Positions 1-64,000 of a stretch of 64,000 nucleotides of DNA are shown here, piece after piece. The position numbers and the translations under genes were made by a program. Origin of the DNA: Tsukamurella sp. M9C (lineage in GTDB: Bacteria > Actinomycetota > Actinomycetes > Mycobacteriales > Mycobacteriaceae); NCBI RefSeq assembly GCF_020169415.1, contig NZ_JAIULG010000020.1, positions 1 to 64,000 on the forward strand, in the 5' to 3' direction. The notes under the pieces were generated by a model. The model saw only the letters and a list, made by a program, of their open reading frames with translations, was not told the origin of the DNA and searched no databases. The stretch's first letter is position 1. Every line of letters begins with the position of its first letter.

Positions 1-242
1 GGGTGCGGGCCGCCTACCGCGCGGTCGCGGCGCTGGGCGCCTGGGTGGCCCTGCGCGACCTGCGGGCGGCGCTGCCCGGCGTGCCGCGCACCGTCGTCGA
101 CGAGGGCCTGCGCGCCCTGTACCCCGAGCCCGGCGTGCACATCGTCGCCGAGGACAACCTCAAGGCCCTCACCCCGGACGATCACGCCGCCGCGCTGCAG
201 CTGGGCGGCCGTCCCCTGCACGCGATACGGATCACCCGATGA
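1..242 (+). CDS. C-terminal part of an unidentified protein (5' truncated by window edge)
   Basis: The reading frame is open from the window edge to a TGA at 240-242. A GTG at position 3 exists, but the coding frame probably continues upstream. The visible 79 residues include RDLRAALPGVPRTVVDEGLR followed by a short strand region, which resembles a small winged-helix domain; that is only a visual impression. Its stop overlaps the ATG of the next gene (ATGA at 239-242), so the two are almost certainly translationally coupled and functionally linked to the large HerA-like ATPase. I do not recognise the family. Confidence 0.6.
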   Translation, partial: VRAAYRAVAALGAWVALRDLRAALPGVPRTVVDEGLRALYPEPGVHIVAEDNLKALTPDDHAAALQLGGRPLHAIRITR

Positions 243-3200
243 CGCTTTCCGACACCCAGCGCGCGGCGCTGCGTTCCGTCCGCCTGAGCTGGGCGCCCAC
301 GTACGAGGAGGTGTGGGACGCCGCAGCGGAGGACACGCACGTCGACGGCCTGCACACCGACGTCTGGGAGGACCTCGAGGACGCCCTCGGCGACGCCGTC
401 GCGTCGACCGGCGCCTCCCCGACGGGCCTGGTGATCACCGGCAACGCGGGCACCGGGAAGACCCACCTGCTCACCCGGTTCCGGTCCGAGGTGCAGGCGG
501 CCGGCCATTACTTCGTGCTGCTGGAGCTGCTCGACGCCTCCGACTTCTGGCGCGCCGCGCTGACCTCGCTGCGCAGCTCGCTGCTGCGCCCCGCCCGCGA
601 CCACGAGACCCAGCTCGCGCAGCTGCTGTGGCTGCTCTCCGACGAGGCCGGGCTCTCGCGCGCGCACCGCCGCGAGTTCTCGGGCGACGCGGTGCCCACG
701 CCGGAGGGCCTGGACGCGCTCGTCGCCGCGATGAGCAAGCGCCGCCCGCAGGTGCGGCAGTACCACGGCGTGCTGCGCGCGCTGGTGCTGCTGGCCTCCC
801 CGGACACCCGTCTCGCCGACCTCGGCTCCGCCTTCCTCGACGACATCGAGGTCGAGGAGACCGCCGCCGAGCGCCTGCACTGGGGGCTGCCCGCGCACGG
901 CTTCCCCGCCGTGGAGACGGTCCGCGCGGTCTCGGCGTTCATGGCGGAGACCGCGGCGACCGTCTTCGCCGTCGACCAGATCGACACCCTGCTCGCGCAG
1001 TCCGCGGCCACCCTCACCGCGCCGGACGCCGCGGAGAGCGAGGTCATCGAGCAGGTGGGCCACGGCCTGATGTCGCTGCGCCAGGGCCTCTATCGCACGG
1101 TGACCGTCGCCTGCATGCTGCCGACGGCGTGGGAGACGCTCTCCAGCCGGGCCACCGCATCCGTCGCCGCCCGGTTCCGAGTGGTCGGCCCGCTCAAGTC
1201 GCTGCCCGACGGTGCCATCGCCCGCGCCATCGTCGAGCGGAGGCTCACGGCCGCGTACCGCGCGAAGGAGTTCGTCCCGCCGCACCCCACCTGGCCGATC
1301 GCGCCGGAGGCCTTCGCCTCCGCGGTGCACCACACCCCGCGCGACCTGCTCACCAAGGTCGATGCGCACATCCGGGCGTGCGTCACCACCCGCACGGACT
1401 TCGAGCTCGCCTCCTTCGACGACGGGCCGGCGCGCGTGGCGCCGTCGGTCCCGGAGCCGACGCCGATGGAGCCCGCCGAGCCCCCCGCGGACCCGCCCGT
1501 CGACGTGCTGGCCCGCATCGACGAACAGTTCGAGGCGCTGCGGATCCGGGCCCGCGTCGGCGACGTGGCGACCGACCAGGCCGTCGCCGACAAGCGGATG
1601 GGCGGCCTCATCGAGGCCGGCCTGCGGGCGTGGACCCGCGAGGACGGCGGCGACGGCTTCCAGATCGAGCGCGGCAACAAGCAGCTCGACGGCCGGCTGC
1701 GGCGCCGCCTACCCGGCCGCGTCGAGGACGAGCAGCACTGGGCCTTCCGCGCGATCCCCGCTTCCAACGCCGTCGCCACCACCAACCGCGTCCAGAGCGC
1801 CGCGACGGCGGCCGGCGTCGCCGCCGGGATGGACCGGCGCAAGCTCTTCCTGCTGCGCTCCACGCCCTGGCCGACCAGCCCGAAGGCGTCGTCGGTGATC
1901 GCCGACGCCGTGGAGCGCGGCGCGGAGCTGCTCCCCCTCGACGAGGCCGATCTCGCCACCCTCGACGCGCTGGGCCGGATCATCGCGAACGGGCCCGACG
2001 GCCTCGACGACTGGCTCACGGCGCGGCGGCCCGCGCACGGGCTGCGGATGTTCGCGGGGCTCGACGGCGCCCCGAAGCCCGCGGCCGAGCGCCCCGCCTC
2101 GCGCCGCGCCCGCGGCATGATCCCCGGCGACGCGGTGGGCCGCGTGGGCGGGCTGTCGAGCTCCGTCGCCGACGTCATGTTCGGCGGGCCGCCGACCCCG
2201 CGCCCGGAGCCCGCGGCACCGAAGGCCGAGGTCCCGGCCGCGCCGGCGGCACCGTCGGGCCCGGCGGGCATCGCCGTCGGCCTAGGCCCGGACCACGCGC
2301 CCGTCACCGTCGACCTCGCCGAGCTGCGCAAGCACACCGCGATCTTCGCCGGCTCCGGCTCGGGGAAGACGGTGCTGATCCGCCGGCTCATCGAGGAGTG
2401 CGCGCTGCGCGGGGTGTCGGCGATCGTGCTGGACCCGAACAACGACCTGTCCCGGCTCGGCGAGGCGTGGCCGCAGGAGCCGTCGGGCTGGTGGGAGGGC
2501 GACGCCGAGCGGGCGCGCACCTACCTCGCCGACACGGACGTGGTGGTGTGGACGCCGAACCGGGCGTCCGCGCGACCGCTGGTGCTGCAGCCGATCCCGG
2601 ACTTCGCGGCGCTGCGCGCGGGCATGGACGGCGACGATCTCGACGCGCAGGAGGCGCGGGAAGGCTTCGCGATGGCCGTGGAGGCGTGCGCGAGCGCGCT
2701 GGAACAGCACGTCGGCGTGGGCGGATCGCGCCGCGAGCAGCAGCGCGCGATCCTGCGCGAGGCGCTCGACGCCTACGGCCGGGAGATCGGCCGCGCCGAC
2801 ATCCGGGCGTTCGCCGAGTTCCTCGGCGCGTGGGATTCGACGCGCAGCAGCCTCGGCAGCGCCGACAAGCTGGCGCCCGAGCTCGCCGCGAACCTGCAGG
2901 CGGCGCTCATCAACAACCCGCTGCTCGGCGGCCGCGGCGAGGCGGTCGACCCGGCGACACTGCTGACCCCCGCGGACGGCAAGCGCGCGCGGATCTCGGT
3001 GATCAGCCTCATCGGCCTGCCCGACGAGACGCAGCGGCAGACCTTCGTCGCGCAGCTGCAACTGGCGCTGTTCTCCTGGATCAAGCGCCATCCCGCGGGC
3101 GATCGTCCGCTGGGTTCGCTACTGGTGATGGACGAGGCGCAACAGATCGCGCCGTCGGGGTCGGTGAAGCCGTCCACGGAGTCGACGCTGCTGCTCGCCT

Positions 3201-3511
3201 CGCAGGCCCGCAAGTACGGGCTGGGGCTGGTGTTCGCGACGCAGGCCCCGAAGGGCCTGCACGACAAGATCGTCGGCAACAGCGCGACGCACTTCTACGG
3301 CAAGCTCAACGCGCCGGTGCAGATCCAGGCCGCGAAGGACCTGGCCGCCGCCCGCGGCGGGCGGCTCGACGGCATCGGCGGGCTGGGCGCGGGCGACTTC
3401 TATCTCGGGGCCGGCGCGGCGACGGTGCGCCTGCACTCACCGATGTGCCTGAGCCATCACGCCGCCAGTCCGCCCACCGAGGACGAGGTGCTGGCGATCG
3501 CCCGCGGCTGA
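239..3511 (+). CDS. Large ATP-binding protein: N-terminal AAA domain plus C-terminal HerA/DUF87-like ATPase
   Basis: This 1090-residue protein carries two separate nucleotide-binding modules. The first Walker A is GNAGTGKT at residues 68-75, with a Walker-B-like VFAVDQID about 170 residues later, typical of AAA/STAND ATPases. The second Walker A is GSGSGKT near residue 705, followed by LLVMDEAQQIAP near 962 and an ATQAP motif, the pattern of HerA/FtsK-type DUF87 translocases. The two modules are separated by a Pro/Ala-rich linker (about 630-690). The middle stretch contains an ERGNKQLDGRLRRR-type segment of unknown role. The start overlaps the upstream stop by 4 bp. HerA-type ATPases move DNA, often with a nuclease partner. 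Which process this one serves (DNA repair, phage defence, element maintenance) cannot be told from sequence alone. Its 3' end overlaps the convergent small gene by 75 bp. Confidence 0.85.
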   Translation: MTLSDTQRAALRSVRLSWAPTYEEVWDAAAEDTHVDGLHTDVWEDLEDALGDAVASTGASPTGLVITGNAGTGKTHLLTRFRSEVQAAGHYFVLLELLDASDFWRAALTSLRSSLLRPARDHETQLAQLLWLLSDEAGLSRAHRREFSGDAVPTPEGLDALVAAMSKRRPQVRQYHGVLRALVLLASPDTRLADLGSAFLDDIEVEETAAERLHWGLPAHGFPAVETVRAVSAFMAETAATVFAVDQIDTLLAQSAATLTAPDAAESEVIEQVGHGLMSLRQGLYRTVTVACMLPTAWETLSSRATASVAARFRVVGPLKSLPDGAIARAIVERRLTAAYRAKEFVPPHPTWPIAPEAFASAVHHTPRDLLTKVDAHIRACVTTRTDFELASFDDGPARVAPSVPEPTPMEPAEPPADPPVDVLARIDEQFEALRIRARVGDVATDQAVADKRMGGLIEAGLRAWTREDGGDGFQIERGNKQLDGRLRRRLPGRVEDEQHWAFRAIPASNAVATTNRVQSAATAAGVAAGMDRRKLFLLRSTPWPTSPKASSVIADAVERGAELLPLDEADLATLDALGRIIANGPDGLDDWLTARRPAHGLRMFAGLDGAPKPAAERPASRRARGMIPGDAVGRVGGLSSSVADVMFGGPPTPRPEPAAPKAEVPAAPAAPSGPAGIAVGLGPDHAPVTVDLAELRKHTAIFAGSGSGKTVLIRRLIEECALRGVSAIVLDPNNDLSRLGEAWPQEPSGWWEGDAERARTYLADTDVVVWTPNRASARPLVLQPIPDFAALRAGMDGDDLDAQEAREGFAMAVEACASALEQHVGVGGSRREQQRAILREALDAYGREIGRADIRAFAEFLGAWDSTRSSLGSADKLAPELAANLQAALINNPLLGGRGEAVDPATLLTPADGKRARISVISLIGLPDETQRQTFVAQLQLALFSWIKRHPAGDRPLGSLLVMDEAQQIAPSGSVKPSTESTLLLASQARKYGLGLVFATQAPKGLHDKIVGNSATHFYGKLNAPVQIQAAKDLAAARGGRLDGIGGLGAGDFYLGAGAATVRLHSPMCLSHHAASPPTEDEVLAIARG

Positions 3512-3763
3512 CGACCGGGCGGCACGCGCGTGGGTCCACGCGGGCAGCCCGACCATCGTCCAGAGGTCCGGCGCCGGCTCGGCGCCGAGCTCGCGCCGCG
3601 TCAGCTGCGCGTAGCGCTGCACCGCGGCGCGGGCCCCGCAGAGGTCGCCGGCGTCGAGGTGGGCCCGGGCGAGGGCGCGGTGCGCGTCCGCGCGGAGCGG
3701 GTCGCGGCGCACCGCCGCGGTCGCCGCCTCGACGGCGTCACGGCCGCCGTTCGATCCGTCCAT
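3437..3763 (-). CDS. Small BTAD/TPR-like protein (orphan bacterial transcriptional activator domain)
   Basis: The start at 3763 is chosen because GGAGG lies 6 nt upstream, giving 108 residues. The segment DAHRALARAHLDAGDLCGARAAVQRYAQLTRRELGAEPAPDL (split over residues ~25-65) matches the helical TPR-like BTAD domain of SARP/AfsR regulators, including the typical 'RELGxEPxPxL' ending. No DNA-binding domain is present, so it is not a complete SARP regulator. It could be a protein-interaction module or a remnant. The last 25 codons overlap the 3' end of the HerA-like gene on the opposite strand. Confidence 0.6.
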   Translation of the reverse strand: MDGSNGGRDAVEAATAAVRRDPLRADAHRALARAHLDAGDLCGARAAVQRYAQLTRRELGAEPAPDLWTMVGLPAWTHARAARSSAAGDRQHLVLGGRTGGVMAQAHR

Positions 3764-3850
3764 CGCGCACCTCCGATTCCCTGGGTCCATTGGACCCCGG
3801 CGAGGCGCGCTGCGAACGAGTAGCCGACTACCCGATTGTGCGGGCGGGCG

Positions 3851-5317
3851 TCAGCCCGCGGGGCGGGTGGCGCGACGGCGGGGCTGCTGGGCGCTGCCCT
3901 GGCCCTGCGGGCGGCCCTGGCCGGACGGTGCCTGCCGGGCGCCGGAGCGCTGCTGGCCGCCCTGGCCCTGACGACGCTGCTGGCCGCCCTGACCGGCGGA
4001 ACCGCCCTGGCCGCGACCGGCACCGTCGGACCGCTGCCCGGTGCCCTTGCCGCGCCCGGCGCGGCCCCGGCCCGGGGCGTGACCGCCGCCGGACCTGCGC
4101 TGCTGCTGCGGCTGCGGCGCGACGGGCTCGGGGGTGACGTACGGCGCGACCTCGCCGACGAGGTCGACGACGACCGGCGACGCGGCGGTCACGGCGACGG
4201 GCCGGGCGCTGATCGCGGCCTTCTTGAGCAGCGCTTGGGTGTCCTTGCGCTGATCGGAGGTCATCACGGTGACGACGGTGCCCTCGTTGCCGGCGCGGGC
4301 CGTGCGGCCGCTGCGGTGCAGGTAGGCCTTGTGCTCGGCCGGCGGGTCGACGTGGACGACGAGCTCGATGTCGTCGACGTGGACGCCGCGGGCCGCGATG
4401 TCGGTGGCGACGAGCACGCGGGCGGTGCCGGTGCTGAAGGCCTCGAGGTTGCGGTCGCGCTGCGGCTGGCTGAGGTTGCCGTGCAGGTCGCGCGCGGGGA
4501 TGCCGTCGGCGGTGAGCTGCTTCGCCAGCTTCTTGGCCTGGTGCTTGGTGCGGGTGAACAGGATGCGGCGGCCCGTGCCCGAGGCGAGGGCGCGCACCAG
4601 CTCGTTCTTGTCGTCCTTGCCGCCCACCTCGAAGACGTGGTGCGTCATGGCGACGACCGGCGAGTTCTCGGGGTCGACGGAGTGCGAGACCGGGTCGGTG
4701 AGGAACTTGCGGACCAGCTTGTCGACGCCGTTGTCCAGCGTGGCGGAGAACAGCATCCGCTGGCCGCCGGCCGGGGTCGCGGCCAGGATCCGGGTGACGA
4801 CGGGCAGGAAGCCGAGGTCGGCCATGTGGTCGGCCTCGTCGAGCACGGTGACCTCGACCCGCGACAGGTCGACGATGCGCTGCCGCATCAGGTCCTCGAG
4901 GCGGCCGGGGCACGCGACGACGATGTCGACGCCGTTGCTCAGCGCCTGCTCCTGGCGGGTCTGCTTCACCCCGCCGAAGATCGTGGTGACGCGCAGGCCG
5001 GCGGCGCGGGCCAGCGGCTCGACGGTGGCGGTGATCTGGGTGGCCAGCTCACGCGTGGGGGCGAGGACGAGGCCCGACGGCTTGCCCGCAGGGGCGCGAT
5101 GCCCGGCGATGCGCGCGACCAGCGGGATCGCGAAGGCCAGGGTCTTGCCCGAGCCCGTCTTCCCGCGGCCGAGCACGTCGCGGCCGGCGAGGGTGTCGGG
5201 GAGGGTGTCGGCCTGAATGGGGAACGGCGTGCTGCGGTCCATGTCGTTCAGGGCGGCGATGAGGTTCGAGGGGACGCCGAGGTCGGCGAAGGAACGGGTG
5301 GACACAGGGGTGCTCAC
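3851..5317 (-). CDS. DEAD-box ATP-dependent RNA helicase
   Basis: RNA helicase of the RhlE/DeaD type, unwinding structured RNA in ribosome assembly or mRNA turnover. From the GTG at 5317 (488 aa) the motifs are in order: Q motif PFPIQ (31-35), motif I GKTGSGKT (52-59), PTREL (87-91), DEAD (160-163), SAT (191-193), then the helicase-C motif HRSGRTARAG. The C-terminal ~110 residues are a basic Gln/Gly/Arg-rich low-complexity tail, usual for actinobacterial members and likely RNA-binding. A TTG at 5380 in the same frame would add 21 residues, but neither start has a strong Shine-Dalgarno. The gene is monocistronic and divergent from the lipoprotein gene. Confidence 0.92.
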   Translation of the reverse strand: MSTPVSTRSFADLGVPSNLIAALNDMDRSTPFPIQADTLPDTLAGRDVLGRGKTGSGKTLAFAIPLVARIAGHRAPAGKPSGLVLAPTRELATQITATVEPLARAAGLRVTTIFGGVKQTRQEQALSNGVDIVVACPGRLEDLMRQRIVDLSRVEVTVLDEADHMADLGFLPVVTRILAATPAGGQRMLFSATLDNGVDKLVRKFLTDPVSHSVDPENSPVVAMTHHVFEVGGKDDKNELVRALASGTGRRILFTRTKHQAKKLAKQLTADGIPARDLHGNLSQPQRDRNLEAFSTGTARVLVATDIAARGVHVDDIELVVHVDPPAEHKAYLHRSGRTARAGNEGTVVTVMTSDQRKDTQALLKKAAISARPVAVTAASPVVVDLVGEVAPYVTPEPVAPQPQQQRRSGGGHAPGRGRAGRGKGTGQRSDGAGRGQGGSAGQGGQQRRQGQGGQQRSGARQAPSGQGRPQGQGSAQQPRRRATRPAG

Positions 5318-5635
5318 GGTAAGGGGGTACCTAACGGTGGTGGTGGCGAAGGCGGCGGTGGCCGCATCCGTTCGCCGCAAGAAAAGAACCGGGAAATGGT
5401 CTCGAGCCGAGATCGGCGAGTCAGGGGCCCGGGTGCCCTACGACGGCGCGGGACGTCACCGTCCCGCATGTTCCACAGCATAGCAAACCTGTTCGCATCG
5501 TCCCGCATAATCGATGGTGGAGTGCCGATGCTCACACACTGTGCGTTCGCACCCTCATGAAACGCGGAGGCGATTCATGAGCGACAATGCAGTCATAAGG
5601 CGCGCACGTCGACGCGCACCAGGGGAGGCATAATC
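5318..5635. other. Intergenic region between divergent helicase and lipoprotein genes
   Basis: There is no convincing gene in these 318 bases. A -10-like TATGCT on the minus strand (5477-5482) would give the helicase a leader of about 160 nt; long leaders are common for DEAD-box helicase mRNAs. The decamer CGTCCCGCAT occurs twice (about 5459-5468 and 5499-5508). A clear ribosome binding site (GGGGAGG) precedes the lipoprotein ATG at 5636. The promoter assignments are tentative. Confidence 0.4.
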
Positions 5636-6187
5636 ATGACCGCACGTACGAGGATCCATCCGCTCCGCGGCCGCGGGGGCGCGGCACTGGTCGTCGGGGC
5701 TTCACTGTTCGCACTGGCCGGTTGCGGCTCGGTGGCGGGGACCGGCTCGGCGGACCCGCAGGACGTCGCCGCCTATCAGAGCACCATCGCGTCGTCGCGG
5801 GCCGCCGCCGCGGCGGCCGCGGGCAAGTCCGCGTGCTCCTCGTGGCAGTCCGGGTACGACACCCGCATCGTCGCGAGCCGCGCCACCGTCGCCTTCACCA
5901 AGGACCCGAAGTGGACCTGGGACGGCATCACCGGCCTGATCAACGCGGAGTTCGCCGCCATCGCCACGGAGACCGGCCGGTTGCCGGGCATCATCGCGAC
6001 GGAGAACCTCGCGCCCACGATCAAGACCGCGATCACGGACTACAAGGCCAAGCTCGACGCCTACAACGACGGCCTGCGGGCCGATCAGGCCGCGCGCGGC
6101 TCGGGCGAGAACACGTGGGTCAAGAGCAACCCGGCGTTCTCGGCGCTGGGCGATGCGGCCAGCGCCGTGCGTCGCGTTTGCGCCTGA
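5636..6187 (+). CDS. Exported lipoprotein, paralogue of the next gene
   Basis: 183 residues with a basic N-terminus, a hydrophobic stretch and a lipobox LAGC ending at about residue 31, so it should be lipidated and anchored outside the membrane. The mature domain (about 60-183) is helical and shares with the next gene the pattern KDPKWTWDGI...LPGIIA...DQAARGSGENTW..SNPAF....C. The two are clearly tandem paralogues. It contains paired Cys near the start and end of the domain (ACSSW and RRVC), which may form a disulfide. Ribosome binding site GGGGAGG lies 8 nt upstream. I do not know a named family or function. Confidence 0.8.
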   Translation: MTARTRIHPLRGRGGAALVVGASLFALAGCGSVAGTGSADPQDVAAYQSTIASSRAAAAAAAGKSACSSWQSGYDTRIVASRATVAFTKDPKWTWDGITGLINAEFAAIATETGRLPGIIATENLAPTIKTAITDYKAKLDAYNDGLRADQAARGSGENTWVKSNPAFSALGDAASAVRRVCA

Positions 6188-6289
6188 TCGACAACTACGT
6201 GTTCGAGATCACGAAGATTTCCGTACACTGACGTCGTTCGCCGGGCTATCTTCTTGATGTTCATCATTTGACATCGAGAGGTAATCATC

Positions 6290-6808
6290 GTGACCATTCG
6301 TATCTGGGGCGCCCGCACCGTCTCCGCCGGCCTGCTGGCCGCCGCCCTCGCCACTCCCCTCGCCGGTGTCGCCGCCGCCGCGCCGACGCCGGTTCCCGGC
6401 GCGCCGGCGGCGCCCGGCGCGCCGGCGGCCTCGCCCGCCCGCGCCGCGTACGACCTGTGGAACACCAACCGCGCGCCGCGGCAGGCCGCGAGCCGCGCCG
6501 CCGTCCAGGCCACCAAGAACAAGGACTGGACCTGGGAGGGCATCGCCCCGACGCTCGACGCCGAGCAGAACGCGCTGCGCGTCGAGCTGGGCACGCTGCC
6601 GGGCACCATCGGCCGCGCCGCGTCGAACCCGCAGTTGGTCGCGGCGCTGCGGACCTACCAGACCCGCCTGACCGAGTACTCGCGCGCCCTCGCCGCCGAC
6701 CGCGCGGCCCGCGGCAGCGAAGGCGCCACGTGGAAGCTGTCCAACCCGGCCCTCCAGCGCGTGTACGACGCCTGCAACGCGGTCGTCGCCGTCGGAAAGA
6801 AGCTCTGA
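6290..6808 (+). CDS. Secreted protein, tandem paralogue of the preceding lipoprotein
   Basis: 172 residues from a GTG at 6290, with GAGAGG upstream. The signal peptide is of the Sec type (AALATPLAGVAAAAPTP) with no lipobox, followed by a Pro/Ala-rich linker. The domain NKDWTWEGIAPTLDAEQNAL...LPGTIGRAASN...ADRAARGSEGATWKLSNPALQ is homologous to residues 80-180 of the preceding lipoprotein. One copy is membrane-tethered and the other is free, a pattern that suggests complementary surface and secreted versions of one function. Function unknown. Confidence 0.8.
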   Translation: MTIRIWGARTVSAGLLAAALATPLAGVAAAAPTPVPGAPAAPGAPAASPARAAYDLWNTNRAPRQAASRAAVQATKNKDWTWEGIAPTLDAEQNALRVELGTLPGTIGRAASNPQLVAALRTYQTRLTEYSRALAADRAARGSEGATWKLSNPALQRVYDACNAVVAVGKKL

Positions 6809-6826
6809 CCCCACCCCGGAACGACG

Positions 6827-6870
6827 CGAAGGCCCCCGTCCTCTCCTCGCGGAGTGGACGGGGGCCTTCG
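6827..6870. terminator. Bidirectional intrinsic terminator between secreted protein gene and rpsQ
   Basis: A perfect 15-bp inverted repeat (CGAAGGCCCCCGTCC at 6827-6841, complement at 6856-6870) encloses a loop that itself holds CTCC/GGAG. It sits between convergent genes and should end both the 6290-6808 transcript and the S10 operon. Confidence 0.85.
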
Positions 6871-6893
6871 TCGTCTGTGCGGTGCGGGTGGGC

Positions 6894-7178
6894 CTACTTG
6901 GCCTTCTCCAGCACCTCCACCAGGCGCCAGTGCTTGCTGGCGCTCAGCGGACGGGTCTCCATGATCCGGACGCGGTCGCCGACACCGGCGACGCCCTCTT
7001 CGTCATGCGCCTTCACCTTGGAGGTGGTGCGGATGATCTTGCCGTACAGGGAGTGCTTCACGCGGTCCTCGAGCTCGACGACGATGGTCTTCTCCATCTT
7101 GTCGGACACGACGTACCCGATGCGGACCTTGCGGCTGTTCCGCTCCTCGGTGGTCACATTGCTTCCGTTCTCACTCAT
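6894..7178 (-). CDS. rpsQ: 30S ribosomal protein uS17
   Basis: 94 residues. The core [20 protein letters not shown] and the [20 protein letters not shown] segment are diagnostic of S17, a primary 16S rRNA binder in the body of the small subunit. It is the last gene of the S10 operon. Its ATG overlaps the end of rpmC by 4 bp, and a terminator follows directly. Confidence 0.97.
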
Positions 7179-7405
7179 GCGGCGTCACCCTCCGGGCCCG
7201 AGGCCAGGCCGAGCTCCCGCTCGCGCAGGATCGTGTAGATCCGGGCGATGTCGGTACGCACGGTGCGCAGGCGACGGTTGTTGCTCATCTGCCCGGTGGC
7301 CATCTGGAACCGCAGGTTGAACAGCTCCTCCTTGGCCTCGCGCAGCTTCTCCACCAGCTCGTCCGCGGTGAGACCGCGAAGATCAGCGGCGACGGTGTTC
7401 GACAT
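7175..7405 (-). CDS. rpmC: 50S ribosomal protein uL29
   Basis: 76 residues. The two-helix L29 signature [19 protein letters not shown] and [19 protein letters not shown] is visible. The protein sits at the peptide exit tunnel, near the signal-recognition-particle and trigger-factor docking site. It overlaps rpsQ by 4 bp downstream and abuts rplP upstream, as in other S10 operons. Confidence 0.97.
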
Positions 7406-7821
7406 CAGAACTGCTCCTCTCGGGTCACGATGCGGGTCTTGCAGGGGAGCTTGTGCTGGGCGCGACGCAGGGCCTCGCGAGCGGTCTCCTCATTGGGGTA
7501 GGTCATCTCGAACAGCACGCGACCGGGCTTGACGTTCGCGACCCACCACTCGACCGAACCCTTACCGGAACCCATGCGGGTCTCGGCGGGCTTCTTCGTG
7601 AGGGGGCGGTCCGGGAAGATGTTGATCCAGACCTTGCCGCCACGCTTGATGTGCCGGTTGATGGCGATACGAGCGGACTCGATCTGACGGTTGGTGATGT
7701 AGGCGGGCTCGAGAGCCTGGATGCCGTAGTCACCGAACGTCACATGGTTGCCGCCCTTGGACTGGCCGGAACGGCCGGGGTGGTGCTGCTTGCGGTGCTT
7801 CACCCGACGGGGGATCAACAT
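7405..7821 (-). CDS. rplP: 50S ribosomal protein uL16
   Basis: 138 residues starting at [17 protein letters not shown], the universal L16 N-terminus. The frame stays open another 45 codons upstream, but that extension lies inside rpsC and is not part of the protein. Core segments [18 protein letters not shown] and [16 protein letters not shown] are conserved. The protein helps form the A-site tRNA and peptidyl-transferase environment. Confidence 0.97.
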
Positions 7822-7825
7822 GGCG

Positions 7826-9035
<1,210 letters not shown>

Positions 9036-9036
<1 letters not shown>

Positions 9037-9317
9037 TAGCGGCGCTTCGCCTTCCGGTCGTCCTTGATGTGGCCCTTGAACGTCCGCGTCGGGGCGAACT
9101 CGCCCAGCTTGTGACCCACCATGTTCTCCGAGACGAACACCGGCACGTGCTTGCGACCGTCATGGACGGCGAAGGTGTGACCGATGAAGTCGGGGATGAT
9201 GGTGGAGCGGCGCGACCAGGTCTTGATGACCTGCTTGGTGCCCTTGTCGTTCTGGACGTCGACCTTCGCGAGGAGGTGGTCGTCGACGAACGGGCCCTTC
9301 TTGAGGCTGCGTGGCAT
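9036..9317 (-). CDS. rpsS: 30S ribosomal protein uS19
   Basis: 93 residues, [19 protein letters not shown] followed by the conserved [22 protein letters not shown] segment (shortened here). S19 lies in the head of the small subunit next to S13. Position between rplB and rplV is standard. Confidence 0.97.
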
Positions 9318-9331
9318 TCTCTAACTCCCTC

Positions 9332-10168
9332 CTAGCGCTTGTTCTTACCGGACTTGCGGCGACGGACGATCATCTTGTCGCTCGCCTTGTTCTTGCGGGT
9401 GCGGCCCTCGGGCTTGCCCCACGGGCTCACCGGGTGGCGACCACCGGAGGTCTTACCCTCACCACCACCGTGCGGGTGGTCCACCGGGTTCATGACGACA
9501 CCACGGACGGTCGGGCGCTTGCCCTTCCAGCGCATGCGGCCGGCCTTGCCCCAGTTGATGTTGCTCTGCTCGGCGTTGCCCACCTCGCCGACGGTGGCGC
9601 GGCAGCGCACGTCGACGCGACGGATCTCGCCGGAGGGCATACGCAGGGTCGCGTACGCGCCCTCCTTGCCCAGCAGCTGGACGCTGGCACCGGCCGAGCG
9701 GGCCATCTTGGCACCGCCACCGGGACGCAGCTCCACGTTGTGGATCACCGTGCCGGCGGGGATGTTCCGCAGCGGCAGGCAGTTGCCCGGCTTGATGTCG
9801 GCGTTGGGGCCCGACTCCACGATGTCGCCCTGCTTCAGGTCCTTGGGGGCGAGGATGTAACGCTTCTCGCCGTCCAAGTAGTGCAGCAGTGCGATCCGCG
9901 AGGTGCGGTTGGGGTCGTACTCGATGTGCGCGACCTTGGCGTTGATGCCGTCCTTGTCGTGACGACGGAAGTCGATCAGACGGTAGGCGCGCTTGTGGCC
10001 GCCACCCTTGTGCCGGGTGGTGATGCGGCCGTGCGCGTTACGGCCACCACGGCCGTGCAGCGGACGGATCAGCGACTTCTCCGGGGTCGAACGCGTGACC
10101 TCGTCGAACGTCGAGCCCGACGAGCCGCGGCGACCCGGAGTGGTCGGCTTGTACTTACGGATAGCCAT
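9332..10168 (-). CDS. rplB: 50S ribosomal protein uL2
   Basis: 278 residues. The sequence [17 protein letters not shown], the central RNA-binding fold, and the C-terminal [19 protein letters not shown] motif identify L2. The last motif contains the invariant His near the peptidyl-transferase centre. Its ATG is directly after the rplW stop. Confidence 0.97.
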
Positions 10169-10480
10169 TTAGCTCGCGCCTCCGAAGATGTCGATGGGCT
10201 TGCTATCGGCACTCAGGGTCACGATGGCGCGCTTGGTGCTCTTGCGCTGACCGTAACCGGCACGGGTGCGCTTGCGCTTGCCCTGGCGGTTCAAGGTGTT
10301 GACGCTGTCGACCTTGACGCCGAAGACCTTCTCCACGGCGATCTTGATCTGCGTCTTGTTCGCGTCCGGGTGCACCACGAAGGTGTACGTGTTCTCCTCG
10401 ATGAGGCCGTAGGCCTTCTCGGAGATCACCGGCGCGAGCAGGATGTCCCGCGGGTCAGCGGGGATGGTTGCGGTGGCCAT
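10169..10480 (-). CDS. rplW: 50S ribosomal protein uL23
   Basis: 103 residues. [20 protein letters not shown] and the [20 protein letters not shown] segment are typical of L23, the trigger-factor and SRP docking protein at the tunnel exit. One-base overlap with rplD. Confidence 0.97.
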
Positions 10481-11133
10481 CAGGCGTTCGCCTCCTCGGT
10501 CTTCGTGGCGCTCGCGATGAACGAACCCAGAGCCTCGCGGCTGAACACCAGATCATCGGCGTCCAGGACGTCGTAGGTGTTGAGCTGGTCGGAGTAGATC
10601 CACTTCGCGTTCGGCAGGTTCTGGACGCTGCGCTGCGCGGTCAGGTCCTCGCGGCCGACGACCACGAGGAACTTCTTGCGCTCCGACAGCGCGGCCAGGA
10701 ACAGGCGCGCGGTCTTGGTCGACGCCTCCTGGCCGGACACCAGCTCGGTGACGACGTGGATACGGTCCTCGCGAACCCGGTCGGTGAGGGCACCGCGCAG
10801 GGCGGCGGCCTTCATCTTCTTCGGGGTGCGCTGGCTGTAGTCGCGCGGCTGCGGGCCGTGCACCGTGCCACCGCCGTTGAACTGCGGCGCGCGGGTCGAG
10901 CCCTGGCGGGCGCGGCCGGTGCCCTTCTGGCGGTACGGCTTGCGCCCACCGCCGCGGACCTCGCCGCGGGTCTTGGTGGAGTGCGTGCCGGCACGCGCAG
11001 CGGCGAGCTGCGCGACGACCACCTGGTGCATCAGCGCGATGTTGGGCTCGACGTCGAAGATCTCGGCGGGGAGCTCGACGGTGCCGTCGACCTTGCCGTC
11101 GGCGGTCTTCACATCAAGAGTCAGCTTGCTCAT
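10480..11133 (-). CDS. rplD: 50S ribosomal protein uL4
   Basis: 217 residues. The extended loop [19 protein letters not shown], which reaches into the exit tunnel, and the globular Rossmann-like C-terminal part are both present. In E. coli L4 represses the S10 operon; whether it does so here is not visible. The start overlaps the rplC stop by 4 bp. Confidence 0.97.
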
Positions 11134-11795
11134 GCGCGAGCACCACCCTTCACTGCGGTACGGACCATCACGAGGCCGCCCTTGCGGCCGGGGATGGCGC
11201 CCTTGATCAGCAGGACGCCGGCCTCGGCGTCCACCTTGAACACGGACAGGTTCTGCGTGGTGACGTTGTCCGAGCCCATGCGGCCGGCCATCCGGACGCC
11301 CTTGAAGACGCGACCCGGGGTGGCGCAGCCACCGATGGAACCGGGCGCACGGTGCACGGCCTGCACACCGTGGCTGGCGCCGAGGCCCGAGAAGCCGTGG
11401 CGCTTCATGACGCCGGCGTAGCCCTTGCCCTTGCTGACGCCGGTGACGTCGACGAAGTTGCCGGCCTCGAACACGTCGGCGCCCAGCTCCTGGCCCACCT
11501 CGTAGTCGGCGGCGGCATCGGCGTCGGCGAGCCGCAGCTCGGCGATGTGGCGACGCGGGGTGACACCGGCCTTGGCGAACTGGCCCGAGACGGGCTTGTT
11601 CACCTTGCGGGGGTCGATCGCGCCGAAGGCGAGCTGGACGGCGTCGTAGCCGTCAGCGGCCTGGGTACGGATCTGGGTGACCACGTTCGGCCCGGCCTTG
11701 ACGACGGTGACCGGGACGACCCGGTTGTTCTCGTCGAAGACCTGGGTCATGCCGAGCTTGGTGCCCAGGATTCCCTTGATCTTGTTCTCAGTCAT
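11130..11795 (-). CDS. rplC: 50S ribosomal protein uL3
   Basis: 221 residues. [18 protein letters not shown] at the N-terminus and the [18 protein letters not shown] loop, which extends towards the peptidyl-transferase centre, are L3 hallmarks. Second gene of the operon, 19 bp after rpsJ. Confidence 0.97.
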
Positions 11796-11814
11796 ATCGT
11801 TTCTCCGCAGCCGC

Positions 11815-12120
11815 TTACTGGATGTTCACGTCGACGCTGGCCGGCAGATCGATGCGCATCAGCGCGTCGACCGTCTTCGGCGTCGGGTCCAGGATGTCGA
11901 TCAGCCGCTTGTGCGTACGCATCTCGAAGTGCTCGCGCGAGTCCTTGTACTTGTGCGGCGAGCGGATGACGCAGTACACGTTCTTCTCCGTCGGCAGCGG
12001 CACGGGACCGACGACACGGGCGCCGGTGCGAGTCACGGTCTCGACGATCTTCCGAGCAGACGCGTCGATCGCCTCATGGTCATAGGCCTTGAGCCTGATG
12101 CGGATCTTCTGTCCCGCCAC
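11815..12120 (-). CDS. rpsJ: 30S ribosomal protein uS10
   Basis: 101 residues from a GTG start preceded by [26 protein letters not shown] and [19 protein letters not shown] are conserved S10 segments. S10 also acts as the NusG/NusE partner (NusE) in transcription antitermination. First gene of the S10 operon. Confidence 0.97.
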
Positions 12121-12484
12121 GCTGTGTCCTCTTCCGTCAAGTGTTCAAACGTATTGCCAGACACACGGACAGCTGAATCACCTGCGGGAACGTATCCCGC
12201 TTGAAGTCGATCGACGCTGTTCATGTATCAAATTGCTCCGGTCCACGCGGTCGGGCGTGTCGCGCTGGCGCTCATACTCCGCCGTGTGTTCCGGTGGCTC
12301 CCTCGAGGGGAGCCGGGCGATACCGAAGCCGGTGGGACGGCCCCATACAGGACCGCGCCGCCCGACAAGGCAACCCGACCAGTATGCACTGCTCGGGCCG
12401 CATCTTCAAATCGAACCGGTCGATCCCGCCGGTGCGATTCGCGTCACACGCGTCGCCGGGGCGCGCTCTGGAAGAATATCGGGC
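12121..12484. promoter_or_regulatory. Leader and promoter region upstream of rpsJ and of the divergent esterase gene
   Basis: No gene is supported in these 364 bases. The rpsJ leader contains a small perfect hairpin GCGGGA-N5-TCCCGC at 12184-12200, about 64 nt before the GTG. The surrounding AT-richer stretch (12140-12235) is the likely promoter zone, with TTGATA-like and TACGTT-like hexamers, but I cannot pick one pair with confidence. Longer frames here on both strands lack codon bias and are not called. Confidence 0.5.
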
Positions 12485-13498
12485 ATGACCGAACGGAGCG
12501 TCGCGCCGAGGCCGGGCGCGTTGCTCCTGGCCGTCCTCCTGTGCGCCGGTGTCCTTCTGGGCTCCGGCTGCGCGGTGACCCCCGTCGACGGTGCCGCTGC
12601 ACTGTCCTCGGCCGCGGCCTCGAAGTCCCGGGCCGTGCCGCGTCCCGTCGCCGCGGTGCGGGACGACGCGATCCGCTACCGCTACCCCGCCCCGAACGCG
12701 GATCCCCGCCAGAACTACGGCAACCTCTACCTCCCCCGCGGCGCCCACGCGCCGCGCAGCCTGCCCGTGGTGGTGCTCATCCACGGCGGCGGCTGGAAGA
12801 ACCGGTCGAGCGCGGGGTACATGGCCGAGGTCGCGCGGGCGCTGCAGGCGCAGGGCCTCGCGGTGTGGAACGTCGAGTACCGGCGGGTCGGCTCGGGCGG
12901 CGGCTGGCCGACCACCTTCACCGACGTGGGCCACGCCGTCGACTACGTCCCCACCCTCGCCGAGTCCGCGCCGGCCCTGGACCCGTCGAACGTGATCCTG
13001 GTCGGGCACAGCGCAGGCGGCCAGCTCGCGGCGTGGGCGGCCACCCGGCGCACGCTCCCGGCGGGGTCGCCCGGAGTGACCTGGCCGGCGGGCGGCGGCC
13101 CGACGGTGACCCCGCGCGCCTTCGTCTCCATGGCGGGGGTGCTCGACATGCGCACCAGCTCGCGCCTCAACGACCACGTCCGCAAGGCGCTCGGCGGCAT
13201 GCCGGACCGGGTGCCGGAGCGGTACGCGCTGGCGAACCCGATCCAGCGGATCGATCCGCTCATGCCGTCCGTCGCGATCCACGGCTCGGAGGATTCGATC
13301 GTGCCCGCGTCGGAGTCGGTGGACTTCGTCGCGGCGGCGCGGGCGCTCGGCGCACCGTCGCTGCTGGTGGAGCTCGACGGGGCGAACCACGGCACCCCCG
13401 TCAACGTGCGCTCGCCGTACTGGCCGCGGATCCGCGAGACCATCGTGAAGCTGGCCCGCGAGGGCTTCGACGCGCTCGCGGCGAACCCGCCCCGGTGA
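12485..13498 (+). CDS. Exported alpha/beta-hydrolase (esterase/lipase) lipoprotein
   Basis: 337 residues from the ATG at 12485. A signal peptide ends in LGSGC with Cys29; the lipobox is slightly unusual because -3 is Gly, so lipidation is likely but not certain. The hydrolase core has the oxyanion motif HGGGW (100-104), the nucleophile elbow GHSAGG (Ser176), and likely Asp270 (HGSED) and His302 (GANHG). This is the HSL/BD-FAE-like carboxylesterase pattern, acting outside the membrane on ester lipids or acylated compounds. It is divergent from the S10 operon. Substrate unknown. Confidence 0.85.
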   Translation: MTERSVAPRPGALLLAVLLCAGVLLGSGCAVTPVDGAAALSSAAASKSRAVPRPVAAVRDDAIRYRYPAPNADPRQNYGNLYLPRGAHAPRSLPVVVLIHGGGWKNRSSAGYMAEVARALQAQGLAVWNVEYRRVGSGGGWPTTFTDVGHAVDYVPTLAESAPALDPSNVILVGHSAGGQLAAWAATRRTLPAGSPGVTWPAGGGPTVTPRAFVSMAGVLDMRTSSRLNDHVRKALGGMPDRVPERYALANPIQRIDPLMPSVAIHGSEDSIVPASESVDFVAAARALGAPSLLVELDGANHGTPVNVRSPYWPRIRETIVKLAREGFDALAANPPR

Positions 13499-13537
13499 CG
13501 CGCACCGTCGAACTTACCGTGGAGTAAGATAGCGGCC

Positions 13538-14020
13538 ATGACCGACACCACCACGTACAAGATGTGGCGCACGCTCAGCGACAAGCCGCTCGGCAAGCTG
13601 GCCTTCTCCGCCGCCGCGTCGCTCAAGGCGCCGTACTTCGCCTCCGTCACCCCGTACATCTCCGAGATCGAGTACGGCCGCGCCGTGGTCCACGGGCCGA
13701 AGTGGTGGTTCGTGCAGAACCACATCGGCACCTTCCATGCCATCGCGGCCTGCAACCTCGCCGAGGTGGGCATGGGCATGGTGATGGAGGCGTCCACGCC
13801 GGGCACGCACCGCTGGCTGCCGAAGTCGATGACCGTCGACTACCTGGCCAAGGCCGAGTCCTCGCTCGTCGCCACCGCGACGCTGGCCGAGGAGATCGAC
13901 TGGGACGCGATCACCACCGGGCGCGACGTGGTCGTCGACATCGCCGTCCGCGACAAGAAGGGCACCGAGGTCGTGCACGCGAAGATCACGACCTGGGTCA
14001 CACCCAAGCCCTCGAAGTAG
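13538..14020 (+). CDS. Hotdog-fold protein, DUF4442/PaaI-like thioesterase
   Basis: 160 residues. The segment VVHGPKWWFVQNHIGTFHAIAACNLAEVGMGMV (split around residues 50-85) carries the N-H-x-G-T-x-H-A pattern of DUF4442/PaaI hotdog thioesterases, which hydrolyse acyl-CoA esters. C-terminal beta strands (DVVVDIAVRDKKGTEVVHA) complete the fold. The gene follows the esterase by 39 bp on the same strand and may be co-transcribed. Acyl-CoA specificity is not predictable from sequence. Confidence 0.8.
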   Translation: MTDTTTYKMWRTLSDKPLGKLAFSAAASLKAPYFASVTPYISEIEYGRAVVHGPKWWFVQNHIGTFHAIAACNLAEVGMGMVMEASTPGTHRWLPKSMTVDYLAKAESSLVATATLAEEIDWDAITTGRDVVVDIAVRDKKGTEVVHAKITTWVTPKPSK

Positions 14021-14140
14021 GGAAAATTCGCAACTCGAGTCACTCGAGTTGACCTGCGCATCGTCGTTCACTCGGTTTACAGGCGGTGTGGCGTGTGGCA
14101 CGCTACCGTCGCACAGTCTTGCGCCCACCCGAGGAGGATC

Positions 14141-14851
14141 ATGCGCCGCACCATCACGTCGTTCCCGAGGAACGCCGCCGCGTCCGTGGCCGTCCTCGGC
14201 GGCGTCGCCGCGCTGATCCTGCCCGCCTCCGCGCAGGCGGAGCCGGTCGCGACCGTCTCCCCCGGCAGCTCCGTGCTCACGGTCACCAAGCTGGTCGGCA
14301 ACGTCGCCGACGGCCGCGGGTGCACCGTCGGCTTCGTCGGCCAGCGGGCCGACGGCACCCGCGTGGGCCTGTACGCCGGGCACTGCGGCGCCCAGGGCCA
14401 GCAGGTGGTCGTCAACGGGCGGATCGTGGGCGTGAACACCGGCTCGTCGGCGCCCGCGCTGACCAAGTCCGACACCTTCGTCGTGCCCGACGCCCCCGAC
14501 TGGGGCGTCTTCACCCTCGACCCGAAGCTCGCGAAGGCCGCCCCCGGCGGCCGCGTCCGGCCGACCTCGGTGGGCACCGCCCGCCCCGGCGACGCGGTGT
14601 GCAGCCAGGGCGTCTCGTCGGGCTGGCGCTGCGGCTCCGTGGTGAGTGTGGACGGCGGCTACATCGCCACCACGATCCCGGTGCAGGTCGGCGACAGCGG
14701 CGGCCCGCTCATCCGCAGCTCCGACAACGCCGCGCTCGGCATCGCGAGCCGCGCCGCCACGTTCGACGGTCCGCTCGCCCGCAGCGGCTCGCTGTTCTAC
14801 GACCTGGGCTCCACGCTCCGCGCCACCGGCACGTCGCTCGTCGTCGGCTAG
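14141..14851 (+). CDS. Secreted chymotrypsin-like (S1 family) serine protease
   Basis: 236 residues. The start at 14141 is fixed by GAGGAGG just upstream; a frame extension further 5' is not used. A Sec signal peptide ends AQA/EP (about 33/34). Catalytic triad: His80 in YAGHCG, Asp119 in PDWGVF, Ser185 in GDSGGP. Cys60/Cys81 and Cys153/Cys163 are positioned for two disulfides, supporting secretion. No pro-region of the alpha-lytic type is apparent, so activation is by an unknown route or not needed. Natural substrate unknown. Confidence 0.85.
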   Translation: MRRTITSFPRNAAASVAVLGGVAALILPASAQAEPVATVSPGSSVLTVTKLVGNVADGRGCTVGFVGQRADGTRVGLYAGHCGAQGQQVVVNGRIVGVNTGSSAPALTKSDTFVVPDAPDWGVFTLDPKLAKAAPGGRVRPTSVGTARPGDAVCSQGVSSGWRCGSVVSVDGGYIATTIPVQVGDSGGPLIRSSDNAALGIASRAATFDGPLARSGSLFYDLGSTLRATGTSLVVG

Positions 14852-14894
14852 CAGCCCGGCCGGCGGCCGGGACCGGACCGGCCATCGTCTCGTC

Positions 14895-14953
14895 GACTCT
14901 CGAATTCTGTCCGGTTCGGACACGCTGTCCATCTCGGACGGAATCCGAGAGTC
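14895..14953. terminator. Inverted repeat between convergent protease and kinase genes
   Basis: Arms at 14895-14913 and 14935-14953 pair over 19 positions with one mismatch and one G:U, leaving a 21-nt loop. It lies between the stops of two converging genes and probably serves as a bidirectional terminator. Confidence 0.7.
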
Positions 14954-14962
14954 CGCCGCGCG

Positions 14963-16348
14963 CTACTCGCTGTACCAGGCCCGGACAGGTTTCGGCGCCC
15001 ACAGCAGGATCGGGACCAGCACGGTCGCGATGAGGCCCGAGCACGTGGCGCCGAGGATCACCGCCGACGCGGTCGCGACGATCAGCGCCGTGCGCGTCCG
15101 CTTCGCGAAGAGCAGGCCGGCGCCGACCAGGCCCGCGAGGGAACTCACCACCCAGAGCACGCCCAGCGGCACGCCGATCTCCGGGTCCGCGAATCCCGAG
15201 ATCCCGAGCAGCACGCCGAAGATCCCGCACAGGATGAGGACGATCGCGGCGATGATCGCCTGCCAGGGCAGCTTCGCCGGGGCGGGCGCGGCACCGAACG
15301 CCGGGAACGAGGGCTGCGAGCCGTAGGGCCCGGGTCCCGGCCCCGGCTGCGCGACCGCGGGACCCGGCATCGACGCCTGCCCGTACGGCGCGGGCGCCGG
15401 TGCCTGCCCGTACGGCGGCGGGGTGTGCAGAGTCTGCGGGGCCGGCGGCGGGGTCTGCGCCCGCGTCGGCTGCGGCGTCGCGGGCGGCACCGGGCCCGAG
15501 CCCAGGTACGCTGCCTCGGCCTCGAGGGCACGGGCGAAGTCGGCGCAGGTGCGGAACCGCCGGGCCGGGTCGGCGGCCATGCCCGTGGACAGCGCCCGGT
15601 CGAGCGGCGCGAGGCGCGGATCGGTGTCGGCGGCGCGCGGGACCTCGCCGCGCATCTTCCGGCTGATCACCGCGCCCGGCGTGGTGCCGGCGAAGGGGCT
15701 GCGGCCCGTGAGCAGGGTCAGCGCCGTCGCGGCGAGGGCGTACTGGTCGGTGCGGCCGTCGACGGCCTCGTCGGCCAGCTGCTCCGGCGCCGCGTAGGTC
15801 ACCGTGCCCACCGCGGTGTTCGTGGCCGTGAGGCCGGCGTCGTCGTCCATGCGGCGGGCGATGCCGAAGTCGGCGAGCAGGACGCGGCCGCCCGCGTCGG
15901 CGCCCGACTCGGCGAGCAGGATGTTCGCGGGCTTCACGTCGCGGTGGATCAGGCCCTTGCCGTGGGCGTGGTCGAGCGCGGAGGCGACCTGGGTGATGAC
16001 GGAGACCACGTCGGCGACGGGCAGCCCGCGCGGGTGCCGGTCGCGGAGCAGGGCGTCGAGGTCGACGCCGGCGACGTAGTCCATCGACAGCCACAGCTTG
16101 CCGTCGGCCTCGCCGCGGTCGTGCACGCCCACGATGTTCGGGTGGAACAGCGTGGCCGCCAGGTCCGCCTCGCGGTTGAACCGCACGCGGTAGGACTCGT
16201 CCGTGGAGAGGTCCTGCGGGAGGATCTTCAGCGCCTCCTCGCGGGGCAGCCGCGGGTGCGCGACGAGGTAGACCTCGCCCATGCCACCCGCGCCCAACCG
16301 GCGGACCACCCGGAACCCGGCGAATTCTGCACCGGCCTGCATCGACAT
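14963..16348 (-). CDS. Membrane Ser/Thr protein kinase (PknH-like) with multi-pass C-terminus
   Basis: 461 residues. Kinase domain: Gly loop LGAGGMGEV (19-27), Lys41, catalytic HRD (135-137) and DFG (160-162), all intact, so it should be active. A Pro/Gln/Tyr-rich linker (about 275-345) follows. The C-terminal part then has about four membrane segments (PWQAIIAAIVLILCGIFGVL, VPLGVLWVVSSLAGLVGAGL and two more), instead of the single segment plus sensor domain of PknB. The N-terminal 250 residues closely resemble the second kinase at 37.5 kb (both have GGMGEV..V.HPRLPR..ALK). The signal it senses is unknown. Confidence 0.88.
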   Translation of the reverse strand: MSMQAGAEFAGFRVVRRLGAGGMGEVYLVAHPRLPREEALKILPQDLSTDESYRVRFNREADLAATLFHPNIVGVHDRGEADGKLWLSMDYVAGVDLDALLRDRHPRGLPVADVVSVITQVASALDHAHGKGLIHRDVKPANILLAESGADAGGRVLLADFGIARRMDDDAGLTATNTAVGTVTYAAPEQLADEAVDGRTDQYALAATALTLLTGRSPFAGTTPGAVISRKMRGEVPRAADTDPRLAPLDRALSTGMAADPARRFRTCADFARALEAEAAYLGSGPVPPATPQPTRAQTPPPAPQTLHTPPPYGQAPAPAPYGQASMPGPAVAQPGPGPGPYGSQPSFPAFGAAPAPAKLPWQAIIAAIVLILCGIFGVLLGISGFADPEIGVPLGVLWVVSSLAGLVGAGLLFAKRTRTALIVATASAVILGATCSGLIATVLVPILLWAPKPVRAWYSE

Positions 16349-16392
16349 GCGCGAATCCTAGCGGCCACCGCCGACGGCTTCCGGCATACCTC

Positions 16393-16461
16393 CCGAAACC
16401 GGCGTTATTTGCGATCACGCCGCGAATAGCGCGGCGCGGCCGCGATTTCCGCCGGTTTCGG
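16393..16461. terminator. Nested inverted repeat between racemase and kinase genes
   Basis: Outer arms CCGAAACCGGCG (16393-16404) and its exact complement (16450-16461) enclose an inner perfect hairpin CGCCGCG-AATAG-CGCGGCG (16418-16436). Both neighbours are on the minus strand, so it lies just after the racemase stop and upstream of the kinase. A terminator is the simplest reading; a structured leader element is an alternative. Confidence 0.6.
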
Positions 16462-16470
16462 AAGCCGGGA

Positions 16471-17565
16471 TCAGCGCCAGAGCGTCGCCGGGTCGACGGC
16501 CTCGGGGTTCGGCGCCTCGGGCGTCGCGGCGGGCGTGCGCGAGAAGCGCGGCGCGGGCATCGGGGCCATCGCTCCCCCGACCTCCTGCAGGTTCTGCCGG
16601 GCGGCCATGTGCGGGTGCTTCGAGGCCTCCTCGAAGGTGAGGATCGGCGCGACGCAGGCGTCGGAGTCGAAGAAGACCTCGGCCCATTCGTCGCGGGTCT
16701 TCGTCTTCAGCGCGGCCTCCAGAGCGGCGCGCAGCTCGGGCCAGCGGGCCTGATCGAGCTGGTAGGGCAGGTCCTCCTGCTTGAGGCCCAGCTTGTCGAG
16801 CAGCTCGGCGAAGAACTGCGGCTCGATCGCGCCGACGGAGACGTACTTGCCGTCGGAGGTCTCGTAGGTGTCGTAGAAGGGCGCGCCGCCGTCGAGGGTG
16901 TTCACGCCGCGCTCGTCGCTCCAGATGCCCTGGCCCCGGAAGTCCCACTGCATCTGCCCGATGAGGGAGGCACCGTCGACCATGGCGACGTCGATGACCT
17001 GCCCCTTGCCGGACGTGTTGCGCTCGTAGAGCGCCGCGAGCACGCCGAAGACGAGGAACATCGAGCCGCCGGCGAAGTCGCCGACGAGGTTGAGCGGCGG
17101 CACGGGACGCTCGCCCTTGCGGCCGATGGCGTGCAGCAGGCCGGTGAGGGAGATGTAGTTCATGTCGTGGCCGGCGCGCTGCGCGAACGGGCCGTCCTGG
17201 CCCCAGCCGGTCATCCGGGCGAAGACGATGCGGGGGTTGCGCTCGAGCACCACGTCGGGGCCGAGGCCCAGGCGCTCCATGACGCCGGGGCGGAAGCCCT
17301 CGACGATCACGTCCGCGCGGTCGATGAGCTCGAGGATGGTGGCGATGTCGGCGGGGTTCTTCAGGTCGGCCTCGACGATGGTGCGGCCGCGCTTGACGCC
17401 CGATGGCGTGCCCGTGATGCCGTTCACGCCGATGCCGGGGCGCTGCACCGAGACGACGTCGGCGCCCTGGTCGGCGAGGAGCATCGCGGCGTGCGGGGCG
17501 GGGCCGAGACCTGCGAACTCGACCACCTTCAGTCCCGCGAGGGGACCCTGCTTCGAATCAGTCAT
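16471..17565 (-). CDS. mcr: Alpha-methylacyl-CoA racemase (CaiB/BaiF family)
   Basis: 364 residues. It epimerises the 2-methyl centre of branched acyl-CoAs, needed for beta-oxidation of pristane-like and sterol side chains. The family catalytic residues of M. tuberculosis MCR (His126, Asp156, Glu241) correspond here to His133 (AGHDMNY), Asp163 (VGDFAGG) and Glu248 (GAIEPQ), all with the same +7 offset. Length agrees with the family. It shares a 33-bp intergenic space with the divergent hydrolase gene. Position next to Baeyer-Villiger and ketosteroid-type enzymes supports a role in lipid or sterol catabolism. Confidence 0.93.
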
Positions 17566-17598
17566 GAATGCACGTTAACTTGCCCGTAGGCTGGGCGG

Positions 17599-18210
17599 GT
17601 GACCTGGCTCTCGATTCACGACCCCGACGGTGACGTGCGAGCGAATCTCGTGCTCGCGCACGGCGCGGGCGGCAACCGCGACCAGGCGATGCTGCGGCTG
17701 CTCGGCGAGGAACTCGCGCAGCGCGGTGTGCGCACCGTCCGCATCGACCTCCCGTTCCGGCGGCTGCGGCCGAAGGGGCCGCCGTCACCGTCGGGCCAGG
17801 CGGCCGACCGGGCCTCGTTCGCGGAGACCGCCCGGCTCCTGGAGCTGGACGGCCCGATCCTGTGGGGCGGGCACAGCTACGGCGGGCGGATGGCGTCGAT
17901 GGCCGTCGCGGAGGGACCGGAGCGGCCCGACGGCCTTCTCCTCCTGTCCTACCCGCTGCACCCGCCCGGGCGGCCGGAGAAGGCCCGCACGGCGCACCTG
18001 CCGGACATCGCCGTCCCGACGGTGCTGGTGCACGGCCGGCGCGACCCCTTCGCCTCGCCGGAGGAGATGGCGGAGGCCGCGGCGCTCATCGCGGGCCCCA
18101 CCACCACCGTCGAGGTCGCGGCCGCGCACGACCTGGCGCCCGCGAAGTCCGGCGCACCGGCGAAGGCCGCCGACGCCGTGATCGCGCTGCTGGATCAGGC
18201 GAAGGCGTAG
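17599..18210 (+). CDS. Alpha/beta-hydrolase, dienelactone-hydrolase/KANL3-Tex30-like
   Basis: 203 residues from a GTG at 17599. LVLAHGAGGNRDQAML carries the oxyanion region, GGHSYGG the nucleophile (near residue 95), HGRRDPF the acid, and AAHDL the histidine. This compact cytosolic hydrolase type is widespread and of undefined substrate. The 3' end overlaps the convergent monooxygenase gene by 16 bp. Confidence 0.8.
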   Translation: MTWLSIHDPDGDVRANLVLAHGAGGNRDQAMLRLLGEELAQRGVRTVRIDLPFRRLRPKGPPSPSGQAADRASFAETARLLELDGPILWGGHSYGGRMASMAVAEGPERPDGLLLLSYPLHPPGRPEKARTAHLPDIAVPTVLVHGRRDPFASPEEMAEAAALIAGPTTTVEVAAAHDLAPAKSGAPAKAADAVIALLDQAKA

Positions 18211-19682
18211 TCCTCGATCGGGAAGGTGCGGGCGTCGCGGCGGGCGCCGATCACTGAGCTCGGCCGCAGCAGCGTCGCCTCGCCGTGCGGGTCGAAGTAG
18301 TAACTGCGGCTGCCCTCGCACGCGCCCAGCTGGAAGACGGACCGCCCCAGCCGCGACGACATCGTCTCCAGGAACTTCGCGTTCGCCTGCTCCGTCACCT
18401 CGACGGTGCGCGCGCCGGTCCGGTCGATCTCGTCGAAGACGCGGCGCAGGTGCACCATCTGCGCCTCGATGGTCCAGAAGTAGCTCAGGCCCGTGTAGCT
18501 GTACGGGCTGTGCAGGCTGAAGAAGTTGGGGAACTTCGGCACCGCCATGCCCTCGTAGGCCTGGAAGCGCCCCTCGCGCCAGAACTCGCCGAGGTTCCGC
18601 CCGTCCCGGCCGGTCACGTCGATCGCGGGGAAGTTCTTCTCCCACAGCGAGAACCCCGTGGCGAGCACGAGGGTGTCGAGCTCGTGGACGGTGCCGTCGG
18701 CCATCTCGATGCCGTGCGGCAGCACCCGGGCGATGGACGAGGCCTCGAGGGTCACGTTGTCGCGGCTGAAGGACGGGAAGTAGGTGTTGGAGAAGGTGGG
18801 CCGCTTGCAGCCGAAGGAGTACGACGGGGTGAGCGCCGCCCGCGTCTCCGGGTCCGGGACCTGCGCGCGCAGGTGCGCCTTGGCGAGCAGCGCCGCGATG
18901 TCGTTGAAGCGGTGCCCGTACTTGTAGTTGAGCACGCCGACGGTGCTGAGCACCTCGAGCGCCGTCGAGTTCGCGAGCCGCGCCGCGCGCTGCGTCACGG
19001 GCAGGCGGCCGAACAGGGCCTTCACCGGGCCGGGGACGTCGAAGTCGACCTTGGGCACCACCCAGATCGGGGTGCGCTGGAAGACGGTGAGGTGCCCGGC
19101 GACCTTCGCCAGCTCCGGGACCAGCTGCACGCCGGTCGCGCCGGTGCCGATGATCCCGATCCGCTGCCCGGCGAGGTCGGCGTCGTCGTCCCACTTCGCG
19201 CTGTGGATGACGGTGCCGGCGAAGTCGTCGATGCCCTCGATGTCGGGGAGCTTGGGCTGGCTGAGGAAGCCGGTCGCGGTGATGAGGTAGCGGGTGCGGA
19301 GCTTCTGTTCGAGGCCGCCGTCGCGGACGACGGTGACCTCCCACTCGGCGGCCTGCGGATCCCAGACGGCGCCGGTGACGTCGACGCCGAAGCGCATCAG
19401 CGGCCGCAGCCCGTACTTGTCGGCGACCCGGCTCGCGTAGGCCTTGAGCTCGGAGCCGGGCGCGTACAGCCGCGACCAGTTCGGGTTGGGCTCGAAGGAG
19501 TACGAGTAGGTCACCGAGGCGATGTCGACCGCGAGGCCCGGGTAGTGGTTGACGTGCCACGTCCCGCCCAGGTCCTCCTCGCGCTCGAGGATGAGGATGT
19601 CGTTGCGACCGCGGCCGAGGAGTTCGATCGCGGCACCCATGCCGCCGAACCCCGCGCCGACGATGATCACGTCGTGCGTCAT
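18195..19682 (-). CDS. FAD-dependent Baeyer-Villiger-type monooxygenase
   Basis: 495 residues. The ATG at 19682 is preferred because GGAGGG lies 8 nt upstream; an in-frame ATG 15 nt earlier coincides with that site. The FAD Rossmann motif is GAGFGGMG (9-16). The BVMO fingerprint FxGxxxHxxxW appears as FAGTVIHSAKW near residue 155, followed by a second NADPH dinucleotide motif GTGATG. These enzymes insert oxygen next to a ketone to give an ester or lactone, which the neighbouring hydrolase could open. About 35% of positions look shared with the second copy at 47.9 kb (visual estimate). Confidence 0.88.
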   Translation of the reverse strand: MTHDVIIVGAGFGGMGAAIELLGRGRNDILILEREEDLGGTWHVNHYPGLAVDIASVTYSYSFEPNPNWSRLYAPGSELKAYASRVADKYGLRPLMRFGVDVTGAVWDPQAAEWEVTVVRDGGLEQKLRTRYLITATGFLSQPKLPDIEGIDDFAGTVIHSAKWDDDADLAGQRIGIIGTGATGVQLVPELAKVAGHLTVFQRTPIWVVPKVDFDVPGPVKALFGRLPVTQRAARLANSTALEVLSTVGVLNYKYGHRFNDIAALLAKAHLRAQVPDPETRAALTPSYSFGCKRPTFSNTYFPSFSRDNVTLEASSIARVLPHGIEMADGTVHELDTLVLATGFSLWEKNFPAIDVTGRDGRNLGEFWREGRFQAYEGMAVPKFPNFFSLHSPYSYTGLSYFWTIEAQMVHLRRVFDEIDRTGARTVEVTEQANAKFLETMSSRLGRSVFQLGACEGSRSYYFDPHGEATLLRPSSVIGARRDARTFPIEDYAFA

Positions 19683-19736
19683 GTCCAGTCCCTCCATCGT
19701 CCACTGCCCTTTTTGTGAACGGAATGTCAGTTGAAA

Positions 19737-19752
19737 TCTACGTCAGTGTAGA
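19737..19752. promoter_or_regulatory. Candidate operator upstream of the monooxygenase gene
   Basis: A dyad TCTAC-N6-GTAGA lies 55 bp upstream of the start at 19682, with GTCAG repeated at 19726 and 19742. It is suitable for a dimeric repressor, but no regulator gene is adjacent, so the assignment is weak. Confidence 0.35.
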
Positions 19753-19778
19753 ACCGGGCGCATCCCGCCGCCTCCTAC

Positions 19779-20549
19779 TCAGGGCGGAGTCGCGCCCGCC
19801 CGCGCGGCCAGCAGCACGACGCCCAGCACCGCTCCCCCGACGGTCGTCGCCGCGAACAGCGCCACCCACACGCCGCCGGGGATCCTGGTCAGCCGGGCCA
19901 GCTGGTCGGCGTCGCTCTCCTGGCCCCGCCCGCGACGGCGCAGGGACTGCAGCTCGGCGACAGCGCGCGGCGCCCCGAAGAGGAGGAACCAGGTACCCAC
20001 GTGGGCCAGCGCGACCTTCGCGTCCGGGGCCGCCCACCAGGAGACGGCGACCACGACCGCGGCGGCGAGGAGCACCACGTACAGGCCGAAGAAGTTGCGG
20101 ATCTGCAGGAGCAGCAGCGCCAGCAGGAGCACCGCGGCCCACAGCGCGGCCAGGGCGTAGCCGCGGGAGAGCAAGACGGCGGCGACCAGGCCGATCACCG
20201 TCGGCGCCGGGTAGCCGGCCGCGAACGTGGTGACCATGCCGGGCCCGCGGGGTCGCCCGCGGGAGACGGTGAGCCCGGAGGTGTCGGAGTGCAGGCGGAC
20301 GCCGCTGAGCCGGCGTCCGCAGAGCACGGCGGTCACGGCGTGGCCGCCCTCGTGGGCGATGGTCACCACGTGCCGGGCCCGGCGCCACGCGGGCCGCCAC
20401 AGGACCAGGACGAGGGCCGCGACGGCCGTGCCCACCAGGACGGCGGCGCTCGGCGCGGGCTGGCGGTCGGCCACGTCGGCGACGACGCGGTCCCAGGCGT
20501 GGGCGAGGGCGTCGGGAAGGGCGGGATCCACCCGGTGCACGGTAGTCAC
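19779..20549 (-). CDS. M50-type membrane metallopeptidase-like protein
   Basis: 256 residues with about five membrane segments. The zinc motif HEGGH (HExxH, residues 66-70) sits at the membrane border, and a later FFGLYVVLLAAA region may supply further site residues. This matches the short actinobacterial M50B-like family related to site-2 proteases. Whether it cleaves a substrate is uncertain because a classical NxxPxxxxxxD motif is not obvious (SWWAAPDAKV is the nearest). Gene stands alone on the minus strand. Confidence 0.75.
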   Translation of the reverse strand: MTTVHRVDPALPDALAHAWDRVVADVADRQPAPSAAVLVGTAVAALVLVLWRPAWRRARHVVTIAHEGGHAVTAVLCGRRLSGVRLHSDTSGLTVSRGRPRGPGMVTTFAAGYPAPTVIGLVAAVLLSRGYALAALWAAVLLLALLLLQIRNFFGLYVVLLAAAVVVAVSWWAAPDAKVALAHVGTWFLLFGAPRAVAELQSLRRRGRGQESDADQLARLTRIPGGVWVALFAATTVGGAVLGVVLLAARAGATPP

Positions 20550-20653
20550 GGCCGCTGTGGGAACGCTGAGTCCGCACTCTCCCGGCCCGTGCGGTCGATA
20601 GTGCCCGCTGGGCGGGCAGAATCCACCGCACGCTCGGCCGATAACCTGGACGC

Positions 20654-21676
20654 ATGAGCCTCACCCCCCATTCGAGCCGCAGCCAGATCGTCACCGTGAC
20701 CGAGGTGATCGACGAGACGGCGCTCGCGAAGTCCTTCGTCTTCGATGCGGAGTGGGACTACCGGCCGGGCCAGTTCGTCACCGTCCGGGTCCCGTCGGAG
20801 CGCACGGGGTCCGTCGCCCGCTCCTACTCGCTGTACACCTCCCCGTTCGACGACGCGAAGCCCGGCGTGACCGTCAAGCGGACCGTCGACGGGTACGCCT
20901 CGAACTGGCTCTGCGACAACGTCACCGCGGGCGACGAGCTCGAGGTCCTGCCGCCGTCGGGCGTCTTCGTGCCGGAGAGCCTCGACGTGCCGCTGCTGCT
21001 GCTCGCGGCGGGCAGCGGCATCACGCCGATCATGTCGATCCTGGCGGCCGCACTCAAGGCCGGCACGCAGCCGGTCACGCTGCTGTACGCCAACGCCGAC
21101 CCGGAGGCCACGATCTTCCGCGCGGAGATCGCGCGACTGGAGGCGGAACACGAACGGCTCACGGTGATCTGGTGGATGGAGTCAGAGCGGGGCATCCCCG
21201 ACGCCGACATGCTGTCCGCGCTGCTCACGCCGTACCACTCGCGCGCGACCTACCTGTGCGGCCGCGACGAGTTCATGGCCGCCTGCAAGGAGGCCGCCAG
21301 GGTGATCGGCACCCCGCGCGAGCAGGTGCACCAGGAGATCTACGCCTCGCTCACCGGCGACGCCTTCGCCGACATCGTGCCCCACGAGGTGGAGGTCACC
21401 GCGGACTCGCCGCAGGTCACCGTCCACAACCTGGGCGCGAGCTTCACCGTGCCGTGGCCGGAGGGCGAGTCGCTGGTGGACGTGCTCATCAACAACGGCC
21501 ACGACGTGCCGTACTCCTGCCAATCGGGCGAGTGCGCCACGTGCCTGTGCAAGCTGACGAAGGGCACCGTCGCGATGGCGGTGACCGACGGACTCGACCC
21601 CGACGACGCCGAGGACGGCTACATTCTGGGGTGCCAGGCGAAGCCGACGTCGCCAGAGTTGGAGGTCGAGTACTGA
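20654..21676 (+). CDS. KshB-like ferredoxin-NAD(P) reductase with C-terminal [2Fe-2S] domain
   Basis: 340 residues. FAD domain: RPGQFVTVRVP and RSYSLYTSP. NAD domain: AAGSGITPIMSI and YLCGRDEFM. C-terminal plant-type ferredoxin domain: CQSGECATC followed by the fourth Cys in GYILGCQAK. This order is that of KshB/HmpA/PaaE reductases, which feed electrons to Rieske or other oxygenases. Its stop overlaps the next gene's ATG by one base, indicating a two-gene operon. The oxygenase partner is not in the immediate neighbourhood. A paralogue is at 52.3 kb. Confidence 0.9.
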   Translation: MSLTPHSSRSQIVTVTEVIDETALAKSFVFDAEWDYRPGQFVTVRVPSERTGSVARSYSLYTSPFDDAKPGVTVKRTVDGYASNWLCDNVTAGDELEVLPPSGVFVPESLDVPLLLLAAGSGITPIMSILAAALKAGTQPVTLLYANADPEATIFRAEIARLEAEHERLTVIWWMESERGIPDADMLSALLTPYHSRATYLCGRDEFMAACKEAARVIGTPREQVHQEIYASLTGDAFADIVPHEVEVTADSPQVTVHNLGASFTVPWPEGESLVDVLINNGHDVPYSCQSGECATCLCKLTKGTVAMAVTDGLDPDDAEDGYILGCQAKPTSPELEVEY

Positions 21677-22791
21677 TGCGGATCCGCGGAGCGGTGCTGG
21701 AGGAGATCGGGCGCGCGCGTCCGTACGCGCGGTCGCAGCCGATCTCGGTGGGCGAGCTCGAGCTCGCGCCGCCGGGCCCCGGCGAACTCCTGGTCCGCAT
21801 CGAGGCCGCGGGCCTGTGCCATTCGGATCTGTCGGTGGTCGACGGCAACCGCGTCCGCCCCGTGCCGATGCTGCTGGGCCACGAGGCCGCGGGCATCGTC
21901 GAGGCGCTGGGGCCCGGCACCGAGGGCGTCGCGGTCGGCGACCGCGTGGTCATGGCCTTCCTCCCCCGCTGCGGCGAGTGCGCCAATTGCCGCACCGACG
22001 GCCAGCTTCCGTGCACGCCGGGCAGCGTCGCCAACAACGCCGGCGAGCTGCTGGGCGGCGGCCGGCGACTGTCGCGCGACGGCGCGGAGGTGCACCACCA
22101 CCTCGGGGTGTCCGGCTTCGCGACGCACACCGTGGTGGACGCCCGCTCCGTCACCCGCGTGGATGCCGATGTGCCGCCGGAGATCGCGGCCGTCCTCGGC
22201 TGCGCCGTGCTCACCGGCGGCGGTGCGGTGCTCAACGCCGGCGCACCGTCGAACGGCGACGACGTGATCGTCGTCGGCCTGGGCGGGGTCGGCATGGCCG
22301 CCGTCCTCACCGCCCTGTCCCTGCAGGCCGACGGTGCCGTCGGCCGCGTGATCGGCGTCGACGCGCAGCCCGCGAAGCTGGAGCAGGTGCGCGCCCTCGG
22401 CGCCGACGCCGCCTACACCCCTGCGGAACTCGCCGAGGCCGGCGTGCGCGCGCCCGTCGTGATCGAGGCGGCGGGCCACCCGAAGGCCTTCGAATCCGCG
22501 GTGGCGGCGACCGCTGTCGGCGGCCGGACGGTGACCGTCGGGCTGCCGAATCCCGCTGCGCGGTCCGAGATCAGCCCGCTCGTGCTCACCGCCGAGGCCC
22601 GCACCATCATCGGCAGCTACCTCGGCTCCGCCGTCCCGCAGCGCGACATCCCGCGGTACGTCGAGATGTGGCGCGCCGGCCGCCTGCCGGTCGAGAAGCT
22701 GATCAGCGGCGTCATCACGCTGGCGCAGATCAACGAGGGTATGGACTCCCTGGCCGACGGTGCCGCCGTCCGCCAGGTGATCCGCTTCTGA
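21676..22791 (+). CDS. Zinc-dependent alcohol dehydrogenase (MDR superfamily)
   Basis: 371 residues from the ATG overlapping the reductase stop. Catalytic zinc ligands are seen in AAGLCHSDLS (Cys) and LLGHEAAG (His-Glu). The structural zinc loop PRCGECANCRTDGQLPC has four Cys, and the NAD(H) Rossmann motif is VVGLGGVGMAA. Family members oxidise primary or secondary alcohols. In M. tuberculosis, adhD lies with a BVMO and SDR in the mymA operon, a related arrangement. Its last bases (22769-22792) are one copy of the 24-bp direct repeat. Confidence 0.9.
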   Translation: MRIRGAVLEEIGRARPYARSQPISVGELELAPPGPGELLVRIEAAGLCHSDLSVVDGNRVRPVPMLLGHEAAGIVEALGPGTEGVAVGDRVVMAFLPRCGECANCRTDGQLPCTPGSVANNAGELLGGGRRLSRDGAEVHHHLGVSGFATHTVVDARSVTRVDADVPPEIAAVLGCAVLTGGGAVLNAGAPSNGDDVIVVGLGGVGMAAVLTALSLQADGAVGRVIGVDAQPAKLEQVRALGADAAYTPAELAEAGVRAPVVIEAAGHPKAFESAVAATAVGGRTVTVGLPNPAARSEISPLVLTAEARTIIGSYLGSAVPQRDIPRYVEMWRAGRLPVEKLISGVITLAQINEGMDSLADGAAVRQVIRF

Positions 22792-22792
22792 C
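22769..22792. repeat. Direct repeat copy 1 (left boundary of TetR-MFS cassette)
   Basis: A 24-bp sequence beginning TCCGCCAGGTGATCCG and ending TTCTGAC; it matches 25002-25025 at 23 of 24 positions. This copy encodes the alcohol dehydrogenase C-terminus and stop, so it is likely the original copy. Confidence 0.8.
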
Positions 22793-22794
22793 GC

Positions 22795-23418
22795 CTAGGT
22801 CGCGGGCCGGATGCCGGCCAGGACGATGCCGATCTGACCGGCGACGTCGATGCCGTCCGGCACCTGCTCGGCGACCATGCCGATACCGCTGATCAGCTGC
22901 GACACGGTGCGGTAGCCGATCTCGGGGCGCACGAGGCCGGCGGCCCGCGCGCGCTCGAGGACACCCTCGCCGGCGGAGCCGAGTGCGGTCTTGCAGCTGT
23001 AGAGGACCGAGGTGTCGTCGTCGTCCGCGTCGGCGAGCAGGCGAGCGTGCAGGCCGCGGAAGAACGACTTGTGCTCGTAGTGGCTGTGCGCCCACTCGGA
23101 GAGGGCGCGCTCCGGTTCGACGTCGGCGAGGGCGATCAGCCGCTCCCCGTCGGCGGCGACCTCCACCTGCCAGTCGTCCAGGACTGCGCGATGCAGATGC
23201 GCGCGGGTCGGGAAGTGCCGGTACAGGGTGCCCGGCCCGACGCCCGCGGCTTTGGCGATCTCATCGAGAGACGCATCGGCTCCGCGATCACCGAACGCCT
23301 CGCGGGCGACCGCGAGGATCTTGTCGCGGTTGCGCTGTGCGTCCGCACGCAGCGGGCGCGGCGCCTCGACCCGTGGCGCACCGCCGACCGATACCGACCT
23401 TTCGGACACTTCGCTCAC
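22795..23418 (-). CDS. TetR-family transcriptional regulator of the adjacent efflux pump
   Basis: 207 residues from the GTG at 23418; a second GTG 9 nt downstream is also possible, and the frame extends upstream across the operators, which argues against longer starts. N-terminal helix-turn-helix: RDKILAVAREAFGDRGADAS-LDEIAKAAGVGPGTLYRHF. The C-terminal ligand domain contains LYSCKTALGSAGEGVLERARAAGLVRPEI, the usual TetR_C layout. It is divergent from the MFS gene with three operator-like palindromes between them, so it very probably represses both genes and itself. Confidence 0.9.
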   Translation of the reverse strand: MSEVSERSVSVGGAPRVEAPRPLRADAQRNRDKILAVAREAFGDRGADASLDEIAKAAGVGPGTLYRHFPTRAHLHRAVLDDWQVEVAADGERLIALADVEPERALSEWAHSHYEHKSFFRGLHARLLADADDDDTSVLYSCKTALGSAGEGVLERARAAGLVRPEIGYRTVSQLISGIGMVAEQVPDGIDVAGQIGIVLAGIRPAT

Positions 23419-23431
23419 ACCCCTTGCAAAC

Positions 23432-23510
23432 CGGAGACTGCCTCCGTAGCGTAACCGGAGAGGGCCTCCGATTCGCCGATTCATCTCCGAAAAACCGGAG
23501 CCGCTCTCCA
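23432..23510. promoter_or_regulatory. Three operator sites for the divergent TetR-MFS pair
   Basis: Two perfect 15-bp palindromes CGGAG-N5-CTCCG occur at 23432-23446 and 23456-23470 (24 bp apart). A third, with one changed base (CGGAG-N5-CTCCA), is at 23496-23510. Each is preceded by AC. Placement between the divergent starts is what a TetR repressor needs. Confidence 0.75.
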
Positions 23511-23579
23511 CATCGTAGCCCCTCGGCCGAGAACCGGGGACCATCGACCCGCCATCACCAGTGAATCAGGACACACTTC

Positions 23580-25013
23580 ATGTCGACGATCACCGCATCG
23601 GCTCTCCCGGACCGACCAGGAGCGCCTGCGCGCCCCGGCCTCATCCTCTCCGTCATCCTCACCGTCCAGCTCATGCTCGTGCTGGACGCCACCGTCGTGA
23701 ACGTCGCGCTACCGATCGTGCACAGCGCGTTCGGCTTCTCCGCCGCCGACCTGTCGTGGGTACTCAACGCCTACACCCTGGCGTTCGGCGGGCTGCTCCT
23801 GCTGGGCGGGCGTCTCGGCGACGTGCTCGGCTACCGGCGAACCTTCCTCGGCGGGCTCGTCGTCTTCCTCATCGGCTCAGTGCTCGGCGGGTTCGCCCTG
23901 ACGGGCGTCTGGCTGGTCGCCGCCCGCGCGGTGCAGGGCGTGGGTGCGGCGATCGCCGCGCCGGCGGCGCTGGCCCTGCTCACCCGGTCACAGCCGGAGG
24001 GCGCCGCGCGCAACCGCGCGCTCGGCCTGTTCGCGGCGGTCAGCTCCGGCGGCGGCTCGGTCGGCCTGCTCCTCGGCGGCGCCCTCACCTCGTGGGCGTC
24101 CTGGCGCTGGGCCTTCTTCATCAACGTGCCGATCGGGATCGCCGCGCTGGTCCTCGGATCCCGGCTGCTCCCGAGAACGCCCCGTCGACGCGAGCCCTTC
24201 GACGTGCCCGGCGCGCTCGCCGCGACCATCGGCATGACATCGCTCGTCGCCGGCTTCGTCTGGCTCCCCGAGAGCGGCATCGCGCCGCGCACCGTGGCGG
24301 CGTTCGGCGTAGCAGTGATCGCCCTGGCCACGCTCTGCGTCGTCGAACGTCGCACCGATCACCCGCTGTTCGCGTTCCGCCTGCTCCGGGATCCCCACCG
24401 GGTGGCCGCACTGGTCGGGTTCGTGCTCATCGTGGGCCCGCAGATGACCGCGTTCTTCTTCCTGGTGCAGTTCCTCCAGGTGGTACACGGCTATTCCGCG
24501 TTCCTGACGGGCGTCGCCTTCCTCCCACTGACGCTGGGCATCTTCGGCGTCTCCCGGATCTCGCCGCGCCTGGTGAACCGATTCGGGCCCGCGCCGGTCG
24601 CGGTCGTCGGCACGATCCTGCTGGCCGTGGGGCACTTCCAGCTTGCACAACTCACCACGAGCAGCGGCTACTGGGCCGCCGTGTTCGTCCCCACACTCCT
24701 GCTCGGTATCGGCGGCGGGCTCGCCTTCATGCCCTTCACCAGCCGCATCCTCTCGGGCGTCCCCGCCTCCGATGCGGGCGCGGCCGCGGGCCTGATGCAG
24801 ACGGCGCAGCAGGCCGGCGGCGTAGCGCTCGGCCTCGCTGTGCTCATCGCGATCTCCGGAATCAGCTCCGGCGAGGGTGCGACGACGACGGTGCCGGATT
24901 TGATCTCGGGCATGGATCGCGCGTTCCTCGCGGGCTCCGGCTTCGTCGCCCTGAGTCTGCTGATCACGCTCGGGTCGGCACTGTGGAGTAGGAAGCCGGT
25001 CTCCGCCAGGTGA
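23580..25013 (+). CDS. MFS drug-efflux transporter (DHA2, 14-TM type)
   Basis: 477 residues, about 14 hydrophobic segments. Motif A is LLLLGGRLGDVLGYRRTF after the second segment; motif C-like glycine-rich stretches follow in segment 5, and the N-terminus has LDATVVNVALP, the D1 motif of DHA2 proton antiporters. Predicted to export toxic compounds using proton motive force. The last codons and stop (…SAR, TGA) lie inside the second 24-bp direct repeat, so the present 3' end was created when the cassette joined this site. Confidence 0.9.
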   Translation: MSTITASALPDRPGAPARPGLILSVILTVQLMLVLDATVVNVALPIVHSAFGFSAADLSWVLNAYTLAFGGLLLLGGRLGDVLGYRRTFLGGLVVFLIGSVLGGFALTGVWLVAARAVQGVGAAIAAPAALALLTRSQPEGAARNRALGLFAAVSSGGGSVGLLLGGALTSWASWRWAFFINVPIGIAALVLGSRLLPRTPRRREPFDVPGALAATIGMTSLVAGFVWLPESGIAPRTVAAFGVAVIALATLCVVERRTDHPLFAFRLLRDPHRVAALVGFVLIVGPQMTAFFFLVQFLQVVHGYSAFLTGVAFLPLTLGIFGVSRISPRLVNRFGPAPVAVVGTILLAVGHFQLAQLTTSSGYWAAVFVPTLLLGIGGGLAFMPFTSRILSGVPASDAGAAAGLMQTAQQAGGVALGLAVLIAISGISSGEGATTTVPDLISGMDRAFLAGSGFVALSLLITLGSALWSRKPVSAR

Positions 25014-25025
25014 TCCGGTTCTGAC
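25002..25025. repeat. Direct repeat copy 2 (right boundary of TetR-MFS cassette)
   Basis: Matches 22769-22792 at 23 of 24 positions. Here it is read in a different frame as the end of the MFS gene and finishes exactly at the stop codon of the convergent SDR gene. Confidence 0.8.
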
Positions 25026-25844
25026 CTACGCCTGGGGCGCCTCCGGCGGCGACGCGGGCCGCGGCCAGTCCGTCGGGCGCTGCTGGGCGTCGAGGCCACC
25101 GTCGGCGAAGACGACGGAGCCCACGCAGTACCCGGACTCGGGGCCGAGCAGGAACTGCGCGAGCGCGGCGATCTCCTCCGGCTTCCCGGCGCGGCCGGCG
25201 GGGATCAGCTCGAGGAAGGCGTCCATCGCGGCACCGAGCTGCGGGTCGGCGCGCCCGGCCTGCGTCATCGGGGTGTCGATGAGCCCCGGCGCGATGGCGT
25301 TGAGCCGGATGCCCTGCCGCACGTACTCGGCGGCGTGCGTGCGCACGTAGTAGGCCAGCGCGGCCTTCGTCGCCGGGTAGGCCAGGATCGAGGCGTACTC
25401 GCCGTAGGAGTCGGCGAGGTCGGAAGCGGCGTGCTCGTCGCCGTCGAGGCACATCTCGGCCAGCTGCAGCGGCCAGCCCGGCTGCGTGGTCGTGGAGTTC
25501 GAGCTCACCAGCAGCGCCGCCGACGGCCCGCGGGCGAGCAGGGGCCGCAGCCCCACCAGCAGGTCGACCGCCCCGAAGTAGTTCACCGCGACGACCGACG
25601 CGCCCGAGCGGCCCGCGGCCGGCCCCAGCCCGGCGAACGCGGCGAAGCCGGCGAGCGGCGCGGAGCCCACCAGCTCGCCGATCCGCGCGACGGCCTCGAA
25701 CCGGCCCCCGGGCGTCCCGAGATCGGCCTCGACGTCGGTCCCGCGCAGGTCGACGCCGATCACGCCGTGCCCGGCGGCGTGCAGCCGCTCCGCCGTCGCC
25801 GCGCCGAGACCCGACGCCGCACCCGTCACCACGTACATGCTCAT
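25026..25844 (-). CDS. SDR-family oxidoreductase, 3-alpha-hydroxysteroid dehydrogenase-like
   Basis: 272 residues from the ATG at 25844 (AAGG lies 9 nt upstream; ATGs at 25853 and 25838 are alternatives). NAD motif TGAASGLG at the N-terminus; catalytic Ser in VSSNSTT and Tyr-Lys in YPATK. The layout VRTHAAEYVRQGIRLNAIAPG then DTPMTQAG and FADGGLDA resembles Comamonas 3-alpha-HSD/carbonyl reductase. Likely substrates are hydroxysteroids or related ketones, which fits the nearby BVMO and KshB-like genes. Convergent with the MFS gene. Confidence 0.88.
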   Translation of the reverse strand: MSMYVVTGAASGLGAATAERLHAAGHGVIGVDLRGTDVEADLGTPGGRFEAVARIGELVGSAPLAGFAAFAGLGPAAGRSGASVVAVNYFGAVDLLVGLRPLLARGPSAALLVSSNSTTTQPGWPLQLAEMCLDGDEHAASDLADSYGEYASILAYPATKAALAYYVRTHAAEYVRQGIRLNAIAPGLIDTPMTQAGRADPQLGAAMDAFLELIPAGRAGKPEEIAALAQFLLGPESGYCVGSVVFADGGLDAQQRPTDWPRPASPPEAPQA

Positions 25845-25943
25845 ATCCCCCATCCTTCCCCCTGCGAACGGATTCGCGGCAAATCGGATGACATCCGCCC
25901 CGGTCCGGTTTAGCGTGAACGCACGCCGACCAGAGGAGACCCC

Positions 25944-26102
25944 ATGACCGACGACGGTATCGCCGACAAGTTCAAGGAAGCACTCGAACGCAAGAACGCG
26001 TCGAACCGCAAGGGTTCCGCCCACCTGGACGGGTCCGCGAAGCCCGCGACCCCGCACGGGTCGGAGAGCCACCAGCAGCAGTTCCGTCGCAAGAGCGGAT
26101 AG
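25944..26102 (+). CDS. DUF5302 family small protein
   Basis: 52 residues, preceded by GAGGAG. It begins MTDDGIADKFKEALERKNA and ends QQFRRKSG; this C-terminal FRRKSG and the short highly charged body are the hallmarks of the actinobacterial DUF5302 family. No membrane segment or catalytic motif. It is expected to be an abundant intrinsically disordered protein; function not known. Confidence 0.8.
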   Translation: MTDDGIADKFKEALERKNASNRKGSAHLDGSAKPATPHGSESHQQQFRRKSG

Positions 26103-26116
26103 CGGAACCGCGCGAC

Positions 26117-26148
26117 GGCCCGGCGAACCCGACAGGGATCGCCGGGCC
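26117..26148. terminator. Hairpin between convergent DUF5302 and SHOCT-like genes
   Basis: Perfect 10-bp arms GGCCCGGCGA (26117-26126) and TCGCCGGGCC (26139-26148) with a 12-nt loop sit between two convergent stops, so it probably terminates both. Confidence 0.7.
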
Positions 26149-26963
26149 TACGTCGTTCCCAGCAGCCGCCGCCGGGCCTCCCCGTACTCGCGCTCGCTGA
26201 TCCGCCCGGCCGCCCGCAGCGCGTCCAGCTCGTCCAGCCGCTCGGTGAGCGACCTCCCGTCGGTGGCCGCCGCGCCCGGCTGCCGCCCGTACTGCCGGAC
26301 GATCGCCATCACCTCCTGCCGGAGGTACGGATCGCCGTTCCGCAGGTCGACGGTGCCGTCCGTCGCGATCCCGTGCCGGCGGAGGACCTCCAGGATCGCG
26401 ATCAGGGGGCCGGGCTGCCCGCTGAGGTCGTAGGTCCGGCCGTCCTCCGCCGACGAGAACTGCGCCGGCACCGAACCCGCCACCAGCGCCGACGCCTGCC
26501 AGTCGATCTCGAACTCCCGCGTCGCGGGGTCGACGACGACCGCGAGCACGCGGCGGTGCAGCAGCCCCTGCGCCACGATCGGCACCGTCTTGCGGATCTG
26601 CGCGTCGAACGTCGGCACCCCGTCGCCGTGGATCCGCAGGCCGAGCTTCATCAGGGGCTGCCCGTTGATCTCGACGGTGGTCTGTTCGACCGACGTGAGG
26701 TCGGCGAGGGCCATCCGGCCCGTCGCCATCATGCGGGCGATCTTCTCGCGCCGGTTGTCCGCGCCGTACGCGATGGCGAAGGCGATGAGCACGTTGAGCA
26801 CCGTGATCGCCGCGCCGGTCCAGAACATCCACTGCAGCGACCGGTCGCCGATCACGAAGTACAGCACCAGGAAGATCGGCCCGACGATCCCGCACAGCAT
26901 CACGAAGGCGAGGGTCCGGAGGAACGTGCCGACGAAGCCGCGATCGGCGCGTGCTGTGTCCAT
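26148..26963 (-). CDS. Membrane protein with C-terminal SHOCT-like domain
   Basis: 271 residues from the ATG at 26963. Two adjacent membrane segments (TFLRTLAFVMLCGIVGPIFL region and the FWTGAAITVLNVLIAFAIAY region) are followed by a soluble beta-rich domain. A C-terminal helical SHOCT motif LDELDALRAAGRISEREYGE-ARRRLL ends the protein. SHOCT domains are short oligomerisation modules at the ends of actinobacterial membrane proteins. Function unknown. No strong ribosome binding site precedes this start. Confidence 0.75.
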   Translation of the reverse strand: MDTARADRGFVGTFLRTLAFVMLCGIVGPIFLVLYFVIGDRSLQWMFWTGAAITVLNVLIAFAIAYGADNRREKIARMMATGRMALADLTSVEQTTVEINGQPLMKLGLRIHGDGVPTFDAQIRKTVPIVAQGLLHRRVLAVVVDPATREFEIDWQASALVAGSVPAQFSSAEDGRTYDLSGQPGPLIAILEVLRRHGIATDGTVDLRNGDPYLRQEVMAIVRQYGRQPGAAATDGRSLTERLDELDALRAAGRISEREYGEARRRLLGTT

Positions 26964-27051
26964 GGATGCAGGGTACGGACGCGTCGGGCGACCCCACAGG
27001 GCATCCGATAGACTTGCGATCGCACTACGACGGTCGCACGAGGAGGGTGTC

Positions 27052-27942
27052 ATCGACCTTCCGCTACTGATCCCCGTACCGATCGTGCGCCGCCCGGTAC
27101 CCGAGGGCGTGCCGCCGGAAAACCCTGCCGTCCATCAGGTCCGAGCCGTCATCGGGTCGATCCTCGGCTCGCTCCGGGGCGGTCCGCACCTGCCGGAGTC
27201 GGGCCTGAACTGGGCCGCCGCCTACCTCACCCGCGGGCCCGAGCCGCTGCTCGTCGTGACCACCACCGACGCCGGCTGGCTGCCGCTCGGCACCATCGTC
27301 CCCGCGGGCGTGCGCGTGCTGTGGAACGTCCCCACGGCGGCCGCGTGGGCCACCGTCGACGATCCCGTGCGGCAGCTGGTGGAGTTCGCGGAGGCCGAGG
27401 GCTACACGATCCACGCGGTCGCCACCACCCACCCCAGCCGGGCGCACCACATCCCGAACGGCCCGTGGAAGCTCGTCGGCGAGCGCCATCCCGGGCAGGT
27501 ACTGCCGTACCGGGTCACGCGCTTCGAGGCCGTCGCCTCCCCCGCCCGCGTCGCGCACATCCGCACCCTGTACCCCGACGAGGCCGATCGCCAGGCCCGC
27601 GCCCTCCTCCGCGACCTGGAGCGGATCACCGTCGAGCCCGAGTACGCGATCGGCGTCGACGAGGCCCGCGCGGAGGCGCGACGGTACCTCGCCGCCGGCC
27701 GGGACGTGCCCGCGGCGGTGGGCGATCAGCTGCTGCTCGACCAGGACGCCCTCGCCGATGCGCTGAACCTGGCGCGCACCCCGCCGCGGTCGCTGACCGC
27801 CGGCGGCGGCCCGCCCGACGGTGCGGCGCTCCGGTCCCGGCTCGTCGAGCGCGCGCTGGTGGAGGTCACGATCGCCGCGGCCCGGCACGACCTGGAGTCC
27901 GCGATCTACGGCTGGACCTTCGCGCGCTACCTGGCGCGCTGA
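27052..27942 (+). CDS. Conserved hypothetical cytosolic protein; start codon uncertain (possible ATC)
   Basis: About 296 residues if translation begins at the ATC at 27052, which lies 5 nt after a perfect AGGAGG (27041-27046). No ATG, GTG or TTG in frame fits that ribosome binding site. The alternatives are a GTG at 27085 (285 aa) or an ATG at 26962 (326 aa, before the binding site). The protein starts near IDLPLLIPVPIVRRPVPEGV and has an Ala-rich helical C-terminus. No membrane segment or known motif was recognised. Confidence 0.75.
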   Translation: MDLPLLIPVPIVRRPVPEGVPPENPAVHQVRAVIGSILGSLRGGPHLPESGLNWAAAYLTRGPEPLLVVTTTDAGWLPLGTIVPAGVRVLWNVPTAAAWATVDDPVRQLVEFAEAEGYTIHAVATTHPSRAHHIPNGPWKLVGERHPGQVLPYRVTRFEAVASPARVAHIRTLYPDEADRQARALLRDLERITVEPEYAIGVDEARAEARRYLAAGRDVPAAVGDQLLLDQDALADALNLARTPPRSLTAGGGPPDGAALRSRLVERALVEVTIAAARHDLESAIYGWTFARYLAR

Positions 27943-27949
27943 GCGGCCA

Positions 27950-28309
27950 TCAGGGGTACGTCTTGTACCGGTCCCAGTGGCGGACGCACAGGTACTGCGC
28001 CGCGTAGAAGACGAGCTGCTGCCGCTCCCACAGCGGGTACGCCCGCTCGTCGTTGTAGAGCGCGCGCGTCGCCCCGGCGGTGCTCCCCGGGTTCCGGTCG
28101 AGCGCGGCGCACGCCCGGTAGCCGAACCGGACCATCTGGGCGTCGGTGGTCCGATCGCCGAACGGCTTGGTGAAGTCGTGGAGGTTCTTCGAGGCCACGA
28201 CGAACCGGCCCTCGTCGAGCCGGCCGTCGGCCTGCGCGGGCGCCTGCACCAGCGCGGCGCACCCCAGCGCCACGGCCGCGGCCGCCACCGCCCTCATCAG
28301 CTTCGGCAT
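27950..28309 (-). CDS. Small secreted protein, DUF732-like
   Basis: 119 residues with a Sec signal peptide (AAAAVALGCAALVQAPAQA, cut before DG). The mature part has two Cys in GYRACAAL and AAQYLCVRH, arranged like the Cys pair of the mycobacterial DUF732 family, which would form one disulfide. The helical layout also fits. I do not see enough of the family core to be sure. Convergent with the preceding gene, 7 bp between stops. Confidence 0.65.
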   Translation of the reverse strand: MPKLMRAVAAAAVALGCAALVQAPAQADGRLDEGRFVVASKNLHDFTKPFGDRTTDAQMVRFGYRACAALDRNPGSTAGATRALYNDERAYPLWERQQLVFYAAQYLCVRHWDRYKTYP

Positions 28310-28410
28310 CGTCTCGCTCCTCGCCTCCGGTGGGCCCGGCCCACGTGTCGTGGCGATTATCGCCGATCGCGCGAACGCCGGGGCGCGAACCCGAGAAGCC
28401 CGGAAACGCG

Positions 28411-28446
28411 GAACGGCGCCCCTCCCCGAAGGGAGAGGCGCCGTTC
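28411..28446 (-). terminator. Intrinsic terminator after tuf
   Basis: GAACGGCGCCCCTCCC (28411-28426) pairs with 28431-28446 with one mismatch, with loop CGAA. It lies 18 bp past the tuf stop and ends the str operon. Confidence 0.85.
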
Positions 28447-28464
28447 ACGGCTGGTTACCGAAGA

Positions 28465-29655
28465 TCAGGCGATGATCTTGGTGACGCGGCCGGCACCGAC
28501 GGTGCGGCCACCCTCGCGGATCGCGAAGCGCAGGCCCTCGTCCATGGCGACCGGCTGGATGAGCTTGACGCTCATCTCGGTGTTGTCGCCGGGCATGACC
28601 ATCTCGGTGCCCTCGGGGAGGGTCACGACGCCGGTCACGTCCGTGGTACGGAAGTAGAACTGCGGGCGGTAGTTGTTGAAGAACGGGGTGTGGCGGCCGC
28701 CCTCGTCCTTCGACAGGATGTACGCCTGGCCCTCGAACTCCTTGTGGGGAGTGGTGGTGCCGGGCTTCACGACGACCTGGCCGCGCTCGACGTCCTCACG
28801 CTTGAGGCCACGGACCAGCAGGCCGACGTTGTCGCCCGCCTGGCCCGAGTCCAGCAGCTTGCGGAACATCTCGATGCCGGTGACGGTGGTCTTCGTCGAC
28901 TTCTCGCGGATGCCGACGATCTCGACCTCCTCGTTGACGTTGACGATGCCGCGCTCGACACGACCGGTGACGACGGTGCCACGACCGGTGATCGTGAAGA
29001 CGTCCTCGACGGGCATGAGGAAGGGCTTGTCGGTCTCACGCTCGGGATCCGGGATCGCGGTGTCGACCGCGTTCATCAGCTCGAGGATCGACTCGGTCCA
29101 CTTGGGGTCGCCCTGCAGCGCCTGGTAGCCCGAAACGCGGACGACGGGGGCGTCCTCGTCGAACTCCTGCGAACCCAGCAGCTCGCGGACCTCCATCTCG
29201 ACGAGCTCGAGGATCTCCTCGTCGTCGACCATGTCGCACTTGTTCAGGGCGACCAGGATGTAGGGCACGCCGACCTGGCGGGCGAGCAGCACGTGCTCAC
29301 GCGTCTGGGGCATCGGGCCGTCGGTGGCGGCCACGACCAGGATCGCGCCGTCCATCTGGGCCGCACCGGTGATCATGTTCTTGATGTAGTCGGCGTGACC
29401 GGGAGCGTCGACGTGAGCGTAGTGACGCTTCTCCGTCTGGTACTCGACGTGGGAGATGTTGATCGTGATACCACGAGCCTTCTCCTCCGGCGCCTTGTCG
29501 ATCTGATCGAAGGCCGAGGCCTCGTTCAGGTCCGGGTACTTCTCGGCCAGAACCTTGGTGATGGCAGCCGTCAGGGTGGTCTTGCCGTGGTCGACGTGAC
29601 CGATGGTGCCGATGTTCACGTGCGGCTTCGTCCGCTCGAACTTCGCCTTCGCCAC
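28465..29655 (-). CDS. tuf: Elongation factor Tu
   Basis: 396 residues from the GTG at 29655 ([20 protein letters not shown]), with AGGAGG 10 nt upstream. G motifs: [16 protein letters not shown] and NKCDM; domains 2 and 3 complete. It delivers aminoacyl-tRNA to the ribosome as a GTPase. It is the last gene of the str operon, 122 bp after fusA. Confidence 0.98.
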
Positions 29656-29777
29656 TTGATGTCCTCCTGGACGTAGGTGCTTGAGAGGCCGGTTGCCCCA
29701 CAAGCGGGTGTATTTACTTCAGTTGTTCGACGCCGCGGAATTGTTCTGTGGCGTCACGCTCCGGAGAGCGGGGAGAA

Positions 29778-31883
29778 TTACTCCCCGTTCACCTTCGCGA
29801 TGATCTCCTTCGCCACGTTCGCCGGAACCTCGGCGTACGAGTCGAAGACCATGGAGTAGTTAGCCCGGCCCTGGGTCCGCGACCGGAGGTCGCCGATGTA
29901 GCCGAACATCTCCGACAGCGGGACCTGCGCCTTGACGACACGGGCACCACTGCGTTCCTCCATGGCCTGGATCTGGCCACGGCGGGAGTTGAGGTCGCCG
30001 ATCACGTCACCCATGTAATCCTCGGGGGTCGTGACCTCGACAGCCATGATGGGCTCGAGGATGACGGGACCGGCCATGCGCGCGGCCTCCTTGAAGGCCT
30101 GCGCGCCGGCGATCTTGAACGCCATCTCGGACGAGTCGACGTCGTGGTACGCGCCGTCGAGCAGCGACACCTTGACGTTGACCATCGGGTAGCCCGCGAG
30201 CACGCCGTACTGCAGCGCGTCCTGCGCACCGGCGTCGACCGAGGGGATGTACTCCTTCGGCACGCGACCACCGGTGACGGCGTTCACGAACTCGTAGGTG
30301 ACGCCGTCCTCGGCCTCGGTGAGCGGCTCGAGCTTGATGATGACGCGCGCGAACTGGCCGGAGCCACCCGTCTGCTTCTTGTGGGTGTACTCGTGCTTGT
30401 CGACGGTCTTGCGGATCGTCTCGCGGTACGCCACCTGCGGCTTGCCGACGTTGGCCTCGACCTTGAACTCGCGACGCATGCGGTCGACGAGGATGTCGAG
30501 GTGCAGCTCGCCCATGCCGCCGATGACGGTCTGGCCGGTCTGATCGTCGAGCTCGACGGAGAAGGTGGGATCCTCCTCGGCGAGCTTCTGGATCGCGACG
30601 CCCAGCTTCTCCTGGTCGGACTTGGTCTTCGGCTCGATCGAGACGTTGATGACCGGATCCGGGAACGTCATCGACTCGAGGACGATGGGGTTCGCCGGGT
30701 CGCACAGGGTGTCACCGGTGGTGGTGTTCTTGAGACCGATCATCGCGTAGATGTGACCGGCGGTCGCATCCTCGACGGGCATCTCCTTGTTGGCGTGCAT
30801 CTGGAAGAGCTTGCCGATGCGCTCCTTGTTGCCCTTCGTGGCGTTGAGCACGCCGGTGCCCGAGTCGATGTGACCCGAGTACACGCGGACGAACGTCAGC
30901 TTGCCGAAGAAGGGGTGCGCGGCGATCTTGAAGGCCAGGGCCGAGAAGGGCTCGTCCTTGCTGGGCTTGCGCGAGATGATCTTCTCCTCGTCGCCCACGG
31001 CGTGACCCTCGATGGAGGGGACGTCGAGCGGGCTGGGGAGGTAGTCGATCACGGCGTCGAGCATGGGCTGGACGCCCTTGTTCTTGAACGCCGAGCCGCA
31101 CAGCACGGGGTAGAGCTCGCGCGAGACGGTGAGCTTGCGGATGGCGCCCTTGATCTCCTCGATCGAGAGCTCCTCGCCGGCGAAGTACTTCTCCATCAGA
31201 GCCTCGTCGGACTCGGCGACGGTCTCGAGCAGCTTCTCGCGGTACTCGGCGGCCTTGTCGACGAGATCGGCGGGGATCTCCTCGATGGTCGGCTCAGCAC
31301 CGGTCGGCACGACGCCGCGCCAGGTGATGGCCTTCTGTTCGATGAGGTCGACGACGCCGTCGAAGGCATCCTCGGCGCCGATCGGCAGCTGCAGGACGAG
31401 GGGCTTCGCGCCGAGGCGCTCCTCGATGGTGCGCACGGTGAAGTAGAAGTCGGCGCCCAGCTTGTCCATCTTGTTGACGAAGCAGATACGCGGGACGTCG
31501 TACTTCTCGGCCTGACGCCAGACCTGCTCCGACTGGGGCTCGACGCCCTCCTTGCCGTCGAAGACGGCCACGGCGCCGTCGAGCACGCGGAGCGAACGCT
31601 CCACCTCGACGGTGAAGTCGACGTGCCCGGGGGTGTCGATGATGTTGATCTGGTTGCCGTTCCAGAAGCAGGTCACGGCGGCGGAGGTGATGGTGATACC
31701 ACGCTCCTTCTCCTGCTCCATCCAGTCGGTGGTCGAGGCACCGTCGTGGGTCTCACCGATCTTGTAGTTCACACCGGTGTAGAAGAGGATGCGCTCGGTA
31801 GTGGTGGTCTTACCGGCATCGATATGCGCCATGATGCCGATGTTGCGGACCTTCGTGAGGTCGGTAAGCACTTCCTGTGCCAC
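29778..31883 (-). CDS. fusA: Elongation factor G
   Basis: 701 residues from the GTG at 31883. GTPase motifs [20 protein letters not shown] and NKMDKLGAD are intact, followed by domains II-V, including the [15 protein letters not shown] and [26 protein letters not shown] (shortened) signatures. It drives translocation and, with RRF, ribosome recycling. Located between rpsG and tuf as in other str operons; the upstream gap contains a GC-rich hairpin. Confidence 0.98.
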
Positions 31884-31973
31884 GGTGGTAAGCCTCGTTC
31901 TCGTTAAAGGATGGTTGGAACTCCGCCGCGGGAGCGGCACCTGCAGCTCGGTAGCGGCAGCGGTTCTCCGGTG

Positions 31974-32007
31974 TCCCGCGGGCCGGCCGGTGGGCCGGCC
32001 CGCGGGA
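31974..32007 (-). terminator. Very GC-rich perfect hairpin between rpsG and fusA
   Basis: 15-bp perfect arms (31974-31988 and 31993-32007, TCCCGCGGGCCGGCC with its complement) and a 4-nt loop begin 6 nt after the rpsG stop. There is no T-run afterwards, so it may reduce rather than stop transcription into fusA or act as an RNA-processing or stability element. Confidence 0.65.
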
Positions 32008-32012
32008 TCAGA

Positions 32013-32483
32013 TCACCAGCGGTAGTGCGCGAACGCCCGGTTGGCCTCGGCCATCTTGTGGGTGTCCTCGCGACGCTTCACGGAAGCGCCCAGGCCGTTG
32101 CTCGCGTCGAGGATCTCGTTGGCGAGACGCTCGACCATGGTCTTCTCGCGACGCTGCCGCGTGAAGGTCACCAGCCAGCGCAGAGCCAGGGTGTTGGCGC
32201 GACCGGCCTTCACCTCGATCGGCACCTGGTAGGTGGCGCCACCGACGCGGCGGCTCTTCACCTCGAGCGACGGGCGCACGTTGTCGAGCGCCTTCTTGAG
32301 GGTGAGAACCGGATCGGTGCCGGTCTTCTCACGGGTGGCCTCGAGCGCGCCGTAGACGATGCGCTCGGCGGTCGACTTCTTGCCGTCCAGGAGCACCTTG
32401 TTCACGAGCTGCGTGACGACCTGCGAGCCGTAGACGGGGTCGTTGACGACGGGGCGCTTGGGCGCCGGTCCCTTACGAGGCAT
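32013..32483 (-). CDS. rpsG: 30S ribosomal protein uS7
   Basis: 156 residues, [20 protein letters not shown] with the beta-ribbon [20 protein letters not shown] and C-terminal helix typical of S7. S7 nucleates the head of the 30S subunit. The ATG shares one base with the rpsL stop. Confidence 0.98.
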
Positions 32484-32857
32484 CAGCCCTTCTCCTTCTT
32501 CGCGCCGTACTTGCTGCGGGCCTGCTTGCGGCTCTTGACACCCTGGGTGTCGAGCGAGCCACGGATGATCTTGTAGCGAACACCCGGGAGGTCCTTCACA
32601 CGACCGCCGCGGACGAGCACCATCGAGTGCTCCTGAAGGTTGTGGCCTTCGCCGGGGATGTACGCGGTGACCTCGACCGAGGTGGTCAGGCGGACGCGGG
32701 CGACCTTACGGAGAGCCGAGTTCGGCTTCTTCGGGGTCGTGGTGTAGACGCGGGTGCACACGCCACGACGCTGCGGCGAGCCCTTGAGGGCGGCCACCTT
32801 CGTCTTGGTGGCCTTGTCCCGGCGGCCCTTGCGGACCAGCTGGTTGATAGTTGGCAT
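32483..32857 (-). CDS. rpsL: 30S ribosomal protein uS12
   Basis: 124 residues from [12 protein letters not shown]. The decoding-site loops are wild type: Lys43 in [12 protein letters not shown] and Lys88 in [12 protein letters not shown], the two positions where substitutions give streptomycin resistance. First gene of the str operon. In-frame codons upstream (to 32938) are not part of the protein because the universal S12 N-terminus is present. Confidence 0.98.
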
Positions 32858-33199
32858 AGAAGCGCTGTTTCCTTCGTTTCGGCTGTCGCCGACCGCACGG
32901 TCGACTCTTCCTGCTGCTGCGGTTGTAGCTCCGGGCAAGCCGCGCGCCCCCGCGAAGGGGAGAACGACTTCCGCAGCGCGGCCCCACCCGCTTCAACGAC
33001 TCTCGCCGTTTCCGCTGGTCAGTCCCGTTTCCGGGAAGTAGCTACCGGCCTCGCACGTACCCCGAGGTCGGGCGTGTCGCGTATCCGTGGGCGGTTCCGG
33101 AGGTCCGGCCTAGCCATGGACACGTGTGAACAGTCCTGGTTACCCAGGCACGGCGACCTAGCTTACCCGCCTGAACTCACACTGGTCAAAATGCATTGC
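32858..33199 (-). promoter_or_regulatory. str operon leader and promoter
   Basis: These 342 bases have no supported gene. Reading the minus strand, TTGACC (33184-33189) and TAAGCT (33160-33165) are separated by 18 bp, a good sigma-A-type promoter. Transcription from it gives rpsL a leader of about 295 nt, long enough for regulation. A few short inverted repeats occur in the leader but none forms a clear riboswitch. Confidence 0.6.
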
Positions 33200-34078
33200 C
33201 TACAGGCCACGATAGTCGCGCACGGCCACCCGTGGCCCGCGGCGTTCGCGGTCGACACCCGCTCGGACCAGCAGCCTGATCACCCGCCCGCGCTGACCCC
33301 GATAGGGCTCGAGCACGTCGAGCATTCCGGGATCGTCCAACGCCTCGCCCGCGAGCGCTATTCCCACGATCCGCGGCAGGTGGTAGTCGCCGACGGGCAC
33401 GGCGTCCGGGTCGCCGCACGCCCGGCCCAGCAGGTCGCCGACGGTCCACGGCCCGATGCCGGGGAGGGCCCCGAGCTTCGCGGGCCGATGCTCGACCTCC
33501 ACAGCACTCGCCCCGATGATCGTGCGCATCCGGACGGGTTCCACGCCGGCGCGGTGCCACTCCCAGCCGGGTATCGCGGCCCAGGCGGCGCGCGGCGGCG
33601 GCACCCGCAGGTCGGGTCCGCCCGTCGGCCCCGGGGCGACCGTGCCGAACCGTCGGACCAGGTACCGCCAGGACCGCCACGCCTCCGCGCCCACGACCTT
33701 CTGCTCCAGCACCGTCGGGACGAGCGTCTCCCAGACCCGGTTCGACCGGGTCAGGCGCAGTCCGGGCGAGGCCGCGACCGCCCGCTCGACGACGTCGTGG
33801 CGCGGAACCAGGGCCGACGGCTCGTCGTCCGCGCCGACCATCGCGGGGGCGTGGTCGAGGAGCCAGTCCGCGCCGCTCCCCCACGCCTGCGCCGTCACCG
33901 TGCCGTCGACGAGGCGCAGGCGCAGCGTCCCCGGCCCGTCCGGGGTGTGCACGGCCCGCCACAGCGCACCGTCGGGCGTGCGCGCGTAGGCCGGATCGCC
34001 CGCGCCGCGGCGGAGCACGCCGACGGTGCCGTGCAGGTCGAGGAAGTACCCCGGAGCCCATGAGCGTTCTGCCGTCAC
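33200..34078 (-). CDS. DNA-3-methyladenine glycosylase-like protein (HhH-GPD, AlkA type)
   Basis: 292 residues. The C-terminal half holds the helix-hairpin-helix LGALPGIGPWTVGDLLGRAC and the catalytic Asp in AVPVGDYHLPRIVG, the HhH-GPD pattern of AlkA-type glycosylases that remove alkylated bases. The N-terminal half is the beta domain typical of AlkA. It lies upstream of the str promoter on the same strand. Substrate range cannot be predicted. Confidence 0.85.
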   Translation of the reverse strand: MTAERSWAPGYFLDLHGTVGVLRRGAGDPAYARTPDGALWRAVHTPDGPGTLRLRLVDGTVTAQAWGSGADWLLDHAPAMVGADDEPSALVPRHDVVERAVAASPGLRLTRSNRVWETLVPTVLEQKVVGAEAWRSWRYLVRRFGTVAPGPTGGPDLRVPPPRAAWAAIPGWEWHRAGVEPVRMRTIIGASAVEVEHRPAKLGALPGIGPWTVGDLLGRACGDPDAVPVGDYHLPRIVGIALAGEALDDPGMLDVLEPYRGQRGRVIRLLVRAGVDRERRGPRVAVRDYRGL

Positions 34079-34087
34079 CCGGCGAGG

Positions 34088-34480
34088 TTACGCCGCCCGG
34101 TGCCGGTACTTCTCCTCGTAGACCTGCGCGCGGCGACGGTGCTCGGCGAGCTGGCTGCCGCTCTCGGTGTGCGGGTCGATGCCGTTGTCGACCAGCAGTT
34201 CCTGCAGGTAGATCGAGCGCAGGCCGCCGACGAAGACGATGGCCGGCAGGGCCATCATCGCGACGAGGGCGAGCTTGACCCACAGCGGCGACGGGAGCAG
34301 CAGGGCGACGACGAGGAAGGGCACGAACATCAGCGCCCCGCGGATGAAGAAGCGACGGTTGTGGCCGGGGCCGGTGGCGTCGTTGACCACCCAGTCGCGC
34401 ATGGAGTCGGGCAGGCGCATCCCCATGAGGTACTTCACCCGCTCGAGGAGGTTCGGTGTAGTTCGCGTAGTCGTGGACAT
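34088..34480 (-). CDS. DUF5313 family membrane protein
   Basis: 130 residues. PNLLERVKYLMGMRLPDSMRDWVVNDATGPG matches the N-terminal signature of actinobacterial DUF5313 (split here), followed by two membrane segments (ALMFVPFLVVALLLPSPLW and LALVAMMALPAIVFVGGL) and a charged C-terminus. Function unknown. A perfect CRP/GlxR-type site lies 18 bp upstream of the start, so cyclic-AMP-linked control is plausible. Confidence 0.75.
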   Translation of the reverse strand: MSTTTRTTPNLLERVKYLMGMRLPDSMRDWVVNDATGPGHNRRFFIRGALMFVPFLVVALLLPSPLWVKLALVAMMALPAIVFVGGLRSIYLQELLVDNGIDPHTESGSQLAEHRRRAQVYEEKYRHRAA

Positions 34481-34498
34481 GCCCCCACGCTACGCCGG

Positions 34499-34514
34499 TG
34501 TGATTCAGCTCACA
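34499..34514. promoter_or_regulatory. CRP/GlxR-type binding site upstream of DUF5313 gene
   Basis: TGTGATTCAGCTCACA is a perfect palindromic match to TGTGA-N6-TCACA. It lies immediately upstream of the start at 34480. At this distance a CRP-type protein would more likely block than help transcription. Confidence 0.7.
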
Positions 34515-34529
34515 ATCATGGCGAACCGC

Positions 34530-35294
34530 TCAGCGCTCGCCGCTGCGCCGGTATGCGAGGGCCGCGGCGCCCGCGAAGACCGCGAACCACACGACCACGT
34601 TGACCACGGCCCCGAGCAGGGAGACGTGCCCGCCGGAGAGCATCTCGCCGCCGGTCAGCGGGTAGCGGGCGAGCGCGGTGATCCCGTACATCGGCGTGAG
34701 CTGCGCGGCGGTCAGCATCCCGCCCGAGAGGGGGAAGAAGACGGTGCCGCCGAAGGCGAGCACCGTGAGCAGCAGCCCCGGCACGTGCATCACGATCTCG
34801 GGCCGCAGCGCGAGCCCGAGGGCGAGCCCCAGCGCGCCGAACAGCGCCGAGCCGAGCCACGCGAGGAGCAGCGAGAGCACCCAGACCTGCGGCTCGGCCT
34901 GCGCGCCGGTCACCGCGGCCAGCGCCGCGAGCACGATCACGGGGAACGCCGACATGGTCAGGGCGCTCACCACCTTCGAGGCGATGTAGCCGGGCGGCCG
35001 CAGGGGCGTGAGCCGCAGGGTGCGCACCCAGCCGGTCGAGCGCTCCGCCGCGACCTGGGCGGCGGTCGTCGTGGCCGCCGCCGCGGAGCCGTAGAGCGCG
35101 AGGCCGATCATCATCCAGGCGGCGAAGTCGCCGTGCGCGAACCGCGCGTCCGGCCCCGCCTGGGCGTGCAGCGCCAGGTACAGCACCACCGGCAGGACGG
35201 TCGTGATGATGAGGGTCTGCCGGTTGCGCAGCTGGCGCCGCACGTCGAGCAGCAGGAAGCGGGGCGTCAGGCCCCAGGTCGCGATGGTGGTCAT
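34530..35294 (-). CDS. ABC-2 type transporter permease (DrrB-like)
   Basis: 254 residues from the ATG at 35294. About six membrane segments are visible, and the ABC-2 signature lies around LTPMYGITALARYPLTGGEM. Together with the preceding ATPase it would form a drug or lipid exporter of the DrrAB type. The start overlaps the ATPase stop by 4 bp (ATGA), so the two are made in step. Substrate unknown. Confidence 0.88.
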   Translation of the reverse strand: MTTIATWGLTPRFLLLDVRRQLRNRQTLIITTVLPVVLYLALHAQAGPDARFAHGDFAAWMMIGLALYGSAAAATTTAAQVAAERSTGWVRTLRLTPLRPPGYIASKVVSALTMSAFPVIVLAALAAVTGAQAEPQVWVLSLLLAWLGSALFGALGLALGLALRPEIVMHVPGLLLTVLAFGGTVFFPLSGGMLTAAQLTPMYGITALARYPLTGGEMLSGGHVSLLGAVVNVVVWFAVFAGAAALAYRRSGER

Positions 35295-36172
35295 GCCTTC
35301 TCCTCGGTGAGCTGCAGGAACGCCTCTTCGAGACCGTGCGTGAGGGTCTCCACGTCGCGGGCGTCGGTACGGGTGAGCAGGAAGCGGAGCGCGTCGTCGG
35401 ACGCGCGCGGGTCGCCGTCGACGGCGAAGACGGTGCGCTCGCCGCGCACCTCCGCCACGCGGAGGCCGGGCACGGCCGCGACGAGGGCGGCGGCACCGTC
35501 GGGGCCGAGGACCGCGGAGACCCGCCGCCCGGTGGCGGCGGCCCGGACGTCGGCGGTGGCGCCGTCGGCGACGATCCGTCCGCCCGCGATCATGACCACC
35601 CGGTCGGCGAACTGGTCCGCCTCCTCGAGGTAGTGAGTGGCGAACAGGACCGTCGTGCCGCGGCCGGCGTCGGCGCGGACGGCGGCCCAGAACCGGCGCC
35701 GCGCGTCGACGTCCATGCCGGCGGTGGGCTCGTCGAGGACGAGCAGGTCGGGCTCGGCGAGCAGGGCCAGGGCGAACCGCAGCGCCTGCTGCTGCCCGCC
35801 GGAACACTTCCCGACGGTGCGCCGCCGCAGGTCGTCGAGGCCGGCGCGGGCGATCGCGGCGTCCGGATCGGAACCGGGGTGCAGCGACGCGATCAGGTCG
35901 ACGGTGTCCTGCACCGTGAGCGCGGGGAGGAGCCCGCCCGACTGCTGCACGGCGGCGACGGTGCCGGTGTGCGTCGCGGTGCCGGCGTCCGGGGTGATGA
36001 GGCCGAGGATCATGTCGATGGTGGTGCTCTTGCCCGCGCCGTTGGGGCCGAGGAAGGCGACCACCTCGCCCTGGCGGACGGTGAGGTCGACGCCGTCGAC
36101 GGCGGTGACCCGCTCCCCCGTCGGGGTCGCGTAGGTCTTGGTCAGGGATCTGAGTTCCAGTGCCGGTGTCAT
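35291..36172 (-). CDS. ABC transporter ATP-binding protein (DrrA-like)
   Basis: 293 residues. Walker A GPNGAGKST (42-50), signature CSGGQ (C instead of the usual L at the first position), Walker B LLVLDEPTAGMD, and a switch His in FATHYLEEAD. The C-terminal DrrA-type extension is present. Paired with the permease downstream. A CRP/GlxR-type palindrome lies 72 bp upstream of the start, between this gene and the divergent exported protein. Confidence 0.9.
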   Translation of the reverse strand: MTPALELRSLTKTYATPTGERVTAVDGVDLTVRQGEVVAFLGPNGAGKSTTIDMILGLITPDAGTATHTGTVAAVQQSGGLLPALTVQDTVDLIASLHPGSDPDAAIARAGLDDLRRRTVGKCSGGQQQALRFALALLAEPDLLVLDEPTAGMDVDARRRFWAAVRADAGRGTTVLFATHYLEEADQFADRVVMIAGGRIVADGATADVRAAATGRRVSAVLGPDGAAALVAAVPGLRVAEVRGERTVFAVDGDPRASDDALRFLLTRTDARDVETLTHGLEEAFLQLTEEKA

Positions 36173-36243
36173 GCCGTCGACGATGCCCGCGACCTGCGCC
36201 GATCGGATCCACCCGCGGGTGGAGGCCGAGGTGGAGATCGCTC

Positions 36244-36259
36244 TGTGATGCGGATCACA
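36244..36259. promoter_or_regulatory. CRP/GlxR-type binding site between ABC exporter and exported protein gene
   Basis: TGTGATGCGGATCACA is a perfect TGTGA-N6-TCACA palindrome, 21 bp upstream of the ATG at 36280 and 72 bp upstream of the ATPase start. Either gene could be controlled. Confidence 0.7.
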
Positions 36260-36279
36260 GACGGAGTAGATTCACTGCC

Positions 36280-37182
36280 ATGCGTGTGCGGCACTCCCTC
36301 TCCCTCGCGGCGGCGCTGGCGCTGTGCGCGGCCGCCCCTGCGTTCGGAGCGTCGCCGCCGCCGGGCGCGCTGCTCGGCGAGTTCGCGCAGAACCAACTGG
36401 AGAACTGCGCCGCGATCTGCCCGTACGCGCTGCAGGGTGCGATCGGGGTGCCCGCAGGGGTGGTCGCCGCGCCGGGCGCGGCGCTCGCCGCGGCCGCGGG
36501 CGGCCCGTTCCGCGCGCTCGGCGCGGGGGCGGCGGCGGTGACCGGTCCCGCGGATGCGGCGATGACCGGCATCATCGGCAACGATCTCAATCAGGTGGTG
36601 CCGCGGTTCCAGAACGGCGTGGTCATCGGCCTACTCGATCTGATGCGGATCGGGGGCGGCACCGGCTCGGTCGGGGCGCTGCGCACCGATCTGTACGCGG
36701 CGCTGCAACAGCCGCTGCCCCCGGTTGCGCCGACGCCGCCGCCGCTCACGACGCCTCCGGACTTCGGCATCACGCCGGTGCCGCAGGGCGCGGCGGAGAC
36801 CGCGGTGGTGCAGGGGACGAACGCCTTCTTCGCCGCGGCCTTCTACGTCCCGGAGCTCTCGCTGCTCGGGGCGACGCAGACCGCGAACTCCGCCGCGACG
36901 ACGCTCGCGGAGTCCGGCGACCCCGTCGCCGCCGTCCAGGCCGGGCTGGACGCCGCGGGCGCGGTGGCGGCGGAGAACGCGCGGATCCTGGAGCGGGCGC
37001 TCACGACGCCGTCGACCGGCGGGCCGACGAGCACGGGCGCGCGGTCGACGAGCCCCGACGATGCCGCGGGCGCCGGGCAAAGCCCGTCGGCCACCGTCGA
37101 CGCCCCCGGGTCGGGCGACGCCACCACGCCCACCGACGCGACCGGGTCCGGCGACACCACGACCACCGACGACGGGGACTGA
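36280..37182 (+). CDS. Exported Ala/Pro/Thr-rich hypothetical protein
   Basis: 300 residues from the ATG at 36280. The Sec signal peptide (SLAAALALCAAAPAFGA) is followed by an Ala/Gly-rich helical domain with a CAAIC pair, a Pro/Thr-rich section, then a second helical domain. The last ~45 residues are a Ser/Thr/Asp-rich low-complexity tail, which resembles cell-wall-associated linkers. No family recognised. The upstream CRP-type site may govern it. Confidence 0.75.
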   Translation: MRVRHSLSLAAALALCAAAPAFGASPPPGALLGEFAQNQLENCAAICPYALQGAIGVPAGVVAAPGAALAAAAGGPFRALGAGAAAVTGPADAAMTGIIGNDLNQVVPRFQNGVVIGLLDLMRIGGGTGSVGALRTDLYAALQQPLPPVAPTPPPLTTPPDFGITPVPQGAAETAVVQGTNAFFAAAFYVPELSLLGATQTANSAATTLAESGDPVAAVQAGLDAAGAVAAENARILERALTTPSTGGPTSTGARSTSPDDAAGAGQSPSATVDAPGSGDATTPTDATGSGDTTTTDDGD

Positions 37183-37223
37183 GCTAAGTCCCGCCGAACG
37201 TCACGGGAGCGAGGCCGGTCCGG

Positions 37224-37511
37224 TCACGCGGACTCGGCCGCGGCGGCTCTTGCCTCGATCCGCGCCCTGACCTCCGGGCGGCGCAGCGGCGGCACCGTCT
37301 TCGGCGGCTGCCGGCGCGCGGGCAGCGCGTCGAGCAGTTCCTCCGTCGCGGCGGTCACCTTGGCGACCGCGAGCTCGAAGGCGTCGTGGTTGGCGTCGCT
37401 GACCTTCTGAATCCCCGAGACCTTGCGCACGTACTGCCGCGCAGCGGCCTCGATCTCCTCGTCGGTGGCGGCGGGTTCGAGTCCCCGCAGTTCAGTGATG
37501 TTCCGGCACAT
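37224..37511 (-). CDS. DUF2277 family protein
   Basis: 95 residues. MCRNITELRGLEPAATDEEI followed by EAAARQYVRKVSG is the diagnostic N-terminal motif of DUF2277; the C-terminus ends in a basic Pro-rich stretch. Small cytosolic protein of unknown function. Divergent from the kinase gene. Confidence 0.9.
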   Translation of the reverse strand: MCRNITELRGLEPAATDEEIEAAARQYVRKVSGIQKVSDANHDAFELAVAKVTAATEELLDALPARRQPPKTVPPLRRPEVRARIEARAAAAESA

Positions 37512-37550
37512 ACTCCGACGGTAGTCCCGTCCCGGGTAAATTGCTGTCGC

Positions 37551-38744
37551 ATGGGAGAGGGAACGGGGGAGGCACAGGAGATCGCGGGCTATCGCGTACT
37601 GCGCCGCCTCGGCAGCGGGGGCATGGGCGAGGTCTTCCTCGTCCAGCATCCCCGGCTGCCCCGCCGGGACGCGCTGAAGCTGCTGGACTCGAGCGTCTCG
37701 CGCAACGCGGACTTCAAGGCGCGGTTCAGCCGGGAGGCGGACGTCCTGTCGATCCTGTCGCATCCGAACATCGTGGGCATGTACGACCGCGGCGAGGTCG
37801 ACGGCCGGCTGTGGCTGGCGATGGAGTACGTCGCGGGCGACGACGTCGCGGTGATCCTCGCGCGCAACGGGCCGATGCCGTTGGGCCTGGTCACCGACAT
37901 CGTCGCCGGCGCCGGGGCGGCGCTCGACTTCGGGTGGCACGAGCACCGCATCACACACCGGGACGTCAAGCCCGCGAACATCCTGGTGCGGCTGACGGGC
38001 GGCCGCGCGACGACGGTGAAGCTCGTCGATTTCGGGATCGCCAAGGCCGCCGGGGAGACGACGTCGCTGACCTCGACCGGGGTCACCGTGGGCACGATGA
38101 GCTACATCGCGCCGGAGGCGATCGAGGGCCGCCCGCTGGACCTGCGCGCCGACGTCTACTCGCTCGGCTGCACCGCGTTCCAGATGCTCACGGGCACGAC
38201 CCCGTACGCCGGCACCTCCGTCGCCCTCATGTCCGCGCACCTGAACCGGCCGATCCCCCGGATCACCGAGCGCGTGCCCACCCTGCCCGGCTACCTCGAC
38301 GCGGTGTTCGCGACGGTGCTGGCGAAGGAGCCGCGGGACCGCTTCCAGGACTGCGCGTCGTTCGTCGCCGCGCTGTCCGGAGCGGCGCCCGTCCCCGCCC
38401 CACCTCCGACGACGCAGGCGATCGCCCTGCCGGCAGTGCCTCCTACGACGACGCCCGCCGCCGAGCACTTCGCACGCACGGAACTCCGCGCGGCCGGGCC
38501 CGCCCCGGAGCCCACCGAATCGTCCCGCGGCACCGGGATCCTCAAGGGCGGCATCGCTGTTCTCCTGGTGGGCGTCCTCGCCGTCGCCGGCTTCCTCGGC
38601 TTCACCTTCCTGCAGGCCTCGGACACCACCGTCACCCCGACCACGCCCAGCTCCGTCCGCGTCACGACCCGCGTCCTCCCGCCCACCGGTGCCTCCGCGC
38701 CGCCGACCGCCCCGCCGCGCACGCCCGACTACGGCACCCGCTGA
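37551..38744 (+). CDS. Membrane Ser/Thr protein kinase (PknH/PknJ-like)
   Basis: 397 residues from the ATG at 37551. Gly loop LGSGGMGEV, Lys43, HRD (136-138) and DFG (160-162) are intact. After the kinase domain and a Pro/Thr-rich linker comes one membrane segment (GGIAVLLVGVLAVAGFLGFT), then only about 45 extracytoplasmic residues, Pro/Thr-rich and without a sensor domain. The N-terminal lobe is closely related to the kinase at 15-16 kb. Likely regulates cell-wall or transport functions; the signal is unknown. Confidence 0.88.
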   Translation: MGEGTGEAQEIAGYRVLRRLGSGGMGEVFLVQHPRLPRRDALKLLDSSVSRNADFKARFSREADVLSILSHPNIVGMYDRGEVDGRLWLAMEYVAGDDVAVILARNGPMPLGLVTDIVAGAGAALDFGWHEHRITHRDVKPANILVRLTGGRATTVKLVDFGIAKAAGETTSLTSTGVTVGTMSYIAPEAIEGRPLDLRADVYSLGCTAFQMLTGTTPYAGTSVALMSAHLNRPIPRITERVPTLPGYLDAVFATVLAKEPRDRFQDCASFVAALSGAAPVPAPPPTTQAIALPAVPPTTTPAAEHFARTELRAAGPAPEPTESSRGTGILKGGIAVLLVGVLAVAGFLGFTFLQASDTTVTPTTPSSVRVTTRVLPPTGASAPPTAPPRTPDYGTR

Positions 38745-38775
38745 CCGCCCCGGCAGCACCGCCCCGGCGTCCGCA

Positions 38776-39345
38776 TCACGGCGCCCCGAGGATCGTCGCG
38801 CAGCTCCACGAGGCCCTGATCGTCAGCGGCGTACCCGGGGTCCCCTTCTGCCGGGACAGCACGGCGTCGATACTGCCGGACTTGTCCGCGTCGAGGGTGA
38901 TGGTTCCCTTGACCTGACTCGCGTTCGTGACGGGGCCGGACGCCCAGCGCTCGTCCGAGACGACGCCGGCCGAGTCGCGGTAGAAGGTGACGACGCCGGT
39001 GCTCATGCTCGTGATCATGAAGCGTGTCCGGCCCTCCTCGACCGACGAGAGCCCGATCGACAGCCGGTAGGGCTGGCCGTTGATCCGCACGACGCCGTTG
39101 AAGGTGTAGTGGTGGCCGCGGGTCCCCCACTGGTACCACCGGCAGGTGACGGGCTCGGCGAGTTCGGTCGACTTCCCGGTCGGTCCGCCGCTGACCTCCA
39201 CGGTGAGAGCGTCGACGGGGCCTCTCGAGGTCGTGCCCGGAGCTGATGCCGCGTCCGAGAGCGGGCCGCAGCCCACGACCGCGAGGCCGAGGAGGGAGAT
39301 CGTCGCGGCGGCGCGCACGTGCCGGCGGTGTCTGATGATCGTCAT
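38776..39345 (-). CDS. Lipoprotein of unknown function
   Basis: 189 residues from the ATG at 39345. Lipobox VVGC (LGLAVVGC) predicts an anchored lipoprotein. The mature domain is beta-rich with one Cys pair (VTCRWYQW and WSCAT) that may form a disulfide. The layout resembles the mycobacterial LpqH/LppX-sized lipoprotein antigens only in length; no family can be assigned. Convergent with the kinase gene. Confidence 0.78.
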   Translation of the reverse strand: MTIIRHRRHVRAAATISLLGLAVVGCGPLSDAASAPGTTSRGPVDALTVEVSGGPTGKSTELAEPVTCRWYQWGTRGHHYTFNGVVRINGQPYRLSIGLSSVEEGRTRFMITSMSTGVVTFYRDSAGVVSDERWASGPVTNASQVKGTITLDADKSGSIDAVLSRQKGTPGTPLTIRASWSCATILGAP

Positions 39346-39435
39346 CGCTCGACGGTACGAACCGCAGTGCCCCAAGGGCATCGGCGTCAGTACTCATCTC
39401 CCGTTTCGCCTGCCGCGCACGTTACGCGGCCGCGC

Positions 39436-40353
39436 TCACCCGACCAGCGCGGCGACCTCGTCGGCGCAGCCCCAGCTCAGGGTCACCCCGGCGCCGCCGT
39501 GGCCGTAGCAGTGGACGACGTCGCCCTCGCGCTCGAGGCGCACCGTCGGGCGGGACGGCCGCAGGCCGATGTTGTGGCCGAGCACCCGCGCGTCCGCGAG
39601 CTCGGGGACGAGCGCGCGGGCCCGGGCGAGGATGGCGTCCGCGGTGGCCGGGTCGACGGTGAGGTCCTCGGCGCCGTGATCCTCGGTGCCGCCGACGACG
39701 ACGTCGTTCGAGCGCGGCACGACGTACGTGGTGACGCCGAGGTCGAGCGCGGAATCGTCGATCCACCAACGGTCCACGCCCACCTGCTCGAGGTAGACCA
39801 CCTGCCCGCGGACAGGCTCCAGCGTGGCGTCGCCGACGAACTCGCGCGCGCCCAGCCCGGTCGCGTTGACGACGGTGCCGTCCAGCTCGTCGAGGGACCG
39901 GACCTCCCGCTGTTCGACGGTGCCGCCGAGCTCGCGGACGCGGGCCGCGAGCCAGGGCAGGTAGACGGGCATCTCGATGACGGGCGAGACGAAGCTCCAC
40001 CCCTCGGCGTAACCGGGTCGCGGCGCCGCGACCCGCTCGACCGACGGCACGGCGGAGGTCCACCACGGCTCCGGGACCGGTTCGCGGAAGATCTCGGTAC
40101 CGGGCGTCATGACGACACCATCGACGCCGCGGGCGGCGAGCGCCGTGAACTCGGCGAGCGTCGCCGCGGACCATCCGGTCACCCGGTCGCGGGGCTCGGC
40201 GAGGTACGGGTACCAGACGGCGGCGGCGACCGCGGAGGTCAGGCCGGGCGAGAGTTCCCGCCCGTACACGCGAACACCGTGCCCCGCCTCGAGCAGGCGC
40301 ACCGCGCACGACAGTCCGATCACGCCGGCACCGACGATCGTCACCTCAGCCAT
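39436..40353 (-). CDS. D-amino-acid oxidase (FAD)
   Basis: 305 residues. FAD Rossmann motif GAGVIGLS at the N-terminus, VAAAVWYPY and the substrate-site segments SPVIEMPVYLPWL (Tyr) and GLRPSRPTVRLE (Arg binding the carboxylate), and C-terminal HCYGHGGAGVTLSWG, which is the DAO signature containing the FAD-contacting GHGG. Reaction: D-amino acid to 2-oxo acid, ammonia and H2O2. Length is slightly shorter than eukaryotic DAO and like actinobacterial enzymes. Substrate preference not predictable. Confidence 0.9.
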   Translation of the reverse strand: MAEVTIVGAGVIGLSCAVRLLEAGHGVRVYGRELSPGLTSAVAAAVWYPYLAEPRDRVTGWSAATLAEFTALAARGVDGVVMTPGTEIFREPVPEPWWTSAVPSVERVAAPRPGYAEGWSFVSPVIEMPVYLPWLAARVRELGGTVEQREVRSLDELDGTVVNATGLGAREFVGDATLEPVRGQVVYLEQVGVDRWWIDDSALDLGVTTYVVPRSNDVVVGGTEDHGAEDLTVDPATADAILARARALVPELADARVLGHNIGLRPSRPTVRLEREGDVVHCYGHGGAGVTLSWGCADEVAALVG

Positions 40354-40485
40354 GCGGACAGCCTGTCATGCCCGTCGCCGGCCGCGGCGGCCGTTCTCGC
40401 GATGCCACCGCCTCTTCACAATCGCAGCGTAGGCTTTGCAGCGTCACCACCCCGAACGAATCACCCACGGATACAAGGAAGTGCC

Positions 40486-41082
40486 ATGAGCGAATACGTT
40501 GCCGTCATCTCCCTGCCCACCCGCGCCGCCACGTACGAGGAGTACTCGAACCTCAAGAACACCGCGGACACGTACGGGGTGGTGTCCTCCGCGATCGTCG
40601 AGCGCAACGCGGACGGCACCTACGACATCCCCGAGACCACCGACGGCACCACGGGCACCGGCACCCTCAGCGGTTCGCTCATCGGCATGCTCGTGGGCGT
40701 GCTCGGCGGCCCGGTGGGCATGCTGCTCGGCATGTCGGTGGGCACGGCGACCGGCGCGCTGGTGGACGCGAGCAACCTCGACGACAGCGACGACGTGATC
40801 TCCCTCTTCGCGCAGCAGCTCCCGCCCGGCAACAACGCGATCATCGTGCAGACCGAGGAGCCGACGACCGATGCGCTCGACGCGCAGGTCGCGCGGGCCG
40901 GCGGCCGCATCGCGCGCCGCCCGCTCGACGAGGTGATCAGCGAGCTCGAGGCGCAGCAGGACGCCGCGGACGCCGCCGCGAAGGCCGCCCGCAAGGCGGC
41001 GCACGAGCAGAAGAAGCAGGAGCGCCACGACAAGAACGAGGACCGGATCAACGCCCTCAAGGCGAAGTTCAGCCGCGGCTGA
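40486..41082 (+). CDS. DUF1269 family membrane-associated protein
   Basis: 198 residues, with AAGGAAG 5 nt before the ATG at 40486. A glycine-rich hydrophobic stretch (GSLIGMLVGVLGGPVGMLLG) sits in the middle, as in DUF1269 stress-associated proteins. A C-terminal Lys/Ala/Glu-rich helix (AAKAARKAAHEQKKQERHDK) looks like a coiled coil. Function unknown. Confidence 0.78.
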   Translation: MSEYVAVISLPTRAATYEEYSNLKNTADTYGVVSSAIVERNADGTYDIPETTDGTTGTGTLSGSLIGMLVGVLGGPVGMLLGMSVGTATGALVDASNLDDSDDVISLFAQQLPPGNNAIIVQTEEPTTDALDAQVARAGGRIARRPLDEVISELEAQQDAADAAAKAARKAAHEQKKQERHDKNEDRINALKAKFSRG

Positions 41083-41107
41083 CCGCACACATCGTTAGGC
41101 TCGCCAT

Positions 41108-41941
41108 GTGAGTGACTACGAGTTCCTGCAGGCAGCGCCTCCCGGTCCCTCCTTCGAGAGGAGCTGGCCCGTCCGGACGGGTGACGTCGACCCCGAGCGG
41201 CGGGTCCGGCTCGACGGGATCGCGCGCTACCTGCAGGACATGGCGAACGACGAGATGTTCCACCGCGGTTTCGACGCCACCGACCCGTACTGGCTGGTGC
41301 GCCGCAGCATCATCGACGTGCTCGAGCCGCTGCACTGGCCCTCGGACGTGACGCTGCTGCGCTGGTGCGAGTCCACCAGCTCCAGGTGGTGCAACATGCG
41401 GATCACGCTGCGCGGCAGCGCCGGTGGGCACGTCGAGACCGAAGCCTTCTGGATCCGGTTCAGCGCCGACTCGGGGATGCCGACGCACATCAGCGACGGC
41501 GGCATGGAGTACCTGCAGCAGTACGTGACGGAGACCCGGCTGCGCTGGAAGGCGCTCAACACCGCCACGCCGCCCGAACCCTCGGCGGGCGACTACACCG
41601 TGAAACTGCGCGCCACCGACTTCGATCCGTACCAGCACCTCAACAACGCCGCGTACCTGCAGCTCGTCGAGGACGACCTGGACGGCGACGCCCTTCTCGC
41701 GGCCCCGCACCGCGCGATCATCGAGTACCTCGCGCCGATCCCCCTGGGTTCCAGCGTGCAGGTGCGGTCCGAGCGGGACGACGCCGGCTACCGGCAGTGG
41801 CTCTACCTCCTGGACGAGGATGGCGCCCCCGCCCGCAAGCCGGCATCGGCGGTCTCGGTCGTCGCGCTGACCGGCGCCCCCTTCGCTCCTCCCGCGCCGT
41901 GGCCGCCAGAGCAGGTCGAGCGGATCGAGTGGCGGGTCTGA
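41108..41941 (+). CDS. Acyl-ACP thioesterase (FatA-like, double hotdog)
   Basis: 277 residues from a GTG at 41108. Two hotdog domains: first with DVDPERRVRLDGIARYLQD and RRSIIDVLEPLHWPSDVT, second with DFDPYQHLNNAAYLQLVED, the D-x-N-x-H type catalytic region. The family hydrolyses acyl-ACP to free fatty acid and ACP. Unusual outside plants and clostridia but common in Mycobacteriales. It follows the DUF1269 gene by 25 bp and may be co-transcribed. Confidence 0.85.
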   Translation: MSDYEFLQAAPPGPSFERSWPVRTGDVDPERRVRLDGIARYLQDMANDEMFHRGFDATDPYWLVRRSIIDVLEPLHWPSDVTLLRWCESTSSRWCNMRITLRGSAGGHVETEAFWIRFSADSGMPTHISDGGMEYLQQYVTETRLRWKALNTATPPEPSAGDYTVKLRATDFDPYQHLNNAAYLQLVEDDLDGDALLAAPHRAIIEYLAPIPLGSSVQVRSERDDAGYRQWLYLLDEDGAPARKPASAVSVVALTGAPFAPPAPWPPEQVERIEWRV

Positions 41942-42057
41942 CAGTCCCGAATCGGGCGAAAAAGACGCACCTCCCGCCCCACGTGGCGGCACTCCGTTCG
42001 CAGGCCTAAGCTCCTCGAGGTAGATAGATAAGATCTTCTAACCTTAAGGACGGAACG

Positions 42058-43818
42058 TTGGCGCCGGCCCTGCTCGACACCCCCGCATCGAAGCCGCACA
42101 GCGACTCGTACAAGTGGATCGCCCTGTCCAACACCACCCTCGGGATGCTGATCGCGACGATCAACAGCTCGATCGTGCTGATCGCGCTGCCCGACATCTT
42201 CAAGGGCATCCACCTGAACCCGCTGGAGCCGGGCAACACCAGCTACCTGCTGTGGATGATGATGGGCTTCCTGGTCGTGACCGCGGTCCTCGTGGTCGCC
42301 TTCGGCCGGCTCGGCGACATGTTCGGGCGGGCCCGCATGTACAACATGGGCTTCCTGATCTTCTCGATCTCGTCGATCTTCCTGGCAGCGACCTGGTTCG
42401 ACGGGCACGCCGCGGCCCTGTGGCTCATCGGCTGGCGCGTGGTGCAGGGCATCGGCGGTGCCTTCCTCATGGCGAACAGCTCGGCGATCCTCACCGATGC
42501 CTTCCCGCCCGACCAGCGGGGGCTCGCGCTCGGCATCAACAGCGTCGCGGCGATCGCCGGCTCGTTCCTGGGCCTGATCATCGGCGGCCTGCTCGCGCCG
42601 ATCAACTGGCACCTGATCTTCCTGGTCTCCGTGCCCTTCGGGGTGATCGGCACCGTCTGGGCGTACCTGAAACTCGAGGACCGCGGCGCCCGCGTGCCGG
42701 CGACGATGGACTGGTGGGGCAACCTGACCTTCGCCGTCGGCCTCATCGCGGTCCTGGTCGGCATCACCTACGGCATCCAGCCCTACGGCGGCCACGCGAT
42801 GGGCTGGACCTCGCCGTTCGTGCTCGCCTGCCTGCTGGGCGGCGCGGCGGTGCTCGCGGTCTTCTGCGTCATCGAGCTCCGGGTCGACTCCCCGCTGTTC
42901 GACCTGCACCTGTTCCGGAACCGGGCGTTCGTGTGGGGCAACGCCGCGAACCTCTGCGGCTCGCTGGGCCGCGGCGGGCTGCAGTTCATGCTCATCATCT
43001 GGCTGCAGGGGATCTGGTTGCCGCAGCACGGCTACGACTACACGCAGACCCCGCTGTGGGCGGGCATCTACATGGTGCCGATGACCGTCGGATTCCTGCT
43101 CTCCGCCCCGATCTCCGGCGCCCTCTCGGACCGGATCGGCGGCCGCGCACTCAGTTCCGTGGGCCTCGTCATCACCGCGCTCACCTTCCTCGCCCTCATC
43201 GCGCTGCCGGTCGACTTCGCCTACTGGGCCTTCGCCGTCATCCTGTTCGTCAACGGCGTCGGCATGGGCATGTTCGGCTCGCCCAACCGCGCGGTCGTGA
43301 TGAACTCGCTGCCCGCGACGTCCCGCGGGTCGGGCTCGGGAATGATGACGACCTTCCAGAACTCGGCCATGGTGCTCTCGATCGGCCTGTTCTTCTCGCT
43401 GATGATCGCGGGCCTGTCGGGCTCGCTGCCCGGCGCCATGTCGACGGGGCTCCAGGCCAACGGCGTTCCCCCGCAGTACGCCTCGGAGATCGCCGCGCTG
43501 CCGCCGGTGGCGGTGCTGTTCGCGGCCTTCCTCGGCTACAACCCGGTGCAGGAGCTGCTCGGCCCGCACCTGGCGCAGCTGCACCTCACGGCCGAGCAGA
43601 CCCAGCACCTCACGGGCCTGCAGTTCTTCCCGCACCTCATCGCCGAGCCCTTCCGCTCGGGCCTGGAGCTCGCCTTCTCCTTCGCCGCGGTGGTCTGCCT
43701 CCTCGGCGCGGTCGCCTCGCTGCTCACGGGCGGCAAGGAGGTCGACGGTGCGCCCGACGACGACCCCGAGACCCTCGAGTCCGAGGCCGACGAGGTGGAG
43801 ACGATCGCCCGGTACTGA
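42058..43818 (+). CDS. MFS transporter, DHA2 family
   Basis: 586 residues from a TTG at 42058, supported by AAGGACGG upstream. Fourteen membrane segments; motif A FGRLGDMFGRARMYN follows the second; INSSIVLIALP is the D1 motif. A long periplasmic insertion with HYD-like text (GYDYTQTPLWAG) and an acidic C-terminal tail are present. Predicted drug or lipid efflux pump. The upstream region has an AT-rich imperfect dyad (about 42018-42045) that could bind a regulator. Confidence 0.87.
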   Translation: MAPALLDTPASKPHSDSYKWIALSNTTLGMLIATINSSIVLIALPDIFKGIHLNPLEPGNTSYLLWMMMGFLVVTAVLVVAFGRLGDMFGRARMYNMGFLIFSISSIFLAATWFDGHAAALWLIGWRVVQGIGGAFLMANSSAILTDAFPPDQRGLALGINSVAAIAGSFLGLIIGGLLAPINWHLIFLVSVPFGVIGTVWAYLKLEDRGARVPATMDWWGNLTFAVGLIAVLVGITYGIQPYGGHAMGWTSPFVLACLLGGAAVLAVFCVIELRVDSPLFDLHLFRNRAFVWGNAANLCGSLGRGGLQFMLIIWLQGIWLPQHGYDYTQTPLWAGIYMVPMTVGFLLSAPISGALSDRIGGRALSSVGLVITALTFLALIALPVDFAYWAFAVILFVNGVGMGMFGSPNRAVVMNSLPATSRGSGSGMMTTFQNSAMVLSIGLFFSLMIAGLSGSLPGAMSTGLQANGVPPQYASEIAALPPVAVLFAAFLGYNPVQELLGPHLAQLHLTAEQTQHLTGLQFFPHLIAEPFRSGLELAFSFAAVVCLLGAVASLLTGGKEVDGAPDDDPETLESEADEVETIARY

Positions 43819-43848
43819 CCCCGGTCCGGGGGCCGACCGGCTCCCGGG

Positions 43849-46188
43849 CTAGGCCGACTTGACCAGCCGCACCGCGACGTTCTTCATGAGCGGCTGGTCG
43901 GACTGGGTGCTGTAGTCGGCGATCCCGATGAGCGCGTTCATCTCCGGCATGTAGCCGGCCGCGGCGCCCCGGGGGAGGTCGTACTTCAGCGCCCGGAACC
44001 GGCGCAGCGTGCGCTCCGAACCGTCGCGCGAGGTGGAGGTGATGTCCACGAAGTCGCCCTCGGCGAGGCCGCGGGCGGCCATGTCGGCCTCGTTGAGGAA
44101 GATCAGCTCGCGCAGGTTCTTGATGCCGCGGTACCGGTCGTTGGCCGAGTAGATCGTGGTGTTCCACTGATCGTGCGAGCGCATGGTGCCGAGGATGAGC
44201 ACGTCCTCGTCCGCGGGGATCACGTTCGGCATCGGGGCCAGCGAGAAGTTCGCCCGGCCGGACGGCGTGCGGAAGTCCCGCTCGCGGGCGGGCTGCGGGA
44301 TGCGGAACCCACCCGGGTTCTTGAGCCGCTCGTTGAAGCCCTCGAAGCCGGGGAGCACCTGCGCCATCACGTCGCGCATGCGGTCGTAGTCGTCGACGTA
44401 GGACTGCCACGGCGTCCGGCTGTCGGGCAGCGTCGCCTTCGCGATACCGGCGATGATCGCCATCTCGGACTTCAGCTCCTTCGACGCGGGCCGGCGCTTG
44501 CCGCGGGAGATGTGCACCATGCTCATCGCGTCCTCGACGGTCACGCCCTGCAGGCCCGCGAGCTGCTCGTCCTTCTCGGTGCGGCCGAGGCACGGCAGGA
44601 TCACGGCCGCGCGGCCGTGCACGAGGTGGCTGCGGTTGAGCTTGGTGCTGACCTGCACGGTGAGGTCGGTCTTGCGGAGTCCGGCCGCGGTGTACGCGGT
44701 GTCGGGCGCGGCGAGCACGAAGTTGCCGCCCATCCCGACGAAGACCTTCACCCGCCCGTCGTGCATGCCCTCGATCGAGTTCACCGTGTCGAGGCCGCCG
44801 GCCCGCGGGGAGACGATGCCGCAGACCTCGTCGAGCTTGTCGATCCACGGCGGCGGGCGGTGGTCGATGCCGCACGTGCGGTTGCCCTGCACGTTGCTGT
44901 GGCCGCGCACGGGCGACGGACCCGCGCCGGGCCGGCCGATGTTGCCGCGCAGCAGCAGCAGGTTGGTGATCTCGCGGACGGTGTCCACGCCGTGCTCGTG
45001 CTGGGTGATGCCCAGGCACCACGCGATGATCGTCTTGTCCGCGTCCAGGTACACCTGCCCGGCGCGGCGGATCTCCGACTCCGGCAGGCCCGCCTGGGCG
45101 GTGATCTCGTCCCAGCTCGTGGCCGCGACGAGGTCGCGGTAGGCCTCGAACTCGGCGGTGCAGTCCCGCAGGAACGCGGCGTCGAGCACCGTCGGATCCG
45201 ATTCCGCGGCCTCGAAGACGACCTTGGCCATGCCCCGCATCAGCGCGAGGTCGCCGCCCGGCCGCACCTGGATGTTCATGTCGGACACCGAGGTCGCCTT
45301 GAAGAGCGCCATGTCGACCATCTCGTGCGGGACGATCGTCTTCGTCGCGCCGGCCTCGACCAGCGGGTTGATGTGCACCACCTGCGCGCCGCGCCGCGTG
45401 GCGTCGGCCAGGGCGGTCAGCATCCGCGGCGCGTTCGACGCCGCGTTGACGCCCATGATGAACAGGGCGTCCGCCTCCTCCCAGTCCTCCAGGTCGCAGG
45501 TGCCCTTGCCCGTGCCGATGGACGCCGTCAGCGCGCGGCCCGATGCCTCGTGGCACATGTTGGAGCAGTCGGGGAGGTTGTTCGTGCCGTACTCGCGGGC
45601 CAGCAGCTGATAGAGGAAGGTGGCCTCGTTGCTGAGTCGGCCGGACGTGTAGAACGCGGCCTCGTTCGGGCTCGAGAGCCCGCGCAGGGCGTCCCCGATC
45701 AGGGCGAACGCCGCGTCCCAGCCGATCGGGACGTACGTGTCGGAGGCCTCGTCGTAGACCATCGGCTCGGTGAGCCGGCCCTGGTCCTCGAGGTCGAAGT
45801 CGGTCCAGTCCGCCAGCTCGGTCACGGTGTGCTCGGCGAAGAAGTCGCGCTTGACCCGCTTCGGCGTCATCTCCCACGTCACGTGCTTGACGCCGTTCTC
45901 GCAGAAGTCCAGCGTGAGCTTCTTGTCGTCGGGCCAGGCGCAGCCGGGGCAGTCGTAGCCGGTGGGGTGGTTCATCACGAACATCGAGTGCGTGCCGCGG
46001 ATCAGCTCGCGCTGCTGGAACAGGATGGTGCCGACGGACTTGGCCGCGCCCCAGGACGCCGCCGCGTGGTGGTACGGGGAACTGGACCAGGCACCGTCGG
46101 TGACCGGTCCGAAGCCGCCCTGCCGGGGGACGTCGGGCAGGAGGCCGGGGACGTGGGCGGGGGCCTGGGACTGGTGATCGGTGGTCAT
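43849..46188 (-). CDS. FdhF/YdeP-family molybdopterin oxidoreductase
   Basis: 779 residues. Molybdopterin dinucleotide-binding domains are complete: the N-terminal CPGCAWP (Cys80, Cys83), Cys211 in the NMCHEASG loop, the AxxHINPL Rossmann region, and the C-terminal domain with [14 protein letters not shown] and [10 protein letters not shown]. The YDCPGCAWP opening identifies the YdeP subgroup of formate-dehydrogenase-like enzymes. E. coli YdeP is linked to acid resistance; the substrate here is unknown. It overlaps fdhD by 4 bp, fitting the need for sulfuration of the molybdenum cofactor. Confidence 0.9.
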
Positions 46189-47030
46189 GTCAGGACTTCC
46201 TGTCGCACTCGCTGGGGCTGGGAGTAGACGTTCATGTGGTCGCCGCGGACGAAGCCGAGCAGGGTGAGGCCGGCCTCATCGGCGAGCTCGACCGCCAGGG
46301 ACGACGGCGCCGAGACCGCGGAGAGCACGGGGATGCCCGCCATCGCGGCCTTCTGCACCAGCTCGAAGCTGGCGCGCCCGGAGACCTGGAGGATCACACC
46401 GCGCAGCGGCAGCCGGCCCTGCAGCAGGGCCCAGCCGATCACCTTGTCGACGGCGTTGTGCCGGCCCACGTCCTCGCGGAGCACGAGCAACTCGCCGGTC
46501 CCGGCGTCGAACAGCCCGGCGGCGTGCAGGCCGCCGGTCTTGTCGAAGACGGCCTGTCCCGCGCGCAGCCGGTCCGGCAGTTCCGCGACCCGATCCGCAC
46601 CGACGACGACCGGATCGGCCCGCACGTCGAACCGCGAGACGGTGCGCACCGCGTCGATGCTGGCCTTGCCGCACATCCCGCACGAACTGGTGGTGTAGAA
46701 GTTGCGGGTCACGTCGGGGGCGGGCGGACGGACGCCCTCCGCGAGGGCGATGTCGAGCACGTTGTACTCGTTGATCTCACCGCCGGTGCCGGGCCCGCCG
46801 CAGTGGATGGCGGAACGGAACTCCTCCGCGGCGCCGATCACGCCCTCGGAGACGAGGAAGCCCGCGGCGAGCTCGACGTCGTGCCCGGGGGTGCGCATGG
46901 TGACCGCGAGCGGCGCCCCCGCGACGCGGATCTCGAGGGGCTCCTCCACGGCGAGAGTGTCGATGCGGCGCAGCGGATCACCGCCGACGGTGACCTTGAC
47001 CACCGCTCGACGCACCGTGATCCGACCCAT
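46185..47030 (-). CDS. fdhD: Formate dehydrogenase accessory sulfurtransferase FdhD
   Basis: 281 residues. The catalytic pair is Cys117-x-x-Cys120 in [26 protein letters not shown] and [15 protein letters not shown] are conserved FdhD motifs. FdhD passes sulfur from IscS to the molybdenum cofactor of formate dehydrogenases. Placed directly upstream of its likely client enzyme with an ATGA overlap. Confidence 0.95.
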
Positions 47031-47095
47031 GCCCCTGACGCTACACCCGTGTCTTCCGCGCGATCACGGCATCGGCGGGAGGCGGAGACGGCCCG

Positions 47096-47866
47096 TCAGC
47101 CGCGTGCCGCGCCACCTGCGTCGCCGCCCGCTCCGGCCCGGTCGTCCGCCGCGACCTTGTGCGCCTGCAGCTCCTGATCGAGCGCCGCGTCGAGGGCACG
47201 GTCCAGGGCGGCGTGAGCGTTCTCGGTGCCCGCGCGACGCATGGCGCCGAGCAGTCCGACCGCCCAGGCGACGTCCTCGTCGGAGGACGGGAGCCAGCCG
47301 GGTCCGCGGCGCCGGTCCACCTCGTCGTGCGCGGCGGTCATGAGGATCTCGGCCGCCTCGGTCATCTTGGCGACGAACCGTTGCTGCACGTCCACGAGCA
47401 CCGCGAGGTCCATGCCCTTCGCCACCAGGCGCGCGAGGTTGCCGATGATGTGCCGGTCGGCCGCCTCGTACCGCCCCGGTTCCGCGGTCTCGGTGACGAT
47501 GCCGGCGCCGATGAGGGCGGCGAGCGCGTCCTCGTCCAGCGGACCGAGCCGGGACTCGAGCTCCTCGCGCCCGAGCACGGGGCGGTTCGCGGAGGCCCAC
47601 GGCTCGTCGAGGATGTCGTTCAGGTCGAGCGCGTCGCCGATCCTCGCGCCGGGGTTGGTCAGGAAGGTCGCGATGTGCCCCAGGTTGAATCCGTTGCCGA
47701 GCAGCTTGTTGATGGCGAGCAGGTTCCGGAGGTGCTTCTCGGTGTAGATCGCGACCCGGCCCCGGCGTAGGGGCTGGGGCAGCAGCCCGCGCTCCTGGTA
47801 GCCCCGGATGTTGCGGGTCGTCGTCCCCGACACCCGGGCCAGGTCGTCGATCCGGTACTCGGTCAT
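47096..47866 (-). CDS. MerR-family transcriptional regulator
   Basis: 256 residues. N-terminal winged helix: YRIDDLARVSGTTTRNIRGY and QERGLLPQPLRRGRVAIYTE, the MerR DNA-binding pattern, then the dimer helix. The effector domain (about 90-230) is helical and lacks the Cys ligands of metal sensors, so an organic ligand is likely. It is the last gene of the minus-strand cluster starting at 52.2 kb and 9 bp after the monooxygenase, so it likely regulates that cluster. Confidence 0.87.
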   Translation of the reverse strand: MTEYRIDDLARVSGTTTRNIRGYQERGLLPQPLRRGRVAIYTEKHLRNLLAINKLLGNGFNLGHIATFLTNPGARIGDALDLNDILDEPWASANRPVLGREELESRLGPLDEDALAALIGAGIVTETAEPGRYEAADRHIIGNLARLVAKGMDLAVLVDVQQRFVAKMTEAAEILMTAAHDEVDRRRGPGWLPSSDEDVAWAVGLLGAMRRAGTENAHAALDRALDAALDQELQAHKVAADDRAGAGGDAGGAARG

Positions 47867-47875
47867 AGCCGCATG

Positions 47876-49360
47876 CTATCCGGCGGCGACCGCCGCACCC
47901 GCCTCCTCGTGCACGAGGATCCGGTAGTCCCGCAGGTCGACGGCGCGCAGCTGGCCCACGTACTGCGACGCGAAGCCCGGGTACATGGTGGCGTTGAAGC
48001 CGTCGTCGGTGAGGTACCAGCTGCTGCAGCCGGAGTTCCAGGTGGTCGAGGTGAGCCGGCGCTGGATCTCGCGGTTGTACTCCGCCTGCACGTCGGCGCG
48101 CACGTCGAGCGCCTTCCAGCCGTTGCCGACCAGCTGGGCGATCGCATCCGTGATGTAGTCGATCTGCGCCTCCATGTAGACCAGCGCCGAGCTGTGCCCG
48201 GGGCCGGAGTTGGGGCCGAAGGTGACGTACAGGTTCGGGTACCCGGAGACCGCGACGCTGCGGTAGGCGTAGGCGCCGCCGCTCCACTCGTCCGCCAGCA
48301 CGCGCCCGTCGAGCCCGGTGACGGGGATCGGCGAGCCGGTCTTGGAGACGTCGAAGCCGGTGGCGAAGACGATGCAGTCGAAGCGGTGCTCGACGCCCTC
48401 GACGGTGCGGATCCCCTGCGGCGCGATGCGCGCGATGGGCCACGTGACCAGGGTGCAGTTGTCGCGCTGCAGCGCCGGGTAGTAGTCGCTGGTCATGAGG
48501 AGCCTCTTGCAGCCCGCGGCGAAGTCGGGGGTGAGCTGGCGGCGCAGCCACGGGTCGCGCACCTGCAGCCGCAGGTGCAGCTTGCTGACGGCCTCCACCA
48601 CGCGGGTGAGCGGGGTGTTCCAGACGACGCCGAGCGCGACGGACTCGTGGCCCCAGAACCACAGGGCGCGCGCGAGCTGCTGCGCGCCGGGGATCGAGCG
48701 GTACAGCCCCTTGGTGAATTCGCCGGTCTCGGTGTTGATCCGGGGCAGCACCCAGCCGGGCGTGCGCTGGAAGACCTTGACGGAGGCGGCCTTCTTCACC
48801 AACTCGGGCACGATCTGGACGCCGCTGGCGCCGGTGCCGACGACGGCCACCTTCTTGCCGGTGAAGTCGTAGTCGTGGTCCCAGCGGGCGCTGTGGATCT
48901 TGTGCCCCTCGTAGTCCTCGATGCCGCGGATCGCGGGGAAGGAGCAGTTCGCGAGGGGGCCGGAGGCGAGGATCACGGACCGGGCGCGCAGCGGCTCGCG
49001 GCCCTCGAGGGCGATGGTCCACTCCCCCGCGTCGGCGTCGTACTCGAGTCCGGTCACGGTGTGCTCGAACCTGATGTGCGGTGCGACGCCGCTGGTCTCG
49101 ACCATGCGGTCGATGTAGTCGAGGATCTCGGCGCTGCCGGAGTAGGTGTGCGACCAGTCCGGGTTGGGCGCGAAGCTGTAGGAGTACAGGCGCGACGGGA
49201 TGTCGCAGGCGGCGCCGGGATAGGTGTTGTCGCGCCAGGTGCCGCCGACGCGGGTGTCGCGTTCGAGGACGACGAAGTCGTCGATCCCCTTGTCGCGGAG
49301 GCGGATGGCGGCGCCGATGCCGGCGAAGCCGGCGCCGATGACGGCTACGGAGTGGGTCAT
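47876..49360 (-). CDS. FAD-dependent Baeyer-Villiger-type monooxygenase (MymA/EthA-like)
   Basis: 494 residues. FAD motif GAGFAGIG (9-16), BVMO fingerprint YEGHKIHSARWDH (F replaced by Y) near 150-162, NADPH motif GTGASGVQ near 175, and the ATGFD motif at about 345. Related to M. tuberculosis MymA (Rv3083) and EthA. With its neighbours (SadH-like SDR, LipR-like hydrolase) it recalls the mymA operon, which helps adapt the cell envelope to acid. The second BVMO at 18.2-19.7 kb is a paralogue. Confidence 0.9.
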   Translation of the reverse strand: MTHSVAVIGAGFAGIGAAIRLRDKGIDDFVVLERDTRVGGTWRDNTYPGAACDIPSRLYSYSFAPNPDWSHTYSGSAEILDYIDRMVETSGVAPHIRFEHTVTGLEYDADAGEWTIALEGREPLRARSVILASGPLANCSFPAIRGIEDYEGHKIHSARWDHDYDFTGKKVAVVGTGASGVQIVPELVKKAASVKVFQRTPGWVLPRINTETGEFTKGLYRSIPGAQQLARALWFWGHESVALGVVWNTPLTRVVEAVSKLHLRLQVRDPWLRRQLTPDFAAGCKRLLMTSDYYPALQRDNCTLVTWPIARIAPQGIRTVEGVEHRFDCIVFATGFDVSKTGSPIPVTGLDGRVLADEWSGGAYAYRSVAVSGYPNLYVTFGPNSGPGHSSALVYMEAQIDYITDAIAQLVGNGWKALDVRADVQAEYNREIQRRLTSTTWNSGCSSWYLTDDGFNATMYPGFASQYVGQLRAVDLRDYRILVHEEAGAAVAAG

Positions 49361-49377
49361 GGCTGATCAGATCCTCG

Positions 49378-50301
49378 TCAGGCGGTGGGCTCGTAGGTCA
49401 GTTCCTGCGACCAGGTGGGTGTGCGGTGCACCAGGGGGAACGGGATGAGGGAGGTCGCCTTCACCAGCGTGTCCGCGGGCACGTGGTAGAGCCGGTTGGT
49501 GCGGTTGATCACCCAGCTGCCGTGCCAGGCCACCACGCGGAACATGGGGAGCCGCTTGATGTACTCGCTGCGATCGCCGGCGGCGCGGTAACGCTTCATG
49601 GCGCCGTACAGCCGCTCCTCGTCGACGCCCATCTCGACGATGTTGTCGCGCATCTTGTTCAGCAGCGGGACGTAGCTGAGGAAGCCGATGAGCAGCGAAG
49701 GCTTGACCCACCCGCCGACGAAGTCGATGGTGCGCTTGCGCAGGTCGGCGTGGCCGAGCATGTCCATGACCTCGAAGTCGACCGCGAGGTGGCGGGATTC
49801 GTCGGCGTTGATCCGCTTGAACACCTCCTGCGCTACCGGGTCCATCACCTCGTCGGTGATGAACTTGATGAGGGCGCCGTCGAGGGCGACCTCGAGCATG
49901 GGGATGACGGTGCCGAGGAAGGAGAGCGACATGCCGTCGGAGTGCTGGTCGAGCCAGTTGATCACGAGCTGCACGTTGATGTTCGGCGACGGGATCTCGT
50001 CGTCGTCGAGCATGCCCCACCGGCGCATGAGCGCGAGCTCGGCGTTGGCGTGCTTCTGCTCCTCCGCGTGGAAGTGCTCGTAGATGCTCTTGAGCGTGGG
50101 GGTCGGCGCCTTGCGCGCCATGGCGGCGAAGCCGCGGGCGCCCACGTTCTCGATCCACATCAGGTCGGAGAGGAAGGGCTTGAGCTTGGCGTGCAGCTCG
50201 GGGTCGATGAGCTCGGCGCCGGGTGCGTCCCAGTCGATGTCGACGAGGGCCCACTGCCGGTCCTTGATCATCTGGAGCATGTTGTCGAGGTCCATGGCCA
50301 T
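49378..50301 (-). CDS. Ferritin-like di-iron protein, probable oxygenase
   Basis: 307 residues from the ATG at 50301 (AAAGGA upstream). Four-helix di-iron ligand set: Glu51, Glu81-x-x-His84, Glu137 and Glu168-x-x-His171, in the spacing of carboxylate-bridged di-iron enzymes (ribonucleotide-reductase R2, AurF-like, desaturases). The C-terminal ~110 residues have no recognised domain. Because the locus also contains a KshB-type reductase, the protein may hydroxylate or dehydrogenate a substrate using electrons from it. This is an inference from context. Confidence 0.75.
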   Translation of the reverse strand: MAMDLDNMLQMIKDRQWALVDIDWDAPGAELIDPELHAKLKPFLSDLMWIENVGARGFAAMARKAPTPTLKSIYEHFHAEEQKHANAELALMRRWGMLDDDEIPSPNINVQLVINWLDQHSDGMSLSFLGTVIPMLEVALDGALIKFITDEVMDPVAQEVFKRINADESRHLAVDFEVMDMLGHADLRKRTIDFVGGWVKPSLLIGFLSYVPLLNKMRDNIVEMGVDEERLYGAMKRYRAAGDRSEYIKRLPMFRVVAWHGSWVINRTNRLYHVPADTLVKATSLIPFPLVHRTPTWSQELTYEPTA

Positions 50302-50339
50302 GAGAGCGGTCCTTTCGGGGTGGCGGAGAGGGTGTCCGG

Positions 50340-51194
50340 TCAGGAGGCGGGGAGCAGCCGGGTGAGCAGGCCGAGTCCGCGCACGTAGGGGGTCGGGAAG
50401 TGGCGCTTGAGGTGCCAGATGACGTTCGCGTCGAGCTGGGGCACCACGTAGAGGCGGCCGAGGTCGAGCGCGTCGAGGGTCTGCGCGGCGACCCCGTCGG
50501 GCGAGATGCCCGTGAGCTTCATGAGGGTGCCGGCGAGGTTCTTGCTGCCCTCGGTGATCCGGCCGTCGCGCGCGACATTGGTCTTGACGAAGGTGGGGCA
50601 CAGCACCGTCACGTTCACGCCGGTCCCGGCCAGCTCGGCGGCGAGGGTCTCCGACAGCGACATCACGCCGGCCTTCGAGACGTTGTACGGCCCCATCGAC
50701 GGCGCGGCCGCGAACCCGGCGGCGGAGGCGACGTTGATGATGCCGCCGCGGCCCGCCTCGCGGAGCATGGGCGCGAACAGCTCGCACCCGTGCACCACGC
50801 CCCACAGGTTGATGCCCAGGGCCCAGTTCCAGTCGTCGAGCCCGATGTCGCCGACGGGACGGCCGCCGATGCCGACGCCCGCGTTGTTGATCACCAGGGT
50901 GGGCGGACCGTCGAAGACGGTGCGCGCGAACGCCGCGAGGGATTCGACGGCGGCCCGGTCGGCCACGTCGACGACGACGGCGTGCGCCCTCCCGCCCCGG
51001 GCCTCGATGAGCCCGACGGTCTCCTTCGCGCGGCCCTCGTCGATGTCGGCGCAGACGACCTCCCCGCCGCGGCCGGCGAGTTCGAGCGCGAAGGCACGGC
51101 CGATGCCGCTGCCGGCGCCGGTGACGACGGCCTTCGCGTCGCCGGTGATCGGATCGCGGACGAGGTGGTGCAACAATCGGTCGATACCGAACAT
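50340..51194 (-). CDS. SDR-family oxidoreductase (SadH-like)
   Basis: 284 residues. NAD(P) motif TGAGSGIG (25-32), NNAG, catalytic Ser in NVASAAG and YNVSK. C-terminal extension (ANVIWHLKRHFPTPYVRGLG) is as in Rv3085/SadH-type proteins. It shares one base with the hydrolase stop (51194), so co-translated. Likely reduces or oxidises the alcohol or ketone used by the neighbouring monooxygenase. Confidence 0.88.
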   Translation of the reverse strand: MFGIDRLLHHLVRDPITGDAKAVVTGAGSGIGRAFALELAGRGGEVVCADIDEGRAKETVGLIEARGGRAHAVVVDVADRAAVESLAAFARTVFDGPPTLVINNAGVGIGGRPVGDIGLDDWNWALGINLWGVVHGCELFAPMLREAGRGGIINVASAAGFAAAPSMGPYNVSKAGVMSLSETLAAELAGTGVNVTVLCPTFVKTNVARDGRITEGSKNLAGTLMKLTGISPDGVAAQTLDALDLGRLYVVPQLDANVIWHLKRHFPTPYVRGLGLLTRLLPAS

Positions 51195-52174
51195 CAGGAG
51201 GCCTCCGAATCAGTGTGAGCCGCAACGGTGTCGAGCGCGGCGAGGAAGTCGCGCACCCGCAGGAGCGCGGCGTCGGCCTCCGGCGCGAGCCGGGGCAGCG
51301 CCTGGAAGACGTGCATGAGGCCGGGCCAGATCTCGAGCGTGCTCGCGCCGCCGTGGTCGCGGAGCTCGGCGTCGAGGTACCGTGCGTCCGCGGAGAGCAT
51401 CTCGGCGCCGCCGGCCTGGATCAGGAAGGGCGGCAGCCGGTCCGAGCGCCAGAAGTCGAGGCGCAGGCGCGGATGCTCCGGATCCACGCCGGCGGTGTAC
51501 AGGTCGACCAGGCGCTTCGCCGCGGCGGCGGAGATGGCCGGGTCCCGCCGCACGCGCTCCTGCTCTGCGGCGAGGGCGAAGGTGAGGTCGATGAGCGGGG
51601 AGAACAGGACGGCCGCGGCGGGCTGCGGGCGATCGGTGGCAGCGCGGTGCAGCAGCAGGTCGCAGATGAGGTGACCACCGGCCGAATCACCGGCGATCAC
51701 CAGGTCCTCGGCCGCGTAGCCCTGGGTGAGGAGCCAGTCCCAGCCGACGGCGATGTCGCCCGCGGCGGTCGGGAAGGGGTGCTCCGGCGCGAGCCGGTAG
51801 TCCACGACGAAGACCGGGAGCCCGGTGGTGGCGGACAGTCGCGCGGCGAGGCTGCGGTGCGTGCGCGCCGAGCAGATCGCGTAGGCGCTGCCGTGCACGT
51901 AGTAGATCGCGCGCCGGCCGTAGGTGACGCCGGGACCGAGGACCCAGTCGCCCCGCACCGGGGCCCGCACCGCGGTGACAGCGGTCCCCCGCGGGGTCGA
52001 GCCCAGGGCGCCCATGATCGCGGCCACGAGGCCGCGGGCGAGCCGGACCCCGGGCGCGTTCATCGGGATCAACCCGGTGGCGGCGCCGAATCCGTAGCGG
52101 GTCAGCGCGGCTGCGAGGTCGGAACGGGTCGTCGAGGCCGACGGGACCGGCGGCGCCGGTGTCGTTGTTCGCAT
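51194..52174 (-). CDS. Alpha/beta-hydrolase, HSL family (LipR-like)
   Basis: 326 residues from the ATG at 52174. Oxyanion motif YVHGSAY (variant of HGGG), nucleophile GDSAGG, acid in QAGGAEML (Glu where HSL enzymes often have Asp), His in LMHVF. First gene of the minus-strand cluster. A HSL-type esterase could hydrolyse the ester formed by the Baeyer-Villiger enzyme. The variant oxyanion and acid positions mean activity should not be assumed. Confidence 0.85.
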   Translation of the reverse strand: MRTTTPAPPVPSASTTRSDLAAALTRYGFGAATGLIPMNAPGVRLARGLVAAIMGALGSTPRGTAVTAVRAPVRGDWVLGPGVTYGRRAIYYVHGSAYAICSARTHRSLAARLSATTGLPVFVVDYRLAPEHPFPTAAGDIAVGWDWLLTQGYAAEDLVIAGDSAGGHLICDLLLHRAATDRPQPAAAVLFSPLIDLTFALAAEQERVRRDPAISAAAAKRLVDLYTAGVDPEHPRLRLDFWRSDRLPPFLIQAGGAEMLSADARYLDAELRDHGGASTLEIWPGLMHVFQALPRLAPEADAALLRVRDFLAALDTVAAHTDSEAS

Positions 52175-52196
52175 GTCATCCACACCACCAGCAATC

Positions 52197-52216
52197 GTGC
52201 CATTTGTCAATGGCAC
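52197..52216. promoter_or_regulatory. Operator-like palindrome between divergent hydrolase and reductase genes
   Basis: Perfect 8-bp arms GTGCCATT-N4-AATGGCAC. It overlaps a candidate -35 TTGTCA (52204-52209), which with TAGCGT 18 bp further on makes a promoter for the reductase. A regulator bound here could control both directions. Confidence 0.6.
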
Positions 52217-52261
52217 AGTTATCGCGGTAGCGTCCGGGTCCCCGACGAAGGAGCAGAGCAC

Positions 52262-53323
52262 GTGGATCCATCGACGCCCGCGCAGTCGCACCCCCTCGAG
52301 GTCATCGACGTGATCGAGGAGACCGCCGACGCGGTCTCCCTCGTCTTCGCGCGCCCCGCCGGGGAACGCTTCGACTACCTGCCCGGACAGTTCCTGACGC
52401 TGCGCGTGCCGGGCACGCCGGAGGACGGAACCACCTGGGCGCCGCGCTGTTACTCGCTCTCCAGCACGCCCGGGATCGATCCGCATCTGCAGGTCACCGT
52501 CAAGCGGACGGCCGGGGGCTACGCCTCGAACTGGCTGTGCGACAACGCGAAGCCGGGGATGATCCTCGAATCCCTCCCGCCCGGCGGGCGGTTCACCGTG
52601 CGCGACTCCCCCGACGCGCTCGTGCTGTTCGCCGCCGGGAGCGGCATCACGCCGGTGATCTCGATCCTGCGGGCCGCCCTCGCGGAGTCCGCCGTGCCGG
52701 TGGCGCTCGTCTACGCGAACCGGGATCGGGGCTCCGTCGTGTTCGACGCCGCGCTGGCGGAACTGGCCGGCGCGTACGGCGAGCGGCTGCGCCTGACCCA
52801 CTGGCTCGAGTCCGAGCGCGGCCTGCCCGACGCCGCGACGCTCGGCGCACTCCTGCCGGCGCCGACCCGCGCGACGTCGGCGTACCTGTGCGGCCCCGCC
52901 CCGTTCATGGACTGCGCCACCGAGGCCGCCGCGGCCGCGGGCATCGACGGCGCGCGCATCCACCGCGAGGCCTTCTCGTCACTGACCGGCGATCCGTTCG
53001 CCGCCGTACCGTCCGGGGCACCGGCCGGCGGCCCGCCATCGCCGGACGGTGCCGCCACCGTCACCGTCGGCCTGAACGGCGAGAGCACCGTTCTCGCTTG
53101 GCCCCGCGATCAGGTGCTGCTCGACGCGCTCCTGGACCGGGGCCTCGACGCTCCGTACGTGTGCCGCGAGGGCAACTGCGGCGGCTGCGCCTTCACGCTG
53201 CGCCGCGGCGAGGTGCACATGCTGGTCAACGACACCCTCGACGACTACGAGCTCAGCAACGGCGTCCGGCTCGCCTGTCAGTCACTCCCCCGCGCGGACG
53301 ATCTGGAGGTCGAGTTCGACTGA
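52262..53323 (+). CDS. KshB-like ferredoxin-NAD(P) reductase with [2Fe-2S] domain (second copy)
   Basis: 353 residues from the GTG at 52262 (AAGGAG 8 nt upstream). FAD: LPGQFLTLRVP, RCYSLSSTP; NAD: AAGSGITPVISI, YLCGPAPFM; ferredoxin: CREGNCGGC plus RLACQS. Shares YASNWLCDN and ESERGLPDA with the reductase at 20.7 kb, so they are paralogues. Divergent from, and presumably serving, the di-iron/BVMO cluster as electron donor. Confidence 0.9.
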   Translation: MDPSTPAQSHPLEVIDVIEETADAVSLVFARPAGERFDYLPGQFLTLRVPGTPEDGTTWAPRCYSLSSTPGIDPHLQVTVKRTAGGYASNWLCDNAKPGMILESLPPGGRFTVRDSPDALVLFAAGSGITPVISILRAALAESAVPVALVYANRDRGSVVFDAALAELAGAYGERLRLTHWLESERGLPDAATLGALLPAPTRATSAYLCGPAPFMDCATEAAAAAGIDGARIHREAFSSLTGDPFAAVPSGAPAGGPPSPDGAATVTVGLNGESTVLAWPRDQVLLDALLDRGLDAPYVCREGNCGGCAFTLRRGEVHMLVNDTLDDYELSNGVRLACQSLPRADDLEVEFD

Positions 53324-53330
53324 CCCGTGA

Positions 53331-54749
53331 TCAGCGGGTGGCGCCGATCGCGTGCCCGAACAGCGCGGCGAGATCGCCGCCGACCACCTGCGAGAAGGTC
53401 GGCCACCAGGCCGGATCGAGTGCCATGGAGCCCGCATCCTTCGTGGAGCAGCCGGACGGGGCGGGCTTGCCCTCCAGGCGATCCCGGAGCCAGAGCAGCG
53501 CGAGTGGCGCGCCGACGACCTCGCCGGTGATGTGCTCGCTGAAGTGGTCCCTCGTGTACGTCACTCGCGCCCCGGGCTTGGCGCAGTAGTCGGCGACCAG
53601 GCGGTTGACCTGCCCCACCGGGATCACCTCGTCGGGATTCGAGTTCCAGATGTACATCGGCATGTCCGGCAACACCGTGCCCATCCGGGTCTCGTCGAGG
53701 ACCCGCCGGACGGGCGGCGCGGTGAGCGGATCGCCCGGCCACCGGATCATGCCCTTGAGGTTGACGAAGGGCAGGGTCGCGGCCTGAACACCCACGCAGA
53801 AGGGCTGTTTGATCGCAGCGAGGAACTGCCCCGCGGGGTCGAGGTGCTTCTCGAGGAATTCCCGGAAGTAGGGGTACTCGCGGGTGAGTCCGAGCACTGC
53901 GCCGAAGATCAGCCCGCTGGTGGCCTGGCCGTTCGCGACGTCGAGCACCGCGCCGAGATCCGCGGGAACGCCACCTTCGGCGGCGCCGACGATCGGCAGC
54001 TCCGGGGCGTAGCTGCGCTTGAGCTCCGCCGCGTGTCCGGTGGCGATGGCGCCGCCCGAGTAGCCGAACATCGCCATCCGGCTGTCCTTCGATACCCCCA
54101 GCGGCCCGAAGTCCCGCGCCGCGCGCAGGCCGTCCAGGGTGATCCGCGCGTGCAGCGGGCCGGCCCCGTAGGCGGACGCCGCGCCCTGGTAGTCCGGAAT
54201 GGAGACGGCGTAGCCCTGTTGCAACACCCCCTGCACCACCAGCATCTCGAACGGGATGGCCGCGTTCTGGACCGGGAGGCTCAGCGACCACTGCTGCACC
54301 GCGTACGACGGGGCGCAGTACTGCGCCAGTCCGTCCTCCGCCAACTGCATGGACACCACGTGCCGCGCACCCGCAGTCCGACCCCGCGGCTTGAGCAGGG
54401 TGGTCACACCGAGAATCGGTTCTCCCCGGGTGTTCTCGGTACGGAAGGACACCTTCCACGCGTCCACATTGAGGGGCAGAACGCCGAAGTTCGCTGCGTT
54501 GATCGCCTGCGCCGCGACGATCTCTCCAGGCTTCTTGTCCGCGTAGGCCGCGGCCGGCGGCGCGTAGAACGACGGGTCGAACTCGGCCGGCAACGGGATC
54601 GCCGGAGCCGGCTCGACAGGCACCGTCGCCGGGCGCACCGCGTCGCCCGAGGCCACGCCGGGCAGCCCCGTCACCGCCATCGCGAACGCCAGGACCACGG
54701 CGCCGACCAGCCTCACGATCCGTCGCGAAATACCGCCACGAGCTGCCAC
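53331..54749 (-). CDS. Secretory lipase family protein
   Basis: 472 residues from the GTG at 54749, chosen because GGGAGG lies 5 nt upstream. Signal peptide (LVGAVVLAFAMAVTGLPGVASG). The nucleophile elbow is GYSGGA, and HFSEHITG gives the likely His, the layout of the PF03583 secretory lipase (LIP) family, which hydrolyses triacylglycerol or long-chain esters outside the cell. The gene converges with the reductase, 7 bp between stops, and is divergent from a TetR regulator that may repress it. Confidence 0.85.
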   Translation of the reverse strand: MAARGGISRRIVRLVGAVVLAFAMAVTGLPGVASGDAVRPATVPVEPAPAIPLPAEFDPSFYAPPAAAYADKKPGEIVAAQAINAANFGVLPLNVDAWKVSFRTENTRGEPILGVTTLLKPRGRTAGARHVVSMQLAEDGLAQYCAPSYAVQQWSLSLPVQNAAIPFEMLVVQGVLQQGYAVSIPDYQGAASAYGAGPLHARITLDGLRAARDFGPLGVSKDSRMAMFGYSGGAIATGHAAELKRSYAPELPIVGAAEGGVPADLGAVLDVANGQATSGLIFGAVLGLTREYPYFREFLEKHLDPAGQFLAAIKQPFCVGVQAATLPFVNLKGMIRWPGDPLTAPPVRRVLDETRMGTVLPDMPMYIWNSNPDEVIPVGQVNRLVADYCAKPGARVTYTRDHFSEHITGEVVGAPLALLWLRDRLEGKPAPSGCSTKDAGSMALDPAWWPTFSQVVGGDLAALFGHAIGATR

Positions 54750-54837
54750 GTTACCCTCCCGGGGGTTAGTGTGAAACATATGTGTGTCACTGTGATGACG
54801 GACACTAGCACGCGGCCGGGCGCGGAAACGCCAAATC

Positions 54838-54853
54838 GAAACGAATCTGTTTC
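54838..54853. promoter_or_regulatory. Dyad between lipase and TetR genes
   Basis: GAAAC-N6-GTTTC lies 41 bp before the TetR start; an additional AT-rich stretch with ACATATGT is nearer the lipase (about 54775-54782). Either could be the TetR operator. Confidence 0.4.
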
Positions 54854-54894
54854 AGATGGACGTCGGACACACGCCTCGGCGGTATCGTCATCCC

Positions 54895-55518
54895 GTGGCA
54901 CGGACCAAGCAGTACGGCGGTGAGGAGCTCGAGCTCCGGCGCGCCCAGCGCCGACAGCGCCTCATGGAGGCGGGACTCGAGGTGTTCGCCCGTGACGGGT
55001 ACTCGGCGGCGAGCGTGCCCGCCGTGTGCGCCGAGGCGGGCCTGTCCTCCCGGCAGTTCTACGAGCTGTTCGCCAACCGCGAGGCGCTACTGACGGCGAT
55101 CTACACGGAGGTCCATGCGAACGCCATGGCCTCCCTCACGGCTGCGGTCGACGGATTCCCGAGCGACATGACAGAGCTCGAACCCTGGATCCGGGTCGGC
55201 CTCGGGGCCTACTTCGATCACTTCCGCGCCGATCCCCGGCGGGTGCGACTGTGCTTCATCGAGGTCGTCGGCGTCTCGCCCGAACTGGAGGAGCAGCGGC
55301 GCAGAACACGGGAGAGCTGGAGCGGAATCCTCGATGCGGCGAGCCGGTCCATCGCCGCGCAGGGTCTCATCGAGGCCCGCGACCGGACCTTCGACTGGAC
55401 CGTCTTCCAGGGCGCCGTGAACGCCGCCACCGTGGAGTACGCGACCCGCCCGGAGATCGAGCTCGCCACCGTGACCGCGGCGCTGATGCGATTGATCACC
55501 TCCGGAGTCCTCAGCTGA
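54895..55518 (+). CDS. TetR-family transcriptional regulator
   Basis: 207 residues from the GTG at 54895 (VARTKQYGGEE). HTH: RRQRLMEAGLEVFARDGYSA-ASVPAVCAEAGLSSRQFYELF. Helical ligand domain downstream. Divergent from the lipase gene, so a likely repressor of it or of the neighbouring cluster. Confidence 0.88.
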   Translation: MARTKQYGGEELELRRAQRRQRLMEAGLEVFARDGYSAASVPAVCAEAGLSSRQFYELFANREALLTAIYTEVHANAMASLTAAVDGFPSDMTELEPWIRVGLGAYFDHFRADPRRVRLCFIEVVGVSPELEEQRRRTRESWSGILDAASRSIAAQGLIEARDRTFDWTVFQGAVNAATVEYATRPEIELATVTAALMRLITSGVLS

Positions 55519-55531
55519 TCGACGCCCAGGC

Positions 55532-56479
55532 CTAACAGCCGAGCCGGGCGGCGATGGCCGCCGGAACGCCCTTCTCCGTGCACGAGAAGCCGCTGCCGAA
55601 CGCGACGCCGCTCCAGCCGCCGCCGGTGTAGCGGAACAACAGCTTTGCGCTCTGCGGATAGGCCTCGCGCGCCGGTATGCGCGCGGTCGCCCAGTCGTCG
55701 GCGCAGGCGACCGAGTCGACGGCGAAGGGCTGGACGATCTGCGCGCCCCAGTTCATCTGGGCGTTGGTCCGCAGGGTTTCAGGGGTCGCCTCCGAGCAGT
55801 GCGAGACCGGCGCGGGCGTCGCGGTCGGCGCGTGCGGCGCGGTGGAAGTGGGCGCGGGCGCGCCACCGTCGAAGACCTGGGGCGGTACGTCCTTGTCGGG
55901 CGTCACGGTGCGTCCCGAGAGCGTGTACGTGACGATCACGGGGCCGCCGGAGACGCCGGCGGTACTGTCGCCCGGGTTGAGCCAGCGGTACGAGACCGCG
56001 ACGGAGTCGTCGGTACTGCCGAAGACACCGGTGAACGTGGTGTACCGGCTGGTCGCCGTGCCGAGGTAGCCCTGGCGGTCGAAGAACAGGATCCACACGG
56101 GCGAGCTCCCCGTACCGCCGGTCAGGTCGGCGCGCGCCCACATCAGGGTGGGGCAGGAGCCCTCCCTCGCGTCGGTGCCACGCGTGGCGGTGAATCCGTT
56201 GCCGCGGAACGACGGGAGCTTCGCCACCGCATCCCGCACCGTCGAGGAGGAGAGGTCCAGGCACTTCCCGCTCCCCTGCGTCACGGGGCGTGAGTCGCCG
56301 CCCGCGCCGGGCGGCGTCGTGGCACCCGCACGGGCCTCTCCGGTTCCGGCCTGCGCGCTCGTCGCCGGCGCCGCGAAGGTCGACGGTGCGTCCCCCGCCG
56401 TGGTGGATCCGTCGCCGCACCCGCCGGTGAGAGCGAGTGCGGCGACGAGCGCGATGGCGGCCTTCGATGTCCTGATCAT
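55532..56479 (-). CDS. LppP/LprE-family lipoprotein
   Basis: 315 residues from the ATG at 56479 (GGGGGA upstream). Lipobox LTGGC. After a low-complexity Thr/Ala/Pro linker comes a beta domain containing WILFFDRQGYLGTATSRY and SVAVSYRWLNPGD, the LppP/LprE pattern, then a Pro-rich spacer and a second Cys-containing C-terminal domain (HCSEA, VACADD, FSCTEK). Cell-envelope lipoprotein; precise role not known. Confidence 0.82.
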   Translation of the reverse strand: MIRTSKAAIALVAALALTGGCGDGSTTAGDAPSTFAAPATSAQAGTGEARAGATTPPGAGGDSRPVTQGSGKCLDLSSSTVRDAVAKLPSFRGNGFTATRGTDAREGSCPTLMWARADLTGGTGSSPVWILFFDRQGYLGTATSRYTTFTGVFGSTDDSVAVSYRWLNPGDSTAGVSGGPVIVTYTLSGRTVTPDKDVPPQVFDGGAPAPTSTAPHAPTATPAPVSHCSEATPETLRTNAQMNWGAQIVQPFAVDSVACADDWATARIPAREAYPQSAKLLFRYTGGGWSGVAFGSGFSCTEKGVPAAIAARLGC

Positions 56480-56577
56480 GCATTCCCCCGAACGACGGTC
56501 GGCGCAGCCCCCAGCGGTGCGCCGTCGTCCTCTCGTTCGGTGATCACCAGGCAATCGTTACCACCGTGTAGTGCAGC

Positions 56578-56769
56578 TCAGTCGACGACCTTCGTCGCGG
56601 CGTGCTCCGAGATCCGCGAGATGCGGTCGACCGGGACGCGGATCGCCCTGCCGTCGTCGAGGCGTACCGAGGCCTCCTCGTCGTACGGCACGGAGAGGAG
56701 GGTGCCGAAGGCGGCGGTTTCCTCGAGGTATCGAACCCGGTCGCCCGGATACAGTCGCACAGTCACCAC
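56578..56769 (-). CDS. Small beta-rich hypothetical protein
   Basis: 63 residues from a GTG at 56769, with AAGGA 9 nt upstream. The sequence TVRLYPGDRVRYLEETAAFG followed by TLLSVPYDEEASVRLDDGRA looks like a small SH3/KOW-like barrel. No family recognised. Its amino-acid composition is unlike a random shadow frame, and it has its own start signals. Confidence 0.55.
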   Translation of the reverse strand: MVTVRLYPGDRVRYLEETAAFGTLLSVPYDEEASVRLDDGRAIRVPVDRISRISEHAATKVVD

Positions 56770-56874
56770 TGCTCGTTCCTTCGTCGTGCGGCCCGCGCGG
56801 TTCGCGGGCCGGGCCCCACGGAGACGTTTCGCGGAGAGAACGACATGATTGCCGCCTGCACGCATGCCGCGCAA

Positions 56875-56888
56875 CCGTACATGTACGG
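56875..56888. promoter_or_regulatory. Perfect 14-bp palindrome
   Basis: CCGTACATGTACGG lies in an AT-richer intergenic stretch (56770-57023) about 106 bp upstream of the small gene at 56769. It has the CGTAC-N2-GTACG form used by some TetR operators. No regulator gene is adjacent. Confidence 0.4.
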
Positions 56889-57023
56889 AACAGAACCCTT
56901 GTTTCACTTCACCGCATTGGCGCGATGGCTGCACTTCGGTGCCGTGACCAGCGCGAACATCCCGGTGAGCTGTGACCCAACGGCGACAACCCGCGTTCCC
57001 GACGAGGCGAGGGCGGCGAACGC

Positions 57024-57461
57024 CTACGCCGCGGTCACTCCGCTGAGTTGATTCATCGCGGCGAGGAACAGCCCGACCTGGACGGCGCCGCCGACGAGCG
57101 GCAGCCAGAACGCGGGCCGTCTCCGCACCACGAGGATCACGGCGACGACGAGGGCCACCGCGTACACGACGACCCCGCCGAGGTCGTTCAGCACGTACGC
57201 GGTGCCGAGCCTGTCGTAGTCGCAGTCGTTCGCGCCGCAGGAGTCCGTCGCCATCACCCAGAAGATGCTGAAGTAGAGGAGCCCGAGGACCCCGACCGCG
57301 TACCCGACGAACAGGGCGATCGTCGCCACCAGGTCGACGATGCGCCACGCCGGCCAGTGGGTCGGCACCTGCCGCCCGACGGGCATCGCCGCCCGGTACG
57401 GGTACTGCGGCACCTGGTGACCGGCGGCTGCGGGGGTGCCTCCGCGCGAGGATTCGTTCAC
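57024..57461 (-). CDS. Small membrane protein of unknown function
   Basis: 145 residues from the GTG at 57461. Three membrane segments (DLVATIALFVGYAVGVLGLL, DLGGVVVYAVALVVAVILVV, FWLPLVGGAVQVGLFLAAM) with a short Cys-x5-Cys loop (SCGANDCDYD) between the first two, probably outside. Pro/Gln/Tyr-rich N-terminus. No family recognised. Confidence 0.7.
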   Translation of the reverse strand: MNESSRGGTPAAAGHQVPQYPYRAAMPVGRQVPTHWPAWRIVDLVATIALFVGYAVGVLGLLYFSIFWVMATDSCGANDCDYDRLGTAYVLNDLGGVVVYAVALVVAVILVVRRRPAFWLPLVGGAVQVGLFLAAMNQLSGVTAA

Positions 57462-57541
57462 CTGTCGATCATGGCGCGTCGGCCCGTTGCCCGGAATCCG
57501 TAACAGTGCGCGGCCTTCTAGGGGGAAGTACTCATGCGCCG

Positions 57542-57823
57542 TCAGTCGAACGAGTGGACCGCGCTGTAGACCACGCTCGGGTGCACGTCGAAGTCCTCGG
57601 CGATCCGCTCTGTGCTCTCCCCCGCCGCGGCCCGCCGCTTCGCCTCCGCCTTCCGCACCGGATCCAGGGGCGTGCGGTCCTTCGGCGGTCCCGGATCCGA
57701 CGGCGCCGAACGCCGGATGAGCTGCCCAGCGAGCGAGATCCGGTCGAAGATGTAGAAGCCGTAGCTCCCCACGTCGGTGCCGGCGCTCGCGTCCACTCTG
57801 TCGTGCGGCCGGCGTCGGCACAT
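57542..57823 (-). CDS. Small protein with C-terminal helix-turn-helix-like region
   Basis: 93 residues from the ATG at 57823 (GGGGGA 8 nt upstream). A GTG at 57871 is in frame but sits directly against the tRNA terminator and is less likely. The C-terminal part DPVRKAEAKRRAAAGESTER then IAEDFDVHPSVVYSAVH reads as a resolvase/Mor-like helix-turn-helix. Its N-terminal half has no recognised features. Confidence 0.5.
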   Translation of the reverse strand: MCRRRPHDRVDASAGTDVGSYGFYIFDRISLAGQLIRRSAPSDPGPPKDRTPLDPVRKAEAKRRAAAGESTERIAEDFDVHPSVVYSAVHSFD

Positions 57824-57874
57824 CAGGTGAATCCCCCGGATCGGCCGCGGGCGCACACCGTCTCCGGACACAAG

Positions 57875-57900
57875 AAAACCCCCTGCGAACAGGGGGTTTT
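57875..57900 (-). terminator. Intrinsic terminator of the tRNA operon
   Basis: AAAACCCCCTG-CGAA-CAGGGGGTTTT, perfect 11-bp arms, followed on the minus strand by a T-rich tail (TTTTCTT). It lies 5 bp after tRNA-Phe. Confidence 0.9.
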
Positions 57901-57905
57901 GCTTG

Positions 57906-57979
57906 TGGCCAGAGCCGGGATCGAACCGGCGACCTACCGCTTTTCAGGCGGTCGCTCGTACCAACTGAGCTACCTGGCC
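57906..57979 (-). tRNA. tRNA-Phe (GAA)
   Basis: 74 nt. The anticodon loop CTGAAAA gives anticodon GAA (57943-57945). Acceptor GGCCAGG pairs with TCTGGCC; T-arm GGTTCGATCC is present. CCA is not encoded. Last of three tandem tRNAs. Confidence 0.95.
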
Positions 57980-58024
57980 GTGCCGGTAAAACCGTCACCG
58001 CCGAGTTCTTCCGAACTCGGATGG

Positions 58025-58098
58025 CGACCCTGACGGGACTCGAACCCGCGACCTCCGCCGTGACAGGGCGGCGCGCTAACCAACTGCGCCACAGGGCC
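58025..58098 (-). tRNA. tRNA-Asp (GTC)
   Basis: 74 nt. Anticodon loop CTGTCAC gives GTC. Acceptor GGCCCTG/CAGGGTC and T-arm GGTTCGAGTCC are present. A CCA follows at 58022-58024. Confidence 0.95.
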
Positions 58099-58123
58099 AT
58101 ATGCAATTTTCCGTCTTGCGACG

Positions 58124-58196
58124 TACCCCCTACGGGATTCGAACCCGCGCTACCGCCTTGAAAGGGCGGCGTCCTAGGCCACTAAACGAAGGGGGC
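58124..58196 (-). tRNA. tRNA-Glu (TTC)
   Basis: 73 nt. Anticodon loop CTTTCAA gives TTC. Acceptor GCCCCCT/AGGGGGT and T-arm GGTTCGAATCC are present. First of the Glu-Asp-Phe cluster, an order common in Mycobacteriales. Confidence 0.95.
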
Positions 58197-58258
58197 TCGC
58201 TTCGGGCGACTTGAAGCCGCTCTCCGCACCGCTTCCGTGTTCCGTTGGGAGCTGGGAT

Positions 58259-58288
58259 AGCTTATGGCACATTCCACCCAGTTCCCAA
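58259..58288 (-). promoter_or_regulatory. Candidate promoter of the tRNA operon
   Basis: On the minus strand TTGGGA (58283-58288) and TAAGCT (58259-58264) are 18 bp apart, the same spacing and the same -10 as the proposed str promoter. It is 63 bp before tRNA-Glu. Confidence 0.55.
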
Positions 58289-58362
58289 ATCGGCTGGTCA
58301 GGGGCCAGAAATCGACGGCCTCGGGCCGCGGCGGTGAACAGCGGCTGAACAGGCCCCAGCGA

Positions 58363-59205
58363 TCATCGTGCGGGCAGATCCATCCGCGCCAGCCGCGCCG
58401 GGTCGATGATGGAGACCACGTCGACGATCCGGCCGCCGACCACGGTGCACGCCATGAGCCCGACCGGCTTCCCCGTGGGCCCCCAGACCAGGATCCCGGG
58501 CGACCCGTTCACGTTGACCCGGCGTGCCTCGATCCGGCTCGGGTCGCCCCGTCGCACCGCGTCGAGCACCGCGTTCGCGCCGATGGTGACCACCTCGCCG
58601 CGAGGCGTCCGGCGGGTCCAGGTGAGGTCGGGATCCAGCACCCGCAGCAGGGCCTCGAAGTCGCCGCCGCGCGCGGCGGCGAGGAAGGCGTCCACGACCG
58701 CGCGTTGCTCGCGGCGCTCGGCGATCGGCAACGGGCCGCCCTGCACCCGGCGCCGCGCCCTGCTCGCCGCCATCTTCGCGGCGTCGGGCGAGCGGCCGAC
58801 GATGGCGCCGACCTCGGCGAACGGCACCGCGAACAGGTCGTGCAGGACGAAGGCCAGGCGCTCGTCCGGTTTGAGCGAGTCGAGCACCACCATCAGCGCG
58901 AGCCCGACAGCGTCCGCGGCGACGGCGACGTCCTCCGGCCCGTCGTCGTCGGTGACGATGGGATCAACGTCGTCGAACTCCGTCTCGGGGTGCGCCGTAC
59001 GGGCGCGCAGGACGTCGATGCAGATCCGTCCGACCACGCGGGTGAGCCAGCCGCCCGGGTTCTCGATCGGCGGACCGTCGCACCGGTCGAGGCGCAGCCA
59101 CGCCTCCTGGACCGCGTCCTCGGCGTCCGCGCGGGACCCGAGGGCGCGGGTGGCGACCGCGATCAGTCGCGGCCTGTGCTGCTCGAACTGCTCAGTGCGG
59201 TCCAT
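58363..59205 (-). CDS. ECF sigma factor with C-terminal SnoaL-like domain (ECF41/SigJ type)
   Basis: 280 residues from the ATG at 59205. Region 2: RLIAVATRALGSRADAEDAV and QEAWLRL; region 4: LKPDERLAFVLHDLFAVPF and IVGRSPDAAKMAASRARRR. The C-terminal ~110 residues form a SnoaL-like fold (DAFLAAARGGDFEALLRVLD), the fused regulatory domain that defines ECF41 and replaces a separate anti-sigma factor. Divergent from a DoxX-like gene, which is its likely target. Confidence 0.9.
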   Translation of the reverse strand: MDRTEQFEQHRPRLIAVATRALGSRADAEDAVQEAWLRLDRCDGPPIENPGGWLTRVVGRICIDVLRARTAHPETEFDDVDPIVTDDDGPEDVAVAADAVGLALMVVLDSLKPDERLAFVLHDLFAVPFAEVGAIVGRSPDAAKMAASRARRRVQGGPLPIAERREQRAVVDAFLAAARGGDFEALLRVLDPDLTWTRRTPRGEVVTIGANAVLDAVRRGDPSRIEARRVNVNGSPGILVWGPTGKPVGLMACTVVGGRIVDVVSIIDPARLARMDLPAR

Positions 59206-59283
59206 CGTCGTTACCTTTCCATGCGGTGATCCGTCAGACCTGTGACGAGCCCGAACGGGCGAAGGTAACGAGAGGACACCGCC

Positions 59284-59670
59284 ATGAACATCGCACTGTG
59301 GATCATCACCGCCATCCTGGCCCTCGGCTTCACCGCCGGCGGCCTGGCCCTGCTCGCGCTCCCCCGCGATCGCTACCGGGCCCTCGGCGCGAACCAGCAC
59401 TGGGTGGACGACTTCGGCGACGCCCACCTGAAGGCGATCGGGGCGATCAAGGTGACGGGCGGGCTGGGGCTGATCCTGCCCGCCGTCACCGGGGTGGCGA
59501 CGGTGCTCTCACCCCTCGCCGCGTGCGGGCTCGCCCTGTTCATGTCGGGGGCCGCGACGACGCGGTTCCGCCGCGACGAGTGGGGGTACATGGCGGGCGA
59601 CATCGTGTTCATCGCCGCCCTCGCGTTCGTGGCCTGGGGCCGGATCGCGCTCGCGCCGTACGGCGCCTGA
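59284..59670 (+). CDS. DoxX-like membrane protein
   Basis: 128 residues, with GAGAGGA 7 nt upstream. Four membrane segments; the central GAIKVTGGLGLILPAVTG and LSPLAACGLALFMSGAA match the DoxX/DoxX-like family, small quinone- or redox-associated membrane proteins. ECF41 sigma factors usually sit beside their target gene, often a carboxymuconolactone-decarboxylase or DoxX-like protein, which fits here. Between the two genes the sequences TCGTTACCTT (59208-59217) and AAGGTAACGA (59262-59271) form a perfect 10-bp inverted repeat. Confidence 0.78.
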   Translation: MNIALWIITAILALGFTAGGLALLALPRDRYRALGANQHWVDDFGDAHLKAIGAIKVTGGLGLILPAVTGVATVLSPLAACGLALFMSGAATTRFRRDEWGYMAGDIVFIAALAFVAWGRIALAPYGA

Positions 59671-59674
59671 CCTG

Positions 59675-59715
59675 TTGACGACACAATGCGTAAGTAGTAA
59701 CTTACGCATTGTGTC
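59675..59715. promoter_or_regulatory. Overlapping promoter, operator and start codon of the ArsR gene
   Basis: Promoter TTGACG (59675-59680), 17 bp, TAACTT (59698-59703). A perfect palindrome GACACAATGCGTAAG (59680-59694), 6-nt spacer, complement (59701-59715) covers the promoter and runs into the GTG start codon at 59711. Transcription should begin at or just before that GTG, so the mRNA is essentially leaderless. Confidence 0.8.
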
Positions 59716-60040
59716 CGTCGCAGCCGACCCCTGGTCCGCCCTCGCCGATCCCACTCGGCGAACGGTCTTCGCGCGGGTGGCTGCCGGCCCCTGCTCGGTG
59801 ACCGAGATCGCGCGGGACCTGCCGGTCAGCCGCCCCGCCGTCTCGCAGCATCTCCGCGTCCTCCTCGACGCGCACCTCGTCGACGTGCGCAACCAGGGAC
59901 GCGAGCGCCTCTACCGGCCCCGGCCCGACGGGCTGGCCGCCCTGCGGCGCGAGCTCGAGGGCTACTGGACGCAGACGCTGAGGACGTTCAAGCAGCTGGC
60001 CGAACAGGCCTACGCCGAGGAAGGGAATCCACCGTCATGA
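59711..60040 (+). CDS. ArsR-family helix-turn-helix regulator (ArsR-SRPBCC pair)
   Basis: 109 residues from the GTG at 59711 (VSVAADPWSALADPTRR). ArsR fold: TRRTVFARVAAGPCSVTEIA, then RDLPVSRPAVSQHLRVLLDA and LVDVRNQGRERLYRP. It lacks metal-binding Cys motifs, so it is of the non-metal SRPBCC-linked class. Translationally coupled to the next gene by a 4-bp overlap. It probably represses its own operon through the palindrome at its start. Confidence 0.9.
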   Translation: MSVAADPWSALADPTRRTVFARVAAGPCSVTEIARDLPVSRPAVSQHLRVLLDAHLVDVRNQGRERLYRPRPDGLAALRRELEGYWTQTLRTFKQLAEQAYAEEGNPPS

Positions 60041-60531
60041 GTGCCGCATCGTCCGCCCCCACCGCACTGCAGGTCGACATCACCGTCGACGTGCCCATCG
60101 ATTTCGCCTATCGCGTGTTCACCGAGCGCTTCGACGAGATCAAGCCGCGCGATCACAACCTGCTCGCCGTGCCGATCGCGAAGACCGTGCTCGAACCGCA
60201 GGCCGGCGGCACGATCTACGACGTCGGGACGGACGGCACCGTCTGCACCTGGGCGCGCGTACTCGCGTGCGATCCGCCGAACTCGCTGACGATCAGCTGG
60301 GACATCAGCCCGCAGTGGCAGATCGAGACCGATCACGCGCGGACCAGTGAGGTCGAGATCCGCTTCGTCGCCGAGACTCCGGAGCGCACCCGGGTCGAGA
60401 TCGAGCACCGCCACCTGGACCGGCACGGCGAGGGCTGGGAGCAGGCGTCCGCCGGGATCGGTGGCGCCAACGGCTGGCCGCTGTACCTGGACCGCTTCCG
60501 CGCGGTCGCCGAGGGCGGGGTGGTGCAGTAG
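60037..60531 (+). CDS. SRPBCC/AHSA1-like ligand-binding protein
   Basis: 164 residues. N-terminal VDITVDVPIDFAYRVFTERF and the PQWQIETDHARTSEVEIRFV to EGWEQASAGIGGANGWPLYL layout are typical of the START/AHSA1 (SRPBCC) fold, a hydrophobic cavity for small molecules. Paired with an upstream ArsR gene in many actinobacteria. The ligand is not known. Confidence 0.87.
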   Translation: MSAASSAPTALQVDITVDVPIDFAYRVFTERFDEIKPRDHNLLAVPIAKTVLEPQAGGTIYDVGTDGTVCTWARVLACDPPNSLTISWDISPQWQIETDHARTSEVEIRFVAETPERTRVEIEHRHLDRHGEGWEQASAGIGGANGWPLYLDRFRAVAEGGVVQ

Positions 60532-60587
60532 TCGCCGACACCTCAGGATGTCGAGTTCTTCGAGCATGGACGTGCACCTGAGCACGT

Positions 60588-61151
60588 CTACGTGTCCTGG
60601 GCTCGAATTCCTGAGGCATTCAGGTCGGCGACGGCCCGCGCGACGAGCTCGGCGCGCCGCTGCGGAGTGCGGGCCTTGAGCAACGTGAGGATCACGGCGT
60701 AACGATCGGACCGGCTCAGCGCCTCGAACGCCGCAGCGGCGGCGGGTTTCACGGCCAGCGCCGCCTTGAAATCGGGTGGCGTCTCGGCGGTGCGCTGGGA
60801 CTCGTACGCGGCGTCCCAGCGCCCGTCCGCCCGCGCGGCGTCGCGCTGCGCGTAGCCCGCCGGCCGCACCCGCCCCGCCGCAGCCAGCGCCTCGAACTTC
60901 TCCACGTTGATCCGCGACCACGAGCTGGTGCGGCGCCTCGGCGAATAGCGCTGGAGGAAGGAGTCGGCGTCGTTCGACCTCCGCTGCCCGTCGATCCAGC
61001 CGAAGCAGAGCGCCCCGTCCAGCGCGTCCTCGATCGTCAGCCCCGGAACCGCGGATCCTCGTCGCGCGATCCGCAGCCACGCCTCCGGCGCGGTGTCGTG
61101 GTGCTGCTCCAGCCAGGCATCCCACTCGTCACCGGTGGCGAATTCGAGCAC
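60588..61151 (-). CDS. YdeI/OmpD-associated family protein
   Basis: 187 residues from the GTG at 61151 (VLEFATGDEWDAWLEQHH). The segment LDGALCFGWIDGQRRSNDAD then RYSPRRRTSSWSRINVEK identifies the YdeI family, small cytoplasmic proteins of uncertain role (some links to antimicrobial-peptide tolerance). Upstream GTGs (61241) are less consistent with the family N-terminus. Confidence 0.82.
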   Translation of the reverse strand: MLEFATGDEWDAWLEQHHDTAPEAWLRIARRGSAVPGLTIEDALDGALCFGWIDGQRRSNDADSFLQRYSPRRRTSSWSRINVEKFEALAAAGRVRPAGYAQRDAARADGRWDAAYESQRTAETPPDFKAALAVKPAAAAAFEALSRSDRYAVILTLLKARTPQRRAELVARAVADLNASGIRAQDT

Positions 61152-61283
61152 ATCCAGTACGCCCCGTCGCGCGGGCCCTCGGTCGTGCGTCGATCCGCCT
61201 GATTGCCGACCGCGTTCTCGGCGGTGTTCGCCTGAATTCACAGGACCCCCGCGCATGTCGTTGCCCCGCATGTCGTTACATCG

Positions 61284-61538
61284 TCACCACGTGAACCGAT
61301 CGGGATGATCCCGGGCTTCCTGCCGGATTCTCCCGAGTTCGGTTGCGAACAATTTCATGTGCCCACATCCGAGGCAGACGACCGCAGCCAACGTCGACGA
61401 CGGATTGTTCCTCCACAGCGCACGGCCGCCGGAGTAGAGTCCGCCGCCACCCTGGTACTCCACCCTGAGACCGCCGACCTGCACGCCTCCGCAAAGCTCA
61501 CAAAGAGGCAATCGGGTCGGAGCATTTACAGGTTGCAC
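61284..61538 (-). CDS. Small protein with two CxxC knuckles
   Basis: 84 residues from a GTG at 61538. It contains LCELCGG near the N-terminus and CLGCGH about 40 residues later, which would form a zinc-ribbon-like site. The rest is without recognised motifs. The start lacks a strong Shine-Dalgarno. Possibly real because the Cys spacing is purposeful. Confidence 0.5.
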   Translation of the reverse strand: MQPVNAPTRLPLCELCGGVQVGGLRVEYQGGGGLYSGGRALWRNNPSSTLAAVVCLGCGHMKLFATELGRIRQEARDHPDRFTW

Positions 61539-61568
61539 AACGCGATTCTTACCACACTACCATCTGAG

Positions 61569-61641
61569 TGGGCCCCGTGGGACTCGAACCCACAACCAAC
61601 GGATTAAAAGTCCGGAGCTCTACCAATTGAGCTAGAGGCCC
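61569..61641 (-). tRNA. tRNA-Lys (TTT)
   Basis: 73 nt. Anticodon loop CTTTTAA gives TTT. Acceptor GGGCCTC/GGGGCCC and T-arm GGTTCGAGTCC are present. Confidence 0.95.
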
Positions 61642-61694
61642 TAGCGCCGGTCAGTCTAGCGACTGACCGGCGACGGGACATGCGCAGGGCCGGG

Positions 61695-62111
61695 TCAGGA
61701 CGCCGCGGCGTTGACCATCCAGTGCACGCCGAAGCCGTCGATGCACATGCCGAAGGTGTCACCCCACGGCGCCTGCACGAACGGGACGGTGACGGAGCCG
61801 CTGGCCGACAGCTTCTCCCACCACCCGGTGAGCTTCGCGAGGTCGTCGCCCGACAGGGAGACGGAGACGTCGTCACCGACGTTCCGCGGCATCCCGGTCG
61901 GTGTATCGGCGCACATGAGGGTGAAGCCGTCCGCCGTGGTGAGCTGGCCGTGCATCACCTTGGTGGCGTCGTTCGGGTCCGAGAGCATTTCGGGCGGCAT
62001 GCCCTCGAAGGTGGAGATCTCGAGCTCGCCACCGAAGACGTCCCGGTAGAACTCGAGCGCCTCGCGGGCGTTGTCGGAGAAGCTGATGTAGGGGTTCAGG
62101 CGTACGGTCAT
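61695..62111 (-). CDS. VOC-superfamily protein (PhnB-like glyoxalase fold)
   Basis: 138 residues from the ATG at 62111. RLNPYISFSDNAREALEFYR and the GMCIDGFGVHWMVN ending are typical of PhnB-like VOC proteins, which use a glyoxalase-type fold for small-molecule binding or metal-dependent chemistry. The residues for a metal triad are not all clear. Function unknown. Confidence 0.85.
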   Translation of the reverse strand: MTVRLNPYISFSDNAREALEFYRDVFGGELEISTFEGMPPEMLSDPNDATKVMHGQLTTADGFTLMCADTPTGMPRNVGDDVSVSLSGDDLAKLTGWWEKLSASGSVTVPFVQAPWGDTFGMCIDGFGVHWMVNAAAS

Positions 62112-62220
62112 GCCCCTGATTCTGCTCCCGTGGACCGACAAGTTCATACAGTTCGTCCAGCGGATTCCGCCCGTTCACCCCCGCGACCGACCTCGCGGGC
62201 AGCCTGGCGAGATGCAGCCG

Positions 62221-63474
62221 ATGCACATCGTTCAGCTGGCGAACTTCTACGGGCCCCGTTCCGGCGGCCTGCGGACCGCCGTGGACCAGTTGGGCGCGGG
62301 CTACGTCGACCGCGGACACGCCGTCACGCTGGTGGTCGCGGGCCGCGGGCACGACGACGAGGTGCTGGACTCGGGCGTCCGCCGCATCACCGTCCCGGGC
62401 CGCAAGTTCTTCAAGGTGGAGGGCTACCGGGCCGCCAGCCCGGTCCTCATCCGCCGGCTCCTCCCCCGCCTCGGCGCCGACAGCCTCGAGGTCTCCGACC
62501 GCCTCACGCTGCGCGGCATGGGCCCGTGGGCGAAGGCGCACGGCATCGGCTCGATCATGATCAGCCACGAGCGCCTGGACCGGATGATCGAACTGGGGGC
62601 ACCGTCGGGCGTCGCGACCTGGGCCGCCGACGTCGCCAACCTCGGCACGGCCCGCAGCTACGACTCGGTCGTCTGCACCACCGCCTTCGCCGGCGAGGAG
62701 TTCGCCCGCGTGCAGGCGCCCAACGTCGAGACGGTGCCGCTCGGCGTCGACCTTGCGACCTTCCGCCCGGACCGCGCCACCCCATCGGCGCGCGCCCGCT
62801 GGGCCACCGGCGCCGGGAGCGGAGCGAGCGGGCCGCACGACACCGCTGCGGACGTCCTCCTCGTACAGTCCTGCCGGCTGTCGATGGAGAAGCACCCGGC
62901 GCGCGGGATCGAGGTCGTGCGGGCCCTCGTGGCCGACGGTGTCCGCGCCCGCCTGGTGATCGCGGGCGACGGCGCGATGGCCGACGAGCTGCGGCGGCAG
63001 GCCCGCGGTCTGCCGGTCACGTTCACCGGGCACCTCGCGGACCGCGACGCCCTCGCCGACCTGCTCGCGGCGGCGGACGTCGCGATCTGCCCCGGCCCGC
63101 ACGAGACCTTCGGGCTCAGCGCGATGGAGGCGCTGGCGTCCGGCACGCCGATCGTGGTGTCCCGCAACAGCGCCCTGGCCGACGTGACCCGCGACGGGTG
63201 CGGGCTTCCGGCGGCCGACACGGGGGCCGCGTTCGCCGCGGCGGTGCAGTCAGTGCTGGAGCGCGACGAGTACCGCACGGCCGCGCGGGCCTGTGCCGAG
63301 CAGTACACCTGGGACCGCGCGGTGGACGCGATGCTGGACCTGCACCGGGCGACCGCGCAGCGGCGGATGTTCCTGCGCGGCGGACGGTCAGCGCAGCCGG
63401 TCGCCCGTTTCCGCGTGGAAGAACAGCGCCTGCTCCGCCGCCGGAACGAGGCCGGTCTCCTCGCCGGCTCGTAG
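62221..63474 (+). CDS. Glycosyltransferase family 4 protein
   Basis: 417 residues from the ATG at 62221; the ATG at 62212 is also possible. N-terminal Rossmann region MHIVQLANFYGPRSGGLRTA and the nucleotide-sugar region GPHETFGLSAMEALASGTPI (E-x7-E of GT4). Sugar and acceptor unknown. Its last 29 codons overlap the end of the convergent ABC ATPase gene by 87 bp. Confidence 0.88.
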   Translation: MHIVQLANFYGPRSGGLRTAVDQLGAGYVDRGHAVTLVVAGRGHDDEVLDSGVRRITVPGRKFFKVEGYRAASPVLIRRLLPRLGADSLEVSDRLTLRGMGPWAKAHGIGSIMISHERLDRMIELGAPSGVATWAADVANLGTARSYDSVVCTTAFAGEEFARVQAPNVETVPLGVDLATFRPDRATPSARARWATGAGSGASGPHDTAADVLLVQSCRLSMEKHPARGIEVVRALVADGVRARLVIAGDGAMADELRRQARGLPVTFTGHLADRDALADLLAAADVAICPGPHETFGLSAMEALASGTPIVVSRNSALADVTRDGCGLPAADTGAAFAAAVQSVLERDEYRTAARACAEQYTWDRAVDAMLDLHRATAQRRMFLRGGRSAQPVARFRVEEQRLLRRRNEAGLLAGS

Positions 63475-64000
63475 CGTCGACGCGCGGTCGGCGCGCGCCA
63501 CGACGGGCTTGTCCTGACCGTCGACGGTCACGTAGACGAGCGCCTCGGCGCCCAGCTCCTCGACCAGCGCGACGGTGCCCTTCGCCGCGCCCGGGGTGCC
63601 CGCCGCGACCACGTCGAAGGCCTCGGGCCGCAGGCCGACGGTCACCGTCGCACCGGATTCGACGGTGCGCGGCACGGGCACAGTCGCGCCGCCGAGGTCC
63701 GCGCCGGCGTCGGTGCGGGGCACGGTGAGCAGGTTCATGCCCGGCGAGCCGAGGAAGCCCGCGACGAAGGTGTTGACCGGATCGTCGTACAGCTCGCGCG
63801 GCGGCGCCGCCTGCTGCAGCAGCCCGTCCTTGAGCACCGCGACGCGGTCGCCCATGGTCATGGCCTCGACCTGGTCGTGCGTCACGTACAGCGTGGTCAC
63901 GCCGAGCCGCCGCTGCAGCGCGGAGATCTGCGAGCGGGTCGAGACCCGCAGCCGCGCATCGAGGTTCGACAGCGGCTCGTCCATCGCGAAGACCTTGGGG
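63388..64000 (-). CDS. Sugar ABC transporter ATP-binding protein, C-terminal part (MsmK/UgpC/MalK-like; truncated at window edge)
   Basis: Visible part: Walker B VFAMDEPLSNLDARLR, switch His in YVTHDQVEAMTMGDR, then the C-terminal TOBE/OB domain (VGLRPEAFDVVAAG region). This is the CUT1 carbohydrate-importer ATPase type. The N-terminus with Walker A lies outside the window. Antisense 87-bp overlap with the glycosyltransferase gene. Confidence 0.88.
   Translation of the reverse strand, partial: PKVFAMDEPLSNLDARLRVSTRSQISALQRRLGVTTLYVTHDQVEAMTMGDRVAVLKDGLLQQAAPPRELYDDPVNTFVAGFLGSPGMNLLTVPRTDAGADLGGATVPVPRTVESGATVTVGLRPEAFDVVAAGTPGAAKGTVALVEELGAEALVYVTVDGQDKPVVARADRASTLRAGEETGLVPAAEQALFFHAETGDRLR

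Follow-up and report, generated by a model that had tools for sequence, protein, structure and literature searches.

The locus lies in a 64-kb window, the whole stretch of DNA analysed, from Tsukamurella sp. M9C. It comprises a Zn-dependent alcohol dehydrogenase (ADH) gene and a convergent short-chain dehydrogenase (SDR) gene, between which stand divergent genes for a TetR-family regulator and an MFS transporter that fill a segment of 2209 bp (Table 1). At the DNA level, ADH was matched in 15/15 congeners and SDR in 12/15. TetR_N and MFS_1 domains are present on the divergent genes, as in TetR-regulated MFS efflux pairs. The longest open reading frame of TetR starts at 23544, and in our judgement the GTG at 23418 is the more likely start. 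The NCBIfam models nearest to the transporter were Lmr(A) and EmrB/DHA2, both below cut-off, and none of the best 25 of its 42 matches reached the respective cut-off. Two exact copies of a palindrome, 24 bp apart, lie between the TetR and MFS genes, and it is through these paired putative operators that the TetR protein probably represses the pump. With up to one mismatch the palindrome occurs 12 times in the whole window, a number reached in 6/100 shuffles.

Table 1. Features of the ADH-SDR locus; positions are those of the window.
Feature	Position	Strand	Basis or remark
Zn-dependent alcohol dehydrogenase (ADH); 3' end is the presumed insertion site	21676..22791	+	Pfam ADH_N, ADH_zinc_N
ADH stretch G001-like rather than G003-like, possible donor tract	22188..22791	+	
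Left repeat copy, CGCTTC variant	22769..22792	+	
Putative inserted segment, 2209 bp	22793..25001		cassette missing from 15/15 congeners
TetR-family regulator, SbtR-like C-terminal domain	22795..23418	-	PF00440, PF21597, translation
Operator-like palindrome CCGGAG-N5-CTCCG, copy 1	23431..23446	+	
Operator-like palindrome CCGGAG-N5-CTCCG, copy 2	23455..23470	+	
DHA2-like MFS efflux transporter	23580..25013	+	PF07690; repeat gives last three codons and stop
Right repeat copy, CGGTTC variant	25002..25025	+	
Short-chain dehydrogenase (SDR), convergent with ADH, start codon uncertain	25026..25853	-	PF13561

A 24-bp direct repeat flanks the TetR-MFS pair

The left copy (TCCGCCAGGTGATCCGCTTCTGAC) and the right copy (TCCGCCAGGTGATCCGGTTCTGAC) of a direct repeat differ at a single position in 24 bp, a C/G mismatch. 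As the living end of ADH, the left copy consists of the final 20 coding bases of that gene, the stop codon and one further base. In a different frame, the right copy encodes the last three codons of the MFS gene (S-A-R) followed by TGA, and its last base directly adjoins the SDR stop triplet (CTA, 25026-25028). These features agree with the first-pass annotation, which had described a 24-bp repeat with one mismatch shared in different frames by the ADH and MFS ends, finishing at the SDR stop and supplying the MFS stop codon. It had also placed two bases between the ADH and SDR stops once the intervening segment is deleted, where there is only one (C).

A search of the 64-kb window for the repeat, allowing up to three mismatches, returned only the left and right copies (shuffle expectation 0.00), and among 24-mer pairs with up to one mismatch and 300-8000 bp apart this repeat was the sole pair in the 64 kb. 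A 400-kb sample of the same genome held nine merged 24-mer pairs of comparable kind; three of these were clustered at 112-113 kb of contig C22 (spacing 333-562), four lay at 79-80 kb of contig C44 (spacing 1504-1510) and two were isolated singles. When a 20-base form of the motif was searched for in 16 genomes, it was found at ADH ends and, in G000 and G012, beside SDR; elsewhere it was matched at the end of one ADH paralogue of G004 (one mismatch) and in scattered matches with two mismatches. Recurrence at many unrelated MFS 3' ends, which had been raised at first pass as evidence against an insertion, was not seen in this 16-genome search.

Empty sites in congeners

The comparison with relatives that the first-pass annotation had proposed was carried out on 15 congeners, and in seven of them ADH and SDR were joined tail to tail at an empty site, the 24-bp sequence, or a close variant of it, being present once at the locus. 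The nearest relative, G003 (T. ocularis), is one of these. The empty-site junction of G003, G015 and G009 (...TCCGCCAGGTGATCCGGTTCTGACCTAC...) is identical to the right copy plus flank, that is, the right copy and the following CCTAC, and by this comparison the right copy, together with the bases that follow, is the ancestral junction. None of the 15 congeners carried the cassette; the best full-length MFS matches in the genus reached 44-47% amino acid identity, and a short contig of G011 gave a 54% match over 213 residues. Because seven of the 15 sites are empty and the cassette is absent throughout, it probably arrived in the lineage leading to this Tsukamurella. The empty sites, together with the absence of the cassette from congeners, support the earlier proposal that the TetR/MFS cassette is an insertion and the 24-bp repeat its footprint. 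Replication slippage, which had been suggested as one route, cannot alone bring in 2.2 kb of new genes.

The ADH-SDR junction is a repeatedly rearranged place. Four other congeners (G004, G005, G012 and G014) have different genes at this site, and G012 combines another insert with a second, decayed copy of the ADH end, aligned over 62 nt. An nhmmer search for such ADH-end stubs covered seven gaps (G000, G004, G005, G007, G010, G012 and G014) and gave matches in G012 (E 4e-7) and G000 (E 0.001), with no significant copy in the gaps of G004, G005, G007, G010 and G014. Fifteen weaker matches (E 0.064 to 8.6) were judged to be chance. The ADH of G012 is closest to that of its sister G006 in 6/7 bins, up to the end of the gene, and thus no donor tract was seen there in the bin comparison.

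Search for relatives and a donor of the cassette

A protein search of 397 genomes sampled from the order (E<=1e-125) found one genome besides the cassette's own, at 51% amino acid identity, and a search of 394 genomes sampled from the class (E<=1e-115) found eight besides it, at 48-53%. In 9/9 of the relatives fetched, a TetR-like match was divergent from the MFS gene. The earlier expectation that the nearest relatives would lie in another genus thus holds insofar as the best full-length MFS matches are found elsewhere, but with identities of only 48-53% in other genera against 44-47% for the best within the genus, no donor was identified. No plasmid match was found at E<=1e-60 and no relative in viral_contigs; in the phage collection, searched with DNA, there was a single match, covering 8% of the query. 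A close donor among the order and class samples, plasmids and phages was rejected, there being no close match. Since no genome in which ADH is followed directly by this cassette was found among the 15 congeners, a donor carrying the cassette with a linked ADH is hypothetical.

Foreign composition was likewise rejected as a mark of the cassette. TetR and MFS have a GC content of 70-71%, the window one of 71%. At third positions their GC is somewhat low (0.85 in TetR and 0.91 in MFS, compared with 0.92-0.98 in seven neighbours), and the dinucleotide distance of the cassette is exceeded by 99/309 windows.

A mosaic signal in ADH

Over most of the region, including most bins of SDR, the closest congener is G003, which G015 and G005 equal in the first bin of SDR. 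From 22188 onwards, however, ADH is G001-like rather than G003-like, with 33/42 informative sites in the segment (p 0.0002, 5000 permutations). The mismatched base of the repeat is C in G001 and G in G003. Across the 14 congener ends compared it is C in five and G in seven, and the remaining two differ in sequence. Given this variation, and since CGC and CGG encode the same amino acid, the mismatch could also be a later mutation. The segment reaches the end of ADH only with G001 as partner, ending at 22386-22579 with G015, G005, G007 and G002, and with G013 no ADH mosaic signal was seen in the nearer region (p 0.29). As G001 lacks SDR, the right edge of the segment rests partly on sites near 25850-25876. 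Mosaic tracts are common in this region: a tract at 19002-19512 departs just as strongly from G003. Across the wider region tested it scores higher for G001 than the ADH tract does, and it is the top segment also for G015, G007 and, in part, G002. The position of the ADH tract next to the cassette may therefore be a coincidence, and the mosaic signal gives moderate support to an entry anchored in ADH.

Possible routes of entry

We tentatively favour, at close to an even chance, a process such as homology-facilitated illegitimate recombination (HFIR), in which one-sided homologous recombination anchored in ADH and an illegitimate join together made the repeat. The incoming DNA would have carried the 3' end of a related ADH followed by the TetR-MFS pair. 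By RecA-type recombination the resident ADH would have paired with the incoming one and exchanged its own 3' part for the donor's. At its far side, close to where the MFS gene stops, the incoming DNA would have been joined to the resident chromosome without homology, 24 bp short of the resident ADH end. The repeat would then consist of a donor ADH end on the left (CGCTTC) and a recipient leftover on the right (CGGTTC), the latter supplying the stop codon of the MFS gene. Both the C/G mismatch and the mosaic structure of ADH are also explained by a homologous ADH anchor, and plain target duplication is not the sole reading of the repeat.

Such a duplication could have arisen from a staggered double-strand break at the ADH end, with fill-in and Ku-type end joining around a captured fragment, the mismatch being a later mutation. 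We regard this as possible though rather unlikely. In its favour, a Ku protein is encoded in the genome (PF02735, E 3e-51), the insert is bracketed exactly by one clean duplication of 24 bp, and donor homology is unnecessary, in keeping with the failure to find a donor with a linked ADH. However, a mutation after insertion is required, the G001-like ADH tract is left unexplained, and an overhang of 24 nt is long, which also counts against this route. Tyrosine integrases typically integrate into the 3' end of a gene and restore that end, which speaks for an attachment site within the ADH 3' end and site-specific recombination there, the integrase acting in trans or since lost and the copies representing attL and attR. 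The second ADH-end copy beside the other insert of G012, and the inserts of G004, G005 and G014 at the same place, point in the same direction. We nevertheless consider it improbable, since PF00589, the tyrosine integrase profile applied, had five matches in the genome and none on the cassette's contig (C23), the cargoes differ between genomes, no exact 23-base core (two bases ambiguous) was present in viral_contigs, the five gaps named above lacked a significant ADH-end copy, and the copies are of unequal length (24 against about 60 nt).

That a transposon-like element made an unusually long target duplication and then lost its transposase appears very improbable. One group of the IS1202 family makes target duplications of 16-28 bp (PMC10132070), a range that includes the 24-bp repeat. 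This reading is largely refuted by the absence of terminal inverted repeats at the cassette ends (the best 30-nt identity was 0.47, reached by 560/2000 shuffles), and the 2209 bp are occupied by the TetR and MFS genes. It is equally hard to credit that the cassette was ancestral at the site and that the empty sites are precise deletions; recombination between the 24-bp repeats could indeed restore an exact empty site, but losses would be needed in other lineages, there is no orthologue in the 15 congeners, and the nearest relative is empty.

The ADH 3' end might be a long-lived exchange site of Tsukamurella, at which successive unrelated cassettes were swapped by ADH-anchored recombination without a mobile-element enzyme, some leaving short stubs of an earlier ADH end as scars; we find this conceivable but doubtful. 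The cassettes in question would be the efflux pair, a Fic protein and toxin-type clusters.

Significance and comparison with known systems

The TetR-MFS pair is ordinary, and both the parts and the process are of known kinds. The locus offers a clear footprint of a small accessory gene pair that would have entered the chromosome of an actinobacterium with no mobile element in evidence. It suggests that a short direct repeat may be two orthologous gene ends, not necessarily a target duplication, and that a mismatch between the copies can carry a donor signature. Because this ADH end is followed by other genes in several congeners, the idea is testable in more strains. At the level of the entries listed, literature matches on HFIR, on HFIR with Actinobacteria and on Tsukamurella recombination or horizontal transfer did not mention the locus.

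The cassette shares its gene order and families with the divergent TetR/MFS pairs related to EmrB, LfrA and Lmr(A), and differs in that its MFS protein stands at about 50% amino acid identity. HFIR is known from Streptococcus pneumoniae, Acinetobacter baylyi and Pseudomonas stutzeri, and it occurs very rarely in the conjugation of E. coli (PMC3240628). As outlined there, one end recombines in shared sequence and the other joins without homology, so that a conserved gene gains foreign genes as neighbours, much as proposed here (PMC3240628). In contrast, the process is inferred here from the footprint in one actinobacterial genome, and the resident loss would amount to an ADH stretch replaced by the donor version, with no gene lost and a short repeat left. 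In the T6SS clusters of Vibrio cholerae, too, a new module enters next to a conserved anchor and shifts parts of older genes further downstream, and the authors propose an HFIR-like step for the displaced effector 3' ends and immunity-gene arrays (PMC5361080). There, whole immunity genes are kept and the effector is displaced (PMC5361080), whereas what remains here is 24 bp of a dehydrogenase end. Small variable segments between conserved genes are flanked by repeats in 10-18% of cases, 66-94% of these repeats being shorter than 30 bp (PMC2884548). They resemble our locus in lying between backbone genes, with short direct repeats and no mobile-element genes, and such repeats are read in that account mainly as a route of deletion (PMC2884548). 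The Tsukamurella cassette, in contrast, is a complete two-gene unit, the gain of which can be argued from its congeners.

The ADH/SDR junction and its occupant

The divergent TetR/MFS cassette lies between convergent genes for an alcohol dehydrogenase (ADH) and a short-chain dehydrogenase (SDR), with a 24-bp sequence repeated, with one mismatch, at either end. This repeat is the sole pair of such similarity spaced 300-8000 bp apart in the 64-kb window; a 400-kb sample of the same genome held nine merged pairs of like similarity and spacing, seven of them in two places. When the flanks were joined in silico, one base separated the ADH and SDR stops.

Features of the window and of congener ADH-SDR loci (L117-L124, each with its own coordinates)
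Feature	Location	Strand
G001-, G015- or G007-like stretch	window 19002-19512	
Ferredoxin-reductase-like gene	before ADH, reading along +	
Zn-alcohol dehydrogenase (ADH)	21676-22791	+
TetR gene	after ADH, before MFS	-
MFS gene	after TetR, before SDR	+
Short-chain dehydrogenase (SDR)	after MFS	-
DUF5302 gene	window 25944-26102	
G001, ADH end to DUF5302	L117:14350-14480	
Toxin-type cluster (G005 or G014)	L118:6949-8665	
G012 gap	L120:2230-4030	
Toxin-type cluster (the other of G005 and G014)	L121:9097-13509	
G004 toxin-type cluster	L122:2367-8814	
G004 broken SDR	L122:9130-10913	
G011, ORF between ADH and DUF5302-like gene	L124:1977-2591	

Fifteen other Tsukamurella genomes, congeners of the one containing the window, were compared. 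All carry the ADH gene and 12 an SDR match, which is absent from G001, G010 and G011. The two genes stand tail to tail in seven (G002, G003, G006, G008, G009, G013 and G015), each with the 24-bp sequence, exact or slightly varied, present once at the locus; about 0.1 kb of other sequence separates them in G007, and 1.7-6.5 kb of other DNA in G004, G005, G012 and G014. The cassette was found in none of the 15, the best full-length MFS matches reaching only 44-47% at the amino acid level; a short contig of G011 gave a partial match (54% over 213 residues). Judged from these alignments, the cassette is an insertion at the ADH/SDR junction. In G003, G015 and G009 the junction continues into CCTAC, identical to the bases right of the right-hand copy, so the right-hand copy represents the original junction, whereas the left-hand one terminates the functional ADH gene.

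A 52-aa DUF5302 protein encoded next to the SDR is matched at the same locus in all 15 congeners. In G001, where SDR is unmatched, its gene comes within about 85 bp after the ADH end; in G011, where SDR is missing, ADH and the DUF5302-like gene are separated by a cytidine-deaminase-like ORF (PF00383).

The cassette genes

The 2.2-kb insert is filled by the TetR gene (TetR_N and an SbtR-like C-terminal domain) and the MFS gene (MFS_1), whose best NCBIfam models, Lmr(A), EmrB/DHA2 and SmvA, all scored below cut-off. A TetR-like match is divergent from the MFS gene in 9/9 fetched relatives, and the gene pair is thus of a widespread kind; the cassette is an ordinary regulator-pump pair. Two exact CCGGAG-N5-CTCCG palindromes between the likely TetR start (23418) and the MFS gene are candidate operators; at up to one mismatch, the motif showed no significant excess in the window over shuffles. 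Since alignments extend to MFS residue 449 or further in seven of the nine relatives, followed by tails of varied length, and the repeat supplies the final three codons and stop, the pump probably lost at most part of its tail.

Other inserts at the same place

In G012 a Fic-domain gene follows ADH, and SDR is preceded by a degenerate ADH-end copy (62 nt aligned, nhmmer E 4e-7; over 44 bases, 38 are identical to its own ADH end and 39 to that of G003). Its ADH was closest to the sister genome G006 in six of seven bins, and this bin comparison revealed no donor tract; G012 thus lends support to a recurring footprint but not to the donor tract in the model discussed below. The stop triplet of the Fic gene occupies the SDR-stop position of empty sites (TGA-C-CTA), and before SDR there is a stretch that we take to resemble a CRISPR repeat. 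Tox-REase-7 and HEAT-repeat genes separate ADH from SDR in G005 and G014, with a YbaB-like gene also in G005; G004 has ORFs of similar appearance. No ADH stub was detected by nhmmer in these three inserts. The G004 SDR is broken near residue 173 by a segment encoding an HTH_38 and rve-domain protein, presumably IS30-like.

Route of entry

Inverted repeats were absent from the cassette ends, as was a PF00589 integrase from contig C23, which carries the window. The ADH gene is mosaic: most bins of the region have G003 as their nearest genome, but ADH resembles G001 from position 22188 onwards (33/42 informative sites within that segment; p 0.0002 from 5000 permutations over 20500-26150). The mismatched repeat base, which varies across the genus, is C in G001 and G in G003. 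Together these observations mildly favour replacement of the resident ADH end by a donor ADH end carrying the cassette, to which we give close to an even chance. On its far side the incoming DNA would have been attached 24 bp before the resident ADH copy ends; the repeat would then represent two orthologous ADH ends, and a duplication step would be unnecessary. A staggered break, filled in and then sealed with assistance from Ku, which the genome encodes, would also account for the repeat, but it leaves the G001-like tract unexplained and seems rather unlikely.

With G015, G005, G007 or G002 as alternative parent, a segment also fell mostly or wholly in ADH (p 0.0002-0.0008), stopping at 22386-22579, short of the ADH end; G013 gave no ADH segment (p 0.29). 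Over 18000-28500, four comparisons (G001, G002, G007 and G015) placed the top segment near 19.0-19.5 kb, whereas the G005 comparison placed it in ADH and the G013 comparison near 20.4 kb. As mosaic segments also occur elsewhere, recombination in the region is, on these sequence data, frequent, and that the tract sits beside the cassette counts as no more than moderate evidence. The stretch at 19 kb listed in the table stands on a mostly G003-like background.

Among small variable segments surveyed in PMC2884548, 10-18% are flanked by repeats. What deserves testing here is the idea that the two repeat copies are the donor's and the recipient's forms of a single gene end. Homology-facilitated illegitimate recombination, in which one end is homologous and the other is joined without homology, is described in competent bacteria (PMC3240628) and proposed for T6SS clusters (PMC5361080); the process that we infer at ADH matches it.
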